This document shows, piece after piece, positions 1 to 64,000 of a DNA stretch of 64,000 nucleotides. The translations under genes and the position numbers were made by a program. Numbering within the stretch: the stretch's first letter is position 1; every line of letters starts with the position of its first letter. The stretch is from Owenia fusiformis (taxonomy: Eukaryota; Annelida; Polychaeta; Sabellida; Oweniidae): positions 2,542,001 to 2,606,000 of the forward strand of contig CAIIXF020000006.1 in NCBI GenBank assembly GCA_903813345.2, given 5' to 3'. Below the pieces are notes generated by a model that saw nothing but the letters and a program-made list of their open reading frames with translations, did no database searches and was not told the DNA's origin.

Positions 1-559
1 TGCTGATATTATACTTTTTAATGTTTCACAGTGTTATTTTCCATCCATATTAATATTGCTGGATATAAGGTTGTCTATATCAATATTTTTTTTCTCTTCA
101 ACTAAATAAAATGCAACTCTCATATTTTCACACTTTCTCTAACATAGAGTAATTCAAAGTCATGAATAATTTCAGTTCACAATTTTGTTTAGTTTGCAAA
201 ATATGCTTATTAAACATAGTGACCCCTTAAAAATAGGTGGCGCTAGGGTAACAAATCAAGCATATCTCATTAATTATGTGATTTTATATAATGAAACATA
301 ATTGACATGTAGTTTAGGTTAAATATAGTTTATCTGAATTGGTTAAAGTTTTCAACTCTACCAACAGCCCTTTAAAAAAATTATTTTGTGGAATGGGCAT
401 ATTATACGGGGGCGCCCCCTATACAATGCTGTAAAAAAGTTTGCCCGCCAGTGCCAGACCGGCACAGTTCTGATTTTGAAAGAAAATAACCTATAGATAA
501 AAAAATACAAAGATATAGCATACATCCTGGAGGGCAACCAAAAGTTTCAATATGCCATT
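1..559. other. No gene recognised
   Basis: AT-rich, no convincing ORF, no exon signals I would trust. Confidence 0.5.
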
Positions 560-850
560 ATTCCGCTGGACTATTGCCCCGAACTCACCATTTCCCATTG
601 GTTTACATGGGAATGACGATTTTCGATTTTCAAAAATTCATCAAAATCATCAATTTTCGACCTATTGTAATTGAGGAAGAAAAGGAGAAAATCTGGAGGT
701 ATTGAAAATAAAGTCAAATTACGTTTCCATCAAAAGTATAAGTATTTTCACCACCGGTTAAGTAAATAAAAATTCAAGGTAAAGAGGCTTTAACACGTAG
801 TTCAATGAGGGAGCAAAGGTTGCCAAACTTATGGGGGGGAGTGTGCAATG
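560..850 (+). repeat. Dispersed repeat, family 1, copy 1
   Basis: About 290 bp closely similar to 24400-24660 (same strand) and to the reverse complement of 23788-24055. Shared landmarks: CATGGGAATGACGATTTTC, CACGTAGTTCAATGAGG and GTTGCCAAACTTATGG. The other two copies form an inverted pair, so this is likely one arm of a TIR element. Confidence 0.6.
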
Positions 851-1616
851 TAAGTTGTATATTACATAGTACTTTGGGATTTGATGGGAGTTAGACATCT
901 TGGTCCTTTTGTTTCCGAAAACCCTCGTCTGAGCAGAAACATTCGATGTAAGAGTCTCCGAATATGTATCAATAGGGAGCCCCGTGGAGGTTTCCGGGTG
1001 AAAATATAATATAGCGCTGTAAGTTAAAGCTGAGCTTGATCGATCTGTGTTCGTGCAGCTAAGTTAATTAAAAGGAATCAAATGTTTACCAAACCCGACT
1101 CAGAGTGATTTAGAAGGTATTTTACAATAGAGGAGATTACTTCTTCAATCTAAAGCAGGAGAGCGCATTTTCTGACATGGAATTTCTTCATAATATGGAG
1201 TAAACGTACCTTCTTTAGTTCGTGATAATCATTCTTAGTGTTTTTTTTGTACAAAAATTCGATGAGACTACACGCTACTTCGAACTTTATTGGCCTTCAT
1301 TATGACTTGATAATAATTGGGCAAATAACTCTGCGGAACTGGAAAGAACTATAGTTTTCACTTGGGAAAAGAGACCGAATATATACAAGTATAAAAAAGG
1401 TAGGTGTTTTGTAAAGATAATAATACATACATGTAACAACAAATATACCGGTAGAACACCTTTAACAAATTGAATCTAGAAGATCATCTATAAATTTATT
1501 ATTTTCTTTTTTTCCTCAAGTGATTGAAATTTTCCGAATGGATACATATACCATATAACATAGTACTATTCCAGTTAAGTTCAAACTCTTTAAACACCAT
1601 TGAGTCAATATACTCA
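851..1616. other. No gene recognised
   Basis: AT-rich unassigned sequence before the large foldback. Confidence 0.5.
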
Positions 1617-4600
1617 TATAGACAGGTTCCAATTTCAGAATATCTCAAGGGATAGGGTTTTTGAGGCATTTTTTAGAAAAAGCAACAGACCTATTTTTTC
1701 TGGATCAGTTTTTCATGCTGATAAAGATATTAAAAGATGACAGCTCAACGGGGTGGTCACGACACTGAATTTTAGCGTTTTTACCCCCCTGTGAAATTAT
1801 TTTAGGGGGTAAGTTTTAAGTTCTACAGCATACATTGTTAGTACAGAGATGAATACTACCCTAAAGTTATAGATTGATATCTTTGTTGGTTTCGGAAAAA
1901 TACAATTAATTAGAAAAAAATATGCAATTTTTGTCATTTTTTCTTGCTTATTTATATTTGTAGCTTCAAGCAAAATATGATAACTTAAACAGCTCAAAGT
2001 AGTATTCTAACAACATTCCCAAGCTATGTGTGATATTGTAATACATCTATTATAGTGATGAAGTACTATTTTGTAATTTTAATATGACTTTATAGTGCCC
2101 TACCCCTGGTAAATAGAAGAAAGTTGGTGTGGTTTTCTTCTGGTTTTAACATTTTATTGTCTTCTTAGTTGAAGATACAATCAATTCTGTCAGTTAACCA
2201 TGAGTAGCTTTACAATGGTTAACTATTCCCATGAATAGAGGGTTGGGACCTCAAAAATACCAGAACTGTTAAGTGGCATCCTTGGGTAACCCTCTTCAGA
2301 GCATTTTCCTTATATAATCCGATAAAATCTGCAGGGACACTATAATAAACCTATATATCTAAGATACTAATGAAGATACTGAATTCAAATTTTCAGGATT
2401 TGGTCCTGGTATGATAGGTAATCTGTATGACAAAAATGACAAAAAGAAAAAACTCTGTTGCCATAGTAACAAGAATACGACACTATTTGTTTCCTAAGAA
2501 ATGTGTTTTAAGGGGTTTTGTCATTCTCTTCATATTTTTAATTCTAAATATGTCTACAATGTGGGATGATTAAAATTATGGTAAAGTAATCTTTTCTATT
2601 GTTCTATTGTTCTCTAAAACAGAAGTTGCTATGGCGACACATAGATCATAGAAAAAATCCTGGGATGATCGCCCTATTTGTCAGGAAATTAAAATGGAAA
2701 CTGAAAAATGAGTTTCTTCCTACTGAATAGCAATTTGGTAGACCAAGGCTGACACGCACAGGAGAAAACATCTATCAGTTCTATGTCATTTTGTTGTTAT
2801 TTTTTTATTTATCGTGCTCTGGGACTTATAACACCTAATGCCGAATCCTTTCCAACTGCAAATGAAGCCAAGATTTTAATAATGAACATTCATATATCTC
2901 AACAAATATGGCATACGATTTGGACAATGATGATGAAACTCTGAGGGAAAATTAGACGAAACATTAATGTGAGTGGTCCAAAAATAACACTCACATGTTT
3001 TGAAAAAGTTATGCTCTCGGGTGAATCAGTGCTCATTTAAGGATAGTCTGAATCAGGTGAATTTTTTAACCTAATTGTACCCCTCCCCAAAACCCCCAAA
3101 TTTTGACAATTGTCGAAAAGTGGCAAACAACAATTAAACAAACATCATTAAAATTAAATATGGCTATTTCGCTTCTATGTCATAAAGATATGGTACGATC
3201 TCAGGTCAATCAATAAATTTCACAAGTGACACTCTATCTTATGAAGAAAATATTATCGTATTTGAAGACATGTCAAAAATTTGGTGGAAATAATTTTGTC
3301 ACTCCTGATTTGACCTGGAAAGGTTCAGGTAAGTTATCACAAACAATTTCAGACAGTTATATCTTTGATTATGACTATTTTCTGACCATGAAGTCAGGGT
3401 ATACAGGGATAATAAAGTCAATCGGACTCGGAGATATTTCACTAGCAATCAACCCATCAATATATTTTTTCAAAGTTGTTGACCTCATTTTCACCAAAAA
3501 TGCTATCATTTTATTAATGTTTAATGCATTACTTTTCTTTATTTTAATGTATCAAATAGCTCTTGAAAAGAAAACTGAATTCCCCTAAGATTAGTGTTCC
3601 CCATGTTATTTCCCCTTTGAAATAATTCATGCTATCCATTGGTTTCAGTTCATTTTGGTCATCCAAATTCAGTGTCCTTAAAGTCCCAGGAGCAATCCAC
3701 TTTTCCTCTTAGGAAATAGAACATGTCTCAAAGCATATTCTAATTATGCATTCAACAATATAATTAAAGGTTGCATCTTTGGTGAAAATTAGGTCACCAT
3801 TTTTAGTAAAAAGTATGTTGATTGGGCCATTCCCTTTAATATCACTTAGGTCTGATTAATCATTATATTTACTTTTCTTTTAAGATAATGAATAGATCTA
3901 AAAGATATACCCATGTTCATGGTCAGAAAATATTCATAATTCAAGTTAGAATTGTCTGAAGTTGTTTGCGATAACCTACATGCTCCTTTATAACATTATT
4001 ATGTAAATACAGTAGAACCTGTGTAAGTGGAACACTCCATTCTGCCACAAAGCGTTCCACTTAGAAGGTGTTCCACTTACGGAGGCTTTGGGTTCGCAGG
4101 GAACATACAAGATCAAATATAGGATTTATATGTATCATTGGAAATATGATTCTCCCTTCATTACAGGGCAGGTATATACCATTAATAATCCATTTATTTT
4201 ACTCAAAAAGGTATCTGACATTCTTAATCCTCCTCATTCTGCCAAAAATGTTTTCTGACATTCTTAATCCTCCTAATTGTGCCAGTCTCAGGTACAAGGA
4301 TTAGGCAATTAAGTTTTAAAGACTTGTTCCTACTGCTAATAATTCAATTGTTTTTAAATGACATTTTTAATCTTACTTATTAAGTTTGAAACAAACAGCA
4401 AGGGATATTAATTAGTGGTAGCATCACGTGTCCAGTTCTACAGGAGGTTAATCCAATTTTCTGAATGAAAATCTTATGAAATCCTAATTTGCTGATTATC
4501 AAATTAATTGTTGGTTGCATCACATGTTGACCTCTACAGGAGGTTAATCCATTAAAATCCTAATTTGCCAATTATCACAGTATTACTTGTTTTCATACCC

Positions 4601-5680
4601 AGATATCATTGAGGGAGATTAATTCTGTTTACAAATATCAATATTGAAATCTATGGAAATTGACTGTTCCACTTAGCAGGTTAATTTTTCAATATGGGGT
4701 GTTCACTGTTCAAGTTTGGAGGTGTTCCACTTACAGAGGTTCAATTAACATTAAGTCAATGGGTTTTTAAAACGGGACTTTGAAAAGGCGTTCCACTTGG
4801 GAGGTGTTCCACTTACAGAGGTGTTCCACTTAGCAGGTTCTACTTTACATTACTTGTGCATGATGACCACCATAGTCTAGTTGCTCAAATGAGATCAATT
4901 GATGATTATAATGTTTAGACTTTATGTCAATGTCAACCTCTCTAGTATGTGATTACACTAGATTTCATTATGATACTGCATGTACTTAATTGAAAACTTA
5001 CATATAAAATATCTTAAGTCCTATATTCTAGTAATAAATGAATTAGGATGTCACCTAACATTTGATGATGGTATGAATTTATTGATTTGGTGTCTATCAA
5101 TACATGTTTCTAACTTAATGCTGCAAAATGATAAAATTCACCACATTCACTTTCTTCAATTTTCCAGGGGTAGGGCACTATAAAGTCATATTAAAATTAC
5201 AAAATAGTACTTCATAACTAAAATAGATGTATTACAATACCACACATAGCTTGGAAATGTTTTTAAAATACTACTTTGAGCTGTTAAAGCTCTCATATTG
5301 TGCTTGAAGCTACAAATATAAAATTGGCAAGACAAAAATTGCGTATCTTTTTCCTGTTTTTTATATTTTTCTGAGACCAATAGGGGTATCAACCCATAAC
5401 TTTAGGATAGTATTCATATTTGTACTAGCAATGTATGGTGTACAACTCAGAACAATAGCTCATATATCCTTTGAGTTATGAACTAGTTTCATAGTACCCC
5501 CTAGAATATTTTTCTAGGGGGGTAAAAATGCCAAAATTTAGTGTCGTGACCACCCCGTTGAGCTGTCATCTTTTAATATCTTTATCAGCATGAAAAACTG
5601 ATCTAGTAAAAATAGGTCTGTTGCTTTTTCTAAAAAATGCCTCAAAAACTTGAATTATTTGAATTGGAACCTGTCTAATA
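1617..5680. mobile_element. 4-kb foldback element with ~490-bp terminal inverted repeats
   Basis: 1617-2112 is matched by the reverse complement of 5163-5680. Landmarks are GACAGGTTCCAATT at the outer left end and AATTGGAACCTGTC at the outer right end, AGCTCAACGGGGTGGTCACG against CGTGACCACCCCGTTGAGCT, and CCCTACCCCTGG against CCAGGGGTAGGG at the inner ends. Inner segments 3340-3520 and 3775-3985 are also inverted copies (CTGACCATGAA shared), so the whole unit is a diverged palindrome centred near 3650. The right arm holds a separate insertion at 4010-4845. The longest ORF, 3226-3588, has hydrophobic stretches but resembles nothing I know. No transposase seen. Confidence 0.6.
4010..4845. mobile_element. 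836-bp non-autonomous TIR element with TA duplication
   Basis: Left end CAGTAGAACCTGTGTAAGTG and the reverse complement of the right end (AAGTAGAACCTGCTAAGTGG) match, flanked by TA on both sides (4008-4009, 4846-4847). The motif GTTCCACTTA recurs inside both ends. The TA target and CAGTAGAACCT end recall pogo/Tigger elements; no transposase remains. An internal ~105-bp direct repeat (GGTTAATCCA..., 4422-4575) is present. Confidence 0.6.
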
Positions 5681-6230
5681 TAGCTTTAGGAACTTTAGGG
5701 ATTTTCACCATCGAGTGCATATTCATATAAATGTTCTAATTCAAAATATTCGTCCTGCCGTGAAATCAATATATCAACATGGCTCGGAATCTGGCAGTTG
5801 CTACACATAGATATACAAACATGAAACATAATACCTACAAATCTTAAAATATAAAGAGGTACTAAAATTGTTCTGCTGTGTATTGACTGTGATTCTTATC
5901 AAATGAATCAGATAGATCAATATATACTTTACATACTTTTGCTAATATATAGAACGAAATTATTATATTTTATTTTCCCAACATATTGTTATGACTGGAT
6001 TTAGATAATTGTTAAATCTTCAATCAGAGAGGGCGATTTGCATTGGATTCTGGATTGTTTCTTTTTTATGTCGTTTCGGATGTATCCAAATGATACAAAG
6101 GCCTTTAATTTTTCTTCGATTAAACGGAATATGGTTGATCTTTAAGGTCTATTTTGTGATAAAAAATTGTATTAAAATGATAATACATTTAGTTAGGAAT
6201 GTTACATAAATCATGTTATAATGTCGCTCT
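5681..6230. other. No gene recognised
   Basis: AT-rich unassigned sequence. Confidence 0.5.
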
Positions 6231-7960
6231 AACACCCCAGTCACATTTGTCGTACGACGGCCGTACCGCAGATCAAATCAGTGAATTTCTGCGGCGAGCG
6301 TAGGAAAACTACGCTCGCCTTGCGGTCTCCGCACGTCTTATCAAGTTTTATACAGGCCGCAGAGTAGCCGTAGAAATTATAACTCGGAGTTATAATATTT
6401 GTTAATTTCTACTGTCCCCGTAGCAATCAACAGGCCGTTGCCAGACCGCAGAACGGTCTCACGGTGGACGCACGTCGGGTTACGTTGACTTGCGTCTGCC
6501 GTAGTGTTGTGATGCGTTATGTACCTTTGGAAACAGTTTTCTGGCAGTGGGTTTGCTGTCATATACAGGGTGGGCCAAAAAAATTTGCAACCTTTTTAGA
6601 AGGCAAAAAAAGTATCATAACATTATGGTATTGACATGAAATTTTTTTTACAGAAACTTAAGGATAGGCATATTTTACCATTTAAATACTTAAGCTAATA
6701 CTGACTTCAATTTTTTTGTCAGATGTTTGAATATTAATGGTAAATTGTTCATTTGTCCGAGATTTACCATTTTCCTAGAAAATCTGACTTTCTATGATTT
6801 TATGTGATCAACAATAACACATTCATTATGTTTACTAAATCTGCTACAATCTTTGATAACTGTTTCACCAATGTCTAGTACAGGTTTGTATCAGTATCTA
6901 GTCACTATGATAATATTGTTACACTGTATTAATTATTTATTGAACAAATGTTCTATGCATCCGCCTTTCACCTTCACAATCACATGGAGACGAGAACTGA
7001 ACTGGTCAATGGCGAGACTCAGCAGTTCTTGTGGTAGTCGTCTCCACTTATCCTGCAGAACTTCTTATAGTTGATCAATAATTTGTGGGGTAAAACCATT
7101 ATCTACAATACATTGCTCCAGGTGCCCCCATGTGTCATGGTCCCAGGGGTTGGCATCTGATGTATTGGGTGGCCATTCGACTCAGGACTAATCTTCTTCA
7201 AAAGGGACATCTTTCAAGAATGGGGGCTCTTTCAGCCCCAAGTGATTACATATTCCAGCAGGATAGCACTCCTGACCATAGGCCAAAAGTCACTATGGAA
7301 TATCTCGAGCAAAATACCCCTTGATTCATTAGTCCTGATGAATAGCCGCCACTTAACAAAGATTGCAGCAGATTTAGTGAACATAATAAATGTTCTATCG
7401 ATGATCACATAAAATTATAGAAAATCACATTTTCTAGGAAAATCGGTAAATCTCGGACACATGAACAATTTACCAGTAATATTCAAACATCTGACAAAAG
7501 AATTTGAGGTCAGTATAAGCTTAAGTATTTGAATGGTAAAATATGCCTATCCTTAAGTTTCTGTAAAAAAAATTTCATGTCAATACCATAATGTTATGTT
7601 ACTTTTTTTGCCTTCTAAAAAGGTTGCAAAATTTTTTGGCCCACCCTGTATTTGCTGTGAACACAAAGCAATAGGTATATATATTTGATGTAGGTCATTG
7701 ATACCAAAGCAACCTATATTACAAAAGATTAAGTTACTATTGGTCAATTTATCACTTAACACTTTTTATTTGATATTATATCCTAGCACTGTAAATAACA
7801 TTTATAAATTGTACTGATTTAAATCAAATAGAAATAGATATTAACTTTTATCAACAGATATTCAAAATTTCGCCGTGTGGCTGCCGTAGGAAATGTGATC
7901 GAAAAGTATCCGACCGCAGAAATTCTACGGCGAGCGTAGAAATGTTACTGACCACAGAAA
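6231..7960. mobile_element. GC-rich TIR-type element split by a mariner-like insertion
   Basis: 6231-6560 is abruptly GC-rich with internal inverted copies (CTGCGGCGAGCGTAG, CTACGCTCGCC) and an end CCAGTCACATTTGTCGTACG. Related sequence (GACCGCAGAAATTCTACGGC, 7911-7930) resumes at 7870-7960, after the mariner-like insertion and ~220 bp of AT-rich DNA. The right boundary is vague. Confidence 0.4.
6566..7648. mobile_element. Rearranged mariner/Tc1-like element with ~290-bp TIRs
   Basis: Ends CAGGGTGGGCCAAAAAA and the reverse complement match and are flanked by TA (6564-6565, 7649-7650). Similarity of the two arms extends about 290 bp inward. Inside, two transposase fragments point in opposite directions. 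On the plus strand 7184-7321 encodes YIFQQDSTPDHRPKVTMEYL, the block with the second catalytic Asp. On the minus strand 7184-6931 encodes EWPPNTSDANPWDHDTWGHL, the block with the third catalytic Asp, then WRRLPQELLSLAIDQFSSRL and VKVKGGCIEHLF, with one in-frame stop (TAA at 7069-7071). The element is dead and looks like a head-to-head recombinant. Confidence 0.75.
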
Positions 7961-9510
7961 TGATAGAGACTGCTGCTCCCAAATTGCCCCAAGTGATGAT
8001 TGGCATATGAATCAATATGACTTTGATACTTTGTTACTCGGAATTGAAGATCCTCGACAGCATGAACAAGATTGCCTCGGTCAATTCCCTGTCAATTATT
8101 TACTTCGAGGTGTGATATCTGTCTAGTAAAGGTCAAATAGAATCATCAATAATTCATTTAAAGCATTCGTCGTTCAAGCCAACTGATAGTGAATGTTCGG
8201 ACTCTTGTGCGCTACCGAGTCTCCAGAGCGAGTTTATAAACCGTTTGCCGTCAGAATGTTTTTAAATAAAGGAGAATCAGTTCCATTCTCGAATTACTCC
8301 AAAGCTGATCCGATAGTTGATGATCATGATATTTTAGCGCTGTCACATTTTATTATATTTGATTGGATTTTATCATACATATCTTTTTGGAGAAAGTACA
8401 TCTACCTTATTCTATATATCATTATAGTAACGATCAGTACATACGATAAAACAGGTGCTTCTTTTACCTCCCTTGGTTTTGTTATCAACGGCACACGTTG
8501 CTGTATTCGATAAGTCAATAGTGACACGATATTTCCAAAACAAGACAATGATGACAAATCAATTTGATCGAAAGATTACGAACAGTCAATGCCAGTTTTC
8601 AGTATGTGTGAGCTGTGGGGTAGGATGCATTGATTTATTGACACCCTTTGTTTAAAGATCATTCGATGTAGAATGATCATATATAACCAATAACATAATT
8701 GTGGAAGGCAAATATCAACGTGTAAATCCTGTTGTGCAATTAAACGGAACCAGAGGAAAATTCTTAATTATCTCACAATAGCAAAGCACTTTTAGAAATA
8801 TTAATCATTGAGCCAATGGTAACGACATCGAGTGACTTGTTAAGAACTGAACAAATATTAAGTATAATAGTGAGATTGATAGATTAGTTTTGTAAGTAAA
8901 GTGGCGTGAAATCCCATCTCGACAACAAATAACGAGATTGATCTCCAGTTTCTATTTCTTAACATGTCTTAATAATCTCTTGCGCATATTATGTATGAAG
9001 CGCCTGCTAGGTTTGATATAACCCGAAATAAGATACGTATAATCGGGTAATACCAGCTCTTTTCTTCATCTGAGTTCATGTAATTGCAAGTTTATCAGAT
9101 ATCAGTGTATCATCACATTGAGATTCTAGTTAGGGGCGTTGCCAGGTAAACATAACAGGTTAAAATAGATTAGGCAAAAACTGGGTTAAAGGCAATTTAC
9201 CACTCTCATAGACTTATGGTTCCATTTGAAAGTCTGACTATGCCTATGAGTTTATAAATATGCAATAATCACCTATCCATGGTCATTGATCGGTTGATTG
9301 ACTCAACTTCAAGGAGGTACATGCATTTCCGTTCAGTGCATTCGATATTCAATAGAAGTCTAACAAAAATGTTTTGACGAAATGAAAGCTTGCTCGAACC
9401 AAGTTTTTGAACTGATTATGATTGATCATCGTATGTGTGATGTATGATAAAACGTATGAAAATGTTAATGATACTATGATTTTAAAGACATGAAACGGTT
9501 ATTTGATTAA
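7961..9510. other. No gene recognised
   Basis: Unassigned. A 106-codon plus-strand ORF at 8193-8513 has a hydrophobic centre but no recognisable domain or splice support. Confidence 0.4.
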
Positions 9511-9669
9511 GGAATAAATAATGATAGGCCATTCAATATGGTGAAATTCAGCACGAGTTGGACAGAATGTTGTACAAAGCACGAACCGAAGGTGAGTGCA
9601 TTTGTACTAACATTCTGTCCAACGAGTGCTGAATTTCACCATATTGAATGGCCTATCATTATTTATTCC
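9511..9669. repeat. 159-bp near-perfect hairpin
   Basis: The left arm from GGAATAAATAATGATAGGCC is repeated as the reverse complement ending at 9669. Arms of about 70-75 bp differ at only a few bases (GAG against TCG near the middle) and enclose a short loop. Probably a miniature foldback transposon. Confidence 0.75.
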
Positions 9670-10053
9670 GATTCAAACATAAAAATTAGTAAAAGCCGTG
9701 TCTGTGGAACGGGCATGAAGGAAGAATACGCATGCTGTCAAGATTCTGAAGTCGGCCGGAAAAAGTTTAGAATTTGTTTGGGCTGTTCTATTTTACTCCC
9801 CGTTTTAGATTTTTAGACTGCAAACTTGAAGTCAGCCATAGTTAAATAGATACAGTAGTTACGGAGGGAGTAAAAAAGAACAGCTATCCCCGGACAGAGC
9901 CCCAGATGTGCAGCTGAGATGTGACGTCACTCAAAACAATGCAAATTGTAGATTGAATAGAGCATGGTCGTGCATCTATGGAGAATTAGAGAACGTTCTA
10001 TATTGGCTAGGCTGCATTCTGATTGGTTGAGAAATTCGAATAGAGCACGGTCA

Positions 10054-10260
10054 TGTTTGAATTGATAACATTGAATACGTGGTCTACGTTGTTGAATACG
10101 TCGTCGACGTTGTTGGTAATATGATCAAACGGTGTTGAATACGTGGTCAACGTTGTTGATAATTTGGTCAAACGATGTTGAAAACGTGGTCGACGTTGTT
10201 GATAACGTGTCAAACAGTGTTGAAAACGTGGTCGACGTTGTTGATAACGTGGTCAAACAA
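10054..10260. repeat. Minisatellite, ~43-bp unit, about 4 copies
   Basis: Degenerate tandem copies of GTTGAAAACGTGGTCGACGT plus TGTTGATAACGTGGTCAAAC. Both strands stay open through it, giving spurious ORFs. Confidence 0.65.
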
Positions 10261-10276
10261 AGGTGTACATATATAA

Positions 10277-11151
10277 TGACGTGTCGCAAAAAGGTGGCGC
10301 ATTTGTTTTTTAAAGGTATCGCGTGAATGTAACTTTGATTCCCCGGATTATAAAATAATATTCTAATTAAAGTTATATATCATTTTAAAGCTGTTTCGAT
10401 GAAGATTTTAGATCAACTACACTCCGTTCACATTTTTTTGCGCGTTCTTTTTTAAAAAAGAGTTTTTTACCAAAACATCTGGCAAATATCCCATGTTGAC
10501 ACGTTATTTTGAATTATTTTTCGTCTTTAAACGCTCATAACTCAAACAATATATGACTATTATACTTATTTTTCGTCTTGATAAAGGTAGATGGAATTTT
10601 TATTTCAAAGGATGAATTTTAGTAAGCGTCCCATATTGTGACGTCATAGAGTCTGGAAAATAGAATCTGTTGACAGCGACCTTTTTTGCTCATTTTTGGT
10701 ACCTTCAACTTTTCAGGTGTACATTAAAGGTGCAACAAGTAGTGCAGAGGGGCCATTCAACGATCATGGACCAGTGTCAAATATATTAAAGTTTGGATAT
10801 TTCATCAAGACTAACATCTTTTTTTATTTTCTACAAAGAAACCCCCTAGATAATCATTATTTCAGCTTATATTCCTCTTGAAACATGGTGGATCTTAAAA
10901 ATATAAAAAAGGACGTCCCCTTTTTGAAGCTTTTAACTGGATTTACACTTTTTAATGCCGAAATTGATAGTTTATCCATACTTTTTAAGAAAATAGGTAT
11001 GTCGAAGAAGATGTTAAGCCAACAGTTTATTAATAAATAGTTGATTTTGTTCACAAAAGTATGCAATAAGGCTTGTAGAGAGAAAATTTAATTTTTTTTC
11101 TGAGCTATCAAGGCAACTGTTGACTTAACATCTTCTTTTTGCGACACGTCA
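10277..11151. mobile_element. Possible 875-bp TIR element
   Basis: TGACGTGTCGCAAAAAG at the left is mirrored by CTTTTTGCGACACGTCA at the right (17 bp, perfect). GAAGATGTTAAG (11008) and CTTAACATCTTC (11124) are inner inverted copies. No coding capacity recognised. Confidence 0.45.
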
Positions 11152-11964
11152 ATATATATTTATAACATGCAAAATATCAAACGTAGATAACCGAGTTAAC
11201 AAGCAACACGTACTTCCATTTACATTTTGAACAATGGCAGCCTATTTATAAAATGCTTGAGAGGGTTTTAGTAATCCAATGGATAGTGCATGCCAATTCC
11301 CGGAGCCAATTGCAATGAAATAGTGCAGGCTGTATATATAAATACCAAATTCTCATTATTTTGTATTGGGATGGGAAACAAATTGAAATGCTGATAAGTT
11401 GAAATTGTATTATCCACATACTTCAAGCTATTACAACATATCAAGTTATTATGATTAATATATTCATCGTAGTGTGGATGATACATAATATTATTATCCG
11501 TCTAACACACCAACTAGGAAATGAATGTAAGGGGATGACTTGTAATTGGGTAATTTGTTTGATAATTTGCGAGATGACTTGATCATCATACTCCGGAAGA
11601 CGTTATACGTTATTGAATGATAATGAAGTGCAATACAGGATATATTCTGATGGAAAAATCAGATCCAGTGGGAGTGACAAAATTGCAAGCAACATGTATA
11701 GTTGTCAGTTGACCTACTAATATATTCCTTACAACATTTGCAACCTCAAATATAATATCTCCAAAAATATCCATGATATGTTATAGGTTGGTAAAGTTAT
11801 TAAGGATTCAAAGTGCCAACATGGGGGAAAATTGTTTAAATCCTCCGAAACAATAAAAATAGTAACTATAGAATATTAAAATTTATCCCATACTTGGACG
11901 TGTTTCAGGTACATAAAGCCGGTTTGTAAAAACTTGTATTTTCATCAGCGGGCAGATTATAGGA
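11152..11964. other. No gene recognised
   Basis: AT-rich unassigned sequence. Confidence 0.5.
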
Positions 11965-12537
11965 ATATCCTATGGCTTTGAAAAAATATCACTTATATCC
12001 ATGAATTGATATTGATATCTTTGCGAGTGAGCGCAGCGAGTGAGTGAAGATACTGATATCCATGAGTGGATATAAGTGATATTTTTGAAAAACCATAGGA
12101 TTGTCCGTTTATCCCATGGGGAATTATTATCCAGAGAACATTGAATAGTCAGATAAATTTCAACATGATTTATTTATTTCAACATTTTGATTGCAATAAT
12201 TCAACAAACGTCATAAACATGACGTAACAGGGTGGTTTGTATTTAATGTAAACGCCGTAAAAACTAGATCCAAATAAATAAAAAACATATAAAGAATCGT
12301 TTTGCTGAATTAATAATAAAAGATTGAAAAAATCAAAACCATCGAATATCACTTTTGAAACCATCGAATATCACTTTTAGAACCATCGAATATCACCTTT
12401 CAAAAAGTGATATTCGATGGTTTCAAAAGTGATATTCGATGGTTTGGGAATTGTTTGCTAAAATATGATATCTTCATCCACGTATCAATTATATCTTCAC
12501 GTGATATTCGATCTATATCCTTGTAACCATGGGATAA
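11965..12537. repeat. Nested foldback cluster
   Basis: 11965-12107 is a hairpin (CCTATGG...ATATCACTTATATCC mirrored by GGATATAAGTGATAT...CCATAGG, with GAGTGAGCGCAGCGAGTGAG near the centre). TTTATCCCATGG at 12108-12119 pairs with CCATGGGATAAA at 12526-12537. Between them, 12340-12447 holds three copies of ACCATCGAATATCAC followed by two in the opposite sense. Confidence 0.6.
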
Positions 12538-12650
12538 ATAGCTTTACGTCCCGCTCCGAGCGGGCAGATATAGTATATCTGCCCGCTACGTCATAATCGC
12601 CGTTCGCATATTTGTTCATAATTTGTAACGTTCGCGTAATGACTGTAAAC
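12538..12650. repeat. Short palindrome in GC-rich DNA
   Basis: GCGGGCAGATATAGTATATCTGCCCGC (12558-12584) is nearly perfectly self-complementary; similar GGGCAGATATA sequence recurs at 13450-13480. Confidence 0.5.
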
Positions 12651-12719
12651 GACAATGGAGAAAACACAGACAATCGGGATCTGTTTGATGGTTTGAAAAA
12701 GGGAAGGAGCATCCACTTA

Positions 12720-13226
12720 TGGCCTAGTCACATAGCCCGGCCGATGTCCGGCATCGGTAGAGCTCGGTGGATTTTTTTGGTGCCACCGAGCTCTCCTCAT
12801 CGGAAGCAGAGCTCGGTGACGTGAACGGACTCCGTCCGGACATCTTCAGGTACTATACTTTCCAAGGCTCTGTCCCACATCGGCCGGAGCTCGGTCGGAG
12901 CTCGGCCGGTGTCCGTTAAAAAAAACTCGTCCTCTGGTTGTCTCAGATGCACGGGACACCGACCGATACTCGGCCGTGCACCGGCCGACGTGTGTTCTGA
13001 TGTGGTTACGATGGGGCTGCGATGAGGGAGCTCGGTGAGAGCCCGGTGAAATTTAACTCCGAAGTTAAAATTTCACCGAGCTGCCACCGATGCGGTTTTA
13101 AGCAACAAACGCCACGGATGTCCGGCCGGTGTCCGGCCGGTGTCCGGCCGGTGTTCGGCCGAGTTCGGTGAAAATTGCATCGCTGGCTCATCGGAACCTC
13201 ATCGGCCGGGCTATGAGACTAGGCCA
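12720..13226. mobile_element. GC-rich TIR element, copy 1 (507 bp)
   Basis: Starts TGGCCTAGTCACATAGCCCG and ends with its near reverse complement. The interior is strikingly GC-rich in an AT-rich region and full of GGCCGG and GAGCTCGG inverted motifs. It is homologous, in opposite orientation, to 17438-18119. Confidence 0.7.
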
Positions 13227-13384
13227 TAAATCAATCAAAAATTCGAGAAAATAAATGTGGGAATATTTGAGAGGAAAATCCGGCCACGGCCAAGAAAACA
13301 AAACTGGACATGAATATTCTAAAATATGTCCACGATCGAACAATGTGAATCAGATGACCAAGATTGGTATGGGATAAACATATT

Positions 13385-13530
13385 ATCCTATAGTTGGTTT
13401 AGGATATTGTGATTATCCCTTGGCCAATATAATATAATTTCCCTCGGGACCTGCGGCCCTCGGGCAGATATATTATATTTGCCTCGGGATAATCCCAATA
13501 TCCTGAACCTCATATAGGATAATCTCTATG
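13385..13530. repeat. Foldback hairpin
   Basis: TATTATCCTATA...GATTATCCC is mirrored by GGGATAATCCC...TATAGGATAAT, with CCCTCGGG near the centre. Confidence 0.55.
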
Positions 13531-15489
13531 AATGTATTATTGTTAAGATCTTTGGTTTTCCTCAAATACAGTGTATATTGGATATTATTTTAGAAAATAG
13601 CCATAATATTCTAAAATTGAAACATTTTTGACAAGAGTACTCATCTGGATCTTGCTAAATCTGATTCTGCTTTTAAGAGCATGCCATGATTGGGGAACAT
13701 ATTAGGCGTAGGATCGTCTGATGTCGTACGCAGTCACCCATTAGCCCTATATTACTTTAACACACCGTTATACACGCAGATGTATTAAGAACATATAATT
13801 GATGTTACCATGGTAACATACATGTGTATAGCACTCATACAAATATTTGATTACTATTTGCGCCATAGAAAGATAGTGGTATTGAGGAATGGCACTTATT
13901 GGTACCTGATGAATGAATTCTAGGCTGAAATGTATGATCGGATTGGTGTCTAGTAATAATGTAGACTAGCGAGAAAGGTAAGTAGTGCCAAGGGACACAA
14001 TTGCTTATATGTGAATTGCGATCAATTGTGTATTTCGTATAAAGACAGGAATGTTACATCGGTAATGTCAGCCAGAATCTGTAGGATCTCTATGGTTGAG
14101 AGATACGATCAAATCAGGAAATCACACTCACTAGTGAGATCTGACTTCGGTGTTTACAGTACTGATGTATTCCGTGCGGTTGTAGTAAAATCTACACGTC
14201 GAAATCGAATCTAAAATGCTACGCAAGGAAACAAAGCGTTACTAACAAAAGAGCGAATTGATGCAAATGAAAGAATAGAATTATTTATTTTGCACTTCGG
14301 GCTCAAAACATTTGATCAATATATAATGAGGTCATTATCTTAATACAACAAAAATTGTATGAACTACAAACGTATACTGTTCGACGGAACTGCCAAAAAT
14401 GCAATACGTATACGGATAAGCAAGCAGAATGCTATAGCAACTTCAACATACCGTAGCGCATACTCTGTGGGAAGACGAGTCGAGAGAATCGTGTCCTGCC
14501 ATACGATGTGAGTTTGATGAACAGGCTAAAAGATATACAATAGTTATAAAGAGGATTGTGTCATTTGAGGGGATACGCTTGATGGACAGTTCAACTTATC
14601 AACCTTAAAAATAATTCATTGATTCACTGAAAATATCATATAAAAACGTATATACATGTACCTAAGATTAACACGTGGTGAAATCTTTCCAATAAGATTT
14701 TGTTAAACTATTATTAACGGAACAAAATACAATCGATATAAAAAGCTTCACTATAAAGATTTTTATTCTTAAATAATATTGCCGGTTGCCAAACTAATTG
14801 CTTCCATTGCTAGAATTATCTGACGTATTATGTTAACAATTTATTTAATAAATAATAATGATAATAATTATGATATCATTTGAAATATCATTTTCTACAT
14901 GTAACGTGTTGTATTGAAATGTCTGGATTCCACATTTATTAAAGTCGCGATTATTTTCCTCTTACTTATATGTTTTACTCTAATATCGAAAGATGCAAGA
15001 CAATAGACTATATTGTTTGCACTTGTGATGCAACCACATTGATTCCCTAAGTAACTATTCAACAACGAACAATAAGACCCTACAGCTTAATTTATCATGG
15101 TAAATGATTTTTATTGATTAAACTTTTCAAGACTTCATTTGAAATGTCTGTATGAAAAAACAACAGTAAAACGATACCGAATGATAAGATCATTTTGCGA
15201 GGGAGGTTTTTGGGATGATTAACATCGTTAAAGAGATATTCAATTTGTAAGAGAGAATATGGATTTATAGCACTAAACAAAGGGCCAAGTTAATTTGCTT
15301 CATTATGAACCTTGCATTTGTTACAAGGCAACATAGTATCCGAGTCATTTGAAAAACAATGTTAACCACAGGCAAATTAGATTACTGCAAATGTTTCTAC
15401 AGAAATAAGTATCCCACTCGAGGCCATCGAACGTCACTTGAACGGAACGGCAAACAACATATGTATATGGATTATGTATAGTTACTCTT
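13531..15489. other. No gene recognised
   Basis: AT-rich; short ORFs only, none with a recognisable product. Confidence 0.45.
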
Positions 15490-15656
15490 ATCCTGGGGTT
15501 TATTTCTAAAAAGTTTGTAAAGTTGCGAATTTCTGGAAGTTAGTAACTGTGCGAAAATTAGTAACTTTTTCGCAAAGTAACTAAATAATGACGTCATGTG
15601 TGCATGCCAAATTAGTTTTTAAACAACTACTAATTTTCGAGAAATAGACCTCAGGG
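15490..15656. repeat. Degenerate foldback
   Basis: CCTGGGGTTTATTTC at the left is mirrored by GAAATAGACCTCAGGG at the right, with inner AGTTAGTAAC/ACTAATTTT mirror segments. Confidence 0.4.
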
Positions 15657-16780
15657 AATTAACATTCTAGCACATTCTTGGATAAATCTATAAATGATTG
15701 TTAATATCACGATCAAAAGCTTAAATCAGACATGATTAGATCACACGATGCATTATTCCTTGATCATGGCTCAATTGGCTTTTCTGCTGTTTTGAATAGA
15801 CCTACCCTATCATTGGTATCAAAAAATGTTTCATCTGTTTATCAGGATTTGATACTTTTCTACGAATTCAAACAAGATTTACAGTGAGACGTGTACAAGG
15901 TTTTGTTGAAAATGGATAAAATGATTGATTCCTAAATGTTATTTACACAGAACTATGTGACTTGAATTGATTCTCGTTAAAACTATATCGATGTCAAAGC
16001 TATTAATCAAGTCGTGTTATTCTGCGGAAATCCGACACCTTAGACCTTTCATTCCCATTCTAAAAACATTTTCCAAATGAATAAGTAGATTCAGTTTCGG
16101 GATAACAGGGAACATTGGTAATCGTTTTTTCAATGGGATTTTGTTTGAGTTGAGCATGTTTCACTCAAACATATTCCTGTATTGATTGGCTGTAAATTGC
16201 AATGAGAACTGACTTTCCATCACCAATAACCGTATCGAAAACTAATGAACTAACTAAATGAATATCGGAAAAAAATAGAAAAATCAATGCTCAAATTTGA
16301 TTATTTGATTATGATTTTAAGGATTTTTAAAGATAAAGGATTATCTCGGAAGATAGCTAAAAACAAGAAAGTTGTGATGAAAAAAGAATTCGCTAGTGAA
16401 TTACGTTAATGTTAATTTAACAAATCTGTTTTCAATTTTGTATAATCAAAGAACAATAAACTGGGAAATGTGTTTTCATATTAAAATCTGTTAGATTCCA
16501 TCTACCCCTACCTGTAGACCCGGATATGTGTATATCTAGAGTTAAAAGGTCCTATTTTCCAAAAGGTCACACCTGGTGACATGGTGAAAACACAGAAGGT
16601 GTAAACAACACCTTCCGCTTTATCTTACGTTTGAAATCCCCATCAACGACATTACATTATTATGCAATGCCATATCGAAAATCGCCATAGGTCTATATCT
16701 AATGGTTTTATCAAGAAACTAAGACATAAACTGTTAGTCAATCTATGTGATATCTCCTTGTCCCGTCGTTAACAAAATAC
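15657..16780. other. No gene recognised
   Basis: Unassigned AT-rich sequence upstream of the possible gene at 16872. It could hold that gene's non-coding first exon, but I cannot place one. Confidence 0.4.
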
Positions 16781-16871
16781 TTTTCTTATTTTCAGGTGCC
16801 TAAATGGACCATATCTTATCCTAGCCTAGCAACCTGCTTCATCAATACGGTGCAAACAAAAATCGTATCTA

Positions 16872-17309
16872 ATGGGGATGGTATCTGCGAATTCTAAAAT
16901 GACCTCAGCGCCACAAATAAACGAGGACTCCTTGCATAAGGAGGGTAAATATTTTGATAATCACAACCAGAGTAAAGATAGTGGAATGTTAGGGGAGTCT
17001 ATGAAAGCCCCGGTAGAAGGAGTTCCAAATATAAACCCGTCCTCGGGACATAAACATAAAAGGCGGAATAGAAGTTTGGGTAACGTGAATACAACGGGTG
17101 TAAACGGTGACAGAAGAGTGAGCGCCGATTGGACAGATAAAGGCGAGATAGCAATGAACAATTGCCCGAGTTTGTCCCCACATCATCATTCTCCATCGCC
17201 AAAATCGAATATATCTCAATCGACGCTTCAATCAAACCATACACCAACAGATGGTAATCTTAGGACGGTGCAAGTTAAAGGGTTAATCGATGATTTGGAT
17301 CTAATATAG
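16872..17309 (+). CDS. Possible small gene or last exon, disordered 145-residue protein
   Basis: An open frame of 145 codons from MGMVSANSKM to QVKGLIDDLDLI and a stop, 75 bp after a good acceptor (cttattttcag at 16786-16796). A six-codon upstream ORF lies between them at 16804. The second ATG (codon 3) has the better start context (G at -3, G at +4). The protein is hydrophilic and rich in Ser, Asn, Pro and His, with a basic cluster KHKRRNRSLG that could be a nuclear signal or kinase site. I recognise no domain. Three other frames are also partly open here, which weakens the case. It could be the coding exon of a gene with a non-coding first exon, or chance. A GC-rich transposon begins 129 bp downstream. 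Confidence 0.42.
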   Translation: MGMVSANSKMTSAPQINEDSLHKEGKYFDNHNQSKDSGMLGESMKAPVEGVPNINPSSGHKHKRRNRSLGNVNTTGVNGDRRVSADWTDKGEIAMNNCPSLSPHHHSPSPKSNISQSTLQSNHTPTDGNLRTVQVKGLIDDLDLI

Positions 17310-17437
17310 GATTATGAGTTGTTCGGTTTTCATCTATGTCTACTATCTGTTCATACCTTTGAAAAACCGCTCATGCATTGGAGAACTAGCTACTTTTGGA
17401 AGAAGCGGAAGTTAATCATTGTGTGAACATGGAGTAA

Positions 17438-18119
17438 TGGCCTAGTCACATAGCCCGGCCGATGAGGTTACGATGAGCTAGCGATGCAATTTTCACCGAA
17501 CTCGGCCGAACACCAGCCGGACACCGGCCGGACATCCGTGGCGTTTGTTGCTTAAAACAGCATCGGTGGTAGCTCGGTGAAATTTTAACTTCGGAGTTAA
17601 ATTTCACCGGGCTCTCACCGAGCTCCCTCATCATGTCATCGCAGCCCCATCGTAACCACATCGGAAAACACGTCGGCCGGTGCACGGCCGAGTATCGACC
17701 GGTGTCCCGTGCATCTGAGACAACCAGAGGACGAGGTTTTTAACGGACAGCGGCCGAGCTCCGACCGAGCTCTGGCCGATGTGGGACAGAGCATCGGCCG
17801 GTCACTGTTCAAAGCCCGTTAACAACCCGGCCGGCGATCGCACGGTGTCCTGTTACCTGCTCGGGTACCGGCCGTATTCCTTCCGATGTCCGGCCGACCT
17901 CCGGCCGGTAGTTGCTGCCAAATCGGCAGAAAAAACTACCATTTTGAGACAGACTCCGTACGGTCACCGGCCGGTGTTCGGTCGGTCGCCTGAAGATGTC
18001 CGGACGGAGTCCGTTCACGTCACCGAGCTCTGCTTCCGATGAGGAGAGCTCGGTGGCACCAAAAAAATCCACCGAGCTCTACCGATGCCGGACATCGGCC
18101 GGGCTATGTGACTAGGCCA
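17438..18119. mobile_element. GC-rich TIR element, copy 2 (682 bp)
   Basis: Same family as 12720-13226 but inverted and about 175 bp longer. Terminal TGGCCTAGTCACATAGCCCG is present at both ends, and TAA lies on both sides (17435-17437, 18120-18122), a possible 3-bp target duplication like those of PIF/Harbinger elements. ORFs inside are by-products of composition. Confidence 0.7.
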
Positions 18120-18289
18120 TAAAATATACACCTATATTTTCAGTTTCTTCATTGACGAATTAACGCTCAATTTAGCTTAATTCAAGGCTTAGATGTAGTT
18201 ACAATTGAATTGATTCCTCACTTCATCGGATGAATTTAACACGTTCACACACATATTTGTCAGCTCGATTACTGTGAATTCCCGTGGTA

Positions 18290-18640
18290 GAGACAGCAAA
18301 AAGGTTACCTGAGGTCAATGTCATTCCAAGGTCAAAGGTCAATATCTAGGTATTTGGCGTTTAAAGACGCCTGGTGACCCATGATAGGGTGACCTGAGGT
18401 CAAGGTCAACTCAAGGTCTAAGGTCAATATCTAAATATTTGGCGTTTTAAGGCACTTGAAGGATATTGTGACCCTTGATGAGTCACGATTGGGTGATCTT
18501 AAGTCAAAGTCAATGTTTGTAGTCCAAGGTCATCTTAAGGTCGAATGTGAATAACAGCTAGGTATTTGGTGTTTCAAGATCTTTGGACAAGTAAACCTCA
18601 ATTTAAGTCAGTCAAGGTCAAACGATCCAATATACGGGTA
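18290..18640. repeat. Degenerate ~105-bp tandem repeats rich in AGGTCA
   Basis: Imperfect repeats carrying AGGTCAATATCTA.GTATTTGGCG and many GGTCAA motifs. One spot, near 18332-18344, reads AGGTCAAAGGTCA, the exact direct-repeat-1 arrangement of nuclear receptor half-sites. Probably repeat sequence rather than a regulatory element. Confidence 0.5.
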
Positions 18641-19379
18641 TTAAGCATTGTAAGGGGCTGTTGCAATGTTGGGCTGCTTTGACCCTTGGTGACCCATTCA
18701 TACGGGTAGATTGCTAGTGGACTAACAAAAGTCATGGAGAAACGATTGACTTAAACGCTGCATATCATCATGTACTATGTTATGTTTGTCATCATGGGTA
18801 CAGATACGAAATCCTTATTATCTAAGAAAAAACTCAAGTTTATCGAGTCCCAGCAAGTAGAGAATTCATTTTCGATAGCAAAAATATGTGTTCTTAAACA
18901 GACCTTTTTGAACATTTTGGTTAGCTCATTCATATAGCACGTTTTCACATATTGTGGATGCTATTTGAAAGCTAAGTGGCACATATTTAGGAATTCACCA
19001 TATCGTGCCATACATATGAAAGGACCTGCCTAGCTAGCTTTCCGTTTGGTTAGTTTTGTTTTCACCAAATACTTAATCATTTCATTTCTCAGTATCATTT
19101 ACACGCGTACAACCAGATATGACAAAATATATGTCTCCTTTTTGAGAGATTTAAATTACCAACTTTTCTGCTCAGGAACCGAGCTTCCTCCCACCACTTC
19201 TATGTCATTTATTTTCATTTAGCGTTCATCTCACAACGATCATGTAATCCTGGTCATATAAACAGATAGAGGATATGTGGAACAAACAGAATTGATTGAA
19301 AAGAATTCGAGAGTTAAATTATCTTGTAGGAGAATTCAAAACCCAGGATACAATTTATTTTTCTTCAACTTATTGTTAG
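18641..19379. other. No gene recognised
   Basis: Unassigned AT-rich sequence. Confidence 0.45.
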
Positions 19380-19525
19380 TAATGCCTTGGTCACATTTGC
19401 TCCGACTTTCACTACGGCGCCCGGCCGATTGACTATTTTGTTCAGAAATGTATTCAATTTTGAACAAAATACTCAATCGGCCGGGCGCCGGCCGATGAAT
19501 CGCAGCAAATGTGACTCAGGCATTA
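19380..19525. mobile_element. 146-bp hairpin MITE
   Basis: TAATGCCTTGGTCACATTTG at the left is mirrored by CAAATGTGACTCAGGCATTA at the right. Inner arms GCCCGGCCGATTGA and TCAATCGGCCGGGC and TTTTGTTCA/TGAACAAAA pair as well, so almost the whole unit can fold on itself. Confidence 0.7.
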
Positions 19526-20504
19526 GTATTGTTCGACCCCGATTCATAATATATCATGCTTGGTCGTAGTTTTCACTGGTTCACCGGCTGGGAAACATGC
19601 GACTGGCAACTATTTTCAGATTTGAACAATCAAACAGTCGATACAATTACCCAAATGCGAGTAGGTAGTTACCAGTTTCACCACCAGGTGGCTGATTCGG
19701 GTCAATTAACATGGCAGGTATATAAGAAAGTTTCCTTAAACTTGAATATTATCAATTTAAGTGGCTCAATTTTCATATAACCCTTATGTGCCTGATACTT
19801 ATACGAATGAAAATATGTCCAGTAAAGCAAAATATTATCTGTCCACTAAAAGAAAAGATATTTCATTTTTTGTGATTTTATAGCATGGGGTCTATTGGGA
19901 ATCTCCCCGAGCTAGAAGTCACATTTTCAAAGAAAATTAATTTTTCAAAGTTGATAAACGGTTTTTAAAACCACATTTCTAGATGTAATTTTACATGTAG
20001 ATTTCAAATATGATATTACTTTGACTGAATTTTGAATTTTTAATGACGTAAATCAAGATTATTTCTACTCGCATCTGGGTTATTGGTGCAATAATATTAA
20101 TACATTTATTATTCAAATGAATAATTTAAATATAGCTCACAAATTGTGATGATTAATATTGTATGATGTCGACAGACTTGTATTATTTGATTTAAATTTA
20201 TGTTAATTTATGTAAGTTAAATAATAAATATGGAAAACACGTCACGTACTCATGAAAAGTGTTTTGTTCAAGCTTATGTATTTTAAATGAGGAAAATCAG
20301 ATATGGCAGGATCAAAACCAGAATCCTGTTTAGTTTCATTACTCAACTAACCCGTAAAGCATCTACAAAGAAGCAACCTAATTAACAAACGAAGAAATAG
20401 ACAAAGCTCATAATAATCAGCGTTCCGAAAAAATTAAAGAAAACAAGAATGGGAAGGTTCCTGTTGTCATTAGTTGAAGGCTGCAAATTTTTTTGGCCAT
20501 TTTA
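19526..20504. other. Unassigned, possibly part of another element
   Basis: A 74-codon plus-strand ORF (19556-19780) looks superficially like an exon, but ACCCAAATGCGAGTAG (19649) recurs as its near reverse complement at 20065-20080, which suggests repeat DNA. Confidence 0.35.
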
Positions 20505-21059
20505 CAGGGTGGTCAAAAAATGGAAACCCTGCATTTTCCTTATATCTTTGTCACATTGAAATATTACTCCCTGATATTTCACACATTTGTACAACATTCC
20601 ATTTCCTACCACCCTACCATATTTCATAACCATCAGACTGATAGTCACAATTTTACAGCACTCTGAATAACATGCTTCAGATTTGGCCATCATCGCGCTG
20701 TAGGCAAAACAGCACAGTTGTCAATGACCCGAATGCATTCCTCAGCAGGTATGGCCTGAATGAAACGAATGATCTCACTTTCTAGGTTTGCAATTGTCCT
20801 GAGGTCATTCTCATATACTCTATCTCTGCCATATCCCCACAGGTAGGGACATTTTTGACGATGAATACAGGTTTCCCATCAACGCAATAGTGGCCACTGG
20901 GCATGTATTTTAAGTACTGACTCTGATGGTCATAAAATAAAGTAGGCTGGTAGGAAATTGAATGATGTACAAAATTGTAAAATATCAGGGAGTTATTTAT
21001 TAAAATTACAGAGATATGAGGAAAATGTTATTAGGGTTTCCATTTTTTTGACCACCCTG
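20505..21059. mobile_element. 555-bp mariner-like element with transposase remnant
   Basis: Ends CAGGGTGGTCAAAAAAATGG and its reverse complement, flanked by TA (20503-20504, 21060-21061). Inverted similarity extends about 100 bp inward. On the minus strand, roughly 20850-20690 encodes LWGYGRDRVYENDLRTIANL then EIIRFIQAIPAEECIRVIDN, which resembles the C-terminal part of mariner-type transposases (WGY..DRVY). The catalytic domain is missing. Confidence 0.65.
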
Positions 21060-23090
21060 TATATGTCCAAGCTTTTTGTGCAGTAAAAAGTGAAAACGAT
21101 TCATTGTTTTGCCTATTACTCGCTCATTCCAGCCCAAAACCATTATTCATATTTTGTAAACGTACATGCACAACTTGTTGTTTTCACCATACACGAATAA
21201 ATATGTTCTCCCCTCAACTTTAACATCCACGTCATGTTGCATAACTTTTTGGTCTGTATGATATCTGAATTGTTCTTGAACACATTAAAGCTAGGCTTCA
21301 TGGAGCAATTTTACAAGAAGTTGCAAATGACTAGCTCAACTTTGTGCAATTTAATGCCCAAAATATCATACTCTTGAAATCAAGGGGAGAACATATTTAT
21401 TTGACACTCTGTAGAAGATTCCGAGCATGACTCAAGGAGTGGCTTTATCGTATAACATTGATTTTGTATTATTGTGTCATCCTGGTATTTTTCATACGAT
21501 AGACACTGGCGTTGTATTTCGAGGTTGGAATACCCCGTCTTGTATAATTGTATGTACATTTTTTATATTGCATACAATACAAAAGTGTAAAGTACAGTAT
21601 GATGATTACATCTGTTTGGTGACCCTACAAGCCTGTATCATCCCGTATCGTGAAAAATAATGCAATGATTATTTAAAGGCGCACTTTGGCAATTTTCAAC
21701 ATTTTTTGGCAAAATAAAGACTTCCATTTAAATTTTATAGTATGTCCAATGTGTTGATAAGAACCTTATCTTTCATTTGACACCAACAACAGCTCAATGG
21801 ACCACATCAAAGCTTACAATAAATTATCTGCCAAGCTTTATACATCAAGTTTTTATCAATGTCATTGAAAGATTACATCTTTCAATATGCAAGGACTCGG
21901 TTATATAAGATGAAACACACCTTTTATTCAAATGTAAACAATTGGAGTATATCAGAAAATCCGATATTGAAAAACTTGAAAACCTTTGTTGTAATTTTAA
22001 AAACATAAATGACCACCAAAAGACAATTTTTCTATTGACGAGTGAGGGGATCATATTAGAAGAATCTGCTAACATGATAAATTATCTAATGATTGGTAGA
22101 GACAGGATTCTTATATCAAAGTAACATTTTATATGTCATTTGAAGAATGAAATCCTATTTTCTTTACTTTATTGCTGTATTTACTGTTATTGAAAATTGT
22201 ATATCGGATGTATGTACGTTTGGCCCTAAAAGGGCATCAGTACTATTAAAATCCTATTATATATATGAATGGTATATTAAAACACTTCAGGGCTATATAA
22301 AACATACTTTTGACCATTGTTTACTCGGTTATAGATATAGATAACCACGAAAATCAAGGGGTCCCTGTGTGCTTTATCAATGCTCTTACAAGGCCTTTTA
22401 TATGAAACTCGTACAGTTTCGAGCAAACTAACTATCCTGTCTCATGTTAAAGTTTGAGCTTCCAACTCCTCTTATTATAAAATTGAGAGCCAACGGTAAG
22501 AACCTTTTTGATCGGCCCTTGTATATATCTGCCTTTGGCTTTGGTTAATGATTCAAGATGAGTACTGAGTTACAAAGAAGAGAAACAAATCCTAATCGTT
22601 AAAAGGAAAAATCTTCATACATGGCAATGTATTCAAATACCAATTCAAAAGCAAGTATTTGTTGCTGGAAAATATTTATTTGTGATGTAATATCATTCTT
22701 TTTAAAGGTGCAATATCAGTAAGTGAAAATTCACATGCATAAGTATATTAATTAATTATAACAGGTTATCGCAATGCATATATGTGATTAATCATAAAAT
22801 ACACGTTTTAAGATGTTAATATACAATACGTAGATGTAAAATAAAACATTGTTGATTAGGATTTTGTTGACACACGGGATGACGATAAAATGAATAAATG
22901 CCATATTTAAGAAGGACTCAAAATACACGATGTTGAAGAATAACATGTTCCTAGTGCTTTTTATCCTTCGCTACTTCTACCTCCGTTAGTATTCACAGTG
23001 GTGATCACTTGGTTACAACAATCCGAATCATTTCATTCTTGATCAGCGCCACGTAGTGTCACACTTTACGAGTGATCTGATCGATAATTT
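21060..23090. other. No gene recognised
   Basis: AT-rich unassigned DNA downstream of the gene 1 poly(A) signal. Confidence 0.5.
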
Positions 23091-23093
23091 CAA

Positions 23094-23103
23094 TTTATTT
23101 ATT
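23094..23103 (-). terminator. Possible poly(A) signal of IF gene 1
   Basis: Two overlapping AATAAA hexamers on the minus strand about 510 bp past the stop codon at 23608. Confidence 0.4.
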
Positions 23104-23607
23104 TCCATTTGTAATTGCTTCTTAAGTCTAATTGATTGTTTAATTTGGGCATATATAAAAGTAATTCACTGAAGCATAATTCCGGTGCGATGATAGAAGT
23201 ATATGCTGGATATGGTCTGGTTTCCACCTATTTAATGACCTAAAATGTACAGTAAATATACTCTGTCATAGATTCCTTAAATGTATGGGGTTCAATGGCT
23301 GATATAAATTGCGAGCTTTTTGCCTTGACAAATCAAATATCTGTTTTGCGGTGCTTCATATAATTACTTGTCACCCCAAACTCTTGTGGTCGAACCTGAT
23401 CATTTTTTAAAAGGCAAACCCCGCTAAACAGAAAATTAATGGTTCCTTCAACTGATTGTTATATTGTAATTCAGAATAAATATAATATTTGTTTGCTTAT
23501 AATACAGAATAAAGTCAATGCAAGGACAACATGACATAACCATGGGGATAGTTATTTCTAATGACCATAATTTCCGAGACCAGCAGTTCATGTAAGAATG
23601 TTTATCC

Positions 23608-26600
23608 TTATGCTGTATTGTACACTGATCGTTTCACATGGGTCGACTTCTCCTGGAAAGTAAAAACAAAAAGAAATAGAATTTATATTATATACATACA
23701 CACCTACATAGTTTACTTTCCCACATAGACATTGGTCGGTTAGCTTGAAGTTCAATAGTTGTAGTTCGTGCTAAAAGTTCAGGTTTACTCCTCAAAAGTG
23801 TTACACTCCCCTCCAAAAGTTTGGCAACCCTAGCTCCCTCATTGAACTATGTGTTAAAGCCTCTTTATGTTTAATTTTTTATTTGCATAACCTGTGGAGA
23901 AAAAACTTATAATATTAATGGGAATGTATCTTGACTTCATTTACAATGCTTCCAAAATTTTCCATTTTTTCAATTAGGTCGGAAATCGATGATAAATCTG
24001 ATGAATTTTTGAAAATAGACATTCCCATGTAAACCAATGTGAAATGGTAGATCAGATTTGCCGCAAGTCAAACGACAGAATATTCATCCATCAACGTTCT
24101 TGCAAAAAATACAAGTTAGGTAGTCAATTAAACTTGCTAACTTTATCTAATAAAAATTGATACGTTTCTTCAGGTTTAAAAAGTTTTAGGTCTTCAAAGT
24201 CAAAATCATTTAAAGAAAACTCGTCCCATTGAAATAACACAGCAGAATACAACACAATGATTTTCAAAAATGACTTTGAACCTCTGTAACTTTAGTATTC
24301 ATAAAGTAAAATGAACACCTAGGGTACAAAAAGGTTAAACAATTATACAAAAATATTTTTGGTGAATCTTTTACTGGATAGATATCCTGAAATTAGATTT
24401 GCTTCGAACCCACCATTCCCATTGATATACATGGGAATGACGATTTTCAAAAATTCATCAAATTTATCATCAATTTCCGTAATTTAGGAAAAATTGGGAA
24501 AATTTGGAGGCATTGGAAATGAAGTCAAGTTACATTTTCATCAATATCATAAGTATTTTCTTCACAGGTTATGTAAATAAAAATTCAAACATAAAGAGGC
24601 CCTAACACGTAGTTCAATGAGGAAATGAGGGTTGCCAAACTTATGGAGGGGAGTATATATTTTAATAGGAACTTAATTGGTTGTATAATAAAATTATAAA
24701 ATGGTGGCCAAATATTCAATCACGTTGCGATTTGTTAAGACATTGAAACTTTAAGTTTTGACCCACACTCTGTACTGTAATAAATTGTATTTCAAATTAT
24801 GTTAACATCTGAGCATATCATGTTGAGGTTAACATGTGTTTTCGGTTTTTGTATTTTGAAAAGGATTGTGATTGCTCTTAAAATTGCTCACTTCTATACT
24901 TGGATTTTGCAGGTATGTAGTCACGCTGGACCCTTGTCCCCAAGTCTGCTGATAGGGCAATTCGAAGTCGTCTGATTTGCCAAGAGGCTTGTAGCCACGT
25001 GCCCATACCTAAAGGAAAATGGCTATTGCATAATTTGGTGAAATGGTGGTATACAGTGGATGACTTCGGATTGATTTTTTCGTCTATCAGGTCTCAACTT
25101 GCTCTGACTCCAAAATTCTGGAGAAAAATTAACGTTGATCAAAATGAGAAATATTGACATAAAAGCCACAAAAATTGGTGAGAGAAATAAAGTTATTGTT
25201 GAAAGAAGATTTTAATAAAATGATGGGGGCGATTCTGGTAATTTTTGTTTGGAGCGAGGGAAGAAACGGATGACAACTGCGTTTCAGTTTTTGACTTTGT
25301 TATTGCAGCAATAACACTCTCTCTCTTATCTGTTCCGATCATTACAGCTTGAACACACCCTTCACAAGCTATTAAACATATTTGGAAATGTTGCGCCATT
25401 TTGATATCTCAGCTCTACCAGCGAGCAAAATATGTTTCTAGATACCAACATACCTTGACTTTGCTATTTCCTTTGACCTTTGCTCCATTTGGAAATGTAA
25501 AATCAACTTTGTCGCCAGTATCCTCAAGCAAACGCTTTATTTTCCAACCAGTTAAGTCTTCGTCCTTAAATCAGATGAAAACAAACAGATTTCTGATTTT
25601 TGTTTTCAATAATGTAGCAAGATCAAATCTATTACAGATTCGTGTGTGTTTTCCAAGTATTGTGGTAGTAATAAGACGTATTGTTACAATATAATAAATA
25701 TGAATAAATAAATATTAAATCACATATTGGTTATACTATTCGCCGACCTTTGATACATGCGATAAAACACATTTGCTCCCACTCTCTCCCGAAGGGGAAA
25801 CCACGTTACCTTGCTCTGTGTATTTTCTAACACGATATAGGTGGCATCTTCGGAACAATCGCAGATTCCGACGGGACCCTTGGCTTCCTTCTGGTATTTG
25901 ATTTTAGCCTGCATCTCTCCTGTGATAACGCGATGCGTTGTGATGTCTACAAATGATCAAATTCCTTCTTGAACTCATAAACATGTACTTGTACAGTTGT
26001 CGTGTGAAAATAAACAATGAAACACCTTTGACTAGTCTATCATTGTTTTGAGAGTTCCGACAAAAATATTTTTTTATCAAACATTTACTTTTATTTCACC
26101 ATGGGCTTTCAATTGAATGCCCATGATTTCACAAAATATATTTCAAAATAATAAATATATTTCAAAAATCATTTATTTCTCAAAGTTGTTCAAACATTCA
26201 TAAAAATTGAACCTTAATATATTCTTGAGCTATAAAAACTAGTATATTTAGAAAAAATCATACAACAACCTACCAGTTTTCTCTTGGGTTTCCTGCTTCA
26301 TGCTGTACTGCCGAAGTAATGCCTCGATTGCCTGCTTTAAACCAACTCTACAGAGAAAAATGTATCAATTAGATTTACTCATGAGTTTTAGATCAATTTA
26401 AAGATGGTAACAGTGCTTTTAAATTGTAGTGTATTGTATTGTCTTTTATAAGAGAGATTAAAGAAAGATGTACAGGGTGAGCCAAAACGGTGGCCCAAAC
26501 AAATCTTAATAACTCGGTCATTCCATCCAGTATGGGGTTTAAGTCAAATTTTGCACAATTGAGCCATGTTCAATCTTCTTTCATTCAAGTTGTAAACTCA

Positions 26601-29600
26601 AGTTTTATTAGTCTTTGTCCAATGGTCACGATTTTTTGGCCATTTTACAAAACATGTCCAATGGTCATGGTTTTATGGCCATTTTACAAAACATGTCCAA
26701 TGGTCACGATTTTATGGCCATTTTACAAATTATGTCCAATGGTCATGGTTTTATGGCCATTTTACAAAACATGTCCAATGGTCACGATTTTATGGCCATT
26801 TTACAAAACATGTCCAATGGTCACGATTTTATGGCCATTTTACAAAACATGTCCAATGGTTACGATTTAATGGCCATTTTACAAAACATGTCCAATGGTC
26901 ACGATTTTATGGCCATTTTACAAAACATGTCCAATGGTTACGATTTTATGGCCATTTTACAAAGCATGTCCAATGGTCACGATTTTATGGCCATTTTACA
27001 AAACATGCCCCAAATGACAAAGCATACACAATATGCCCATCTTCTCCTCTTGTCAATTATATTACAAAAAATTAGTTACACATACTGTACTGTGATGGTG
27101 GTATTCTATCCATATCTAAGCACAGGTGGAAAAGGGAAAGGACCAAAAGTTGTAATGGAACTTAGCAAGAAAAAGCAAACTCTAAGTGCATACCAGTCAA
27201 GAAAAACAAACCCCATTTATCCCAAAACCATGATCTAACATGAAAAGAAACAATGTCTAATACCCCCTTTCCCCCACCATTCAAGAACCGATATCACAAT
27301 CCAAGACCAGAACACCAAGGGACATTTCATTCATACTGAAGTCATTACAATACATGTTGAGAAAATTAGAAATTGATAGCCAATATTCATAACATCAAAA
27401 ATAGTTGTAGATACAAGTACTCATACAAGATAGAGCATTTAGTCTCAAATGATGTGGGATAGATATGATCCAGTCTCCAAGTCCATAGGCGTTTCAAAGG
27501 GTCAACATCCATTCACAAAAGCCGTCGCCATAATCCATAAACACAATAATGTCATTTGGAGATGAAGAAAGGGAGTTTATGTGCTCCCTATTTTGTTTTA
27601 TAAAAGATCATGGTTCAAATAGGACATTTTCAAAAGGTATGGTAAAAGCATTTATGACGACGCATACGCACCACATCAAGATGTCGTTCTCTAGTTGGAT
27701 CTAACGATTGAGATTCAATCAGACCTAAATTTGCAAATGAAACAAAGCCCTATATGACTTAATTATATGGAATGCGTTGGGACTTCATGGGACTTTAGCT
27801 AACTTAAATAGCTACTTACGAGTCATGCGCCCCCTCCAGCAGCTTTCTATACGCCGCAATTTCAACCCTCATTGAGAGATTGACATCCTTGGTCTCGTCA
27901 AACTTCACCTTCATTGCTCTGATCTCCTCTCTTAATCGCGCTATCTCCTGGTTTGGTTGATCCTTTTGTGATTCTGTCTCAATAACGCGTCGTTTGTACT
28001 GATTGACGTCATTTTCTAACTGGTTGCTCTTAAATAAACAAATATTAGGATCATTGTACAGAAAATTATCGAAATAAATTAATATTGGATGGAGGGGGAT
28101 TGGATGGAGGGGGATTGGATGGAGGGGGGGGATAACGTGTATATAAGACATGATAAGACATACTATTTGAATTTATTCTTATGACTCCAAATCCCATTTT
28201 TCATTCTCCAGAGATATAATATCCAGTTTCTTACTGGGGTGCTGAATTTGTTCCATCGTAGACATATAAATCCCCCTCCATCCAATATTAATTTATTTCG
28301 ATTATTTTTTGTATAACGCATGGAAACTAACTTTAAAAAGTGAGCAATGTCATTAGTATTGTGATAATAACGTCCCTTATACCTAGTATTTATTACAGGT
28401 CGTGTAGACCATTGTTGCCCGATTTATAGCAAAAATTCTTTGCTATAAAGCCTTTTTAATAGATATCTTAGAAGGGTATCAGTTCAAAAAAATACTAGAT
28501 GACCTAATATATTTTGCCATGCACTGCGCCTATTCCTTTGGCAATTCAGTTGTAAATTTTCTCTTAAAAAAATAAATTTTCCTTTGTTGAGTTTTCTTGC
28601 AGAAATCGCCTAATCCCCCCTCCCTCCATCCATTTTGTGCGATCAACGGGCGTGACCCTGTATGATGTCTTGAATTCAAGTAACTCTTGCGTAAGTTGTA
28701 TTACATGGTTCTACCTTGAACTGGCCTTACCTTTAAACCATATGCTGCCTTGGTGACTTCAAGCTGTTCATCGTAGGAATCCTGAATCTTCTTGAGGCCT
28801 TGTTCCATCTTCTTGGTCCATATATCCTCTTCCTTTTGGCGGTCCCTTGATAGAATATCGTCCAAGTCGTTGAGTCGCTGAAAATAAAGTCCAATGCACG
28901 TGTTAACCGGGAATCATAACGCAAAGAATTTTTTCTTCCAATACTAACCACAAGAATAAAGTAAATAAATAAATCATTTAGTTCTCAATCAAATAAGTTT
29001 GAAACTATATCTTATACTACTACATACTACAGTTTCTCATTTCAGTAAGAATACTGTGTATGGGGAATTCCGGTGGTGGCACTATGGGCCGCGACATGTA
29101 CATATTTAGCTTCAAGTGAAAGCACATCACGTTTGTACGTTCAAAAATAAAACTTCATTTCATTTTATTGTGTCTGGAGTAGCTATAAAGACGTTTGTTT
29201 TTGTTGATTTAAAGACAAATTAGCACAACTGAGAACACATCGACCATTAACAATCAACAGGTTATAAAACATTTTCAGATTAAAGTACGACTATATTCTT
29301 TACCCAAATACACAAAGTGGAGCAAAAAACGTCCGTATTTATATTTGATGATAACTTTCTAAAAAAGGTATGCATTCAAAAATCGTATGCACTTCAATTT
29401 CAAAATGGCCACCATTTTTTGCAGAAAATCATAATCTTTGATGATCAAATACCGGTAGACTGCTTTGATTCAAATTTTATACACTGATGCCTAGAGATAA
29501 AGGAACTCTCCTCAAGATGGCAGCTGAAATAGCCACCATTTTCAAAAAAACATGATCTTCAAAAACTCAAATTCGAGTGGACAGATTTGGCCGACTGAGG

Positions 29601-32288
29601 GATATATGGATTACGAAGATACTTGGAATATCGTGTTTAAGTCATTTATCAAAATTAGAATATTGATCGAGTGGCTCAAATATTAGATGCTCACTCAAAT
29701 CACTGTAAAACTGCATTATCATATAACTAATAAATCAGATGTATAAGTTATTTGTTCAGACAATTGTACAATGATTATCTATTGTTTGTTCACATTCTTC
29801 ATTAGGATTACAAAAACATACTTAAACCATTTTAAAAATGAAATGAATGCAAAAATTATGCACATATAAAGGTGTTTTTGGCACACCCTGTATGTGTAAA
29901 CATTTCTGCCTTCAAGAATAAATTAAAATTACTTGGTCGTACCAGTTTTGTTTTTATGTTAATTGCAAATGTCAATTCAAGTGGAAATTAAATCAAACGA
30001 CATATGCATAAGGACACTTTAGCATATTTAGCATTTTAACACATTTTTATCATATATCTAGCACTTTAGGATAATTTAGCATGTACTCGCGCTCGATCTA
30101 TTTTGTCCGACGCTGTATATACTGATTTTTTTCAATCCCATTCATACGGCAAAAGTGTAGATTTGTGTCAACTCCCTGATCCAGATGCCTTATCACTCAA
30201 CTCCCGATCACCTTTTCACTTTGTTGCAAAAACACACAAAGTAGGGTTAAATAGTCTAGTTAACTTAACCGAGGGGTTGCCTGAAATTAAAACAATTTGG
30301 AGGTCGTGCATCATACTGCAATATAACTTACTTGTCCGTGAAGATGTTTGAAATACTCGAACTCTTCCTCAACTGTGTGGCGTTTATTCTCTGACTTAAC
30401 CAGGTTGAGGTTCTCTCTGTTGAGGGTCTGAAAATGTGCATTGAAATATAAATAAATATGCAACGAAATATATTTTTTCTAGGTAAGTTAAAACGTTGCG
30501 TATATTTGATATAACTTTCCTTAGGAGAATGGTGAGTGGAATTGAATTTCAGGATTTTATCCAATGATAAAAACGCCATAAATATACAGAGAGTGACATA
30601 TCACATGGCACACTTTAGACTTTTGGAATTCAAACTTTGGAACTCCTTCCATTAAATCTAAGATTCAAGTTTTCAATGTCTATTTGAAGTACATGTCCGG
30701 GCAATTGAAACATTTGTTTTCTGAAAGGTTTCAATATTAGGAAAGTATGAGCGCTTTAGACGTTTAACTAAATTTGAAAAGTCTTACATCTCCCCTTTGT
30801 TTCAGCTCGTCGCGGAGACGTTTTATTTCAGCCTTGTCTTTCTTGCTCTCAGCATCTTTCGTATTCGCTTTCCTGCGGAGAAGATTGTTCTCGGCCTCAA
30901 AGTCGCTTACAACCTGCATCTGCCGATCAATGGCTTGTTTTGAGTTTTGGTAAGCAGTCTCCAATTTGCCATTCCTATGATGTCAATTGAAATATTTATT
31001 TTGTTTAATTTTATGAATATATACGTTATGGCAAAACGTTTTTTTTTATTTAAGCAGACTTACTAGAATACTATTTCTGGCATTAAGTTTTTTTTCCTAT
31101 CATTTGTACCCGACAACTTGATATAAAAAATGTTAAATTCAGTCCACCAAAACGGGGTGACATATTGTAATGGTCTCCGTTTTTTGACAGCAGCTGTCGA
31201 TCAGCGGTTGGCGTCTGTAACAAATTCTTAAAACTTCCAATAACCTAAAAAATTTTGTTTAGACTGACTTCAGATTTTTTCAAAATCATCTACAAGTTTT
31301 CAGAAGTTCAAATCTGACTTTTGAGATTCGACCTTCAGTGATTTTCTCAACTTTTTCAACTTGCTTCAAATTGACCATTTTTTCAAAATTATCTAGAAGT
31401 TCTCATAAGTTCAGATCTGACCATAGATTTGACCTTCAGTGACATTCCCATGGTCCAAAAAATATGTGACCTTCAATGACCTTATCAAGGTCAAAATGGT
31501 ATTTTTCACCTTGCTTCAAATTGACCAATTCTTTCAAAATCATCTACATGTTCTCAGAAGTTCAAATCTGACTTAAGAATGAACTCATATAATATTATGA
31601 GCAAGTAGCAACATGCCTTGTTCAAATAAGGTGAAACTACATGTATGTCATAATTCATAAGTCATATAATGAAAACTTACTCTTCTTGAAGTTTATCGTT
31701 TCGTTCCTCAAGACTCCTTATTGCTATCTTCAAACTTCCATTTTCATTGTTGACGTCGTCGTGGAGTTTCCGAGCCTGTTTGAGTTCTGCCTCGATTTTC
31801 TGAATTACCGCATTCGTGCTCCAATCTTCCTTAAACTGCTTTAGGTCGATATCAATCCGATCACTCAGAATTTTATTCTTAGCTTCCAGGAAAGCTATTT
31901 TATCAATAAAGCTCGCAAGTCGCGAGTTCAACTCTTGCATTTCCTTCTTCTCATGGTTTCTCGTGGTTTTAACCTCATCGATGTTAATTTCAACGTAGTT
32001 AAGACCGACGTCCTTTGAAGTCTCGTCTTCGAAGTTAAGGTGCTCGAGGGATCCCACGGATCTTGACCGGGCGCGGTTTATTACAATCTTCCGGGGAGAC
32101 ATCGACGGGACGTAGGAGCTGTATCCCAGGTCATCATCCGTCACCGTTGTTTGAGATGAGTTTAAGAAAGATCTGTTCAATTTTGAAGGACTATGCGATT
32201 GCCTCGTAGTCGTTTCAGTTACAGTTTTCTCGGATGTAACTGTTTGCCCTGTTGATGAATATTTTATTGGGGACGACATTTTTCCCAT
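23608..32288 (-). CDS. Cytoplasmic intermediate filament protein with lamin tail domain (IF gene 1, complete, 10 coding exons)
   Basis: Structural coiled-coil protein expected to build cytoplasmic 10-nm filaments. Exons, in transcript order: 32288-31681, 30974-30788, 30427-30332, 28877-28731, 28028-27820, 26347-26274, 25919-25810, 25564-25454, 25008-24892, 23652-23608. All introns are GT-AG and phases match, giving 1704 nt and 567 residues. Residues 1-111 are a Ser/Thr/Arg-rich head. The rod runs from about 112 (coil 1A with RLASFIDKIAFLEAKNK) to about 412 (helix-termination motif [10 protein letters not shown]). The LTD covers about 440-567 (KGPVGICDCS, GWKIKRLLED, VWARG, TWGQG). There is no CaaX box and no obvious NLS, so it is not a nuclear lamin. 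Oddities: the rod is about 300 residues against about 350 in protostome relatives, the shortfall lying in coil 2, and the usual EGEE after YRKLL reads EGAH. A second in-frame ATG three codons downstream (32279) has A at -3 and could be the start. Confidence 0.88.
23788..24660. mobile_element. ~870-bp TIR element inside the last intron of IF gene 1
   Basis: 23788-24055 and 24400-24660 are inverted copies (ACTCCCCTCCAAAAGTTTGG against CCAAACTTATGGAGGGGAGT; CATTGAACTA against TAGTTCAATG). A third copy lies at 560-850. The inner 24060-24400 shows no coding potential. The element separates gene 1's last exon from the preceding LTD exon. Confidence 0.6.
26616..27005. repeat. 39-bp minisatellite, 10 copies, in an IF gene 1 intron
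   Basis: Ten tandem units of CCAATGGTCACGATTTTATG plus GCCATTTTACAAAACATGT. As 39 is divisible by 3 and no stop occurs, two plus-strand frames stay open through the array (peptide repeat MSNGHDFMAILQN or its frame-shifted version). Copies differ by single transitions. Its direction is opposite to the gene, and no splice signals or start support it as coding, so it is most likely non-coding satellite DNA. Confidence 0.8.
27006..27819. other. Intron of IF gene 1, nothing further recognised
   Basis: No extra linker-like exon (LK..VE signature) was found on the minus strand here, unlike the matching intron of gene 2. Confidence 0.5.
28069..28301. mobile_element. 233-bp foldback in IF gene 1 intron
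   Basis: 33-bp perfect inverted ends: TCGAAATAAATTAATATTGG at the left and CCAATATTAATTTATTTCGA at the right. The left arm adds direct copies of GGATTGGATGGAGGGG. It lies 40 bp before the acceptor of the rod-end exon, in the intron where the 42-codon coil-2 exon would be expected. Confidence 0.7.
28880..30330. other. Intron of IF gene 1 with possible mariner-like remnant
   Basis: 29325-29893 may be a small TIR element: AAAGTGGAGCAAAAAACG at the left resembles the reverse complement of TTTTTGGCACACCCTGTA at the right. No transposase is visible. The rest is unassigned. Confidence 0.35.
31200..31575. repeat. Degenerate ~190-bp tandem repeats in IF gene 1 intron 1
   Basis: At least two imperfect copies sharing CTTGCTTCAAATTGACCA, TTTCAAAAT.ATCTA and CAGAAGTTCAAATCTGACTT. 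Non-coding. Confidence 0.5.
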
Positions 32289-32313
32289 CTAGGTTATCGC
32301 TCTTCCTCAAACC

Positions 32314-32415
32314 AACTGAGCAAGACACAAACACCACATCATTATATATTAGTTTGCAAGGCCAGTGGGGCTTCAAGACACGACTGCATTGATTGGTTGA
32401 GCTTTGTCACGTGAC
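32314..32415 (-). promoter_or_regulatory. Core promoter of IF gene 1: E-box, CCAAT, TATA, initiator
   Basis: Reading toward the gene: palindromic GTCACGTGAC at 32406-32415 (E-box for bHLH-Zip factors), a CCAAT box at 32391-32396 (CCAATC on the minus strand), TATATAAT at 32341-32348, and an initiator-like TCAGTT at 32314-32319. The putative start A is at 32317, 31 bp from the TATA box. A further TGACGT half-site lies at 32427-32432. The implied 5' UTR is 29 nt and needs no upstream exon. All elements are seen in sequence; their activity is inferred. Confidence 0.55.
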
Positions 32416-32824
32416 ATTAATTTTCATGACGTCCAATGTCACGTATTATCAATCAATAGTAGTAGAAAAGGTATTGAAATAGAGTTTATGGTCATCACAT
32501 AAATTATAATAAATGGGAAATCGAAGTTTGCCTAATATTGAATTCAAGGTGTGTCGCATTGAGTAGCAAATATAACAATAAACAATTTATTTTACAGCAC
32601 TTAACGTCAATAAAAAAACAGGTCAATGGTCGTTTTGAATCTGGAGAGTTGAATGTTCTTAAAAAGGCGGTCTCTTTAATTTGGGATATAACAATCGGCT
32701 TCTCTTGTAAGGTGCCGCTATTAAAATCCGTATAATTATGTTGAATTTGAAAATTATTGATTAGATCGAGGATTCAGGGATGTGCGACATGTCGGATAAT
32801 GACGGATCAAAAATGTTCTAAGAC

Positions 32825-34495
32825 CACGGGGGATAAGCAAAACGAGGGCGAAGCCACGGACTGCGACTCGCGTAATTCAAAACGAGGTTACAACGCATTA
32901 TAGCTGAACAATGGCAGTAAGTCCAAACTTAATTTGGAAGGCATGTTAGGATTTGGGGTAGATTATTGGTTTGGATATTCTACAGAATAGCTAGTATGTT
33001 CCAGTCGGTGATCAACATATTCATACTCCATCTGCAATGGCATTCTTGGTGCTCGGCTGTCCAATAGTTTAGCATGAACACAAATGAATTCGAAATCTGC
33101 CACAAAAAATGTAGTTTTGTCAATATTTGTCCCTAATATACCGATTTAAACAAAGGAATCAGAAATGACATCGAATTAATATAATTATTCATGTTCTGTT
33201 GTTACAATTACATCTTCGTGTGATATTAGGTAAGCGGAAAACATACAATTACATAGAAAATTGGAATTTATAATAGTCGCAGTCCATACATCTGCCCAAC
33301 GCAGTCCGCGACTCAGTGTTGCTTTATATCTGAAGCTGAACGCAATCACAGCCAAAGGTAGATAGCACAATGTGAGTACAGGTGTGGCCAAAATGGAGCA
33401 ACTTTGGACAAAATTGAATATAAAGGGCTATTTTAATAGACCTACATCGTGTCTCAATTCATTCTGCAAATATATACAAGCTGTCAAATACAGCTGAAAT
33501 CATGAATTTATGGTAGCTAGCAATATTGATGGACTGTTGGAAAGATCATCCAAAATTACATTAACTCACCAACTCTCCAATTATTTGATATTTTCCTGAT
33601 ATCTTAAATACTAGTTAATGTACCCTTCCCCAACAGCTTTTATTGCATCATCAAAAAGTTAATTGTTTCGCATTTCTACTTCTTATAAAAAGTCTCACCA
33701 CTATCCAATTATCTATATATATTTAACCCTATCCACAAATTGGTTTGTAATAAACATATTACGTTGTCATCTTGCGCTCGACTGTTCTGCCAAATACGCT
33801 ATTGAATTGCCATATTTCTAGGTCTTAAACGATACAATATAGCAATTTGGGACATTGATTCAGGTAATAGATATATGTTAATCAACGTAACTTTGAATGA
33901 TAATCTGGATACTGACTTTTCTTTTCCTGAAACAATAATAGCGTAGGAATATAGTTTACACTATCTTATTTATTTCGTGTTCGCGGCTGGACTGCGTTAC
34001 TTAGAATATCAATGGAGGCTGTGTTGCGTTGTTGAAATAGCTTTGTTTACTGGACTGCGTCCACTATGAATGCGCAGTTTGAATCTAATTTTCTCCTCAT
34101 GAACACATTCTATTATCAAATCATTTTCACGAATTATACTCGGAGCCTCAACTAACCTTTAGATATCAGAAACGTGTTAAAACTCCTTTCAAATGTATAG
34201 TAAATTAAATAATATGCACATATTTTACAGGTAAAATCAGAACTTTGCTACTGTTTTAGCCGCTTGATCTGGACAACTGCTTATTTTCTTATCTACAGAC
34301 CAACAGTAGATACAGAGTAATATTTTGGTCACCGATTAGACACTACGATAGCATTTAAAATACCTGGATTTCTCTTTTTTGTCGGAAGAAGCAGAAGTCA
34401 CTGCAGGATGTCCCTCCATTTTGGCGCTGGGCTGCGGTGTAAAGTTACGCGAGTCGCAGTCCGTGGCTTCGCCCTCGTTTTGCTTATCCCCCGTG
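32825..34495. mobile_element. 1.67-kb TIR element upstream of IF gene 1
   Basis: A perfect 51-bp inverted repeat bounds it: CACGGGGGATAAGCAAAACG at the left and CGTTTTGCTTATCCCCCGTG at the right, each with an inner CGGACTGCGACTCGCG or its complement. Further CGCAGTCC motifs occur inside. No transposase was recognised; the longest minus-strand ORF is 68 codons. Confidence 0.72.
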
Positions 34496-35390
34496 AAGAC
34501 GTAAAAGTGTTCCCTTAAGCTATATATTGTCTTAGATTCGCAATAGGAATGATCTAAAACGTTTATAGATTTTTTCGAAATTTTCTTGAATTTCTACATC
34601 AATAAAAATTATAACCCATCTTCTGGGGGAATAAAGCTTATCTTTACTGTTATATCACTTTGTGTTCTCCTCACCGATGTATTATATTCCAGACTAACGT
34701 AAGTTTGAGTTCAGGTGACCTGGTATTTATTGGTGATGACTATGTAACTCAGTCAGACATTTGGACGTAAATTGACGCGAAAATATGAACGTAAAGTTAG
34801 GCAAAACATCATTAAAATACGAAAGTTAACCACATATTATTCACTAAATTATGGCAGTATCTTGTTTTTAGCGCAGAATTAGCTCCCAGAATCATCCCAC
34901 TCTTAAAATCATTTATGTAAAAAGTAATAACTGTTCAACTAAATTCAGCATTGAATTGCTGTATGTGCCCTTGTATTGTTGGAAAATGCAGTACAGATGA
35001 GACACGGCCTTAATTCACTGTTGAAAACCATGAAAATACAGTACAGATAAAGAATAACCTCCCATCCTTTAATTGTTATTGGTGGGAGTCTGATTGGTAC
35101 TCTGCTGTACAATAGTGTTCTGTTCCAATTTTATAAATGGGCGCCACAAACTTTGTTTGGCTTCTTATGCCATTTAAGAAATCCTCGTGTTTTTCGCATA
35201 CAAATAAAGTAATCATTTTTAATATAGTTATGTTGTATTAGTTATGTCTCGATTATTTCTTTTTTAAATGTTGTAATGTAGATATTTATGATGAGTTGTA
35301 CAGGACAGAAGAGTTAACTTTCTCGTAGATGATTATTTCAATTCAATAGTTTTTTGCTGTTATGATTTCTGTTGGTTTCATTAGCAGTCT
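34496..35390. other. No gene recognised
   Basis: AT-rich, nothing supported. Confidence 0.45.
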
Positions 35391-35391
35391 A

Positions 35392-35841
35392 TCAACGGAC
35401 GTAGACGTTGCCATGTGGAAAGTCAACACCTTTAACATATCTTGTTTCTTGGCCTTGCCCACATGGATCCCACGTACAGGTAGGATTGCATCCGACAGAG
35501 TTGGCATCAAACTGAAGGTAATCAGTGCCATCAATTTGCAGGTCTGGGCCACACCATTCATGCCAGTGCACCTCTGTAGGCGTGACATCTTTACACTCTG
35601 GGAAGTCAGTTGAAATAACCTTGATCACTTTACACCTGATTGGACCATCCTTATCTTCTTCCATAATACTTCCCCCAGCCTGACTGCAGGATATCCAATT
35701 GATGATATTTGATTTTACCATGCATTCATTGTCTCCCATAAGCTTCCAATAATTAAAGCCTAGGGCTCCTAGCTGTTCTTCTGAGTCTGGTGGACTTGTT
35801 GATACAGGGACCTTAACAGTAGCATTAGTGCTGGACCCCAT
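35392..35841 (-). CDS. Orphan ORF, Cys-rich 149-residue protein or exon
   Basis: Open from ATG at 35841 (MGSSTNATVKVP) to the stop after GNVYVR. In the same frame it is open four more codons to an AG that could be a splice acceptor (CTAACTAG). The protein has nine Cys (NECMV, ISCSQ, IRCKV, PECKD, EWCGP, VGCNPTCTWDPCGQG) and many Trp/Gly/Pro, a composition more like an extracellular disulphide-bonded domain than random sequence. No signal peptide is visible, so if secreted it needs an upstream exon. No poly(A) hexamer was seen close by. I do not recognise the family. It sits between TIR elements, so a captured or retroposed exon is possible. Confidence 0.42.
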   Translation of the reverse strand: MGSSTNATVKVPVSTSPPDSEEQLGALGFNYWKLMGDNECMVKSNIINWISCSQAGGSIMEEDKDGPIRCKVIKVISTDFPECKDVTPTEVHWHEWCGPDLQIDGTDYLQFDANSVGCNPTCTWDPCGQGQETRYVKGVDFPHGNVYVR

Positions 35842-36530
35842 GAATCTTTTCAAATCCTAGTTAGGCCTTAGAGTTACATCATTTTGACATGGGCTTTCAA
35901 TTGTGCTGTTGATGTACATTTTTTGAGATACCCTGTATTCTCATTTCAAAGGGCAAGGTAGTGAAATATTGGTAAAAGGCCTCGATTGAGGTAGGAAATA
36001 TATGCATAGCCTGCAACGTTAATTTTTGACTTTTGAAATAAAACATAGGCGCGGCTATTCAACCGTCCGAGACAATTAGTTTTGGAATTATATTTATTTC
36101 GTATTGTGCGCTTTGTAGTTTCTGCAACCTATAAGCTATTGTAACATATGTACAACCCTGTTAAATTGCACTTTGTTTTATTTTAATAAATTACTTCTTC
36201 TAATCCTCTAATCAGTAGAAAAGTGTATTGCTTTAGTCGCTCAGAATTTTGTTAACGAAATATTAATATAAACAGCAAGTTCTTTCAACCAGTAACATAA
36301 AAGATGAAGATCTTGTCATTCAAAAACAAGGAAGTTGTTTTACAACGGCAATGGAATGTCCGAGAACACGCGCTTCTTTTGTCATTCGATTGAACCAAAT
36401 ATTGACATTGCAACTTTATTTCAACCAATGCCGAAGAAAAAAATATGGCCATCTGAGACTAATGTCATATTTGAAGAAAATCACAAATAAACAAGTCATT
36501 TTCTTAAGAACACGACTACACCCTTAGCCA

Positions 36531-37339
36531 TAGCCTTGCCCAAGTCGGTCTCTTTTACTTATCTTGATTTCTATTATGACCGCCTTGTACCAAAGAGAAA
36601 GCCATGTGCTTTACCGACAGTTTGTTGATGTCGGTAAAATTTGACCAATCAACGACGGCCCTGTAGCGTTAGCTCATTATTATGCACGGTCAAAAACAAG
36701 TACACCTTTCACCGGGACTTTTCACGAACAAATCTTGCACGAATCTAAGCACGAATTCATCATGAAAATACAAATATTTTATCAGATAAATATCAATGAG
36801 AGTTTAGTGGATGCCGGGGCATCGATCGGATAACCAAAGGTGAGAAGATTTCAACAATAAACGTTGAAACGATCGCTGAACATGTAGGCTGAGATTCAAT
36901 CACCGATCGACGACAACATGACATTGGACTAGGTCTTCGTGCATTTTCATCGCGAAATCAGTTCTAAATCAACATTGAATCGCATGATTTAATTTATATT
37001 AATGACTCTTACCTTCCAATGTACATTTAATAACATAATATATTGTAACGTATAACGAAACACTCGATCAGATCATGGAATTTCAAGTCGTAGATGGGAA
37101 GTTTGTTTTGTTTATGCAGCTCAACCTGATAACGTTTTGATTGGTCATTCAGCCTGAAGTCACACGTCGTGTCCACGCGTTATCTGTCAATCAATAAGGT
37201 TTCGCGATACCCCTGATAGCGTAGGTATTATGGAAATCTCGAAACCGTTGAATATTTCAGTATAATAACAGCGGAGATGTATTGGATTGTACAAGGCGGT
37301 AATAATTAAGTAAAAAAAATACCGACTTGGGCAAGGCTA
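36531..37339. mobile_element. 809-bp TIR element with 9-bp target duplication
   Basis: Ends TAGCCTTGCCCAAGTCGGT and its exact reverse complement. CCTTAGCCA occurs immediately outside both ends (36522-36530 and 37340-37348), a 9-bp direct repeat as left by Mutator-like elements. No transposase, so non-autonomous. Assignment to MULE rests only on duplication length. Confidence 0.7.
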
Positions 37340-37648
37340 CCTTAGCCATATAAACGTCCTATTGCTAAAGCTAAATGTTAATTACTTATTCGATCATATT
37401 TTGAGAGGAAATACATGAGTCTTGTTCGAAATGGATACATATCGAGGAAGGTATAAACGTTTCAATTCAATATTTAATTACGTTTTATAGGTAAATAAAG
37501 ATAATCCATGTTGAAATAATTGAATATCTATAATTTCATCTTGGGCAGAGTGGTTACTAATATACATTTATTTGTTTCTAAGGTTTAGCGACAACAACAA
37601 CGGTACGCTATAATGTATGGTTGGATTATTTGGTGCTGCTTGCCAATG

Positions 37649-38163
37649 TCACCCCGGAATAACCTGACAACGGTAAAGTCAGATACCGTTGTCACAAATG
37701 ACGGACATGACCGTCGCTTCAATTAGATTTTCATGAAATGTATGTTTAATAGAGCACCTAGACTAAATTCCTTTGGAATAACAATCAATCAAAGTGTCTT
37801 AATACTCATTGTACAGTTAATTATGTTCTACCATCGAAATAAAGTTTAATCTAACCGATCAAAATGTGATACGGGACAACGGACACTGTAATTACCATAT
37901 GCCGTTGTCCAAATTACTCAAATTCAGTTTCCGTTGTCATTGACAATATCGAAGACGCTATATTGTGGCGATTCACGACCCAATTTGATCGAAAATTGGA
38001 TTTCATATGATACATTATCACAAGAGCTTAATACATGCACAGAATTAGCGAGGATAAATCCCATGAAATGAGGACCAAGTGATTAAACAGTTGAAGCGAC
38101 GGTTATGTCCACCATTTGTGACAACGGTATCTGACGTTACCGTTGTCAGGCTATTCCGGTGTG
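37649..38163. mobile_element. ~515-bp TIR element (MITE)
   Basis: Left CCGGAATAACCTGACAACGG and right CCGTTGTCAGGCTATTCCGG are inverted copies. Similarity continues about 75 bp inward (CAGATACCGTTGTCACAAAT and its complement, CGTCGCTTCAA). Confidence 0.7.
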
Positions 38164-40254
38164 AATGTGAAGGAGATCACGGTTTTAATGCGAGTGGCAG
38201 GTTTACGTGGTGGAGCGCCAATAGCGAACGCCCGTGTGTACATGTTTGCTAAAATTCGACTTTGATATTTTCGTTGTATTGTATCCTAATCGAAGTGGCT
38301 AGAATAGAGGAGTTTCTAGATAGCTTTGAAATCTCGCTAATTCTCGTTTTTACATGAGATTTTAAGAGATTTGCACTTTTTTCCTCTAATGAATTACTTT
38401 TCTTTATTTTTGATAGCATATTTGGATTCAGTGACAAATTTTCTCTAATTATAGCTTTGATTTAAACAGTTATGTCATTTAAATCACTTTCCATGACATT
38501 TAAAAAAAAACTTGGGCCAAATCTCCATTGGTGCAATGCTGAAATTCATTAAAACCTTGGTTTATTCGTATGACAACCAATATTTTCATGGTTAATCACA
38601 ATATGTACATGGACATGGTCATCCAATAGTATGCCATTCAAATTTCAAACAGATTCAACCAACACTCTTTAATAAATCATGAAATTAAGTGACTGTTGCA
38701 AGTTTCTAACATTGGAGAGTCAAGACGCCATTTCGTTTAAAAATGTGAAATTATATGTCACAGCAAAATAAGAACATATGCAACAATGTTGTCCCAATTG
38801 TTAATATAAATATTAAAAGTGTATCTCATAAGCACTAATCCACAGTAAAAATATTACGTCCACAGATCTCTATATTTCCTAAAATCTCTCTTAAGACGAC
38901 TAAAATGCTCAAAACTAGGATGTGTCACCTAGACCATAAGGGGATGTAAATGTTTGTTCCAACACTGCGCCTTTTCACAAATTTATTTTGTATGTCCATG
39001 TCATTTGAGAAAATGTTTTTACAAACGAAGAGGCAATTTAAAGTGAATTCAGATTTTCAAGTATACGATATACTCTCTTGAGTAAATGTGCCCTCTTAAC
39101 GCGTCCTCGTTGACACGAATTTTGAACGTGATAGTTATCAGCATGTATGTTCACAAAATATGGATGTCTAATATCCAATACAACATCAACTATAATGGCA
39201 CTATTGAGCACAGGCTGGTTTGTTTTATAATGCTAGTTGTGTAAATCTGGGAGTCGATATAGAATATACCACCCCAAAATGCAAAAGTGAGCGGTCATCG
39301 TCGTGACGGCGATTTGAGTATCTTATGATTATAAATGTCACATATAAGTGTTAAAATATGTTTGAATCGCGCACAATGTTTTATCACAGTCCAATAAAAA
39401 TATCCTGAAATAAGCGGATTATTAGCAATTTCATAAAATGCAAGGTATCAGTCCAGTGTAAAACGTGTCCAGCGTGAAACGTTTTCAAAGCTGTTTATTA
39501 AAAACTCCCACATGCATTTAATTATATTATACTACGCTATAAGACTACCGATAGAGCCAATATACCTGTTTATAATGTTTATTATATTTTATTTTCATTC
39601 TTTGTTAATATAAGATGTTCACGAGCACGTTATTGAGGAATATTTTTGACGGCCATTTTGAATTTTCGCAAGGTTTTGCATTCAAAAGTAATATATATAT
39701 CAATAAATCACGGTTTATTTTCTACAAAATGAACATAAATAAGGAATATCAATGCTTTAATTCCCCCCAAAAAATAATGAACAAAAAATTAAAAAATCAA
39801 AATGGCAACCAGTCTGTCAATTCATCTTGCGACTCATTTTGTGAGAATATCACATTAATTTTCATGCTTCTCACAAAAAGCAATGAATACGTCAACATCT
39901 GATATTTGTTTCATCAGTCTTTGACATAAGATATCTCAACTAATATAACCAAACGATAACCAAGCATTTTCCATAGTTACCTATTTATGTTACATAGACT
40001 TATTTTAATATATCCCCCTTGTCATGCATCCATCAACATTAGACAATGGCCAGTTCTCACTTATTCGTAGTCTAGCTACAAGTCCTTGTGACCCCCATCA
40101 CAACATAAGTTGTGGAAGAAATGTATTAAATCAAGTAGAGGGAGGGGGTAAAATATGCTTGTATATGACCAAATCAATTTTCAAGCTCCTTCTCTATCCA
40201 ATATATGAAAGGTGATAGACAGTATACTCACTTATTCCAAAAGTTTCCCAATAA
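38164..40254. other. No gene recognised
   Basis: AT-rich; short ORFs with low-complexity composition only. Confidence 0.45.
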
Positions 40255-41036
40255 CATTATTTTAATTCAAGAAGGAACTATTTAAAATCATCATCTCAAG
40301 GTCTGAAATCTCCATTATCTCAAATGTGGGATACTGTTGTGCAGTACAACCTCATAGACTATGTTAAGAACATGATTTTTAATGCAGAAATCCCTTCAAA
40401 ACAAGAATTTAGAACTGTAGTCTACGGACGTGTCAAGAGTTTTCACAATTATAGTACTGTTTTATCATCATTAATGTATAAAAATCTAAACGTGGTGACA
40501 GGATCGTTGTCTATCCTAAAACCGAATGTATGGTGGGTGATCGCAAAAGAAAACCCCAATGTATTATACCTCTGTAAAATTATGGTCAAATTATTAACCT
40601 CGACATATTTTAACAGTAGACGCCGTGAGGGTGACACAACTTTATCAGAAATCTGTATATTTTGTGATCTTAACGAAAGAGAAAGTGTTAAGCATTTCTT
40701 GATTACTTGTCCAGCTTTTACTGATGTTAGAAAACCCTTACTCAATTTAGCGAGGGGTAATCTGAATGTAATGAACGACGATTATATTCTTAAAGTGATT
40801 CTAGGAACTGTATACAATGATGATAAGGAGACTCTGTTACTCATAGCTATGCATGTGTACGAGTTACACAGGCATAGGCAATTTCTTGTGGATAAAAGTT
40901 AGTTATCCTCTTTACCTTACATCAAGTAACACAAATATGTTTTATAATTTTATTTAATTTTCTCTACATGTTAATATGAATGTAACTCTCTTTTATTTAA
41001 GAGGTAAATAAATTATACATACATACATATACGAGT
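40255..41036 (+). mobile_element. 5'-truncated non-LTR retrotransposon (LINE) 3' end
   Basis: The ORF open from 40255 to the stop at 40902 (ATG at 40324) ends with a Cys/His cluster, ICIFCDLNERESVKHFL then TCPAF and VRKPLL. That C..C....H...C pattern is the C-terminal zinc-binding segment that follows reverse transcriptase in many LINE ORF2 proteins. About 130 bp downstream the element ends in AATAAATTA followed by a TACA microsatellite (41019-41036), a typical CR1/L2-like 3' tail. The polymerase domain is absent, so this is a dead 5'-truncated copy. The clade assignment is inference. Confidence 0.65.
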
Positions 41037-42654
41037 ATAGTAGTAACTGTAAGTATACACAGACAGGTAAGCTAACTACAGACGTGTCTGGATCCAAAAA
41101 GAAAAACATCCATGCGCGGAATCAAAAGAACAGAGAAAATATTTGTCAGTCGTGTAATAAAAACTATTACGACGGTATGGATCAATTCTTTCTACTTGAT
41201 TAAGTGACAAAAATGCTGAGGAGGTATCATGAATCCATAGAATTTTCAGGCAAATATGGACAACTCATCAGTGCTAAGACTGATATGTTTTGTTTAAAGT
41301 TCTAAAACTATACACGTATATGACTGGCTCGTATGGCCGTCCCACTGCTGAGTTATGTATTAGACTACTATAAACGATATGATATTTTGTTATAAAAACG
41401 TTAAGTTCAGATTCAAAATCAGTTCATATATCCCCATAAGTCATATTTACCAGAAGAATGAAATTTTGTAACACATCAACCTTCTCATCACTGCTGATTT
41501 TTTACTGCTGATTGTTCATTACGATATAAAATGAACGAAAATAGAAACGTGCACACCCCCTCCTCTTTACTGTTATGCTGTATCATGCATTAATTTAAAG
41601 AGAGAACATGATTTACGTATACGATCTATCAGACCTCTGAAACTTCATCTGATAATAAAATGTAGTATTTAGTATCTTTATTTTGTGGCAAACATATTAA
41701 ACCAGAGCATATAATGAGCCCGAGCCAAAAAGGGCCAATTTCCTCGTCTTTATGTTTTACATAGCTCTTCATAATTGTTCGCAATAAACACCTAATCGCT
41801 GCATGCATATGTGACCGTTGATACAAATGATATTTTGTAATGTTCGTGTTTGAACAGGTATATTCTTTCATATTTTGCTTTTGCACGAGAAATGCGTAAT
41901 ACAAAAACAAAAAGCAACTTATTTTTTGTTAACTTCTTGTCAAATTTGGGTATTTAGTTACTTTGTCACTTTTCCTTAAGAACCACCATTCAATTCATCT
42001 TTAAAAACAGATACACAAGTTGAACTGAAGTCTGTGTCATTATTCAAAAGCATCATTTTGTTTTGGTGTCTTCACTTTCGCTAATGATTTTTCTCGTCGG
42101 CATGGCCAATAGCATTGGTTTAGATATTGCTTGATAACGAAAAAAATCGAGGGAGTATACTAAAATCATTTCGTGGTTTAATTACATACTATATATATGA
42201 TTCTTTTAATCAGGTTTTGGTAAAAATATAATTTTATCATTTTTTCACTTTACCTCATTCTGAATTTTTCATGTTTTGGCGTCTTCAGTGTGGAGTGAGT
42301 GAAGGTATGGCCCTAGAAAATCAAAGACAAACAAGGGTGACATCTATTATGTCAGCACTTTTCAGCTATTTAGAAACTATACTATTGAATAAATGTGATC
42401 TAATGTTGCGATACACTCTCTTGAACCTACATATACAACAAAGATCTCAACGTTTTGAATGTTTCATCTGTTTGACCTTTTCATCGTCAATCTGATTTAA
42501 AGTTACTGATGGCCCCGTGTATAAACGTTTCTTATGTGTCCGCAAGCCACGCTTGCCTTCTACTTGCTGTTCAATGTATTAGCAATGGCACAATTGATCT
42601 CAATTTGCCGAAAGGTTCCTAGTCTAATAGGTCATCTCGTTTGACGTAGGTTAT
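41037..42654. other. No gene recognised
   Basis: Unassigned AT-rich sequence. Confidence 0.45.
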
Positions 42655-44224
42655 CACACGATCTGATTACAGAACGGTATTGTCGCCATCGAATTTTGAA
42701 ATGATTCAAAATTCTAAAATTACTTTCCCGTCCGAGAACGTTCATGAAGTTCGTTATTAGACCTTAGAAAGTTGCAACTATGTTCATTCCGTTTTCACAC
42801 TGTTTAAAACCAGTTCGGTAACGTTTTGAAGAACGCAGTGGCAACTAGTTTGGTGTGATAGCTATATTATTGCTAACTTGTTCATATATTAAGTAGTTTT
42901 TAATACGTTCTTAATCAGTTCAAATCCGTTTGTAATTAGTTCTACCTCGTTCTCAATACGTCCTCACAGTTCAACTCCGATGCTGTTACGTCCCTATTAG
43001 GATTGACGTACGACAGTTCCGTCCAGCTCGTCGGTAGTACGTTGTCACTTGTTCTAATTGCAGAACGTGACTACCACCAGAAAATTTTGAGCGTTTTCTA
43101 ACTTCTGGAGGACCTCAATAGCTAGGTTCGTACACAGTTTAAGCTCTTTTTTCGAGAACGTAGTGAGAACTACTTTTGTGTGATAGTAGGGTTAAGCTCT
43201 TTTTTCGAGAAAGTAGTGAGAACTAGTTTGGTGTGATAGGGGGTTAGGGTTTGTTTCCTATAAAGACCGGTGTAATTCTAATCTTCCCTTTCTGAGTTGT
43301 AACACCTTTTGTAATTGCCACTCTACTGGACTACTTATTCGAATCCCGGTGAAAAATAAATTATGGTCCCCTGGGGATTACGGTCCCCTTACTGGCCCTG
43401 ATTGTGGATACGATAATAAGGGAAAGAGTTGTATTTACCCCCCTATCACACCAAACTAGTTCTTACCCGTTCTTGCCAGTCCTACGAAAATGTCGTAAAA
43501 CGGGCTCAATCTGGCTGTGGTCGGGAAATATGTCTGAAATAATTAGCTTCTTCGTTCTTAAACAGTCTTCAATACGTCCATCTCGTTCGCAGTTCGTTCA
43601 GGTCGCACCACGTCGGTGTGCAACGTCGTAGAACGCGTCCCTTAGTCCAGAAGGTCAACATGACCTGATTACAGAACGGTATGGTCGCCATCGAATTTTG
43701 AATCGATTCAAAATTCTAAAATCACATTCCCGTCTGAGAACGTTCATGAAGTTCGTAAATAGACCTTAGAAAGTTGCAGTTACGTTCATTCCGTTCGCAC
43801 ACAGTTTAAAACCAGTTTTGAAGAACGCAGTGGCAACTTGTTTGGTGTGATAGCTATATTTTTGCTAACTCGTTCTTAATCAGTTTAAACCTGTTTGCAA
43901 TTAGTTCTACCTCGTTCTCAACACGTCCATAGACAGTTCAACTCGTTGTTAAAACGTCCCTAGTAGGACTGAAGTACGACGGTTCCGTTCGTAGTACGTC
44001 CAGCTCGTCGTTAGTACGTTGTCACTCGTTCTAATTGTAGAACGTGACGACCCCGAGAACATTTTGAGCATTGTCTAAGTTCTAGAGGACCTATCCGTTC
44101 GAGTACGTTCGATGAAGTTTGTAAATAGATCCCTAACGGTTCTTAGTAGGTCCAGTCCGTTCGTACACAGTTGAAGCCCGTTTTCGAGAACGTAGTGAGA
44201 ACTAGTTTGGTGTGATAGTAGGGT
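42655..44224. mobile_element. Duplicated TIR element, CCTATCACACCAAACTAGTT ends
   Basis: 43438-44224 is bounded by CCTATCACACCAAACTAGTT and its near reverse complement. Blocks 42660-43240 and 43662-44227 are direct repeats about 1005 bp apart (AGAACGGTAT.GTCGCCATCG, GTTTGGTGTGATAGCTATAT). Internally rich in GTTCGTA/TACGTCC short motifs. No coding capacity recognised. Confidence 0.6.
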
Positions 44225-44625
44225 TAGGTCACCATATATATCAATGGAAAGTAGGACCATAATTTGATAGGACCTCCTATACTTTTACACCTGGTTCTGG
44301 TTCAAAATAAACGAAATATGGCAACAATCAGGTACATTCACATCGGGTTTAATTAATGCATCTTAAATTGTAAAAAAAACTGTGGAGAAGAAGGTTCAGC
44401 TGATACTGTTAACTCAATACATGATACATGTATCTCTGTTTTAATGTTGGAGGTCGTTTCTATTTCACTGGCTTTGCTTTTCAATGTTCTGATTGAATTA
44501 TTCCCCTGGCAACTGTACTTACATTTTGAGGGGATGGGTCCAGATTTATGAAACGTTCTGTTTATCTTCAAAAACCTGCTTAATGTTTCAAAATGTTTCT
44601 ATGTCGAGTGTTATACCGTATATTT

Positions 44626-46091
44626 ATGTCCCCACCACATAGTGTGGGGCCATATTGTCGGCCTAGGCGCGTCCGTCCGTCTGGTTGTCTGTCTGTCCGT
44701 CCGTACGTCCGGTAGTTTTCTCCAAACCCGCTACAGATATCACCTTCAAATTTTCAGGGATAACTTATGAGTGCATACAGATGTGGACGAAAGATTTTTA
44801 GCTCGATACTTACTTCCTGTCGGCCATCAAATGCTAAAATCCTTGTCTGCAAACTTTAAGAAAAACGGCTTCACGCTTGCTTTTAAAACTTTAATATCTT
44901 GTTCAGCTTACTTCATTCTACATCTGAATAGGTTTTGGACCTGTTAGCTCAGTCATGTCACTGATGTCAGCCATTTTTAATGTCTCGAGAAAAGTTAGCG
45001 CGTGATAATACTTTGTTTCTGCATATTGAACGGTGTTTTTGAGTTTTCATACTTTAGTAGCTTTATAAATAATTTTAGGTGTACTTTCTTGTAAAAGCCA
45101 AGTATGTTATTGTTAACAGTGGTTATATGTGACAATTTTGTAAAAGGAAATCAGCAAAAACTCATAATCACTTTTTTATTGTCGGCCATTTTGGATTTTT
45201 CCGTCCTAAGATCTTGTATGTAAAGTCTTGTCTACGCGTTTCCAGGTGAATCGTTTGGTACATCAATTTAAAATTTTCAGGGATGGTTCTTAGTATGAAA
45301 ATCTAGATCTGATTAGATTTTTGCCATTCTTGGTAAATGTCAAGGCAGCCATTTTGGATTTTCCGTCCTAAAATCTTGTCTGTAAAGTCTTGTCTACGCG
45401 TTTTCAGGTGGACCGTTTGATAGATCAATTTCAAATTTTTAGGGATGATTCTTATTATGAAAATCTAGATCTGATTAGTTTTTTGGCATTCTGGGTAAAT
45501 GTCAAGGCAGCCATTTTGGATTTTTGTCCTAAAATCTTGCCTGTAAAGTCTTGTCTATGTGTTTTCAGGTGAACCGTTTAGTAGATCAATTTCAAATTTT
45601 CAGGGATGATTCCTTGTATTAAAATCTAGAAGTGATTAGTTTTTTGGCATTCTGGATAAATGTCAGGGCAGCCATTTTGGATTTTCCATTCTAAAGTCTT
45701 GTCTGTAAAGTCTTGTCTCAAGTTTTCAGGTGAACCGTAGGTAGATCAATTTCAAATTTTCAGGGATGATTCTTAGTATGAAAATCTAGAACTGATTAGT
45801 TTTTTAGGCATTCTGAGCAAATGTCAAGGCAGCCATTTTGGATTTTTCCGTCCTAAAATCTTGTCTGTAAAGTCTTGTTTACGCGTTTTCTGGTTTACTG
45901 TTTGACGGATCAATTCCAAATTTTCAGGGATGGTTCTTAGTATGAAAATCTAGAGCTGACTAATTTTTTGGCATTCTGGGTACATTTTAAGGTGGCCATT
46001 TGCATTTTCCATCCCAAAATTGTAACGGTAAAGTCTTGTTTACTCATTTTCAGGATAACCATTTGACGGGATCACCCATTGGTGGGGACAT
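44626..46091. mobile_element. Non-autonomous element with central ~160-bp tandem array
   Basis: ATGTCCCCACCACA at the left and TTGGTGGGGACAT at the right form short inverted ends. A GTCCGTCC/GTCTGTCTG microsatellite (44669-44712) follows the left end. From about 45180 to 46070 come five to six units of ~160 bp with GCCATTTTGGATTTT, GTAAAGTCTTGTCTACGCG and CAAATTTTCAGGGATG. Layout (ends, microsatellite, tandem core) resembles the pearl-like elements of bivalves; that comparison is from memory. Confidence 0.55.
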
Positions 46092-47558
46092 ATTGTACAC
46101 ATTTGTGTTCTTGTATAAAGATATGGTTCTGAAAATCCATACCGAATTGTATACTATATGGAAATACTAAATACACAAGTACATTCTGATGAAATATTTT
46201 GAGTGATAAACATAATTCGTAAAACATTAAAAAAGATTTTTCTAAAGAAGCCCATTTATTGCAAACAAACATATAAACAAGGAAACATTATGACATATTC
46301 ACGTTTCACATCTTACGAATATTCCAAAGGGAAAGAAGAGGTACATCCCAAAACGCGTAGATATTTTATTACTATATGGACAATAATATAATGAAGGAAG
46401 CGCTTCTCATAAAAGGCAAGGTTTATGATAGTACACATGAAGTTTATAATCGTGAAAGATTAACATTAATCAAATGTCTACATTTAATCGACTTTCGCAT
46501 CAATTGCTGCACTACGAGCTATGCTCATTTTCACATTTTTGTTTTGTACAATATTCATATAAATATTTCATAACATGATAACTATATAATTAATATCTCC
46601 TTTTATCGTCTCTGTGCATGCGCATGCGTGCTGTATACTGTCACAATCCCGACACCTAACGTTAATATCATTAATATATGTCAAATTTTATATGCAATCA
46701 AGCGATAATTTGATATTTTATATCAATAGAAATACACAATCTTACATGAGCAGACACAATCTTTCCCTTTGAGCTATGTTTGCCATCAAGATGGGATATT
46801 CCTACCAACCCTTGCTATGCTCCAACCAGCATTTTTAGACTATTGGACACATATACAAATATATATATATGAAGAACATTTGAGAAATTGAAGCCTACTC
46901 CACAAAATCTAGTATATATATAAAATAATTTGTATATAAAAGATAAAAAACAACATGTGACTTGAAATGAACCTCCAGGTCATCAGTGAAAGAAATATGA
47001 TTTGAAACAAAATCTTGCTTAAATCAAGATAGCAGAGCTTATAAAACAAATTGATATCAAATACATCAATATGTTTTAAAATACCCATAGAATTTCAATC
47101 TGTAAGATATTGCCTAGTTCTAAAGTGTCATTTGTGTTGCTCATAGCATCAGGATTTCAGTGTTACAATGAAGGCAATATTTCACAGACCATACTTTTGC
47201 ACAGCAACCATCAACATGTACATCTAGCTTTTCATTCTGCACAGTGTAATGTACAGATTGAATACATGAAAATTGCATCTAGAATGTCATAACACTACAA
47301 TATGTGTACCAGTATTATAAATGCATCTAATGGCTGAACAGTGAACAATAAGAATGGATATGAATGGTCTAGCTCGTGCTCAATAAGAAAAACGTATAGG
47401 AGATGAATATGTGAAAACAGCTATCATTAAAATACTCATTAATATCCTGAGTCATTGATGATACTCTACAGTCTATTATTTATCTTATATAGTTCTTATA
47501 CAACATCCAACCGCCCGTTAGTATTAACCTCTGCAGAGCATCGGGCAGTGTCGAGCTT
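46092..47558. other. No gene recognised
   Basis: AT-rich sequence beyond the putative 3' end of IF gene 2. Confidence 0.45.
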
Positions 47559-47564
47559 TAATGT
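47559..47564 (-). terminator. Possible poly(A) signal of IF gene 2 (ATTAAA)
   Basis: ATTAAA on the minus strand about 205 bp past the stop codon at 47769. It is the nearest good hexamer; further AATAAA copies lie below 46370. Cleavage was not observed. Confidence 0.35.
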
Positions 47565-47768
47565 AAAATATGCACCTTTCTTTTCAAACTTTCTTATAGA
47601 ATGCTTCTTGATTCTATTTCCACAAATTCATCCTCTGATACATTATAATGTCTTAATTGTCTGATACATTGTTTTATATAGCGATTGAAGCAATTCAAAG
47701 AATTGTTCTGTATCAATGAGCTGCTCTCTCTGCTCTGTCCGCTGGTTGTTTTGTCTTGACATGTAGAC

Positions 47769-47810
47769 TTATGAAGTGTAGAGGGTCCTCTGTTGGTGGG
47801 TGGCTTTCTC
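47769..47810 (-). CDS. IF gene 2 last coding exon
   Basis: 42 nt, acceptor TTTTAG, encoding [13 protein letters not shown] and TAA. Gene 1 ends in a parallel exon (23652-23608, EKSTHVKRSVYNTA), also phase 0 at the same point of the LTD. The shared EK.TH..R..Y end supports both gene models. Confidence 0.85.
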   Translation of the reverse strand, partial: EKATHQQRTLYTS

Positions 47811-50800
47811 CTAAAAGTAAAAATAACTTCATTAGAACTATCCATTATTTTGTGCATTAATCTGCCTTGTGTATTTTAGTACACACGAAATGGCATTGTT
47901 GTTGATAGTTTTTGGATATCAAATTTTTGGATTTTATTGTGTTTGTGTTTTTCTCGTTTTGGAAATAGAAAAGTGCCTAATAGTGTTACCTCTCCATTGA
48001 CGTTGTGCAGAGTTGTTTTGATATTGGCGCCAACTCCAAATGTATTGTTATCTTGCATCTCGAAGTCATCACTACCAGCTGGTCGACTTCCACGGGCCCA
48101 GACCTAAAACACAAGTCAACATTAGTAGGAAAAATATTATTGAATGTCAGCATACATGTTAAATGGGTTATCAACACTGAACAATACATAGTTTTTAAAT
48201 AGTGAAAAATCAACAAAATACGGTTTTGGCCAACTAAAGTCCACAGAACAAACTATTCACTAACAACACTCCAACGCAAATCTATAAACAGAACTAAACA
48301 GGACCAGACACGTTTTAACAGGTCCAAACAAGTCCAGGCAAAACCAAACCACACTTTATAAGTACATGTTTATTGAAAAAGGTTGAGTATGGAACATATG
48401 ACTAAGTTAGACACATAAAGATGCCACCAAAAAGGAAGTAGGAGAAAATGATATTGATAGGGTATATGATTAGTACATGTTGTACAAGACCCGTAAGAGA
48501 CAAGTTTAAGAAACGTGCTTTTTATAAATGTCAGCTAAACATATACACAATTCAGCAATAGAAAACAATTTGACTCACAAATATGTATACGTAAGTGTAA
48601 GAGCATGCAATGTAAAACATGAGTATGGTTAATCAATATCCGAGAGTATGTGCTCATGGTGCTCCTTGGCTTTAAACCTTGCTTCACGTTGACTCTATGA
48701 ATTATTCACAACTAAAAACTATGTTGATGGTAAAATCTACCCAATGGTTGTCAAACATATGCTGGGTCGTTATGAAAACATCAAAATGCTGAAATCAAGA
48801 CAAGCTAAGGAAGCAGACAGTTAACCATGGGGTGCTCTACCTCATCATCATTCTCATTCCGTTCTACCTCATCTTGACCTTCATATAGGCTAGGGTCAAA
48901 TAACTGAGTTCCTGCGGGTGCACATCCCTTTGCCCAAATCTGTTGGCAGCGACAAAATAACACAACACGGGGTATCAATATGAATAAAACACAATAGAGA
49001 AGCAAATGAAGACACAATAGCCCAAAGAGATTGATACAGGGACCTTTTAGATATATGTTTGACATCATACCATTACTTTTTCGATTTTCGATTTGAATTT
49101 ACACGTGTTGCCCAACCTAATAGCTTCAGTTGATCTGCTATCAAAACCATAAGCTTAAACATGGAGAGTGTCAACATTTTAAGCCCGGAAAAAACATTTG
49201 TACCTTAATTGCTTTCTGTCCTGGTCGAGATGATATGACTGCTCCCTTGGGGAAGGTGAATTTGATCTCCTTCTTGGTATCCTCAAGGTATCGTTTGATG
49301 AACCAACCATCAAGGGGCTCGTCCTGAAAACAAAGGATTAAATACATTAGATAATTTACAGCTCGGTATAAGTAGTCCTATAGCCTAATGATGCGAATGA
49401 CAAGATGAATTTGGAGTCGATGAGCCGTATTTCACCTTGCCATGCAAATAATATCCCAAACTATCATAGCGTATTACTTATTCATCATTACGATAACATT
49501 TATAAACTAATGCATTGTACATACATGACTATTTCATCTGATATGCTTCCAGCTACCATCGAAGGTGAGCAGGAAGATAATCTTCAAGAGATTTAGAATT
49601 GACAAATTATACACATACATAAAGCTTACTAATCCTACTCGATAGCAGAGTTAAGGAATGAATATGATGGTATAAGCAGTAAAAGATGGATGGAGCATTG
49701 TGTCAGTACATGTACCAAATTTGAGCTGTCCATCCCGCCATTAAGAAACAAATATTCTAGATTCAATCCAATCAGGCACGTTTGTGGCACATTAGGAAGC
49801 TTTATTGTTTCTAATTTGACCACTTAACCCTCATATGCCACAAAGAGCTCATTTCACTAGATTATCAGGTTCTTAATTGTGCTAATTGCAAGTCAATTTT
49901 CCTAAACCATATGACCAAGTCCATGACATGGAAATACTATCGTCGAGGATTCGTCAAGCTAGGCTTTCGACGGCTATGTAAGTGTAGCTTCTTAGTGACA
50001 AATACCCAACAACAACATCCATAGTAGTTCAGGCCAATATGTTCCCAAATGGGACCACGAAGAAAAGTTAAATTTCATTTTAGAAGTTTACCACTCTATG
50101 TTATCAAGAGCATTTCCGCTCCCACATGAGAAAAGGTAAATGCCTAAATTGTGATTCATGAGATATGCAGTATTACACAAACAAACACACATAAGCACAA
50201 TGACAAGACATTGGTTACTATGATACATTAGACCCACATTTTGAAACCACAACTTACATCGAAAATGAGTCTACTGCCCAACTGTAACACATAACAAATC
50301 CACATAGTGAACATGGCATTCTAAATTAAGATACTTTCCCATACCCTGTCTCATGTGGGAAAAGAGATATTACAACACTTCAAACTGCATAGCATTGAGG
50401 CAAACTGGCTTTGTAGAAAAAATAAGCACTAAAAATTGTTTTGGTGCAAAAAATCTGCAAACATCTGCCTACAGAAGCGTGCTTATATATATATACGCAT
50501 AAACATGAGGTCATATATTCATTCAAGCGTCAAAACTGAGGTTCATTTTTTATAAATGTATGAATCCATCATTTTCACTTTGCAATGATGATCATGTAAC
50601 AAGGTTATATATACCTTCTTTCCTGTGTTTTCTAGGGCAACGTATTTGCCATCTGGGCTGCACTCGGAGATGGAGACTGGTCCCTTTGCACTCCTCTGAT
50701 ATGTTGTCTTGGCAGACATCTCTCCCTTAACGACCTGGCTAACCTTCATATCTATAATAGCCATTCAGATACATGTAAGTTTACAGGTATTTTGATAGAT

Positions 50801-53800
50801 TTTGTTATTAAAATATTTACATTGTTGTTTATATGTTATTGATATCACAATGGTCTTCTCAAAAATGTATAATACTTTTTCATTTCGTTAATTTTTTTAT
50901 GATGCTTAGTGTCACACAAGCACACATATTGAACTTTTTTTAACGCCACGTGTTCAAACTTATAGCGTTTTTACAGAATACATTTTTATACGGTCTATAC
51001 ACGTAGCTATACCACATTTCACATGCATAACGTAAGTATACAGAAAAAGTGTTAAAAATACGCTGAGGTTTAAAGATAAGTGTTGGAGTGCAATAGTGTG
51101 CAAACAATATAAAACATGTATCTGCAAAATATATAAAACGAAAACTAATTCAGGTAAACAACTCTACACTACTACATAAATATACCATTGCTCATTTTGC
51201 TATAATTCGCCCCTAACGAATTCCGATTTTAATGTTATCAGCAATATTTGGAATTGTCAAACCCTTTCAGCAATTTAAAAAAACATACAAAGAAAGGCTA
51301 CATCATTTATTTGTCTGAAGAATAGTTAGATAAGAATATTTATTGTGCAAATATTTGATTTCATTTGTTTAAATGTCGTTTGTTAGTTTGTTTACAAGCT
51401 TGGAAGCCAAAGCTTGGTTAGAATATCCGAGGCTAAACTCAAACAATGTCATGATCATCAAATTTTGCTAATCCCTGAAACTTGAGTGAAATGTGATTTC
51501 TATAAAATGTTGAGGGTGCAAAGTAATATGCCCAACTCCCGTATCCCCTTTATGTTTGTAATAATGACCATTGTGTTGTTTAGCGAGGGATACCACTACC
51601 CACCAACAGGCTTTTCATCTTTCTCAGTGGTAGTAATGGTTTTAGTAACAGTGGTGGTTTCAACCACTTTCTCTTTACTAGAAGAGGATGCTGATGAGAG
51701 TTGTTCGTTAATCATTTCCTGGCGACTTTGTTGTATGGAGCTATTTTGCTGGATCAATGACTCTACCACTTGTTTCAAGCCAAGCCTAAACGTGCAAACA
51801 CAACACCATGCTAAGATTAGAAGTCTACCACCAACTGATTGTTAAATTAAATTAAACATCAATGCTACACGTGCTACATGCTAGCTACATTCTAATTACA
51901 AAAATACCTAAAGTAAAAAATGAATAAAAAGCAACTAAAATGTTATGACTCCTCTAGCGTGTCTATGGGTTGTGATAAGTCGACGTTCTTCAGCCGGAAG
52001 AGCGCGTTTTTTCTAAACTAATAGAAACGTGAAATTCGAGGGGTGATCAATAAGTAATTGAAGCTTTTTTACACAGATGCTTGTAAAAAGCGTCCATTAC
52101 TTATTGATCACCACTCGTACAAGTTAAACTTTCAAGATTTTTAGGAGTGCAGTTGATCTAAAGAAGTTTGTGCAAAAATTCAAGTTTGTGTGGGGATTAT
52201 GTGATAATAAGCACATATTCAAAATGTGGAAGTGTAGATCATGTTTATGTGCAAGGCAAAACAACAGACTGGGGACAGTGTGCCCAAAAGAATTTTATTT
52301 TGGAAGATTGTTTTTCATAAACAATGTGTGCAAGGAGATCTATAAAGTAGCTGTTTAAAAGGACAAAAGATTTCGGAAAAGATTTTGTGGACAAAAAAAG
52401 GTATTCCAGGATGCCTTGATGTATTCTAGTTTGTATAATATAGGGGAGTGAGATATATTTAGAATATACTGCTCGTGTAGGGGATTCCGGAGAGGGATGG
52501 AGAATTCATAGGGTATCTTATGTAGTCGCGTGTGGGGATACATTTACTGACCTTCTTTTTCAATAGATACTTCTTTAGAATCAAAGGACTTCTCATAAAC
52601 AAATAAAGACCTTGTGTAAAACAAATAAAGGTATGAAAAGTGGGTAAAATGAAAAGAGATTAGTAAATGAAATTGTAACGTGGTTGGGGCAAACGTGCTT
52701 TAACCATGCAGCTCAAAGACTTCATGATATTATATATTATTCGTTAATTCTATAAAGTTCAAGAACTTTTTCGCATTAATGATTAGGGAATTATTCTAAT
52801 CATAAGGAAGATATATTTCTATTCTATATGAGCCAAATGTCGATGTTAATACTGCGATACTTTGTATATGATATCATACAGTCTTTAGCCCACTGTAATA
52901 TCCCAAATACAACACGTAGGTTAGTAAAATGCCCCGTTACCATCATCTCCAGCACTTTGAGATGTGTTAGTGACTGAACTGCTGCTTGATTCAATTTTCA
53001 TCTCTCTCTTAAATGAATATGAATCATCAACTATGCCCTTCAAAACCCTGTGGAAAACAACAATGCAAAAAGTGCTAACTATATGTAGTTTAATTAAACA
53101 ACAAAAGCAGAAACACAAGTTAATACGAATCTTTGCAAAAAGCAACAGAGTTCATCAACTCAACATGGTGGTGTCCTGATCTCTGAAAACGATAATCTAA
53201 CTACATCTACTCCAAATAGCATAATGTGTAGTTGTTAGTCTACTACAATGGCGTTGTTATAGTCGTTTTCACAATGCAGCAATAAAAACACATTCGAAGC
53301 ACAAAAGGCTATGACGTCAAGTTGGTTGGCGGCCATCTTGGTTCAAAGTACAAAACAAGATGCATGGTTCACAGCGCACACAGACGTCACGTGATCAGTT
53401 AGGTAAACACCACATACCATCATCATCATCGCCCTCTCCGTAACCAATTGACTGAGAATAGCCACTGGAGCTGGAATAGCCGCCGCCGCCGCCGCCTCCA
53501 CCACCGCTAACCATGAAACTTTCAACTAGAGTCTTCAGTCCACCCCTGTGCATATGAAAGACAACCAATCATGCACTTGGTTTATAATTCATGTTATATT
53601 AGTAGTTGAGTATCTTTACCATTACCCTTGTTCCTTATAATCTGCAGGGCATGCAATGTCAGTATGTATGTAAAGTAGAAAAATGATGTTGTCATAGACG
53701 TGTTAGACGACCATTCCATGTGATTGTTGATGTATGGTCGCTCTTGGTTCAAGGGCATCACCTAATATTGAAATGAGAAGGGACGAAGTACAAAGAAGAC

Positions 53801-56800
53801 AAGACACTACACTGAGCTATTCATTGATAGGTATATAGTGCACTCATTTCTGCAAGAGTCTTTGAGATTAAGCATGCATTTCAAGTATATCTACACCTTT
53901 CCAATGAATGCCAAAGGATATGCCATACAGCAACAACAATGTGATCCGATTGCGTTGATACAATTGCGAAACAAAGATGGTGTTGTGACTGTATGGCATG
54001 CCCATAACCAGATAGCTTTTTTATTAATACTGAATCAAAACCCGAATCAACCAATCACCATCACCGACACACACTATAGGGGGCCTTCCTGTTTTCACAT
54101 ACCAGTATCATAGTCAATTGAACTTTGTTCCTGCCCTGTAGTTATCCATTGCTCTACTACTTGTTTCAAACCGTGCCTAAATTCAAAGTATACATGGGAG
54201 AGAGCAACAAACATATAAAGCCAAACAACACAAACATTACTAAACTATATGACACATTCGAACATCATATAAATACTGTATATAATACAATTTTGTGATT
54301 AATAGACGAAAATATATTGGAATGTACACCAATCGTATTACAAATAGCTGAGATGTACGTATCATGTATATAAAACTCGTGGCTAGCAATATATCATAAT
54401 TGAACATTATTCAATTTTATTTTAAATTTCGGTATTGAGCTTACCTGTTCTCTTCACCCTCCAAGAGTTTCCTGTATGCAGCAATCTCGAGTTCCAGTGA
54501 GAGTTTGATATCCATGATATCTTGGAGTTCCTTCAACATGCCTTCCATCTCAGCTCTAAGTTTTACAAGCTCTGATTTCAGCTCGTTGCCCTCAATCTCC
54601 CATTCTCTCTGCTTCTCTTCGTATTCACGTCTCAATAGTTCAAGCTCCTTCTCGAGTTGGGCATTCTAGTGAACCAAAGAATAATTTATGAACATACAAG
54701 CTAAAGATAAAAGGAGGATTCCTCAGAATTCATATATGGACGTATATCTATCTCAATATAAAGATGAACCTTTAAATTTGATTTATATTTGGATTTACTC
54801 TCGATTACGACATTCTTAATTTGAGGCATTGCCAGAAAGTGGGATTATATTAATGGGGTTTTATATTTCTGGATTTATGTTAGATATTTTAAAATATAAT
54901 CTTCTTTGTATAAACATGTTTCTGATTCATATTTGGTATCTCAGATGAATAATCTACGTGTTTATAGTAATACGCTACAAATACATAAAATCAAAGTGAC
55001 TATTTCAGACAATTGTTCACCGAAGAATGAAACAAAATGACTAAGTCTATAGACACAATCAGATGAAACAATATCACACAACACACGTTGATCTGTTCAA
55101 ACAATGCTCATTTATAATATGTGCATAAACATGCATATAATTCGATATATCACAATATGAACCTGTGTTTAAATTTTCGATGTGTAAAGCATTGTCTTAA
55201 CATTGTAACGTGTGTGAGCTTCTAGGAAAATGAAATAAATAATAACAAAAATAATAAGTCTACGTGCCAATAGATGGTGGTTCATGAAAACGTAATCAAA
55301 TAACTTATGACATATACACAACCATAAAAATGTTACGTCAATCGAGTTACGAATGTCACATATCGTATATGTAATAAGTTATTCGTTCACAGTTATGGAA
55401 AACTGATGGCTAGATATCCACTAGAGATATATCAACTGTCTTCAATAGCACTCATGCATCCTCTACCATAAAAACTTCAAGCATTCTCTTTTTCCAGTCG
55501 AATGTAAAGCAACTACTTTGATGACATATGTTTTTGTTATATACATTCTTTAAAAAAGCGCCTTGTTGCCATTCCCTACCACATTCAAAGTTGTAAATGT
55601 TTACTAAGCAATATTCAGTAAGCAGTATCTAGCCTACCACACAGTCCAAATCGGAAATGCATCTAGGCAGATAACCATTTAATTATTCAAAGTTGCATTG
55701 GGACTGTGTAATAGACTTGATCTGTAGTGATTGTGTATAGCACACTGTGAAGTCATCGAGGTATATCAGCACCATAATGAAAAAAAATAAAATAAAACAA
55801 AAAACATAAATAAATAAATGGATAAAACGACACTCATGCTCATGCCCTGAATATACTTTTGCCATGCCATACTCAATAAGTGTTGACCCATCCATTTTGA
55901 TAACATGCAAATAAAAACAAAATGCTGAAATAAATGTTTCTATGGAGGATCTAAGTAATAGGCGTATTCCAAGACGTTCCCTTATGAAGGTCCTTAAATG
56001 TGTTAGTCTGGCATCCCTATAGCCTAAAGTGTTAAGAAGACTTGTTAGGCCAAGTCTTGCCGTTGAGCAAGCTCCACATGGTTGACGTTATATCGGGGCT
56101 ATAGATATCTAAACAAAATCGCAAATTGAAAAGTATAGTGAACTTCAACTCAAAGGAAAGTGTCACTTAGAATCAACAAGCCAATTTGTTACAGATATCA
56201 AAGCCTGGATCGCTGAATCAACCATTTTGTACTATTGTAAGATGTTCCGTTTCTATCCTAATCATCCACCATTCCGACCTGCCGGCATGCTCTCTTCGTG
56301 GTCACTACTTACTCGAACTTCAAAGTCAGCTAATTTTTGACGAAGATCGTTCAACTGAGTTCTTAGCCTCTTGCTTTCTTCCTTAGCATGTTCTGCTTCC
56401 ATACCTGTACGGGCTGATCCAGTGCGGAATTCTTGCACCTACACAATACAACATATAACAAAACAAATGAAACAAACCTTAATTAAAACAAGGGTGGCGT
56501 ACCACACGATCAGGTTGGATCAACTGACCAGAAACCATTGAAACAGAAATCTGTAAACCCCTGATGCCAGGCAATGAAGCTGGCAATATAGATATAACCT
56601 CTTAATCGGGGTGACCTCTACCTCTTTAGATTTTGTTCTGTTCAGTGTCACCAATTTGTCACGTGATACCCCATTGTCCTCCATCCATCATAGATGGATA
56701 CTTACTCTAATTTCTAAATCGGCAACACGTGCTCTTAATTCTTGAGTAGTTGATCTTAATCGTTTACTTTCTTCCTTAGAATGTTGAGCTTCCATACCTT

Positions 56801-58380
56801 GCTTAGCAGATCCTGTTTTGAATTCCGATACCTACATTTACACAATACAACGTAAAACATGCAGTGGTAGAATATAATATGGTGTAATATGTAAGACAAC
56901 TACACATCTACACGGACTAGAACACAAAACGGACACACACACACAAATGTTTAGGCTCCTTCTGGGCGTCAGGCTCCAGCCACACTTACTCTCGCCTCGG
57001 ACTCGGCAAGTTGCGAACGTAAATTAGCCGATTGAGTTTTCAAGCGTTTGGACTCTTCTTTTGAGTATTGGGCCTCGATGCCTTGCTTCTTGGCACCAGT
57101 TGTGATTTCCCTTTGCTAGCATAAACACATTGCATACGTTCATTTTATAAGTACTTTCAAATGCTCTGTTGGAGGACAGTGAATGATGAGTATCGTATGG
57201 ATTTGTAAATCGAATACTACTTGAGACACATACACACAAAAGTGGCATACATAATATGATTTAAGTGATATGGGCTTAAGTGGGGATTATTGTACATAGG
57301 GAAAGTATTATGCTTGAGTATTTAAAAAGCTATTTGTGTACCAAATTTAAGCATCTCACGTTTAGCACATTAAAATTGTGTTTGAGGAAGAAATTCCATA
57401 CAAAATGAAATGATGTGAGTTGTGCCGATACATTTAAAGTATCAATTTTACTCCACGAGATGAATTAGTTCAACAATTCGAACTGTTTTAGAACTATGCT
57501 CTGATTTATTTGTGGCGGAATAAGAAATTCAGTTCAAATGAGTCACATATGAGAAATTGCATAAAATTTGTAGTTTATTACGAAAAAGCATGTAAATTAT
57601 TTTAAAAATGGCCTAGGGTGGTTAAGACAAGCAACATATTTTTTTAAACTACTAAAATGGCATTTTGACCTCGGGGACAACGCACAGGGACCGCAAGGGT
57701 TGGAAGTCACAGTAATAAATTCAAAAGTTGCCACTTTAATTGCTAACTTAGATCATTATATTCGTATGGTGCATATTTGGGAGTTAAAACGAGTAGACTA
57801 GACCATAGGTGGTTGTTTCCTGCATCCCATCACGCTGAGGGATACTGCACTAGACAAATAAATTTCTTTTTTAACTTTTTGATATAGCTAATGAATTTCT
57901 TGAATGTTCGTCGTTACTCCATCGTATCTAAAAGGAAGGCCTGAAATGAAGTCATTAGACATAGAACACAAAGCATATTCATTTTATGTCACATTTGAAT
58001 CAATTATATAAAGGTGTCGTATCATATTTCTTAAAATCACCACTATCATTATCATTAACCTTAATTTATCCAAACGTGGTTTTGTAAAATTACCTTTAAT
58101 ACATTATTTGTAGAAATTGAAATAACTGCTCAGTGCTCCACAATATTATATTTGCATTAATATACAAATGACAGATTACACTATGATATCGTGTCGTCAC
58201 AATTGGACTCAGGCTTACTTTGAGATTGTAGAAGGTCTCCATTTCTCCTCTGATTGAGTTGACCTTCTCATCGTAAGCTTCTTGGATTTCACGGAGGCAT
58301 TGAGCCATCTCGTTCTTCCAGAATTCACGGTTCTCCTGTGTTGGATCTCTGTAAGCGAGGCAAGCCAACTCCTTGCATTC
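47769..58380 (-). CDS. Cytoplasmic intermediate filament protein with lamin tail domain (IF gene 2, 5'-partial, alternatively spliced)
   Basis: Paralogue of gene 1, same strand. Shared exons: 58380-58219 (end of coil 1B to early coil 2, motif [16 protein letters not shown]), 54665-54445 (end of coil 2, [14 protein letters not shown]), 50751-50615 (start of LTD), 49323-49204 ([13 protein letters not shown]), 48103-47990 ([13 protein letters not shown]) and 47810-47769 (terminal exon, [13 protein letters not shown] then stop). Between them lie three coil-2 exons, four or five linker exons and an alternative LTD exon, each described separately. One path through the gene gives 996 nt, 331 residues, in frame throughout. 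Head, coil 1A and most of coil 1B were not found up to 64000, so the gene extends leftward in transcript terms beyond the window. The classical [13 protein letters not shown] motif is intact, unlike in gene 1. No CaaX box, so cytoplasmic. Which exon combinations are used cannot be seen from DNA. Confidence 0.87.
47990..48103 (-). CDS. IF gene 2 canonical LTD exon 3
   Basis: 114-nt phase-0 exon, acceptor TTTTAG, donor GTAACA. It encodes [20 protein letters not shown] then [18 protein letters not shown]. The TFGVG..I/V.T pattern is the last core strand of the lamin tail domain; gene 1 has TWGQGSSVTT at the same place. Confidence 0.88.
48369..48374 (-). terminator. Possible poly(A) signal for the short LTD isoform (AATAAA)
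   Basis: A canonical AATAAA on the minus strand inside the intron downstream of the stop-containing LTD exon (stop at 48805). It would allow that exon to act as an alternative terminal exon with a ~430-nt 3' UTR and so avoid nonsense-mediated decay. Confidence 0.4.
48805..48939 (-). CDS. IF gene 2 alternative LTD exon with its own stop
   Basis: Acceptor CAACAG, then in-frame [20 protein letters not shown] and a very acidic stretch, ending VNCLLP and TAG (45 codons with stop). The start IWAKG..PAG parallels VWARG..PAG of exon 48103-47990, so it is a duplicated LTD exon that diverged after its first ten codons. Used as a terminal exon it would replace the last LTD strands with an acidic tail. 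Two in-frame GAG|GTAGA sites could act as phase-0 donors, letting it splice to the last exon instead. An AATAAA signal lies about 430 bp downstream (48369-48374). Confidence 0.72.
   Translation of the reverse strand: MWAKGCAPAGTQLFDPSLYEGQDEVERNENDDEVEHPMVNCLLP
49204..49323 (-). CDS. IF gene 2 shared LTD exon 2
   Basis: 120-nt phase-0 exon. It encodes [20 protein letters not shown] then [20 protein letters not shown]. It aligns directly with gene 1 exon 25564-25454 (DEDLTGWKIKRLLEDTGDKV). It ends after a Lys codon, and both downstream LTD exons start in phase 0 with V/I-W-A-R/K-G. Confidence 0.88.
50615..50751 (-). CDS. IF gene 2 shared LTD exon 1
   Basis: 137-nt exon, entered in phase 1 (previous G plus AT makes Asp), left in phase 0 at GTATAT. 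It encodes [20 protein letters not shown] followed by [20 protein letters not shown] and ENTGKK. This is the first beta-strand block of the lamin tail domain; gene 1's equivalent is 25919-25810. Confidence 0.87.
51604..51785 (-). CDS. IF gene 2 alternative linker exon E (long, Ser/Thr-rich)
   Basis: 182-nt exon (2 mod 3), acceptor TTTAG, donor GTGGGT, phase 2 to phase 1. It encodes [20 protein letters not shown], then Ser- and Thr-rich sequence ([20 protein letters not shown]) ending EKDEKPVG. It is the longest linker and nearest to the LTD exons. The many Ser/Thr and Lys residues suggest a phosphorylatable spacer; this is inference. Confidence 0.82.
52041..52113. repeat. 73-bp hairpin between linker exons D and E
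   Basis: GGTGATCAATAAGTAATTGA at the left is mirrored by ATTACTTATTGATCACC at the right, with inner AGCTTTTTTAC/GTAAAAAGC pairing. Likely a tiny foldback transposon, but it would form a stable hairpin in the pre-mRNA within the alternative exon cluster. Confidence 0.65.
52552..52610 (-). CDS. IF gene 2 possible linker exon D (59 nt)
   Basis: Candidate only. A T-rich tract and CAAG acceptor precede 59 nt, followed by a weak donor GTCAGT. Length is 2 mod 3 and both phases (in 2, out 1) fit the other linker exons. It would encode [20 protein letters not shown] plus G. It lacks the LK..VE signature, so it could also be chance. Its position between exons C and E supports it. Confidence 0.4.
52941..53047 (-). 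CDS. IF gene 2 alternative linker exon C (serine-rich)
   Basis: 107-nt exon (2 mod 3), acceptor CACAG, donor GTAACG, phase 2 to phase 1. It encodes [20 protein letters not shown], then a Ser-rich stretch ending AGDDG. It keeps the LK..V signature of A, B and E in a diverged form. Like exon B it ends GATGATG just before the donor. If the donor is not used the frame closes after six more codons. Confidence 0.74.
53418..53545 (-). CDS. IF gene 2 alternative linker exon B (glycine-rich)
   Basis: 128-nt exon (2 mod 3), acceptor CACAG, donor GTATGT, phase 2 to phase 1. It opens [14 protein letters not shown], then a run of seven Gly, Ser/Tyr-rich repeats and an acidic DDDDG end. The LK..VE opening is shared with exons A and E. 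The Gly run recalls glycine loops in keratin end domains (analogy only). The GGC-rich codon run could be length-polymorphic. Confidence 0.8.
54103..54176 (-). CDS. IF gene 2 alternative linker exon A
   Basis: 74-nt exon (2 mod 3), entered in phase 2, left in phase 1 at GTATGT. It encodes [18 protein letters not shown] followed by an acidic end DYDTG. It matches gene 1's single linker exon (26347-26274) in length, phase and the GLKQxxE start, so it is probably the ancestral form. It connects the rod end to the LTD. Confidence 0.8.
54445..54665 (-). CDS. IF gene 2 shared rod-end exon
   Basis: 221-nt exon, acceptor CTAG, donor GTAAGC. It encodes the end of coil 2: [11 protein letters not shown] at the start, [19 protein letters not shown], and the IF hallmark [16 protein letters not shown]. 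It ends in phase 2 (codon starts with AG), and every candidate linker exon downstream supplies the third base G to complete an Arg codon. Confidence 0.92.
54666..56312. other. Intron of IF gene 2, nothing recognised
   Basis: No further 42-codon coil-2 exon was found between exon c and the rod-end exon. Confidence 0.5.
56313..56438 (-). CDS. IF gene 2 coil-2 alternative exon c (42 codons)
   Basis: Phase-0, 126-nt exon with TAG acceptor and GTAAGT donor. It begins [12 protein letters not shown], core [10 protein letters not shown], and ends LADFEVR. This is closest to the usual protostome IF sequence at this place (VQEFRTGA-type), so it may be the ancestral copy; that is inference. It is followed by a 1.6-kb intron before the shared rod-end exon. 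Confidence 0.86.
56706..56831 (-). CDS. IF gene 2 coil-2 alternative exon b (42 codons)
   Basis: Phase-0, 126-nt exon with TAG acceptor and GTAAGT donor. It begins [12 protein letters not shown] and carries the core [10 protein letters not shown]. It shares about 26 of 42 residues with exon c by eye and has the same length and phase as exons a and c. The introns on either side are short (158 and 267 bp), as expected for a locally duplicated exon. Confidence 0.86.
56990..57115 (-). CDS. IF gene 2 coil-2 alternative exon a (42 codons)
   Basis: Phase-0 exon between a TAG acceptor and a GTAAGT donor, exactly 126 nt. It encodes 42 residues starting [12 protein letters not shown], with the core YSKEESKRL. 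By position and sequence it is the coil-2 segment that follows the conserved FYNLK end of exon 58380-58219. About 22 of 42 residues match exon b by eye. It lies first in the trio in transcript order, 158 bp from exon b. Either single use or tandem inclusion keeps the reading frame. Confidence 0.85.
57116..58218. other. Intron of IF gene 2, nothing recognised
   Basis: AT-rich; no fourth coil-2 exon seen. Confidence 0.5.
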
Positions 58381-60580
58381 CTAAAAATATACCAGAAATT
58401 GATTAGTATTTTGGTATGGTGGTATCACACATCGTGAAAGGATTAGGGAATAACAGTACGGCCACATTTACCAGGCTATTTGTAGCAAGCGGTGTACATG
58501 CATTTGTAGCATCGCTCCAATCATTCATACCATGGTGTCACGCTCATACCATTTACTCAACACTCAAAATCTTCAATCACTTATGGTGGGTTACATAGCT
58601 TCTTCTTTTTCAGAGGCTTTAGGAATGATGAGGAACTCTCATCAATTTTAAGAATTCTCAGAATTTCAATCACATATTTTAATACGAAGTAGGATTACAA
58701 TGTGAATTTAGCAATAGTGCAATATATACTGTGTGAATTGTGGTGTATGCAAGGAACTGTTCTGCAGATAGATACAGTTTAAAGTTACATGTTTCTACTA
58801 TAAACTCCCAGGTGTCTCATCAAATACCTGCATATTTAAGTTATCTTCTAAAAAAAGAACGATAAAAGATTTTCATGATGAATCATATTTAAGTTTGATT
58901 TTAGACAATGTGTACTTTATCTCAACCGAAAATAGACAAGCTTGACGCTAAATTAGAGATGTTATGATTTGTGAAGCGTCCCTTATCATTTTAAATGCAG
59001 CTGTATAGAGACAAAACATCTGTGACGCAATCAAATGCTCAGAAGATATCAATAAAAGCCGAACAGAAAATAATTTTTTGAAAGATGGCGTAAGTGGTGA
59101 AATTTGCTCAGAATAAAATCAGAATGTGTGTCTCGTAGTCAGAGAGAGACATTATAGACACATAATTCAAATTGAATTACATACCACTGTGGATTTATAT
59201 TCTTGGCATTACGTTTGTCCATTTCCCCCAAAAGAAAGCATTTTCTAGAATTATGCAAAAGAACAATTTGATGAATTGAAATATTATTTTTGTTTGAAAA
59301 GGCCAACACTCATCAGACTCAAAACAATAAACCGTCAAAATGAAATATCTCCTTGTTCTTTCCTGCCAAGAAAGCAGTCTGTAAATATGCAGTTCATGGA
59401 TAGCTACTGAGCCATAAACTACTGAGGACATTCACATTGCACATTTTTATTATGCAGGATATCGATTCTCTCCTTGTTCATATCTAATGAATGTGTCATT
59501 AACACAGAATGCTTCAGAGTGCACTGGATATGAAAGTGCGATACAATTTGCAGTTTCGCAAATTCAAGGTGACTTCTCCATTTCAAGTAAACATCTAGAA
59601 TAAAATAAAAATGGAAATAGCAGTTGATTATCCTAATAGGATGATGGGGAAAGCATTCGTGTAAATATATCATATTCTGAATGAATTAACTCATATTGAT
59701 TTTTTGTGTTTCATTTGTAATAGAATATATAGTTTGTTGCATATATTATGTTTGTTCATAAACATGTACTTGATCATGATTGGGATACAAAGTGAGATAA
59801 AGCTTAGTATTGATAAGTGGTGAAACAAGGAGAACAGTGTAAATACACTGTCGGTGAGATTTCCTTTTTCAAAGTAAGTAGCATTTGACAATTGCTCAAA
59901 CAATCCAATCTTTATATTACAAAAGCACATGTGTTGGGAAAACATTTTTCTAAATAAATCGTCTGATCGTCCTTTTGAATCCAACATGCGTGAAATATGT
60001 GGTAAACAACTTCTTTTGAATATACGATGCGTTTTTTTATTTGCAAAATAATTCAGACGGTATTATGTGAAAGGCATTATTTTTGATGTGTTGGCCGAGA
60101 GAATCTTTTTGATTCACCCCAAGCTTTTTGTATTTACCCAAGCAGTTGACATTGCTATATGTCAATGACTCTGTCTGGCTTTAAATATCAAAATGTTTGT
60201 ACAACACACTTAAGCAGGGTTCAGATTTGTATTGCATTTTATAACACTTGATACAATAAAACCAAGTTTCAATAATCTATCGATCTTGAAATCGATGTCA
60301 CTGTATGAGACAACCTCTTAAGGTCGCCTCAGGCTTCACCCATAAACCTTGGTGGGCTTTGACCTAATAAGGTGAAGTCTTCGTTGGACATCATTTATAG
60401 TCCCTGATCTGGACCCTCTGAAAAGAAGTTTTGTTGTCCGGTACTTTCCCACATGAAATGATTATACCGTTTGAAAGAACAGACTTCCCTCTTAAAGAAA
60501 ACACCTCTTCTATTGATGTAAACAGGGGCAAAAGGCACCAAAACGGGGTTAGACAAGGTGGCATTCTGATATCTCACTTT
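58381..60580. other. Presumed large intron of IF gene 2
   Basis: No minus-strand exon for coil 1B (expected to end in a VHEQ-like motif and a phase-0 donor) was found here or further up to 64000. Confidence 0.45.
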
Positions 60581-61441
60581 CTTGTCATCTCGATTCCAGG
60601 TAAACCATCAGACAGATTTACTTCAAATTTTCACACATGTTACATGGTAAGAAGTTCTAGAGCTGATTAACTTTGCGGCGGCCATCTTGCATTCCGGCGG
60701 CCATCTTGAAATTTTTTTAAGATAATATTGTCATCGCGATTCCACAAAAACCACTTAACAGATGTACTTCAAATGTTCACACATGTTACATGGTAAAAAA
60801 TGTCCTAGACCTCATTATTTTTTCGGTGGCCATCTTGCATTCTGGCAGCCATCTTGGAAGTTTTAAGGTAAATCTTGTCATCACGATTTCAGGAAATCCA
60901 AACTGATTTACTTCAAATTGCCACACATGTTACATGGTAAGAAAATATAGAGGTGAATAACTTTTCGGCAGCCATCTTGCATTCTGGCGGCCATCTTGGA
61001 AATTTTGGGATAAATCTTGTCATCGTAATTCCAGGAAAACAACCTAACAGATTAATTTCAAATTTTCACACATGTTACATGGTATGAAGTTCTAGAGCTG
61101 AATAACTTTTCAGTAGCCATCTTGCATTCTGGCGGCCATTTTGGAAGGTTTATAGATAAATCTTGTAATCAAGATTCCAGAAAAACCACTTCACAGTTTT
61201 ACTTCGAATTTTCACACATGTTACATGATATGAAGTTCTAGAGCTGACTATCTTTTCGGTGGCCATGTTGCATTCCGTCAGCCATCTTGGAAGTTTTTAG
61301 ATAAATCTTGTCATCATGATTCCATGAAAACCACGTAACAGTTTTACTTCAAATTTTCACACATGTTACATGGTAAGAAGTTATAGAGCTGATTAACTTT
61401 CCGATAGCCATCTTGCATTCTGGCGGCCATCTTGGAAGTTT
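60581..61441. repeat. ~145-bp tandem array, about 6 copies
   Basis: Units carry CTTGTCATC..GATTCCAGG, ACTTCAAATTTTCACACATG, TTACATGGTAAGAAGTTCTA and GGCGGCCATCTTG. The order of motifs parallels the array at 45180-46070 (CAAATTTTCA, TCTAGAGCTGA, GCCAT.TTG.ATT), so both are members of one repeat superfamily. Confidence 0.7.
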
Positions 61442-61939
61442 GTAGATAAATATAAAATACAGTCAAAGCATTTACCACCAACAAAGGATGCTCTCATTCT
61501 CCATATAAATAGAGCCAACTATCAGGCCTATATTTGTCGAAACGCAGGCAAATCAATGATTGATTATCAATCCCCCACATTACATGGTTGGACATTCAAA
61601 GGGAATAAACTACAAATTAAGTGGATAGAAAACAGTCCTGCCCCACAAGAAATAATGGAGCTTGTTGCTTGTAGTTGTAAAGGAGCGTGTGACTCAATGA
61701 GATGTAGTTGTAAGAAACAGGATCTCATTTGTGGAAGTTCATGTAAGTGCCGCAAAGGTGTGTGTGAGAACTGTCCAACCCATCAGCACGATGATGTTGC
61801 TGAGAGCGACAATGAATTTGAACCAGTTGATGACACCATTACACCAAACGTTGAAGATCAGGAAGAAAATGAATTACCTGAAAATCTCTTACCTGACATT
61901 TGGATGAACCAACTTGTCAAAGTTGATGCCATAATATGA
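61442..61939 (+). pseudogene. 3' fragment of a protein with a CXC-type Cys-rich domain
   Basis: One frame is open from about 61442 to a TGA just after 61936. It encodes LPPTKDALILHINRANYQAY, then LHGWTFKGNKLQIKWIENSP, a Cys cluster (ACSCKGACDSMRCSCKKQDL, ICGSSCKCRKGVCENC), and an acidic end. The LPPT..AL..H..RA.YQ..I, HGW and Cys-rich order recalls a family of uncharacterised repeat-associated proteins in invertebrate genomes; this is from memory and not checked. The upstream end runs straight into a tandem repeat array, so the coding region is truncated, or its earlier exons are elsewhere. A living last exon cannot be excluded. Confidence 0.5.
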
Positions 61940-61964
61940 ATTATCTCAACCTGTATATACACTG

Positions 61965-62405
61965 GTGATCCGCTCGATTACAGGTACGATTTGTCAGAAT
62001 CCTCTCGACGTTTTTTTCTCACAAACGTGAATCAGTATCATATCTTAGAAAATGAACATGTTTGCGAAAAATAGCTCAGAAGATGACAGAATTGTCGATT
62101 TAATTCCTAACTTAAGTTACATAAAGGTTTGGGTTAAAAGTGCAGATCTGAACTGTTTTTTCGAAATACCGTTTATGTAACTTAAGTAAGGAATTAAATG
62201 TACGATTATGTTGTCTTCTGAACTATTTGTTTGCAAATCTGCACATTTTCTTTAACATATGATACTGATACACGTTTGTGAGAAAAAATGTCGTGGGAAT
62301 TCTGCCTACAAAGTATGAAAGGAAAAATCATACCTTCGATGTTCCCACATTTTGTTACCGAAACAAAGCGTTTAGGTAACCAGCATAATCGAGTGAATCA
62401 CTATA
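61965..62405. mobile_element. ~440-bp foldback
   Basis: GTGATCCGCTCGATTA at the left pairs with TAATCGAGTGAATCAC at the right. Inner arms TCACAAACGTG/CACGTTTGTGA and AACTTAAGTTACATAAA/TTTATGTAACTTAAGT pair too; the centre is near 62145. Confidence 0.6.
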
Positions 62406-64000
62406 ATATACTCTTTTGTAGTCTTTAATAATGTTAGGGAGGATGAGTTGTAAGGCATACTATGTCATGTTAGATCATGATCTATACTATTTTTATTACA
62501 ATTTACCAGTTACACTTTCTCCATGCTAGGTTCTGTTATAACTTTTGTTCCGTTTCCTATGGCATCCATGCTTTATACATTTACATTCACAATGGTCCCT
62601 TCCTGGTATATTTTTTTAGGTTTTATGACTGTTAAATTCTATAGTCTTGTTAAGACCACTTTATAAACAGGTTTATTATTACTTTTATGACTGTTAAATT
62701 ATATAGTCTAGTTAACACCACTTTATAAACAGGTTTATTATTACTGGTGTAACTAACACAACGAAAAAAAATATAATTAATTTATTTGATTTTATATAAC
62801 ATGAAATTATTTTTTCTTTTCGATAAAACATTGCTTATTATAAATATATTTAGTTGAAAACTTAGAGCAAACAATCAGTTCTTCTATCACAAAGTTTATT
62901 TTGGTTCAGTAGATTTTTCTATACATTATTTTTATGTCACCACCATATGTTGATATTGTAGCATTGTTTTTAAGTTCTTTTTGTTGGTACAATTTAGTTT
63001 CCAAACCCTATACTTATATCGATCTGACACACAGTTTTAGTGCAAGTTTAAGTGATTTTTGTTGATTATTAAACGCAAAGAGCACATGTGTCTCGAACTC
63101 GCAACATTGTGGATACAGAGCCAATTCACATAGTTTGACATGCTGGTGCTCTGAACCAGCTCGTTAGTTAATATCTGACTAAGAGACAGCTTGATTTCCC
63201 GATGAAGAAACGTTATCTGCAGCTTTTATGAGTACTATAGTATCTACAACTATTTTTTAATCTTATGAGTATTGGATATCATTATTTTCAATTTTTCTTC
63301 AACATGTATTTTAATGACTTCAGTATGAATGGAATGTCCCTCGGAGTTGTGGTCGTTGATGAGGAATTGGTCGTTGAACGGTGTGGATGCTGTTTATTCC
63401 CATATTAGATTATTGTCTTCGGATATTCAGGTTTGATTTTTGTTTGCCAGTTTTACACTTTACAGTTTGCTTTTCCCACTAGGTTGCTTTACACTTTTTT
63501 CCTTTCTCATTTGTCATTTTTGTTTATATTTAGTAAGGATATGATAGGCAGGTCTCTCCTTCTGTGTGATCACCTGTCCAGAAGATAATTCAACGGCATG
63601 TAGAAGAACATTTCTTTGACATGATGCACAGTGAAAGGTTTTCCACACATTTACATTTTCGTTTAAAAGAGCTTTAATTCCGTTATATACTCAGATCAAG
63701 GCCAATTTAGCATACATTTCGCTCTCAAAAATCACTGTGCAATAATGGATTTCAAAGAAATGTTTGACGTTTTCAATAATCTTTTTTCTTTTTGATGAAA
63801 TGTAGTTATTTTTTCTAAAAATCAATCGATGTCATACACAAAATGCATTTAAGTGGTATAAAGTACAGAAGCAGAGTAAAAATATGTATCTTAGAATATC
63901 ACCATGTGTTACCCCATTGTAGCGCCTCTTGCCCATGTTTCTATCAATATAAAACATGATATCATACACCAAATATGCATATATGTCAAATTATGTGGTT
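62406..64000. other. No gene; one short tandem duplication
   Basis: 62625-62755 holds two ~66-bp direct copies (TATGACTGTTAAATT, ACTTTATAAACAGGTTTATT). TATGTCACCACCATATGTTG at 62933 vaguely resembles the left end of the 44626 element. Nothing else supported. Confidence 0.45.

Follow-up and report, generated by a model that had tools for sequence, protein, structure and literature searches.

Candidate alternative rod-to-tail linker exons in a cytoplasmic intermediate-filament gene of Owenia fusiformis

Splice variants of a single intermediate-filament (IF) gene are known from mammalian GFAP, and therein lies its likeness to the gene analysed here (gene 2); the GFAP variants carry alternative C-terminal tails, without a lamin tail domain (LTD), and are not known to involve a linker-exon cluster. 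In 1990, Dodemont reportedly described a snail (Helix) cytoplasmic IF gene whose products include tails both with the LTD and lacking it, and in 1994 C. elegans cytoplasmic IF genes said to give more than one product through RNA processing. The Helix and C. elegans genes are reported to vary in the presence or absence of the LTD or in their ends, and are not known to carry an interchangeable set of linkers such as that considered here. In the muscle myosin heavy-chain exon clusters of protostomes (described in annelids and molluscs), neighbouring exons of the same phase and of partial similarity serve one slot, and several isoforms of one cytoskeletal protein are obtained from one gene (PMC3912159), as would be the case in gene 2. 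Likewise, the lamins of annelids and cephalopods are products of a lophotrochozoan gene of the IF family that also alters its tail through extra exons (PMC10125929).

Gene 2 is located in a 64,000-nt stretch of the O. fusiformis genome (the window; contig CAIIXF020000006.1, positions 2,542,001 to 2,606,000), whose numbering is used throughout. It is probable (about 0.7) that exons A to C, along with E in its 5' part and possibly D, are alternative exons joining rod and LTD, of which each LTD-bearing mRNA would contain one.

Gene 2 and its rod-to-tail slot

Judging from its assembled protein, gene 2, which lies on the minus strand, belongs to the cytoplasmic IF genes of protostome type and has an LTD. 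Pfam recognised a complete rod (PF00038, Filament, at 106-459, model 1-313 of 313, E 2.2e-59) and an LTD in the tail (PF00932 at 503-614, E 9.7e-12, over the cut-off). A coil 1B with 42 extra residues, as in lamins, is a mark of protostome-type cytoplasmic IF proteins according to PMC4829535. The gene 2 protein displayed this 42-residue insertion in its alignments to vimentin and lamin A/C: with vimentin, the alignment broke off at query residue 208 and was taken up again at 250, chain residue 201 being the partner in both cases, and with lamin A/C it was a single unbroken one (88-370). Proteins of this type should have neither a CaaX end nor a nuclear localisation signal; here the C-terminus (...QQRTLYTS) is devoid of CaaX, and the sequence was inspected by eye for such a signal. 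Outside the linker slot, the following exons were considered:

56990..57115, minus strand: coil-2 exon copy 5a, 126 nt
56706..56831, minus strand: coil-2 exon copy 5b, 126 nt
56313..56438, minus strand: coil-2 exon copy 5c, 126 nt
54445..54665, minus strand: last rod exon (coil 2 end), 221 nt, ending in phase 2; Pfam Filament match over the assembled protein
50615..50751, minus strand: first LTD exon, 137 nt, entered in phase 1
49204..49323, minus strand: second LTD exon, 120 nt
48841..48939, minus strand: candidate alternative third LTD exon (ltd3a), 99 nt; acceptor 2.4, donor 4.0
47990..48103, minus strand: third LTD exon (ltd3b), 114 nt
47769..47810, minus strand: last LTD exon, including the stop codon

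Besides the linkers, two further slots were thus multiplied, that of the coil-2 exon (5a, 5b and 5c) and, with a candidate duplicate, that of the third LTD exon, both being of phase 0-0. The linker slot is composed of:

54103..54176, minus strand: linker exon A, 74 nt; acceptor 7.9, donor 9.1
53418..53545, minus strand: linker exon B, 128 nt, rich in Gly and acidic at its end; acceptor 4.2, donor 8.7
52941..53047, minus strand: linker exon C, 107 nt, rich in Ser and acidic at its end; acceptor 5.0, donor 6.4
52552..52610, minus strand: candidate linker exon D, 59 nt, without the common motif; acceptor 5.7, donor 7.4
51604..51785, minus strand: linker exon E in its 182-nt form, long and Ser/Thr-rich; acceptor 4.8, donor -1.6

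The coordinates, lengths and phases that the first-pass annotation had given for these exons were correct. All five are 2 mod 3 in length, open, and entered and left in the same frame, the entry falling after the AG of an R codon and the exit after one base. Also as described there, A, B and E start with GLK..VE and C with LK..V; D displayed neither. Linker products span ~20 to 61 residues, those of B, C and D differing from A by 18, 11 and 5 residues and that of E by 36 (182 nt) or 11 (107 nt); the length-similarity limit applied to mutually exclusive exons, by default 20 aa, includes B, C and D, and E at 107 nt but not at 182 nt. From their coordinates, neighbouring linkers are separated by introns of 330-766 nt, lengths that rule out steric exclusion.

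Joining of the linkers, chance expectation and origin

All 32 ordered subsets of A-E were joined in silico between the last rod exon and the first LTD exon. The LTD was retained in five joins, each with a single linker; in the remaining 27, the frame closed early, with 358 to 836 nt still to go to the last junction. Given the entry in phase 2 and the exit in phase 1, an early stop is predicted wherever the linkers are all skipped or more than one is included, so that each LTD-bearing mRNA should have one linker. The earlier claim that the reading frame imposes one linker only was therefore right as to the outcome (all joins reaching the LTD, 5/32, were single), but frame alone would also permit four: it is kept with one or with four linkers, and the five four-linker joins all carry early stops. 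Frame as sole enforcer was rejected, as stop codons are what excludes the four-linker joins. No feature that would impose exclusion ahead of translation was found; as for RNA pairing that could enforce it, none of the eight inverted repeats listed (no shuffled control) was docking-like or clearly long-range, the strongest being a local hairpin (52037-52117).

We infer from the DNA sequence that the linkers are used in RNA and exclude one another, as well as the decay of mis-joined mRNA and the function of the cluster. An mRNA with zero or several linkers would, through its early stop, be destroyed or give a protein without LTD. The common GLK..VE start (which D lacks) probably closes off the rod; beyond this start, length and chemistry diverge, which would alter the distance at which the LTD is held off the filament and the partners or phosphorylation that hold it there.

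Whether such a set of exons exceeded chance was addressed by a blind splice-site scan of the 3,688-nt interval, with acceptor and donor scores of >= 3.0 each and lengths of 30-320 nt. The donor matrix was derived from 30 donors of IF and lamin-like genes of the same genome (leave-one-out minimum 3.1). Five candidates were recovered, the four exons A to D plus E in a 107-nt version. In 100 dinucleotide shuffles of the interval, candidates averaged 0.7 and never exceeded four (0/100 reaching five), and the antisense strand of the interval gave two. The scan has false positives, since candidates were also found in introns from genes 1 and 2 that served as controls (29,105 nt), where the weakest threshold gave seven, or 0.89 per interval length; one example, without the motif, lies inside gene 1's own linker slot (27234-27194, 41 nt, score 18.1). 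D alone (score 13.0) was not significant, as candidates scoring >= 12.9 amounted to 0.26 per interval length in shuffles and 0.38 in control introns.

Over 90 kb, the motif GLK..[VI][ED] (G optional) straight after AG had five occurrences on the minus strand, in A, B, C, E and the gene 1 linker, and none on the plus strand; its expectation in the interval was 0.01 (100 simulated 90-kb strands). The motif codons of B differ from those of A by nine bases, with 5/7 residues retained, and random trials matched the observed retention in 8/5000 cases for A-B, 1/5000 for B-E and, more weakly, 252/5000 for A-E. This pattern suggests that the motif of B is under selection as protein.

The slot of gene 1 provided a comparison for the origin of the cluster:

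26274..26347, minus strand: linker exon of gene 1, same slot, 74 nt, motif present

As claimed earlier, this slot holds one linker with the length of A (74 nt), and it bears the motif; the paralogous genes 1 and 3 have one such linker apiece, of 74 and 71 nt. The accompanying proposal of local duplication and divergence was supported for A and E, partially for B (motif and a 16-nt repeat) and by the motif only for C, and was unsupported for D. A and E, with 82% identity over 38 nt (last five intron bases included), can be considered well supported products of duplication. The 16-nt repeat of A and B (88%) spans the 3' end and the donor, and may be due to chance since a third copy sits in an intron. 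D shared 5-9 of 30 bases with the other linkers. Length alone does not make A ancestral, because the start of the gene 1 linker is slightly nearer E (19/30 bases) than A (17/30). Genome searches with E and with the LTD returned E itself (one match) and eight LTD-exon matches, all in genes 1-3; the Pfam LTD search of the genome returned four matches on C1, C4 and C10, the one on C10 adjoining lamin-like rod exons. Clusters of exons occur elsewhere in this animal as well: other slots of gene 2 are multiplied, and in one of its myosin heavy-chain genes a motor-domain exon is present in at least 12 copies.

Alternative readings and the downstream end of exon E

A could be the only linker in use, B to E being duplication relics or rarely spliced cryptic exons. 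Its splice sites are the best of the cluster (summed score 16.9, versus 11.4-13.0 for B to D), and genes 1 and 3 manage with one motif-bearing linker each. Yet, no stop or frame break was found inside B, C, D or E, and the motif codons of B were retained as protein despite 9-10 base changes, so that we consider this reading unlikely. Still less probable is that the extra linkers are mainly poison exons, two or none of them turning LTD production off and the choice of a single linker being secondary. The early stops of 27/32 joins, located well ahead of the last junction, would agree with such a role, but any slot asymmetric in phase would do likewise, and a poison exon needs neither a motif conserved as protein nor coding sequences as distinctive as those of B, C and E. 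The preferred reading, alternative linkers used one at a time, could be extended to a combinatorial gene with three options for the coil-2 exon, five for the linker and two for the LTD exon, giving up to 30 rod-linker-LTD forms, the linker slot being policed by frame and the phase 0-0 slots otherwise. This extension is rather doubtful; if true, one gene would supply tissue-specific subunits varying in assembly, tether and tail, and would do the job of the vertebrate IF gene family.

The end of E is unsettled and has three candidate forms: the 182-nt one given above, a 107-nt one and a last exon without LTD. The corresponding features are:

51679..51785, minus strand: shorter 107-nt form of E, donor CTA/GTAAAG (score 5.0), in frame with the LTD
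51596..51785, minus strand: E read as last exon, its frame open beyond the 182-nt donor as far as a TAG (51598-51596), for a tail lacking the LTD
51306..51344, minus strand: two AATAAA hexamers 3' of E (starts 51344 and 51311), near chance in AT-rich DNA by estimate

The 182-nt donor (TTG/GTGGGT) scored -1.6 on the own-genome matrix, below the scan threshold, and was hence excluded by the scan. E might thus be an alternative last exon, or also serve as one, with cleavage within the next 850 nt and a Ser/Thr-rich tail devoid of LTD; this is a serious possibility to which we give somewhat less than even odds. In a composite variant, the 107-nt donor may be chosen when the LTD is included. The score of -1.6 compares with the leave-one-out minimum of 3.1 (30 donors) and is lower than those of all nine scored myosin-cluster donors (lowest -0.2); a stop codon soon follows this donor, the in-frame 107-nt donor scores 5.0, two AATAAA and one ATTAAA lie between E and the LTD, and protostome IF tails without LTD are known. 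On the other hand, two AATAAA per ~850 nt are near the expectation for the base composition (~1, own estimate), for which reason these hexamers were dropped as support for a terminal E. Past their donors, A and D reach a stop at the same distance as E, and the 182-nt form terminates in charged residues, as the other linkers do. Moreover, eight of the nine myosin-cluster donors (placed by eye) were also below 3.1, the training minimum, and a human-type donor matrix prefers the 182-nt donor (2.2 versus -1.1 for the 107-nt one). These off-matrix myosin donors and the human-type matrix weakened the idea that the donor of E is unusable and E necessarily terminal.

Comparison with known exon clusters

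The kind of arrangement, a mutually exclusive exon cluster, is known; for this gene and slot, no report of clustered linker exons in cytoplasmic IF genes was found among the open-licence literature matches listed. If used, the linkers would diversify a filament protein by swapping its tether within one gene, the rest being constant; they would provide natural variants to probe the role of the rod-to-LTD tether, and could adapt filaments to particular tissues. IFA-2 of C. elegans cannot do without its tail, although it can do without its head (PMC4351089), so that tail variation could matter to tissue strength.

The lamin change mentioned above (PMC10125929) affects the extreme C-terminal end, where CaaX is present or absent, whereas that of gene 2 precedes the LTD and concerns a cytoplasmic IF gene. 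With respect to myosin, cluster copies encode mostly parts of folded domains and are usually of near-equal length (PMC3912159), in contrast to the linkers of gene 2, which would form a variable tether of 20-61 residues. Unlike the exons of myosin clusters, these linkers have only their start in common and occupy a phase-asymmetric slot.

Gene 2 and its relatives

Gene 2, a minus-strand cytoplasmic intermediate-filament (IF) gene with a lamin tail domain (LTD), spans from exon 1 at 83825 (window coordinates extended past the window end; G000:C6) to 47769. Its exons were located by open frames and similarity and, together with linker exon A, were joined without frame break into a 620-residue protein. 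A Pfam search with this linker-A protein showed Filament covering the entire rod and LTD in the tail; CDK5RAP3, the third model above its cut-off, was taken for a coiled-coil cross-match. The C-terminal end is without CaaX. The analysis turned up two paralogs, one inside the window (gene 1, about 32.3-23.6 kb) and one on contig C1 (gene 3), as well as a lamin-like gene on contig C10. The rod-to-linker intron of gene 1 contains a tandem repeat (26616-27007, period 39, 10.1 copies), and a 215-aa open frame at 40255-40902 (+) weakly matched the reverse-transcriptase zinc-binding region, below cut-off.

The linker cluster

The last rod exon (54665-54445) and the first LTD exon (50751-50615) of gene 2 are separated by 3,688 nt containing five candidate linker exons:

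54176-54103, minus: linker A, 74 nt, short, acidic end
53545-53418, minus: linker B, 128 nt, Gly-rich
53047-52941, minus: linker C, 107 nt, Ser-rich
52610-52552, minus: linker D, 59 nt, short, charged
51785-51604, minus: linker E, 182 nt, long, Ser/Thr-rich

Their lengths, borders, phases and open frames matched exactly those of the first-pass annotation, which had also rightly claimed a single exon with the length of A for gene 1 (one motif-bearing exon, 74 nt); the gene 3 slot likewise holds one motif-bearing linker exon, of 71 nt. Except for D, the linkers open with a common short stretch adjoining the helix-termination end and then diverge. The motif GLK..[VI][ED] right after AG occurred at four sites in 90 kb on both strands (A, B, E and the gene 1 linker), its G-less form at one further site (C), with 0.01 expected in the rod-to-LTD interval. 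Within the motif (seven codons), A and B showed 9 base differences, no codon in common and 5/7 identical residues; B and E showed 10 base differences, also with 5/7 residues identical. Conservation as good was attained in 8/5000 random trials for A-B, 1/5000 for B-E and, among weaker pairs, 13 (gene 1-B), 21 (gene 1-E), 252 (A-E) and 278 (gene 1-A) per 5000, numbers that flatter the motif because it was picked for likeness (the trials took in A, B, E and the gene 1 linker). Judged from these codons, the protein sequence of B nonetheless appears conserved. Over 38 nt, A and E displayed 82% identity.

Splice matrices were trained on the IF and lamin-like genes (30 donors, 29 acceptors), including the linkers of genes 1 and 3 and three coil-2 exon copies of gene 2 and leaving out A-E. 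The 3,688 nt were then scanned for exons in the size range 30-320 nt that have the required phases, an uninterrupted frame and a score of 3.0 or more at each splice site. Five candidates resulted: A (summed score 16.9), D (13.0), B (12.9), C (11.4) and E in its 107-nt form (9.8). Dinucleotide shuffles of the interval (100) averaged 0.7 candidates at 9.2 or above (maximum 4) and 0.41 at 11.4 or above (maximum 3), a score that four of the five attain; on the antisense strand, 2 and 1 candidates passed these two thresholds. Seven control introns from genes 1 and 2 (29,105 nt) gave 7 and 5, i.e. 0.89 and 0.63 per interval length; at 12.9 or above, the rates were 0.26 in shuffles and 0.38 in control introns. 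Since control introns also yield candidates, single ones can be false; the gene 1 slot itself holds a motif-less 41-nt candidate scoring 18.1. D, which is without motif, is therefore uncertain as an exon. The D-E intron holds a hairpin (52037-52117) whose two arms of 33 nt are 91% complementary; it may be a remnant of a small transposable element.

The simplest effect of linker choice would be to alter how long and how flexible the tether between the filament shaft and the LTD is, and which phosphorylation sites it carries. PMC4351089 describes the tail as essential in C. elegans IFA-2.

Other multiplied exon slots

Two further slots of gene 2 hold more than one version or candidate version:

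57115-56990, 56831-56706 and 56438-56313, minus: coil-2 exon copies, 126 nt each, phase 0-0
48939-48841 (ltd3a) and 48103-47990 (ltd3b), minus: third LTD exon in two candidate forms, phase 0-0

The coil-2 copies precede the last rod exon, each encode 42 residues (six heptads) with 51-62% protein identity, and were interpreted as alternative rod segments. The third-LTD candidates were 47% identical, over just 15 residues, and with ltd3a the Pfam LTD match was above cut-off but covered only 2-70 of 109 positions. Both slots being phase 0-0, frame does not police either. If all versions were used, as many as 3 x 5 x 2 combinations (coil-2, linker, third LTD) could arise. Between exons 4 and 6, neither gene 1 (28740-28010) nor gene 3 (L004 8600-9210) showed a counterpart of the coil-2 exon 5 that gene 2 carries, and a 42-residue loss in their coil 2 would be unusual; the lamin-like gene has a plausible counterpart, by eye. 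Elsewhere in the genome, a myosin heavy-chain gene (G000:C9:37986009-37994334; L008, L009) carries one motor-domain exon in a tandem array of at least 12 copies; the apparent donors of several copies are of the TAG|GTTGGT type.

Linker joins, the end of exon E and known systems

The rod exon and the LTD exons (ltd3b serving as the third) were joined in silico through every ordered subset of the five linkers. The LTD and the normal stop were reached in 5/32 joins, those with a single linker, while the other 27 stopped early, 358 to 836 nt upstream of the last junction; by the usual rule, stops so far ahead mark an mRNA for decay. The proposal that frame restricts each full-length LTD mRNA to one linker thus held in effect but not by frame alone, as the four-linker joins (5/5) are in frame by length, yet all stop early. 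Among the joins containing the 107-nt form of E, 1/16 kept the LTD, again the single-linker one. Mutual exclusion of A-E is putative.

The start of exon E is secure and its downstream end is open to three readings: 182 nt, 107 nt or a last exon. The 182-nt donor, TTG|GTGGGT, scored -1.6, under the leave-one-out scores of 30/30 training donors, and use of another in-frame donor would make E 107 nt long, as C is; a human-type donor matrix reverses the order of the two donors (2.2 and -1.1, respectively). Because the frame past the 182-nt donor stays open for one more full codon before TAG, E could also be a last exon, yielding a tail without LTD. Yet a stop at the same distance past the donor also occurs in A and D, AATAAA is frequent in DNA this AT-rich, and the myosin cluster of this genome seems to use poorly scoring donors too (e.g. 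TAG|GTTGGT). The nine of 12 that were placed and scored, with borders set by eye, ranged from -0.2 to 4.1, all higher than the 182-nt donor of E.

Among the matches listed in open-licence literature, no report of a rod-LTD linker cluster was seen; the 1994 C. elegans and 1990 Helix work falls outside that scope. Protostome muscle myosin genes provide known cases of mutually exclusive exon clusters (PMC3912159), and PMC10125929 describes annelid lamins with alternative C-termini. The linker cluster of gene 2, with its putative mutual exclusion, would represent a known kind of exon cluster in a slot for which the matches listed held no report.
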